Assembly (NCBI GenBank): GCA_003168295.1
Contig: PMST01000703.1
Span: forward strand, 26,888 to 41,038
Length of the DNA: 14,151 bases
Direction: 5' to 3'
Source of the DNA: Actinomycetota bacterium
GTDB taxonomy: Bacteria; Actinomycetota; Actinomycetes; Streptosporangiales; Streptosporangiaceae
Part shown: positions 1 through 14,151 of the stretch, piece by piece
Position numbering within the stretch: position 1 is the first letter of the stretch
Layout of the letters: every line of letters begins with the position of its first letter
Made by a program: the position numbers and the translations under genes
Notes under the pieces: generated by a model
The model's input: only the letters and a program-made list of their open reading frames with translations
Told to the model about the DNA's origin: nothing
Databases searched by the model: none

Positions 1-2
1 CC

Positions 3-1106
3 GGGCGCACCCCGTTCTCCCGCGGCGCCGACGGCAAGGCCGTGGTCGGCCCGATGCTGCGCGAGTATCTCATCGGCGAGGCCATGCACGGCCTCGGCAT
101 CCCCACCACGCGGGCGCTCGCGGTGGTCGCCACGGGCGAACGGGTGCTCAGGGAAAGGGCGCTGCCGGGCGCGGTCCTCACCCGGGTCGCCGCGAGCCAC
201 CTGCGCGTGGGCACGTTTCAGTACGCGGCCGCGTCCGGCGACCCGGACCTGCTGCGCGCACTCGCCGACTACGCCATCGCCCGTCACTACCCGGGGGCCG
301 CCGACGCCCCGAACCGCTACCTGGACCTGTACCGGCGGGTGGTCGAGGCGCAGGCGTCGCTGGTGGCCCGGTGGATGCTGGCCGGGTTCGTCCACGGGGT
401 CATGAACACGGACAACACGACGATTTCCGGCGAGACCATCGACTACGGCCCGTGTGCGTTCATGGACGCCTTCGACCCGGCCACGGTGTTCAGCTCCATT
501 GACGACAGCGGCCGCTACGCCTATGGCAACCAGCCGAGGATCCTGCAGTGGAACCTGGCCCGGCTGGCTGAGGCCCTGCTGCCGCTGTTCGACGACAACA
601 GCGAGACCGCGGTCGAGGCGGCCACCGACGTGCTGAACGGGTTCACTGACGCCTACGCGCGGCACTGGGCGCAGGGCATGGCGGCGAAGCTCGGGCTCAC
701 CGCGCCGGACCGGGATCTGGCCGAGGACGTCCTGGAGCTGATGCGGCGGCAGCAGGTCGACTTCACGCGGTTCTTCCGCGCGCTGTCGGCCGGCACCGCG
801 CGCACGCTGTTCACCGAGCCGGAGCCTTTCGACGCCTGGGCCGCCCGTCGCGAGGTCCTGCTGCCCGCGGACCATGCCGCGGCGGCCGCAGCGATGGACC
901 AGGTCAACCCCGTCTACATCCCGCGCAACCACCGTGTCGAGGAGGCGCTTGCGGCGGCGACCGATGGCGAGCTGGGACCGTTCCGCCGTCTCGTCGACGT
1001 CGTCTCCCGCCCCTTCGAGGAACGGCCCGGCCTAGCGGACTACGCCGGCCCGGCCCCCGAAGCGCCCGCGGGCCGCGTCCCGTACGTCACCTACTGCGGC
1101 ACCTGA
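3..1106 (+). CDS. selO: Protein adenylyltransferase SelO (YdiU family), 5'-truncated by window edge
   Basis: SelO is a pseudokinase that transfers AMP from ATP to protein Ser/Thr/Tyr residues and is linked to redox stress. The frame is open from base 3, beginning GRTPFSR, which is the family's motif just after the nucleotide-binding Lys. That Lys and roughly 110 residues therefore lie before the window, and the GTG at 42 is internal. Visible motifs are [19 protein letters not shown], then HGVMNTDN and ETIDYG. The two Asp residues of NTDN and DYG are ten apart, as in characterised SelO, where they bind the metal and ATP. The C terminus is YCGT, with Cys third from the end, the position held by selenocysteine in animal SelO. 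The 3' end is followed by a stem-loop and a convergent gene, so no operon partner is visible downstream. Identification is firm; only the 5' end is missing. Confidence 0.95.
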
Positions 1107-1131
1107 GCCCGATCGCCCAGAGCGTGAACCA

Positions 1132-1172
1132 CCGTCCGTTCGGCCTGAATTTAAATTATTCGGAACGGACGG
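1132..1172. terminator. Stem-loop between convergent genes, probable bidirectional terminator
   Basis: Perfect 10-bp inverted repeat, CCGTCCGTTC (1132-1141) and GAACGGACGG (1163-1172). The 21-nt loop contains the self-complementary AT-rich core AATTTAAATT (1148-1157), conspicuous in this GC-rich DNA. It lies 25 bp after the SelO stop and between two genes pointing at each other, the usual place for a shared terminator. There is no long T tract, which is common for actinobacterial terminators. Function is inferred from structure and position. Confidence 0.6.
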
Positions 1173-1292
1173 CGGCACCACAACCCGTGACCAGATCTGC
1201 GTACCGCGGCCGAATGGCCAGCACAGCAAGCCCAGGTAACGCGACCGCCCGGCCTGGCTACCTACCGGACGCCGCACCCTCCGGCGGGATCG

Positions 1293-2195
1293 TCAGCGCC
1301 GACCTGGCCCGCGCCGGGCCGGGTGGCGAACGCCGCTGCCGTGGTGACCGCGACCGGGATGCTGCGTGCCGCGAACCCGGCCCGGGTCTGCGCGAGCGGG
1401 CACCGGCATCCGCTGGCTTGGCCTCGATGACGTCTGGCGCACTATCACCAGGAGGATGTACAGCAGCAGGAGCGTTATTCCGTCGAAGAACAGCCCCGTG
1501 ATGATCGTCGGGATCGCCGAGCCGTCGCCGCTGATCAGATTCCGCCCGGTGCCCCAGCCCCAGAGCGGGTCGCGGACACCGAACGGCTGGGCCAGCGGCA
1601 CCTGGCTGCCCCAGGTGACGTCCGCGCCGCTTCTGGAAAGGTAGCCTTCGGTCACCGTATGGCAGCCGCCGCCGCCCCGGGCCACCTTGCTGCAGGACTG
1701 GGCATACGACGCCGGGGTGAAGGTGTCGTGGTTCTCCGCGCCGACCGCATATGCCCACGAGTTCACCTCGGCGGGCAGGATAACCACGGTGATACCAGCC
1801 ATCGCGACGAGCATGACGATTCCGAACGCCCAGCTGCCATGGTGGCGCGGCGGATAGCGATGCGCGTGAGCGTACAGCGGGTGATGCGAAACGCTGCCTT
1901 TCGCGCTCACCCGGACGGCCGCGTCGGCACCGTGAATGCGTGAGGTATCGACGACTACCACCACGAGCCCGGCCAGAACCAGAGCGAGCAGCACGAACAC
2001 CGGGATGACGCCGAGGGTTTCCGCCGTCCCGGTGAGGTCCCCGAACGGATTTGCGCCGATCCCCACGTACACCACGAGGCCAATCACGCTGCCCATTACC
2101 ACCCAGGCCCACCCGCGCCGCCGGTGATGCAGCCTGACCAGCTTGGCTACATCCGATGACTCCCCGGTATCCCGCCGTGCTGGCGCCTGCGGCAC
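1293..2195 (-). CDS. Uncharacterised four-helix membrane protein
   Basis: 300 residues, not assignable to a named family. The GTG start at 2195 is supported by GAGGAG (2202-2207) six bases upstream. Hydrophobic segments lie near residues 29-47, 61-83, 122-140 and 228-252. Between helices 2 and 3 is a loop rich in histidine (HHPLYAHAHRYPPRHH, about 104-119). Between helices 3 and 4 is a polar segment of about 85 residues with two cysteines (168 and 178) that could form a disulfide if, as the positive-inside pattern suggests, it is outside the membrane. The last 45 residues are Arg/Pro/Gly-rich and probably cytoplasmic. It converges on SelO and lies 214 bp downstream of the Clp N-domain gene, separated by a hairpin, so it is probably its own transcription unit. 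No function is proposed. Confidence 0.75.
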   Translation of the reverse strand: MPQAPARRDTGESSDVAKLVRLHHRRRGWAWVVMGSVIGLVVYVGIGANPFGDLTGTAETLGVIPVFVLLALVLAGLVVVVVDTSRIHGADAAVRVSAKGSVSHHPLYAHAHRYPPRHHGSWAFGIVMLVAMAGITVVILPAEVNSWAYAVGAENHDTFTPASYAQSCSKVARGGGGCHTVTEGYLSRSGADVTWGSQVPLAQPFGVRDPLWGWGTGRNLISGDGSAIPTIITGLFFDGITLLLLYILLVIVRQTSSRPSQRMPVPARADPGRVRGTQHPGRGHHGSGVRHPARRGPGRR

Positions 2196-2387
2196 CCGCT
2201 TCTCCTCGCTATGAACTGTGCCGGCTGCCCCCCCGCCTCCGGCCCATGGTACGCGGGGTGATCATGACACCAGCCAGCTCAGGTTTACTCGGCTTCCTCG
2301 TGCTAGCGCGCCTGGTGGCCCGGTGGCGTGGCGTCTTGGCCGAGGGTCACCGGCCTGGCCGAGCGGAACGGCCGTGATCTTGCCACG

Positions 2388-2408
2388 GGCGCTGCGCGGC
2401 GCAGCGCC
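2388..2408 (-). terminator. GC-rich hairpin directly after the Clp N-domain gene
   Basis: Perfect 9-bp stem GGCGCTGCG / CGCAGCGCC with a three-base loop. It begins one base past the minus-strand stop codon (2410-2412). There is no U tract. Position immediately behind the stop suggests a terminator or mRNA 3'-end stabiliser for the Clp N-domain gene. Confidence 0.5.
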
Positions 2409-2409
2409 G

Positions 2410-2877
2410 TCATCCGGTCTGATTCCCGTGCGTGCGCCGGTACTCGTCCAGTAGCCGGATCACCTGCTCACGGGCCCCGTCCAGGTCGGCGCCCAGCTCC
2501 GACAGCACTTGCGCGGCCACGCCGTCGCCCTGACGGATGAGGCCGAGCAGGATGTGCTCGGTGCCGATGTAGTTGTGACCCAGAGCGATGGATTCCTGCA
2601 GCGCCAGTTCAAGCACCTTCTTTGACTGCGGGGTGAACGGAATGTGCCCGGACGGCGCCTCCTTGCCCCGGCCGGTGACCTCCTCCACCCGCTGCCGCAC
2701 GGCCTCCAGGCCGATCCCCAGTGACTCCAGCGCCCCGGCCGCCACGCCGCCGATGCTTTCATGAGTCAGGGCCAGCAGGACGTGCTCAGTACCCAGGTAG
2801 CTGTGGTCCAGCCTCCTGGCCTCTTCCTGTGCCCGGACCACGGCCCGCCGCGCCCGGTCAGTGAACCGCTCGAACAT
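2410..2877 (-). CDS. Stand-alone Clp N-terminal (double Clp repeat) protein
   Basis: 155 residues that match only the N-terminal substrate/adaptor-binding domain of ClpC/ClpA chaperones. Repeat 1 (about 1-75) opens with MFERFTDRARRAVVRAQEEA and has LDHSYLGTEHVLLAL. Repeat 2 (about 80-150) has SKKVLELALQESIALGHNYI and IGTEHILLGLI. The AAA+ ATPase modules that would follow in ClpC (about 650 residues) are absent, and a stop plus hairpin follow directly, so this is a complete small protein rather than a fragment cut by the window. Such proteins are common in actinobacteria. Plausible roles are binding McsB/MecA-like adaptors or phospho-arginine substrates, or modulating ClpC; none is shown here. 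The ATG at 2877 fits the family start exactly. The preceding 127 bp separates it from the DUF899 operon; I found no clear promoter there. Confidence 0.9.
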   Translation of the reverse strand: MFERFTDRARRAVVRAQEEARRLDHSYLGTEHVLLALTHESIGGVAAGALESLGIGLEAVRQRVEEVTGRGKEAPSGHIPFTPQSKKVLELALQESIALGHNYIGTEHILLGLIRQGDGVAAQVLSELGADLDGAREQVIRLLDEYRRTHGNQTG

Positions 2878-3004
2878 GCTCCGCCGCCGCCCTTCACCCT
2901 CATCCTCGCTACGCCCAATGCCACACGATAAGCCTGCGTCACGGGTTTTGGCGTATGCGCTGATCGACCTTCCGCAGGACCCGCTTCTGACCGGAAGAGG
3001 TCTG

Positions 3005-3784
3005 TCAGTACTCGTCGGGGAGGCGCATGTTCGGGCCGCCGACTTGCAGGCCGAGTGGGGTTGCTCGTCCCTTCGGCTCCTCCCATGCCTCCTGACGACC
3101 CAGGGCGGTGAGGTCGAGGTACGGGTAGCCGTTGTGGAACTCTTCGATACCGCGGCCGAACGTGGAGTAGGTGTGGTACACCTCCCCGTCGACCTGGAGG
3201 AAGGCGCTGATGCCGGGCCAGTCGCCCCGCAGGGCTTCGGTCCAGGGCATTCCCGCTTCGGTCATCTCCGCTTCTGAGCGATGGAAGATCTGGACCGGCG
3301 CCACCCGATCGTCGACGGTCGCGTGGAAGTCGTAGTTGAAGTCGCTGCCGGCCGAGGAGTACCACGGGAACGTCCACCCCATCCGGTCGCGGAACGCGGC
3401 GATCTTCGCCTGCGGGGCCCGGCTCACCGCGACCAGGGTGGTGCCCCGGACGTGGAGCTGGCGCAGGTGGCCGATGCCGTCGGCGGCCGACGAGCAGCTG
3501 GCGCAGCCGGCGTCGCGCGGGTGCTCGTTCCCGTCAGCGTCGATGTCGTTGATCCACATGAAGTGATGGATGACCAGCTGCGGCCGGCCCTCGAACAGGT
3601 CGAGCAGGCTCACCATCCCGTTGGGGCCCTCGAACGTGTACGGCTTGTCCACTCGAACCATCGGCAGCCGGCGGCGCTCCGCGTTGACCCGGGCGCGGGC
3701 CCGGGTGAGCTCCTTCTCCTGGGCCAGTAGCTCTTGACGGGCCCGCAGCCATTCCGCACGGGAGACGACAGGAGGCAGAGTCAT
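3005..3784 (-). CDS. DUF899 family thioredoxin-fold protein
   Basis: 259 residues, the usual length for DUF899 (COG4312), a thioredoxin-like family of unknown activity. The N-terminal region is charged and probably helical (about 8-40). It is followed by the thioredoxin-like core with YTFEGPNG, LLDLFEGRPQLVIHHFMW and the CxxC-type motif GCASC (Cys94, Cys97), then FPWYSSAGSDFNYDF and the conserved C-terminal YHTYSTFGRGIEEF and YPYLDLT blocks. Start ATG 3784 has AAGGAG (3791-3796) six bases upstream, and that site overlaps the stop of the preceding ArsR gene, so translation is probably coupled. Being the last gene of an SRPBCC-ArsR-DUF899 operon suggests a stress or small-molecule-responsive job, perhaps redox, given the CxxC. 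Family assignment is firm; the biochemical role is unknown. Confidence 0.93.
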   Translation of the reverse strand: MTLPPVVSRAEWLRARQELLAQEKELTRARARVNAERRRLPMVRVDKPYTFEGPNGMVSLLDLFEGRPQLVIHHFMWINDIDADGNEHPRDAGCASCSSAADGIGHLRQLHVRGTTLVAVSRAPQAKIAAFRDRMGWTFPWYSSAGSDFNYDFHATVDDRVAPVQIFHRSEAEMTEAGMPWTEALRGDWPGISAFLQVDGEVYHTYSTFGRGIEEFHNGYPYLDLTALGRQEAWEEPKGRATPLGLQVGGPNMRLPDEY

Positions 3785-3794
3785 CGCATTCTCC

Positions 3795-4142
3795 TTACCT
3801 GGGAGTGTCCAAGCTTTCTACGTGGGCCGCCTCGGCGAGGCGTTTGACGACGGCCAGGCGCTGGTCCCATTGCGCGGCGAGATCAGCCATGGCCCGAGCG
3901 GCCTGATCGAGGCGGCCGGCCTCGACCCGGTAGAGAACCTCTCGACCCTGCTTGCGCCGGCTGACCAGCCCAGCCTCCTCGAGCACCACGAGGTGCTTGG
4001 AGACCGCCTGGCGGGAGAAGGGCACGTGGCCGGCCAGCCAACTGGCGCTGACCTCACCGTGGCTGACCAGCAGATCGAGCACCCGGCGACGAGACGGGTC
4101 GCCGATGGCCGACCACAACTCGTCATCGACCTGCGTCGTCAT
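3795..4142 (-). CDS. ArsR-family winged-helix repressor
   Basis: 115 residues from the ATG at 4142, which overlaps the SRPBCC stop as ATGA, the classic translationally coupled junction. A longer in-frame GTG start at 4196 would add 18 Arg/Pro-rich residues inside the upstream gene and is not favoured. The fold is a single winged helix: LWSAIGDPSRRRVLDLLV (8-25), the recognition helix-turn-helix around SASWLAGHVPFSRQAVSKHL (32-51), and a wing with SRRKQGREVLYRV (61-73). The ELCVCDL-type metal-binding cysteines of true arsenic/cadmium sensors are missing, and there is no Cys at all, so this is one of the non-metal ArsR regulators often paired with SRPBCC proteins. It probably represses its own operon through the direct repeat at 4655-4672. 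Confidence 0.92.
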   Translation of the reverse strand: MTTQVDDELWSAIGDPSRRRVLDLLVSHGEVSASWLAGHVPFSRQAVSKHLVVLEEAGLVSRRKQGREVLYRVEAGRLDQAARAMADLAAQWDQRLAVVKRLAEAAHVESLDTPR

Positions 4143-4585
4143 CCCGGCTGGCGCGCCACGGACACGCCGGCGAGGCGGTCCAGGAAGTCGCCCCACCCCT
4201 CCCGGTGATCGTCGGCATAGCGCTGCTTCTCCGCGTCGGGCCAGTCGCGCAGATCATGGCCGCTTTCGGTCACCCGGAGACGAGTCTGCTCGTCGCCTTC
4301 GGGCGTCAGCGTGAACTCGACGAGCATCGAGTTGCCCGCCACCGGCTCCTCCTCGCGGGGATGGTTCCAGCGGAACGAGAAGCGAGTCGGCGGATCGACC
4401 GTCTCCACGACGACGGGGCCCCCCTGGTCGCCGAAGTGCATATAGCCGTGCGCGCCGGGTTCGACGACGAGTTCCACCCGGTCGGCGAACCACTTGGTCA
4501 TCTGGTCGGGCTCGGTAACGATGCGCCACACCACCTCCGCCGGTGCCTCGATCAGGACCTCCCGCTCAATCATGAGACCTGCCAT
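4139..4585 (-). CDS. SRPBCC / AHSA1-like domain protein
   Basis: 148 residues from ATG 4585, chosen because AAGGAG (4595-4600) sits nine bases upstream and because homology begins at once with MIEREVLIEAPAEVVWRIVT. The frame is open further upstream to 5005, but that stretch covers the promoter and lacks domain character. The helix-grip (START-like) fold of the AHSA1 family is recognisable: VVWRIVTEPDQMTKWFADRV, then FRWNHP, LVEFTLTPEGDEQTRLRVTE and a C-terminal helix with HREGWGDFLDRL. These proteins bind hydrophobic small molecules in a cavity; the ligand here is unknown. It is the first gene of a three-gene operon with ArsR and DUF899, which suggests that ligand sensing, control and response are encoded together. 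Confidence 0.92.
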   Translation of the reverse strand: MAGLMIEREVLIEAPAEVVWRIVTEPDQMTKWFADRVELVVEPGAHGYMHFGDQGGPVVVETVDPPTRFSFRWNHPREEEPVAGNSMLVEFTLTPEGDEQTRLRVTESGHDLRDWPDAEKQRYADDHREGWGDFLDRLAGVSVARQPG

Positions 4586-4636
4586 CAGAATCCGCTCCTT
4601 GCCTAAGTGCGCCACTGGTCGTTTGAACTGCAACCA

Positions 4637-4665
4637 ACGGTAGCACTTAAGGATCAGATGTGCAA
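4637..4665 (-). promoter_or_regulatory. Predicted promoter of the SRPBCC-ArsR-DUF899 operon
   Basis: On the minus strand, TTGCAC (4660-4665) and TACCGT (4637-4642) are separated by exactly 17 bp, close to the actinobacterial vegetative consensus. They lie about 50 bases upstream of the SRPBCC start. Predicted from sequence only. Confidence 0.55.
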
Positions 4666-4672
4666 CAGATGT
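4655..4672. promoter_or_regulatory. Direct repeat overlapping the -35 box, candidate ArsR operator
   Basis: CAGATGT occurs at 4655-4661 and again at 4666-4672, 11 bp apart (one helical turn), straddling the predicted -35 hexamer. An additional inverted pair, AACTGCAA (4626-4633) and TTGCAGTT (4673-4680), flanks the whole promoter. ArsR repressors usually bind over or near the promoter of their own operon, so either element could be the operator. Confidence 0.45.
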
Positions 4673-4749
4673 TTGCAGTTGCGTCAGGCCGGCGCCGCTC
4701 GGTCGATAGCGAAGAGAGGGGAGTGAGGGTAAACGCATCTTCGACTGGC

Positions 4750-5376
4750 TCAACGAGTAGATCCCGGCCTGACGGAAAGACCGTGCCGGCGGCCAAATCG
4801 CCTCATGAGCCACAGCAGGAGAAGGACGACGGAGAAGTAGCACGCCGCCACAAGGTAGTTCACCCAGTTCGCTGGGGCCTGCACCGCAGTCCAGATGTTG
4901 ACCACCATGCCAGCTAGGAGGCCGCCGAAGAAGAGCAGTCGGGTCATGCGTGCGGTGGACCAGGCATATTGGCCAAGGGGCCAGGCCGCAAGGAACAGGG
5001 ACCAAGTCAGGTACAGGTAGTTCGGCCAGTGCCCTGGTGCCCGTACCGCGGTCCGGATGTCCCAGGCCACGAGCGCCAGGCCAGCCGCAAAGAGCACGCC
5101 GAGCAGGAGGGCCAAGGGCGCGGGCGGCCGGTGCCGGGTCCGGCCGGACGTCCTGGCGGCTCCCCGCAGGGTATCCGCCGCGTAGCCCAGCATGCGGACG
5201 GCGCGGTACGGAGCGAACCTGATCTCGGGATCATGCAGGATAGCGGGCAGCTCGGCCACCCATTCCCGGTAGCGATCTTTACCGGTCCCGCGCGGCAGGC
5301 GGCGGCAAGCGCAGCCCACCAGGTACTCCCCGATGCGCAGCAGCGCGCGCTCTCCCCTCAACCCAGGCTTCCTCAA
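4750..5376 (-). CDS. Four-helix membrane protein with internal duplication
   Basis: 208 residues, function not recognised. A cytoplasmic N-terminal part of about 85 residues contains RYREWVAELPAILHDP and a YRAVRMLGYAADTLRG stretch, a pattern I associate with uncharacterised actinobacterial membrane proteins. Four hydrophobic helices follow, near 87-105, 119-135, 147-161 and 172-191. Helices 1-2 and 3-4 look like a duplication, since IRTAVRAPGHWPNYL (107-121) matches IWTAVQAPANWVNYL (161-175) 54 residues later. The start is TTG 5376, overlapping the PadR stop as TTGA, with GGGAG six bases upstream. A second TTG at 5361 sits in the same context because of a 15-bp duplication and is an equally possible start. 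Coupling to PadR suggests this is the gene PadR controls. Confidence 0.75.
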   Translation of the reverse strand: MRKPGLRGERALLRIGEYLVGCACRRLPRGTGKDRYREWVAELPAILHDPEIRFAPYRAVRMLGYAADTLRGAARTSGRTRHRPPAPLALLLGVLFAAGLALVAWDIRTAVRAPGHWPNYLYLTWSLFLAAWPLGQYAWSTARMTRLLFFGGLLAGMVVNIWTAVQAPANWVNYLVAACYFSVVLLLLWLMRRFGRRHGLSVRPGSTR

Positions 5377-5384
5377 CCCAGGCT
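5356..5384. repeat. Two-copy 15-bp tandem repeat at a start/stop junction
   Basis: CCTCAACCCAGGCT occurs at 5356-5369 and 5371-5384 (period 15, one spacer base). It spans the end of PadR and the start of the membrane protein and duplicates the TTGAGG start context in frame, five codons apart. Confidence 0.8.
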
Positions 5385-5684
5385 CCCTGGTGCTAGCCGG
5401 CCCGGGCGGCCCGGCGTGCGCTCCTGCCGGGAGGATCGCGCGAGCTCAAGCCGGGCGACCCGGATGCCCTCGCCGGTCAGCCGGTAGTACTTTCTGGGCC
5501 GCTGTCCCTCCTGCTGCGGGGTCTCCCACGCGGAGGCGACCAGCTTCTGCTGTTCCAGGCGAGCCAGCAGCGGATACAGGGTGCCGCTTTGCAGGCTGGC
5601 CGCCTTCATCAGGTCATAGCCGTAGCGGGGCGCCGTGGGTTCGTCCAGGAACGCCCGCAGCACGCGCTCCAGCGGCACGGTCAT
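5373..5684 (-). CDS. PadR-family transcriptional regulator
   Basis: 103 residues from ATG 5684 (AAGAGG upstream). The PadR winged helix is clear: PRYGYDLMKAASLQSGTLYP, then LLARLEQQKLVASAWE, with the wing QRPRKYYRLTGEG. It is short: after the wing there is only an Arg/Pro/Gly-rich tail instead of the C-terminal dimerisation helices of larger PadR proteins, so it belongs to the small subfamily or has a degraded tail. An in-frame GTG lies two codons earlier (5690), next to the predicted transcription start, so a leaderless start is possible. It probably autoregulates through the palindrome at 5701-5712 and controls the downstream membrane gene and perhaps the divergent solute-binding gene. Confidence 0.9.
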   Translation of the reverse strand: MTVPLERVLRAFLDEPTAPRYGYDLMKAASLQSGTLYPLLARLEQQKLVASAWETPQQEGQRPRKYYRLTGEGIRVARLELARSSRQERTPGRPGRLAPGSLG

Positions 5685-5697
5685 CTTCACGCCTCTT

Positions 5698-5726
5698 AAT
5701 CTACACATGTAGGCCGATCTCGTCGA
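5698..5726 (-). promoter_or_regulatory. Predicted PadR promoter with overlapping palindromic operator
   Basis: On the minus strand, TCGACG (5721-5726) and TAGATT (5698-5703) are 17 bp apart. The spacer and -10 overlap CTACACATGTAG (5701-5712), an inverted repeat CTACA-CA-TGTAG resembling the ACAT/ATGT sites bound by PadR proteins. The transcription start would fall near 5691, almost at the GTG at 5690. Confidence 0.5.
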
Positions 5727-5763
5727 TGCTGAGCCACGCATCAGGAGCTGGCCGGATGGCACA

Positions 5764-6483
5764 ATGCGACTCATGGATGTCCGGACTGACCTCGCCCCCA
5801 CGGGCACGTTGCGAGCCTCGATCAACCTGGGCAACCCGGTGCTGGCTCAAGGCACGCCGGCGGCCCCGAGCGGCGTGACCGTCGATATCGCCCGTGAGCT
5901 GGCCGCTCGGCTTGGCGTCCCGGTGGAGCTGGTCTGTTTCGACGCGGCCCGGGAGTCGTTCGAGGCGATGAAGGCGGGCCGCGCCGATATCTGCTTCCTG
6001 GCCATCGACCCGGCCCGCGAGGAGACGGTGGCGTTCACCCCGCCGTACGCGGTGATCGAGGGCGTATTCGCCGTGCCGCCGGACTCACCCCTTACCTCGA
6101 GCGCCGACGTGGACCGCCCCGGTGTGCGCGTCGCGGTCAACCAAGGGTCCGCCTACGATCTGTTCCTCTCCCGCACCCTGGCCCACGCCGAGGTGGTCCG
6201 CGGCGACGAAGGTACCACGGTCTTTACCGAACGGCAGTTGGAGGCCGTGGCCGGCATCCGCCAGCCGCTCGAGGTGTTCGCCGCCGCCCATCCCGGCATT
6301 CGGCTGCTCGAACCGCGGTTCATGGAGATCCGGCAGGCCGTGGGCACCACCCGGACCCGCCGCGACGAAACCCTCGGCTTCCTGCGCACGTTCGTCGAGG
6401 AGCTCAAGGCCGATGGGTTCATCACCGAGGCCTTGCGCCGGGCCGGCCGTCGCGACGCGACCGTCGCCCCACCCGCACCGTAG
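5764..6483 (+). CDS. Family 3 solute-binding-fold protein without signal peptide
   Basis: 239 residues of the periplasmic-binding-protein type II fold (SBP_bac_3, amino-acid-type). Lobe 1 has LRASINLGNP and PSGVTVDIARELAARLGVPV, then ESFEAMKAGRADICFLAIDP and VAFTPPY. Lobe 2 follows with GVRVAVNQGSAYDLFLSR, and the chain returns at QLEAVAGIRQPLE and FLRTFVEELKADGFI. No N-terminal hydrophobic segment or lipobox is present: the fold begins within about 15 residues of the start. It should therefore be cytoplasmic, unlike a transporter receptor, and no permease or ATPase gene is adjacent. It may act as a ligand sensor or enzyme-like binder. ATG 5764 is used; ATG 5773 is an alternative. It is transcribed divergently from PadR across 79 bp. 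Confidence 0.85.
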   Translation: MRLMDVRTDLAPTGTLRASINLGNPVLAQGTPAAPSGVTVDIARELAARLGVPVELVCFDAARESFEAMKAGRADICFLAIDPAREETVAFTPPYAVIEGVFAVPPDSPLTSSADVDRPGVRVAVNQGSAYDLFLSRTLAHAEVVRGDEGTTVFTERQLEAVAGIRQPLEVFAAAHPGIRLLEPRFMEIRQAVGTTRTRRDETLGFLRTFVEELKADGFITEALRRAGRRDATVAPPAP

Positions 6484-6507
6484 CCCCGGACTCATGGGCG
6501 CGGTGCT

Positions 6508-6516
6508 TGCTAGAAT
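6508..6516 (+). promoter_or_regulatory. Predicted extended -10 element of the proS promoter
   Basis: TGCTAGAAT is an extended -10 element (TG-N-TAGAAT) 69 bases upstream of the proS start. The -35 region at a 17-18 bp distance (around 6487-6493) is poor, which is tolerated when the -10 is extended. Confidence 0.4.
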
Positions 6517-6584
6517 AGGCCGCTGCCGCCTCGGGCGTGTCGATCTAGCATTACCTCACCTGCCGCATTGAAGGGACTCCTCTG

Positions 6585-8084
6585 GTGCCGCAAGCACAGT
6601 CAGCTCAGGCAGCCGCGGCGATCTCACCGACTCGCGCTGAAGACTTCCCCGGCTGGTATCAGGAAGTCGTCCGGGCGGCCGAGCTGGCCACCATGGCCCA
6701 CGTGCGGGGCTGCATGGTCATCCGCCCGTGGGGGTACCGGATGTGGGAGCTCATGCAGGCCGAGCTCGACCTCCAGATTCGGGCCAGGCGTCACGACAAT
6801 GTGTATTTCCCGCTGTTTATCCCGGTCAGCTATCTCCAGGCCGAGGCCGAGCACGTCGAGGGTTTCGCCAAGGAAATGGCCGTCGTGACCCACCACCGGC
6901 TGGAGAGCGTGGACGGCGTCCTTACCCCGGCCGGACCGCTAGAGGAGCCGGTCGTCGTCCGGCCGACCTCGGAGACGATTTTCGGGAAGTCCATGGCGGA
7001 ATGGATCCAGTCGTACCGCGACCTGCCGATGCGCCTCAACCAGTGGTGCAACGTCGTGCGGTGGGAACTGCGCCCGCGCGTCTTCCTGCGGACCACGGAG
7101 TTCCTCTGGCAGGAAGGGCACACGGCCCACGAGTCGGAGGCATCCGCGCTGGCGGACACGCTCAACGCCCACGAGATGTACCGGACCTTCGCGGAAGACT
7201 TCCTCTGCCTGCCCACGGTGCCGGGGGAAAAGTCCGAGAGCGAGCGCTTCCCGGGCGCGGTGAAGACGTTCACCATCGAGGCGATGATGCAGGACGGCCG
7301 CGCCCTGCAGGCGGGCACGTCGCACTATCTCGGCCAGAACTTCGCTCGCGCCGCCGACATCAGGTTCCTTGACCGGGACAACCAGCGCCAGCACGTGTAC
7401 ACCACGTCGTTCGGCATCTCGACCCGTCTTATCGGCGCCGTCATCATGACCCACGGCGACGACGACGGCCTGGTCCTGCCCCCGAAGATCGCCCCGGCTC
7501 AGGTCGTCATCGTGCCGATCCTGCGCGGCGGGGGCAGCGACGACATCCTGGCCTACGCCGAGGAAGTGGCGAGCGAACTGGCCCGGCCCGGCGGCCTGGC
7601 CCCGGACCGGGTCCTAGTGGAGCGATCTGAGCGCCGGGCCAACGACGTCCGGTGGAGTTACATCAAGAAGGGCGCTCCCGTCATCATCGAGGTCGGGCAG
7701 CGGGATGCGGCCAGCCGCACCGTCACCTACCGGGTCCGGCTGGATCACCGGAACGTCCGCTCGGTCCCGTTGGCCGGGGCGACGGAGGCGATGACGAGCG
7801 CGCTCTCCGAAGTGCACGAAGGGCTGCTGATCCAGGCGCGGACCCGGCTGCGGGACGGTATCCGCTCGGACCTCACCAACTTCGCGGAGATGCGGAAGTT
7901 CTTCACCGGCGGCCGCGGCCTGGTGCTGGCCCCCTGGTGCGGTGACCCGGAGTGTGAGGCGGCCCTGAAGCCGCTGGCGGTCAGCGTCCGGTGTATCCCC
8001 GAGCACCTGGAGGCATCGGGTGACGTGTGCATCGTCGACGGGCGCCCCCGGCGGTTCTCAGCCCTCTTCGGCCAGTCTTACTGA
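6585..8084 (+). CDS. proS: Prolyl-tRNA synthetase, archaeal/eukaryotic type (ProS type 3)
   Basis: Class II synthetase that attaches proline to tRNA-Pro. 499 residues. GTG start at 6585 with AAGGGA (6571-6576) eight bases upstream. The catalytic core has VVVRPTSETIFGKSM (123-137), motif 2 FLRTTEFLWQEGHTAH (167-182) and motif 3 with YTTSFGISTRLIGAVIMTHG (272-291). The anticodon-binding domain follows (about 303-410), then the C-terminal zinc-binding-like domain ending in the diagnostic terminal Tyr. The editing insertion between motifs 2 and 3 found in bacterial-type ProRS (about 565-570 residues) is absent. In the zinc domain Cys452 and Cys457 are present, but the later CxxC pair reads CIVD (482-485), so one ligand is Asp. 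It converges with aat, overlapping it by 27 bp. It may be the sole housekeeping enzyme or a second copy tied to the neighbouring peptide operon; the window cannot tell. Confidence 0.95.
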   Translation: MPQAQSAQAAAAISPTRAEDFPGWYQEVVRAAELATMAHVRGCMVIRPWGYRMWELMQAELDLQIRARRHDNVYFPLFIPVSYLQAEAEHVEGFAKEMAVVTHHRLESVDGVLTPAGPLEEPVVVRPTSETIFGKSMAEWIQSYRDLPMRLNQWCNVVRWELRPRVFLRTTEFLWQEGHTAHESEASALADTLNAHEMYRTFAEDFLCLPTVPGEKSESERFPGAVKTFTIEAMMQDGRALQAGTSHYLGQNFARAADIRFLDRDNQRQHVYTTSFGISTRLIGAVIMTHGDDDGLVLPPKIAPAQVVIVPILRGGGSDDILAYAEEVASELARPGGLAPDRVLVERSERRANDVRWSYIKKGAPVIIEVGQRDAASRTVTYRVRLDHRNVRSVPLAGATEAMTSALSEVHEGLLIQARTRLRDGIRSDLTNFAEMRKFFTGGRGLVLAPWCGDPECEAALKPLAVSVRCIPEHLEASGDVCIVDGRPRRFSALFGQSY

Positions 8085-8852
8085 CAGCAGCCGCCGCGCG
8101 GGGAGTGGCTGGGCCGGTAGCACGCTGCGCCGGGCCGAGGCGGTCAGCAGCGGCAGGTAATCCTCTCGCGGCATTAGTTCGGCGCCAAGCGACCGCAGGA
8201 ATGGGCTGTCCCACTGTGCGTCGATCAGCGTGCCGCCGGCCTCGGCGAATCGCGCGCCCATATCCGCGACCGCAATTCGCGCCGCGTTGGGATGCCGGTT
8301 GAACATCGAATCTCCGCTGAGCACGGAGCCCACGCCGACGCCGAGGGCGCCTCCGATCAGATCGCCGTCCTGCCAGACCTCGATGCTGTGGGCCCAGCCT
8401 TCCTCGTGCAAATGGACCATGCTTTCCAGCAGCGCGTCGGTGAACCAGCGCGGCTCGCGGCCCGCCCGGCATTCCTGCGCCACCCGCCGGAACGAAACGT
8501 TCGCTGTCGTTCGTTCCCGGCCGTGCCGCAGCTGTTTCCTGACATTATGGCCAAGGTGAATATCCCCGGCTTTGATCACCGGCCGGGGGTCGGGTGACCA
8601 CCAGGCCACCCGGTACGGGTCATCTCCGGTGCTGCCCACGAGGCCGATCACGCCGTCCGACACCTGATCCTCATACCGGAACTCGTTGACGTCGCGAGCG
8701 TAGTCATCGGGCGCCGGGAACGGGAAAATCCCGTTTTTGTACGCGCCGAGAACGCTGCCCGGGCTCAGGTCCGCGCCGAAGGCGACCGGGGCGCCCTGGG
8801 CGCCCGGTGCGATCGTGAAGGATTCCCAGTCCGGATAGTGGCGGACCGCCAT
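8058..8852 (-). CDS. aat: Leucyl/phenylalanyl-tRNA-protein transferase homologue (Aat)
   Basis: Aat enzymes move Leu or Phe (or Met) from aminoacyl-tRNA to the alpha-amino group of an N-terminal Arg or Lys. 264 residues. Family motifs are DLSPGSVLGAYKNGIFPFP (28-46), AWWSPDPRPV (83-92), GWAHSIEVW (152-160), GDSMFNRHPNAARIA (180-194) and LIDAQWDSPFLRSLGA (209-224). The Asp and Gln of DAQ (211, 213) match the catalytic pair of E. coli Aat, but the Glu of its GESMF motif is Asp181 here. About 30 extra residues (50-82), many acidic, separate the first two motifs compared with E. coli. ATG 8852 lies 88 bp inside the end of the NRPS gene, so the two are co-transcribed and probably translationally coupled. 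That linkage suggests a biosynthetic role, adding an amino acid to the NRPS-bound residue, rather than N-degron tagging. The role is inferred. Confidence 0.9.
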   Translation of the reverse strand: MAVRHYPDWESFTIAPGAQGAPVAFGADLSPGSVLGAYKNGIFPFPAPDDYARDVNEFRYEDQVSDGVIGLVGSTGDDPYRVAWWSPDPRPVIKAGDIHLGHNVRKQLRHGRERTTANVSFRRVAQECRAGREPRWFTDALLESMVHLHEEGWAHSIEVWQDGDLIGGALGVGVGSVLSGDSMFNRHPNAARIAVADMGARFAEAGGTLIDAQWDSPFLRSLGAELMPREDYLPLLTASARRSVLPAQPLPARRLLSVRLAEEG

Positions 8853-11830
8853 AACGGGCTCTTCAGGTACCCGGTTGCCATCAGCCGGCCGATGTTGAGA
8901 TCAAGGAGTTTCTCATCGACCGGCGGGAAAGCTATGCTGCTGCCCCTTAGCGCCGCCTCGGCGTGTGACCGTGTGTAAGCCGGGAAAATGTGTTCAAGAT
9001 ACATTTCCGCCACCGTGAGCCCGGGTTCTTCGCAGTGGTCGACGAAGAGCGGGACGAAGGGGGTCATCGGGTGGCCGGGGCCTTCTGCGGCATTCTTAAG
9101 CAGCTCATCGACCCATTCGGGGTAAGGTATCGTTCTTATCGCATATCCGTACTGGCGCAGCCGGTCGACCAGCGATCCGAGCAGCGCGTATTGCGGGCTG
9201 GCTAGATGATAGGTGACCCCGGCCGCTTCGGCATGTGAAGAGATGTATCCTATGGCGGCCGCGCATATATCGACGGGCACGAAGTCGAGCGGCAGGTCGA
9301 TATCCGGCGCGACGCCCTTGTCTGTTATGAACCTTATCAGCGCGCACATTTCGGTAGCGGTGTTCCAGGCGCCGATGTGCTGATCACCGACAATGTCCAG
9401 GGGCCGGTAGATGGCCACCGGCAAGCCCGCGCGGCTGGCGTTCCGCAAGAGTTCCTCGGCGACGAACTTAGTCTCTATGTAGCCCATGCAAAGCCGGTCG
9501 GCATAAGCGAGGGGCGTGTCCTCGGTTACCTCGTGCACGCCCATGGCGCCGAAACCTGCGAGCACGGTAGTAGTGGAAACGTAGTGAATGGGTATGCCGC
9601 GGTACAGTCCGGCCAGGCGGATTAGTTCCCGGGTGCCGGTCACGTTGGCTGCCCGCAGATCCTGGTACGGGTAGACGAAGTTCACCGTCGCGCCGGCATG
9701 GTGAATGACGTCGATGGTTCGCGCGAGCTCGCTGAACGTGCCGGGGTCCAGGCCCAGATTCGGCTCGGCGAGATCTCCGGCCAGCGGCACAATGCGATCG
9801 GTGGTCAGGCCGTCGAGCTCATAGCGCTCGGCGGCCTGCGCGATGCGCAGCCGTGCGTCCGGGGCGCTGTCGGCGCGGACCAGGCAGTGCACCCGCGCGG
9901 TGGTGGCGGTCAGCAGCTCGCGCAGCAGGTAAAGCCCGAGGAAGCCGGTCGACCCGGTGAGGAGTATCTCGCGCGGTCGCCTCCAGTCCGGGGGCGGACC
10001 GGCGTCCAGGTGGACCGGATCAGTCAGTCTGGCCTCGGCGGTGAAGTTGACCCGCGGATCCGCGCCGCGGGCGGTGAGCCTTCCCGCGCGGGCGTCCTGG
10101 GTGGCCTTCGAGAAACCCCGCAGGGTCGGGTCGCGGAGCAGGCGGCGGGTGAGCGGGCGGACGTAGTTCGGCCTGATCCCGAACATGACGCGCACGTGCG
10201 CCAGCATCTCCGCGGCGATCAGCGAGTTGCCGCCTAGGGCGAAGAAGTCGTCGTCGAGGCTCACCCGTCCCGTCGTGAGCATCCTGGACCACAGGTGCGA
10301 CATGCCCGCCTGTACCGGTGTATATCCCCCGGAGAGGCCTCCGCTGGCCACGGTCACCGGACGCGGCAGCGCCCGCCGGTCGATCGTTCCCTGCGGCGTC
10401 AGCGGCATCTGGTCTATCGCGATGAACACGGCCGGAATCATGAAGCTTGGCACCCGGGCAGCTAGAAAGGTCCGCAGGCTCGCGACTGACGGCAGCTCCC
10501 GCGTCTCGGCGTCAGCCGATCCGGGATGGCGCCGGGTGTAGTACGCGGCGAGCTGCCGGTTACCCGGGCCAAAGTCGTGGGCGATGACCGCCGCCTCGGC
10601 GATGGCGGGGTGGCCCACCAGGGCACTCTCGATCTCGGCCGGTTCGACCCGGAAGCCGCGGATCTTCAGCTGATGGTCCACCCGGCCGATGACCTCGAGG
10701 TTGTGATCGCCGTGCCAGCGCCCAAGATCTCCGGTGCGATACATCCTGCTCCCGGGCGAGGCGTCGTGCGGGTTCGGCAGGAACAGCCCGGCCGTGAGCT
10801 CTGGCCGGCCGAGATACCCTCGGGCGACGCCGCAGCCGCCGATGTAGATCTCGCCCACCGTGTCGGCGGGCACCTGGTTCAGGTCCTGGTCGAGAACGAG
10901 CACTTGCGCGTGCCGGACCGGCTTGCCTACCGGTACCGAGGCGGCCGGGGCCAGCAGTTTCTCGTCGACCTCGTACAGCGTCGACGTGATCGTCGTCTCG
11001 GTGAGCCCGTAGGCATTGAGCAGTCTGGCTCCGGGCACTGCTCGAAGGGCCGCGGCGCAGTCCGCGGGGCTCGCCCGGTCGCCGCCGGTGATCATGAGCC
11101 GAACGCTTCGCAGCCGCTCGTCTTTCGGTTCGGCGAGCGCGACCAGCTGGTGCCAGTACGCCGGGACCAAGTCGATGACGCTGACCTGCTCCGCCGCCAG
11201 GTAACCGAGCAGCTCGGTGGGCGCGATCGTCCCCGGGGGCGGCAGCATCAGGGTCGCTCCGCAGGTCAGCGTGACCAGGATCTGCTCTAGCGACGTGTCA
11301 AAGCCCAGGGAAGCCAGCTGCAGAACCCGGTCGTCAGGGGAGATCTGGTATTCGCGCGATAGTTCGGCGCTGACACAGGCCAGCGAGCCGTGGCTGACGG
11401 CGACGGCTTTGGGGTGGCCGGTGGAGCCTGACGTGTAGATGACGTACGCCATGTCCGCTGCCTGCAGGCTGACCCCGGGAGCCGTGGCCGGCCGGTCCGC
11501 GAGCTCGGCGGCGCACTCGTCGATCAGCAGCAGCCTTGCGTCAGTTTCCGCGAAGGTTCCCGCGTTTGCGCGGCTCACCAGGATGACCTGCGGGCGGGCT
11601 TCGGCGCACATCTGGCGCAGCCGTACGGCCGGAAGCGACGGATCCAACGGCAGGTACGCACCGCCCGCCTTCAGGGTCGCCAGCAGGCAGCGAATCGTCT
11701 CTACGCCGCGCTCGAGGCAGACTCCGACCAGGGTTTCCGGGCCGACGCCCATGTCCGCCAGATGGTGCGCCAGCTTATTGGCCGACTGGTTCAGCTGACG
11801 ATAGGTCAGCTGGGTCCGGCCGGAGACCAC
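8765..11830 (-). CDS. NRPS-like adenylation-thiolation-reductase protein (A-T-R)
   Basis: Activates an amino acid, holds it as a thioester and releases it reductively as an aldehyde or alcohol. 1021 residues from GTG 11830. A domain (1-490): TSGSTG (133-138), FDTS (177-180), NAYGLTETT (272-280), YRTGD (364-368), GRVDHQLKIRGFRV (382-395). T domain: LGGNSL with Ser536. Thioester-reductase domain (about 620-990): NAD(P)H motif TGSTGFLG (625-632), HHAGATVNF, then YVSTTT and catalytic YIETK (784-788). There is no condensation domain. A-domain pocket by alignment to PheA: D, T, E, D, I, G, A, I, T; the acidic residues at 239 and 278 suggest a basic substrate. The A10 motif is PLTPQGTIDR, so the catalytic Lys is Thr482. 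Recognisable A-domain sequence (FGEQAWRHPHW) continues in frame upstream of the GTG, and the frame stays open to a TAA at 11993-11995, yet no ATG, GTG or TTG occurs there, so the true start is uncertain. It overlaps aat by 88 bp. Confidence 0.88.
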   Translation of the reverse strand: MVSGRTQLTYRQLNQSANKLAHHLADMGVGPETLVGVCLERGVETIRCLLATLKAGGAYLPLDPSLPAVRLRQMCAEARPQVILVSRANAGTFAETDARLLLIDECAAELADRPATAPGVSLQAADMAYVIYTSGSTGHPKAVAVSHGSLACVSAELSREYQISPDDRVLQLASLGFDTSLEQILVTLTCGATLMLPPPGTIAPTELLGYLAAEQVSVIDLVPAYWHQLVALAEPKDERLRSVRLMITGGDRASPADCAAALRAVPGARLLNAYGLTETTITSTLYEVDEKLLAPAASVPVGKPVRHAQVLVLDQDLNQVPADTVGEIYIGGCGVARGYLGRPELTAGLFLPNPHDASPGSRMYRTGDLGRWHGDHNLEVIGRVDHQLKIRGFRVEPAEIESALVGHPAIAEAAVIAHDFGPGNRQLAAYYTRRHPGSADAETRELPSVASLRTFLAARVPSFMIPAVFIAIDQMPLTPQGTIDRRALPRPVTVASGGLSGGYTPVQAGMSHLWSRMLTTGRVSLDDDFFALGGNSLIAAEMLAHVRVMFGIRPNYVRPLTRRLLRDPTLRGFSKATQDARAGRLTARGADPRVNFTAEARLTDPVHLDAGPPPDWRRPREILLTGSTGFLGLYLLRELLTATTARVHCLVRADSAPDARLRIAQAAERYELDGLTTDRIVPLAGDLAEPNLGLDPGTFSELARTIDVIHHAGATVNFVYPYQDLRAANVTGTRELIRLAGLYRGIPIHYVSTTTVLAGFGAMGVHEVTEDTPLAYADRLCMGYIETKFVAEELLRNASRAGLPVAIYRPLDIVGDQHIGAWNTATEMCALIRFITDKGVAPDIDLPLDFVPVDICAAAIGYISSHAEAAGVTYHLASPQYALLGSLVDRLRQYGYAIRTIPYPEWVDELLKNAAEGPGHPMTPFVPLFVDHCEEPGLTVAEMYLEHIFPAYTRSHAEAALRGSSIAFPPVDEKLLDLNIGRLMATGYLKSPLWRSATIRTGNPSRSHRAPRAPRSPSART

Positions 11831-12353
11831 CGCGGCCCAGTGCGGGTGCCGCCATGCCTGCTCACCGAATAGCTGGTGAACATATCGTGCGTTATGTTCG
11901 GGCGAAATTGGATAACCTGCTTCCGCGCCGCGCCTTGATGCGTCTCGCTGTACCGGTTCCTTAGCTCCCCAGGCGCTGACCGGAGCAATGTCTTAATGCC
12001 CGCTAAGAGTGGAGCTGACACGCTTTACGGCCAACAAACGTGGGCAGCGACGGGGTGGCCGACCGAAAAGGCGGGCGGATTGTAATCATAAAAAATGATA
12101 AATAGCTACAACCGCCAGTCTGGTCAGCCAGAATCTGAAAATCCCCCGCAGATCGAGAAAACTCGCGGAAAATAGGGAAAGAGTAATGTGATCTTCGTAA
12201 CAGGCCGGCCCCGGAAACTAACATAAACAACTAATTAGGCTTACTGGGGCTACTGAGGGACATGCGCTAAGTGCTTCGCGGTGGTGTTTCCGGGGGAAGA
12301 TGGGGTTAGGGGCAGGGCGTGCACTGCTGAGGACAGCGTGCCGGAGCGGGCCG
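11831..12353. other. AT-rich divergent intergenic region
   Basis: 523 bp between the NRPS-aat operon and the signalling gene. By hand count, 12061-12240 is about 46% G+C, far below the flanking genes. Bases 11831-11992 continue the NRPS frame without an ordinary start codon. Elements seen: ATCAT-AAAAA-ATGAT (12085-12099), whose minus strand gives a -10-like TATGAT pointing at the NRPS but with a poor -35; CTGG-TCAG-CCAG (12120-12131); and a plus-strand TAGGCT (12236-12241) that could be a -10 for the signalling gene, again with a weak -35. No RNA gene was recognised. Short frames inside have no domain character. It most likely holds divergent promoters and regulator sites. Confidence 0.55.
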
Positions 12354-14151
12354 GTGAGCATGGGGGATGCGTTGACATCGCGGCGGAATGTGCTGGTGGG
12401 TTATTTCATCTGGATGGCGTTGCTCATCGCGGTGTACTTCGGGCGGCCGGGCGTGCGGACCGAGGCGTGGGGCCTGATCGGGCTGACCGGGGTGCTGGCC
12501 ATCGTGGCCGGGGTGGTCATCAACCGGCCTGCCCGTAGGACGCCGTGGCTGCTGCTGGCCGCCGCGAACCTGAGCTTCGCCGTTGGCCAGGTCAGCTTCC
12601 TGGTCCTGACCGAGATCGTGAAGGTGACGGTTCCGTTTCCGTCCTTCACGGACGGTTTCTTCCTGGCGCAGTATCCGCTGGCCGCTGTGGGTTTGCTGAT
12701 CTTTATCTGGTGGCGTACCCCGGACCGGGACCGGCGCAGCCTGATCGATGCGCTGACCCTGACCGTCGGGCTGGCGCTGTTGTCCTGGATCTACCTGATC
12801 CTTCCGTATGTACATAACCCCGCGCTGTCGTGGCTGCAGAAAAGCGTCGCGGTCGGCTATCCGCTCGGCGATGTGCTTCTCCTGGCCATGATCGCCCGGC
12901 TGATCGTGCCCGGGACGGCGCGGACCAGGTCCGTCCAGTTGCTGATCCTCGGCACCGTCGGGATGCTGTGCTCCGATGTGTCGTTCGGCGCGATCCAGCT
13001 GTACGGGACGTTTCACAACGGCACAGTGGTCGACCTGGGCTGGGCGGTCATCTACCTCGCCTGGGGGGCGGCCGCCCTGCACCCGAGCATGGTTGAGCTC
13101 ACCCAGCCGGTGGCCCGGCTGCCGGCCGTGACCTCGCCGTTCCGGCTGACCGTGCTGATGCTCGCGTCGCTGATCGCCCCGGTCGTGTTGTTCATCCAGT
13201 CGGTCACCGGCCGCAACCACGACGACGGCGTGATCGCGGTGTTCTCCGCCGTGCTGTACCTGCTGGTGCTCTCGCGGCTGTGGGACGTGGCGGCCTCGCA
13301 CCGCCGCGCCCTGAGCCGGGAGCGCGCCGTCCGGGTGGCGGGCGCCGCCCTGGCCTCGGCGGTGACCGTGCCGGAGGCCGCCGCCACGGTCAGGGATGCG
13401 GCGGTCGCCCTGATCGACCCGGGCTCGCCGCGCGAGGCCCTGCTCGTGGTGCGCCACGACGGTGCGCTCCGCGCCGTGGCCAGCGGGTCCGCTGATTCGC
13501 TGCGGCTGGATCAGCTGGCCGGGCTGATCGAGACGTGCGTGCCGCTGCTGACCGGGTCGCAGCCGCTTTTCCTGCCCGCGGCCAGGCTCGGCGCCCAGGC
13601 GGGCGTGCTGCTCCCCGGCTGTGACGGGATGTTGCTGTGCCCGGTCACGCTCGACGACCGGCCGTCCGGTGATCCGCTGATCGCGGTGCTCGCGGTGTTC
13701 GGTGGGCAGCGGACGCTGGCGGATTTGTCGGCGACGCTGGAGATCCTGGCGCAGCAGGCCGCCCTGGCGGTGGAGCGGGTCATGCTGAGTGAGGAGGTCA
13801 TCCGGCGGGGCAGCGAGGCGTATTTCCGGACCCTGGTGCAGGACACCTCGGACGCCATCTTGATCATCGCCGACGACGGGATGGTCCGGTACGCGACCCC
13901 GTCCGCCGCGAGCATCTTCGGCAACGTCATCGTGGAGGGCGTCCATCTCTGGGACCTGGTCGCCGACGGGGAGCGGGAGGACCTGGTGCGCGCGCTGGCG
14001 CGGATGCGGGAGCACGCGGGCCGCCGGTCGTATTACGAGGAGATGCGGATCACCCGCCGGGACGGGGTCAGCGTCCGGGTTCAGGTCCGGTGCAGTGACT
14101 TGCGGAGGGAGAACACGGTCGGGGGGCTCGTGCTGACGTTGCGGGATGTGA
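12354..14151 (+). CDS. Membrane-anchored GAF-PAS signalling protein, 3'-truncated by window edge
   Basis: Frame open to the last base; 599 residues are seen. GTG 12354 has GGAG seven bases upstream. ATG 12360 and the in-frame ATG 12300 (with GGGGGA very close) are alternatives. About ten hydrophobic helices fill the first 330 residues, for example VLVGYFIWMALLIAVYF near 13-29, a pair around DALTLTVGLALLSWIYLILP, and VIAVFSAVLYLLVLSRLW as the last. A linker (SRERAVRVAGAALASAV) and a GAF-like domain follow, up to ILAQQAALAVERV. A PAS domain then starts at YFRTLVQDTSDAILIIADDG and ends with GGLVLTLRDV at the window edge. In actinomycetes this order usually continues into GGDEF and EAL domains (cyclic-di-GMP turnover), less often a kinase or PP2C phosphatase; the output domain lies outside. 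It is divergent from the NRPS operon and might sense envelope or product state. Confidence 0.85.
   Translation, partial: MSMGDALTSRRNVLVGYFIWMALLIAVYFGRPGVRTEAWGLIGLTGVLAIVAGVVINRPARRTPWLLLAAANLSFAVGQVSFLVLTEIVKVTVPFPSFTDGFFLAQYPLAAVGLLIFIWWRTPDRDRRSLIDALTLTVGLALLSWIYLILPYVHNPALSWLQKSVAVGYPLGDVLLLAMIARLIVPGTARTRSVQLLILGTVGMLCSDVSFGAIQLYGTFHNGTVVDLGWAVIYLAWGAAALHPSMVELTQPVARLPAVTSPFRLTVLMLASLIAPVVLFIQSVTGRNHDDGVIAVFSAVLYLLVLSRLWDVAASHRRALSRERAVRVAGAALASAVTVPEAAATVRDAAVALIDPGSPREALLVVRHDGALRAVASGSADSLRLDQLAGLIETCVPLLTGSQPLFLPAARLGAQAGVLLPGCDGMLLCPVTLDDRPSGDPLIAVLAVFGGQRTLADLSATLEILAQQAALAVERVMLSEEVIRRGSEAYFRTLVQDTSDAILIIADDGMVRYATPSAASIFGNVIVEGVHLWDLVADGEREDLVRALARMREHAGRRSYYEEMRITRRDGVSVRVQVRCSDLRRENTVGGLVLTLRDV

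What the first reader, a model, noticed from the sequence alone, without database searches (positions are those of the whole stretch)
8058..11992. A-T-R NRPS fused by overlap to an Aat gene: candidate tRNA-dependent peptide-aldehyde pathway
Seen: an A-T-R protein with no condensation domain, whose last 88 bp contain the start of an Aat (Leu/Phe-tRNA-protein transferase) gene on the same strand. Known: Aat forms a peptide bond from aminoacyl-tRNA onto an N-terminal Arg or Lys; reductase domains release thioesters as aldehydes. Inference: the A domain loads a basic amino acid on Ser536, Aat adds Leu/Phe (one or more) to its free amino group in place of a condensation domain, and the R domain releases a short peptide aldehyde, like the protease inhibitor leupeptin (acyl-Leu-Leu-argininal). 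From memory, to be verified, an Aat-plus-NRPS tRNA-dependent system was proposed in the S. lividans 66 genome paper (Cruz-Morales et al., 2013). This locus would be a further, differently organised member.
Basis: partly seen in the sequence, partly recalled or inferred. Interest (0 to 1): 0.88.

Follow-up and report, generated by a model that had tools for sequence, protein, structure and literature searches.

The report
tRNA-fed peptide-aldehyde operon beside c-di-GMP gene
Two overlapping genes look able to build a small arginine aldehyde by borrowing an amino acid from a tRNA, a route already described in Streptomyces, and most of the related gene pairs examined sit next to a c-di-GMP signalling gene, which suggests the product is tied to cell signalling.

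Summary
In detail: an A-T-R synthetase without a condensation domain (8765-11830, minus; frame open to 11992) overlaps the start of a leucyl/phenylalanyl-tRNA transferase gene, Aat (8058-8852), by 88 bp. It is of the published livipeptin kind (PMC10548850), so the core idea is not new. The 88-bp overlap is ordinary: 27 of 64 ATR-linked loci have a 4-bp stop/start overlap, 6 are fused. New here: (1) ATR-linked Aats have Asp where E. coli Aat has the acceptor-anchoring Glu156 (64 of 64; 0 of 25 Aats with a GGDEF-EAL gene but no NRPS). (2) No conserved N-acyltransferase was found, so a free-amine dipeptide aldehyde that can close to a pyrazinone is as likely as a leupeptin-type inhibitor. (3) A membrane-GAF-PAS-GGDEF-EAL gene lies near Aat in 60 of 64 ATR loci; the window carries its 5' part at 12360-14151. 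Of 50 sampled loci without ATR, 25 have a different GGDEF-EAL family upstream of Aat, so the pairing probably arose twice (AU p 0.002). Functions are inferred, not assayed.

The parts
8058..8852 (-). Aat-type leucyl/phenylalanyl-tRNA transferase of the NRPS-linked clade: D181 (=E. coli E156), D211 (=D186), Q213 (=Q188), W136 (=W111), F45 (=W49)
8765..11830 (-). A-T-R C-minus NRPS-like protein from its first start codon GTG (1021 aa); frame open back to 11992
10811..11863 (-). adenylation core (PF00501); DTEDIGAIT at nine recalled specificity positions
10172..10273 (-). carrier domain (PF00550) with the conserved serine (codon 10223-10225, Ser536)
9251..9961 (-). thioester reductase (PF07993; TIGR01746) with TGSTGFLG and YIETK motifs
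8765..8852 (-). 88-bp overlap of the two reading frames; a variant of the 4-bp stop/start overlap seen in 27 of 64 ATR-linked loci
11993..12359 (.). divergent intergenic region, G+C down to 0.45 against about 0.6-0.75 around it; no sigma-70-type match found
12360..14151 (+). 5' part of a membrane (about 9 helices)-GAF-PAS-(GGDEF-EAL) protein; ORF from 12300, likely start 12360; runs off the window before any GGDEF

Best explanation
A two-gene operon for a tRNA-dependent dipeptide aldehyde, of the livipeptin kind. The A domain loads a basic residue, most likely arginine, on the carrier serine; the recruited Aat transfers Leu or Phe (donor not settled) from aminoacyl-tRNA to the free amine of the tethered residue, in place of a condensation domain; the R domain releases the dipeptide as an aldehyde. 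With no acyltransferase seen in the locus, the product keeps a free amine and probably closes in part to a dihydropyrazinone and then a pyrazinone of the arglecin type. Its making or use is tied to a neighbouring membrane c-di-GMP enzyme. Shown by sequence: gene content, order, conservation, residues, clade. Inferred: every reaction, the substrates, the product and the c-di-GMP role.
For: Domain order without C or TE. R domain just upstream of Aat on the same strand in 64 of 114 Aat loci, 6 of them fused. The ATR-linked Aats lie in one clade, SH-aLRT 97. Asp at E. coli position 156 in 64 of 64 linked loci and in 120 of 120 listed top homologues, against Glu in 25 of 25 loci with GGDEF-EAL but no NRPS; E156 and Q188 anchor the basic N-terminal residue in a model of E. 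coli Aat (PMC4964394, passage). TIGR00667 score under its cut-off of 143.55 in 3 of 3 linked Aats tested (window 131.5, L001 115.8, L052 137.5), over it in 3 of 3 unlinked ones (168-171). A code DTED in 62 of 63 linked loci and 119 of 120 listed proteins; a Glu four residues after the binding Asp holds Lys in Pls_A, and Glu204 orients Arg in ApnA A1 (PMC11253843, passage; that these match position 239 is my inference from spacing). Livipeptin reconstitution needed both proteins and was lost with RNase (PMC10548850, read). Pyrazinones arise by closing of dipeptide aldehydes, and arglecin and argvalin occur in Streptomyces (PMC4210894, PMC11212599, passages). GGDEF-EAL neighbour in 60 of 64.
Against: No biochemistry. 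The specificity positions are recalled, and the code string was found in no paper. In the livipeptin work the two genes without the acyltransferase gave no inhibitory fraction, which fits a pyrazinone but also fits no product. PMC11212599 (passage) takes arglecin and argvalin in its strain as by-products of an antipain-type NRPS, which needs no Aat. Donor-side residues differ from E. coli (M144, F153, L170, F173; no Trp at position 49 in 64 of 64), though M144 also varies in NRPS-free Aats and Trp49 is present in only 4 of the 25 remaining loci; Leu/Phe may not be the donor. The Glu-to-Asp change is one event on the tree, so its match with NRPS linkage counts once; L048 has Asp with no A domain in its 19.9 kb, L051 has Glu with an A-domain gene nearby. 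The locus nearest to the window among those held, L001 (73% identical Aat), lacks the GGDEF-EAL neighbour, as do L047 and L179; L044 is cut. The A domain's true start is unclear.
Confidence: 0.72

Rival explanations
1. Acylated leupeptin-type protease inhibitor, as proposed for livipeptin, with the N-acyltransferase encoded elsewhere in the genome.
For: Livipeptin activity needed Sli0885, an N-acyltransferase (PMC10548850, read). The same core enzymes are present.
Against: No acyltransferase other than Aat among the 12 window genes scanned. In the neighbour clustering no family besides Aat/ATR and GGDEF-EAL is shared by more than 23 ATR loci, and that one lies antisense over Aat, probably a shadow frame. 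Downstream genes vary; the 5 scanned were LamG-like, MFS, beta-lactamase-like and two unassigned. Most neighbours were not scanned, and the window's genome is not held.
Confidence: 0.3
2. Aat is an N-degron enzyme that happens to sit beside an A-T-R gene making a simple amino aldehyde.
For: Aat keeps D186, Q188 and W111.
Against: Below the TIGR00667 cut-off (131.5 against 143.55) where unlinked Aats pass it; Asp156 in 64 of 64; own clade; fusions in 6 of 64.
Confidence: 0.06
3. The GGDEF-EAL neighbour is inherited gene order without function for the pathway.
For: The ATR-linked GGDEF-EAL genes may be one lineage (one clade not rejected, p 0.199), so the link may count as few events; L001, L047 and L179 lack it.
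Against: Kept through two arrangements (49 opposite strand, 11 same strand); chance adjacency 1-2% from EAL counts in 7 genomes; strong sensor match in 61 of 71 genomes with an Aat match against 3 of 323 without; a different GGDEF-EAL family pairs with Aat without ATR.
Confidence: 0.35
4. The convergent ProRS (6585-8084) is part of the pathway: dedicated tRNA charging or self-protection.
For: Family I ProRS (TIGR00408 437.2 against 437), with no strong match in 5 of 6 relatives' genomes; it overlaps the Aat end by 27 bp.
Against: No ProRS hit of this family in any of the other 113 loci; opposite strand; in L046 a sole, presumably housekeeping ArgRS lies beside Aat.
Confidence: 0.05

Closest known systems
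Livipeptin system of Streptomyces lividans 66 (Sli0883-0885; PMC10548850)
   Same: A-PCP-R without C or TE, adjacent L/F transferase, predicted Arg; actinobacterial; fusions known
   Different: No N-acyltransferase, O-methyltransferase or butyryl-CoA dehydrogenase found here; a GGDEF-EAL neighbour, and the paper's text holds no 'c-di-GMP'; an MbtH domain in many relatives but not in the window. The livipeptin sequences themselves were not in hand
Housekeeping L/F transferase (Aat, N-degron; E. coli 2Z3K, 2DPS)
   Same: Family, D186/Q188/W111
   Different: E156 is Asp, W49 is Phe, other donor-pocket residues, below the TIGR00667 cut-off
Dipeptide-aldehyde NRPSs giving pyrazinones (AusA, phevalin; arglecin and argvalin as products)
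   Same: R-domain release; free-amine dipeptide aldehyde expected
   Different: Second residue from tRNA by Aat rather than from a further NRPS module
Leupeptin/antipain-type peptide aldehydes
   Same: Arg-aldehyde warhead expected
   Different: No capping enzyme or C domains found

Membership tests
Livipeptin-type tRUE plus C-minus NRPS | A-PCP-R protein lacking C and TE | tested here: met
   Pfam order PF00501, PF13193, PF00550, PF07993; no C or TE family at E 0.001
Livipeptin-type tRUE plus C-minus NRPS | Adjacent L/F transferase of a clade apart from housekeeping Aat | tested here: met
Livipeptin-type tRUE plus C-minus NRPS | A domain specific for arginine | tested here: inconclusive
   Code DTEDIGAIT, acids at 239 and 278; positions recalled, no assay
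Livipeptin-type tRUE plus C-minus NRPS | N-acyltransferase in the cluster | tested here: not met
   None among 12 scanned window genes; not seen as a conserved neighbour
Livipeptin-type tRUE plus C-minus NRPS | tRNA-dependent product | not testable with these tools
   needs enzymes
Housekeeping N-degron Aat | TIGR00667 equivalog score | tested here: not met
   131.5 against cut-off 143.55; controls L059, L066, L004 score 168-171
Housekeeping N-degron Aat | Acceptor residues E156 and Q188 | tested here: not met
   Q kept, E is D
Leupeptin-type acyl peptide aldehyde | N-terminal cap enzyme | tested here: not met
   none in the window genes scanned; a gene elsewhere in the genome is not excluded
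Arglecin-type pyrazinone pathway | Free-amine Leu-Arg aldehyde closing to a pyrazinone | not testable with these tools
   chemistry from PMC4210894 and PMC11212599 passages

The most novel reading that the evidence does not exclude
A three-gene signalling module: a membrane c-di-GMP enzyme with a GAF sensor is paired with a tRNA-fed two-enzyme pathway whose free-amine Leu/Phe-Arg aldehyde or arglecin-type pyrazinone is a developmental signal or self-directed protease inhibitor gated by c-di-GMP; Aat has been paired with c-di-GMP enzymes at least twice, with and without an NRPS.
Probability: 0.3. Interest if true: 0.85.

Novelty: new variant of a known kind. Interest (0 to 1): 0.62.

Why it matters
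The pathway kind is published, but by that paper its product had not been characterised chemically. These data make it testable: the genes that recur are ATR, Aat and a GGDEF-EAL gene, not an acyltransferase, which points to an arglecin-type pyrazinone or free aldehyde and to c-di-GMP control. One residue (156) marks Aats that work with NRPS proteins and gives a genome-mining marker and a mutational test. The GGDEF-EAL-Aat pairs without an NRPS link the N-degron enzyme to second-messenger signalling; in three searches I met no paper on this (listings only, 15 of 59 shown).

Tried and rejected
Dedicated aminoacyl-tRNA synthetase: ProRS lies convergent in the window and ArgRS in L046, but that ArgRS is the only one found in its genome and none of the other 113 loci has a ProRS hit; rejected as a shared feature.

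Assembly artefact at the ATR 5' end: many relatives at 63-79% identity carry an N-terminal MbtH domain ending where the window's frame opens; since all 17 closest listed proteins (P0121-P0137) also lack PF03621, a lineage loss is likelier than a chimera.

Full report

Precedent. PMC10548850 (text parts 1-4 of 5 read) describes livipeptin: an A-PCP-R protein, an L/F transferase and an N-acyltransferase; all three were needed for a protease-inhibiting fraction, and RNase abolished it. It also reports fusions and a separate clade. The 2013 paper is not held.

Sampling. I fetched 40 places, best-scoring first, and 68 of the 80 rows listed (of the other 12, one was already in hand and 11 were pieces or weak or cut matches). 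With L001-L005 and the window this makes 114 Aat loci. The other matches were not fetched, so the NRPS-free set is not a random sample.

Linkage. 64 of 114 loci, the window included, have an R domain just upstream of Aat on the same strand. The junction is a 4-bp overlap in 27, fused in 6, a longer overlap in 11 (two of these, 205 and 463 bp, rest on a doubtful start choice) and a gap in 20. In the window ATGG stands where those 27 have ATGA or GTGA, so the ATR frame runs on for 28 codons. The 88-bp overlap is therefore a minor variant of translational coupling.

The transferase. On a tree with columns 156 and 49 left out, Asp156 marks one clade of 77 rows (SH-aLRT 97): all 64 ATR loci, 10 of 11 loci with another A-domain gene nearby, and L048, L170 (cut) and L186; the other 37 rows have Glu; the tree needs one change. 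L051 has an A-domain neighbour but Glu. Position 49 is Trp in 23 of 25 Aats with GGDEF-EAL but no NRPS, in 0 of 64 ATR-linked ones and in 4 of the 25 others, so it is a weaker mark. The window, L001 and L052 Aats score below the TIGR00667 cut-off, while three unlinked Aats (L059, L066, L004) pass it. In E. coli, E156 and Q188 are thought to hold the basic acceptor residue, W49 stacks on the terminal adenosine, and M144, F153, L170, F173 and I185 form the amino-acid pocket (PMC4964394, passages). A shorter acid with the rest of the acceptor pair kept fits a basic acceptor presented differently, as on a carrier arm; that is inference.

The synthetase. At nine recalled specificity positions the window reads DTEDIGAIT; DTED begins the code in 62 of 63 ATR loci and 119 of 120 listed proteins. 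Glutamates hold Lys in Pls_A and orient Arg in ApnA A1 (PMC11253843, passages); by spacing they match the window's Glu. The carrier serine is S in 183 of 183 and the reductase YxxxK lysine K in 178 of 183. An MbtH domain (PF03621) is absent from the 17 closest listed proteins and present in all of the next 11 (P0138-P0148).

Product. No acyltransferase besides Aat is among the 12 window genes scanned, and none appears as a conserved neighbour; of downstream genes in relatives, 5 were scanned and a few, so a scattered one is possible. A dipeptide aldehyde with a free amine closes to a pyrazinone (PMC4210894, passage), and arglecin and argvalin are known from Streptomyces (PMC11212599 and PMC12144821, passages). 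PMC11212599 takes them as by-products of an antipain-type NRPS in its strain. I met no paper assigning dedicated genes to arglecin (listings and passages). An arglecin-type product is my prediction.

The c-di-GMP gene. A homologue of the window's 12360-14151 gene lies within 9 kb of Aat in 60 of 64 ATR loci, the window included, 49 on the opposite strand and 11 on the same strand; L001, L047 and L179 lack it and L044 is cut. The three copies scanned carry GGDEF and EAL domains, and the GGDEF motif is present in each full gene called. The two closest listed relatives of the window's piece, 91% and 93% identical, have both domains. Seven ATR genomes hold 5-8 EAL genes each, so chance adjacency is 1-2%. 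In the 394 genomes of the family of G349, a strong match to the sensor part (E up to 1e-135) is in 61 of 71 with an Aat match and 3 of 323 without; at E 1e-30 it is 63 of 71 and 44 of 323. The genomes are related, so Fisher values overstate the case. Ten exact longest-contig lengths above 10 kb are shared by the ATR and GGDEF-EAL tables, read by eye, which suggests linkage in metagenomes too.

A second pairing. Of 50 loci without ATR, 25 have a GGDEF-EAL gene on the same strand upstream of Aat, 54-700 bp apart by tblastn. In a tree of 24 of these, 22 ATR-linked copies and 15 paralogues from 5 genomes, the 24 form a family of their own (SH-aLRT 99). Holding both Aat-linked families together as one clade is rejected (p-AU 0.002), while one clade for the ATR-linked copies is not (0.199). 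I had seen the first tree before that test, and 7 long rows were left out of it. Two independent pairings of Aat with c-di-GMP enzymes argue for a functional tie, unknown so far.

Verdict. A real operon of a known kind, with a sharper molecular marker, a different likely product and a signalling neighbour that I have not seen described. The decisive tests are biochemical.

Noticed in passing
L053, L054, L056-L059, L061-L076, L078, L079, L082 (25 loci): Aat without any NRPS hit sits downstream of a GGDEF-EAL gene on the same strand, a probable operon linking the N-degron enzyme to c-di-GMP.
   Followed up: partly
window 6585-8084: Family I prolyl-tRNA synthetase convergent with and overlapping the Aat end by 27 bp; five of six relatives' genomes searched gave only weak matches (E 1e-7 or worse) or none.
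   Followed up: partly
L049 11837-15163, L172, L176, L177: Aat of the Asp156 clade with an opposite-strand A-domain gene downstream; in L049 it is TubC-C-A-T.
   Followed up: partly
L050 10143-11933: A-T didomain protein without R directly upstream of an Asp156 Aat.
   Followed up: no
L180-L183, L185: Asp156 Aats with an A-domain gene nearby in other arrangements; a possible further class.
   Followed up: no
L140, L142, L159, L160, L168, L169: ATR and Aat fused in one frame, as reported in the livipeptin paper; all six have the GGDEF-EAL gene upstream on the same strand.
   Followed up: partly
window 11830-11992: The A-domain N-terminus lies upstream of the first start codon; the MbtH domain of many relatives is missing.
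   Followed up: partly
window 2410-2877: 155-aa protein matching only the Clp N-terminal repeat family (PF02861).
   Followed up: no
window 42-1106, 3005-3784, 3795-4196, 4139-5005, 5764-6483: SelO, DUF899, HTH regulator, AHSA1 and solute-binding (SBP_bac_3) proteins; ordinary neighbours.
   Followed up: no
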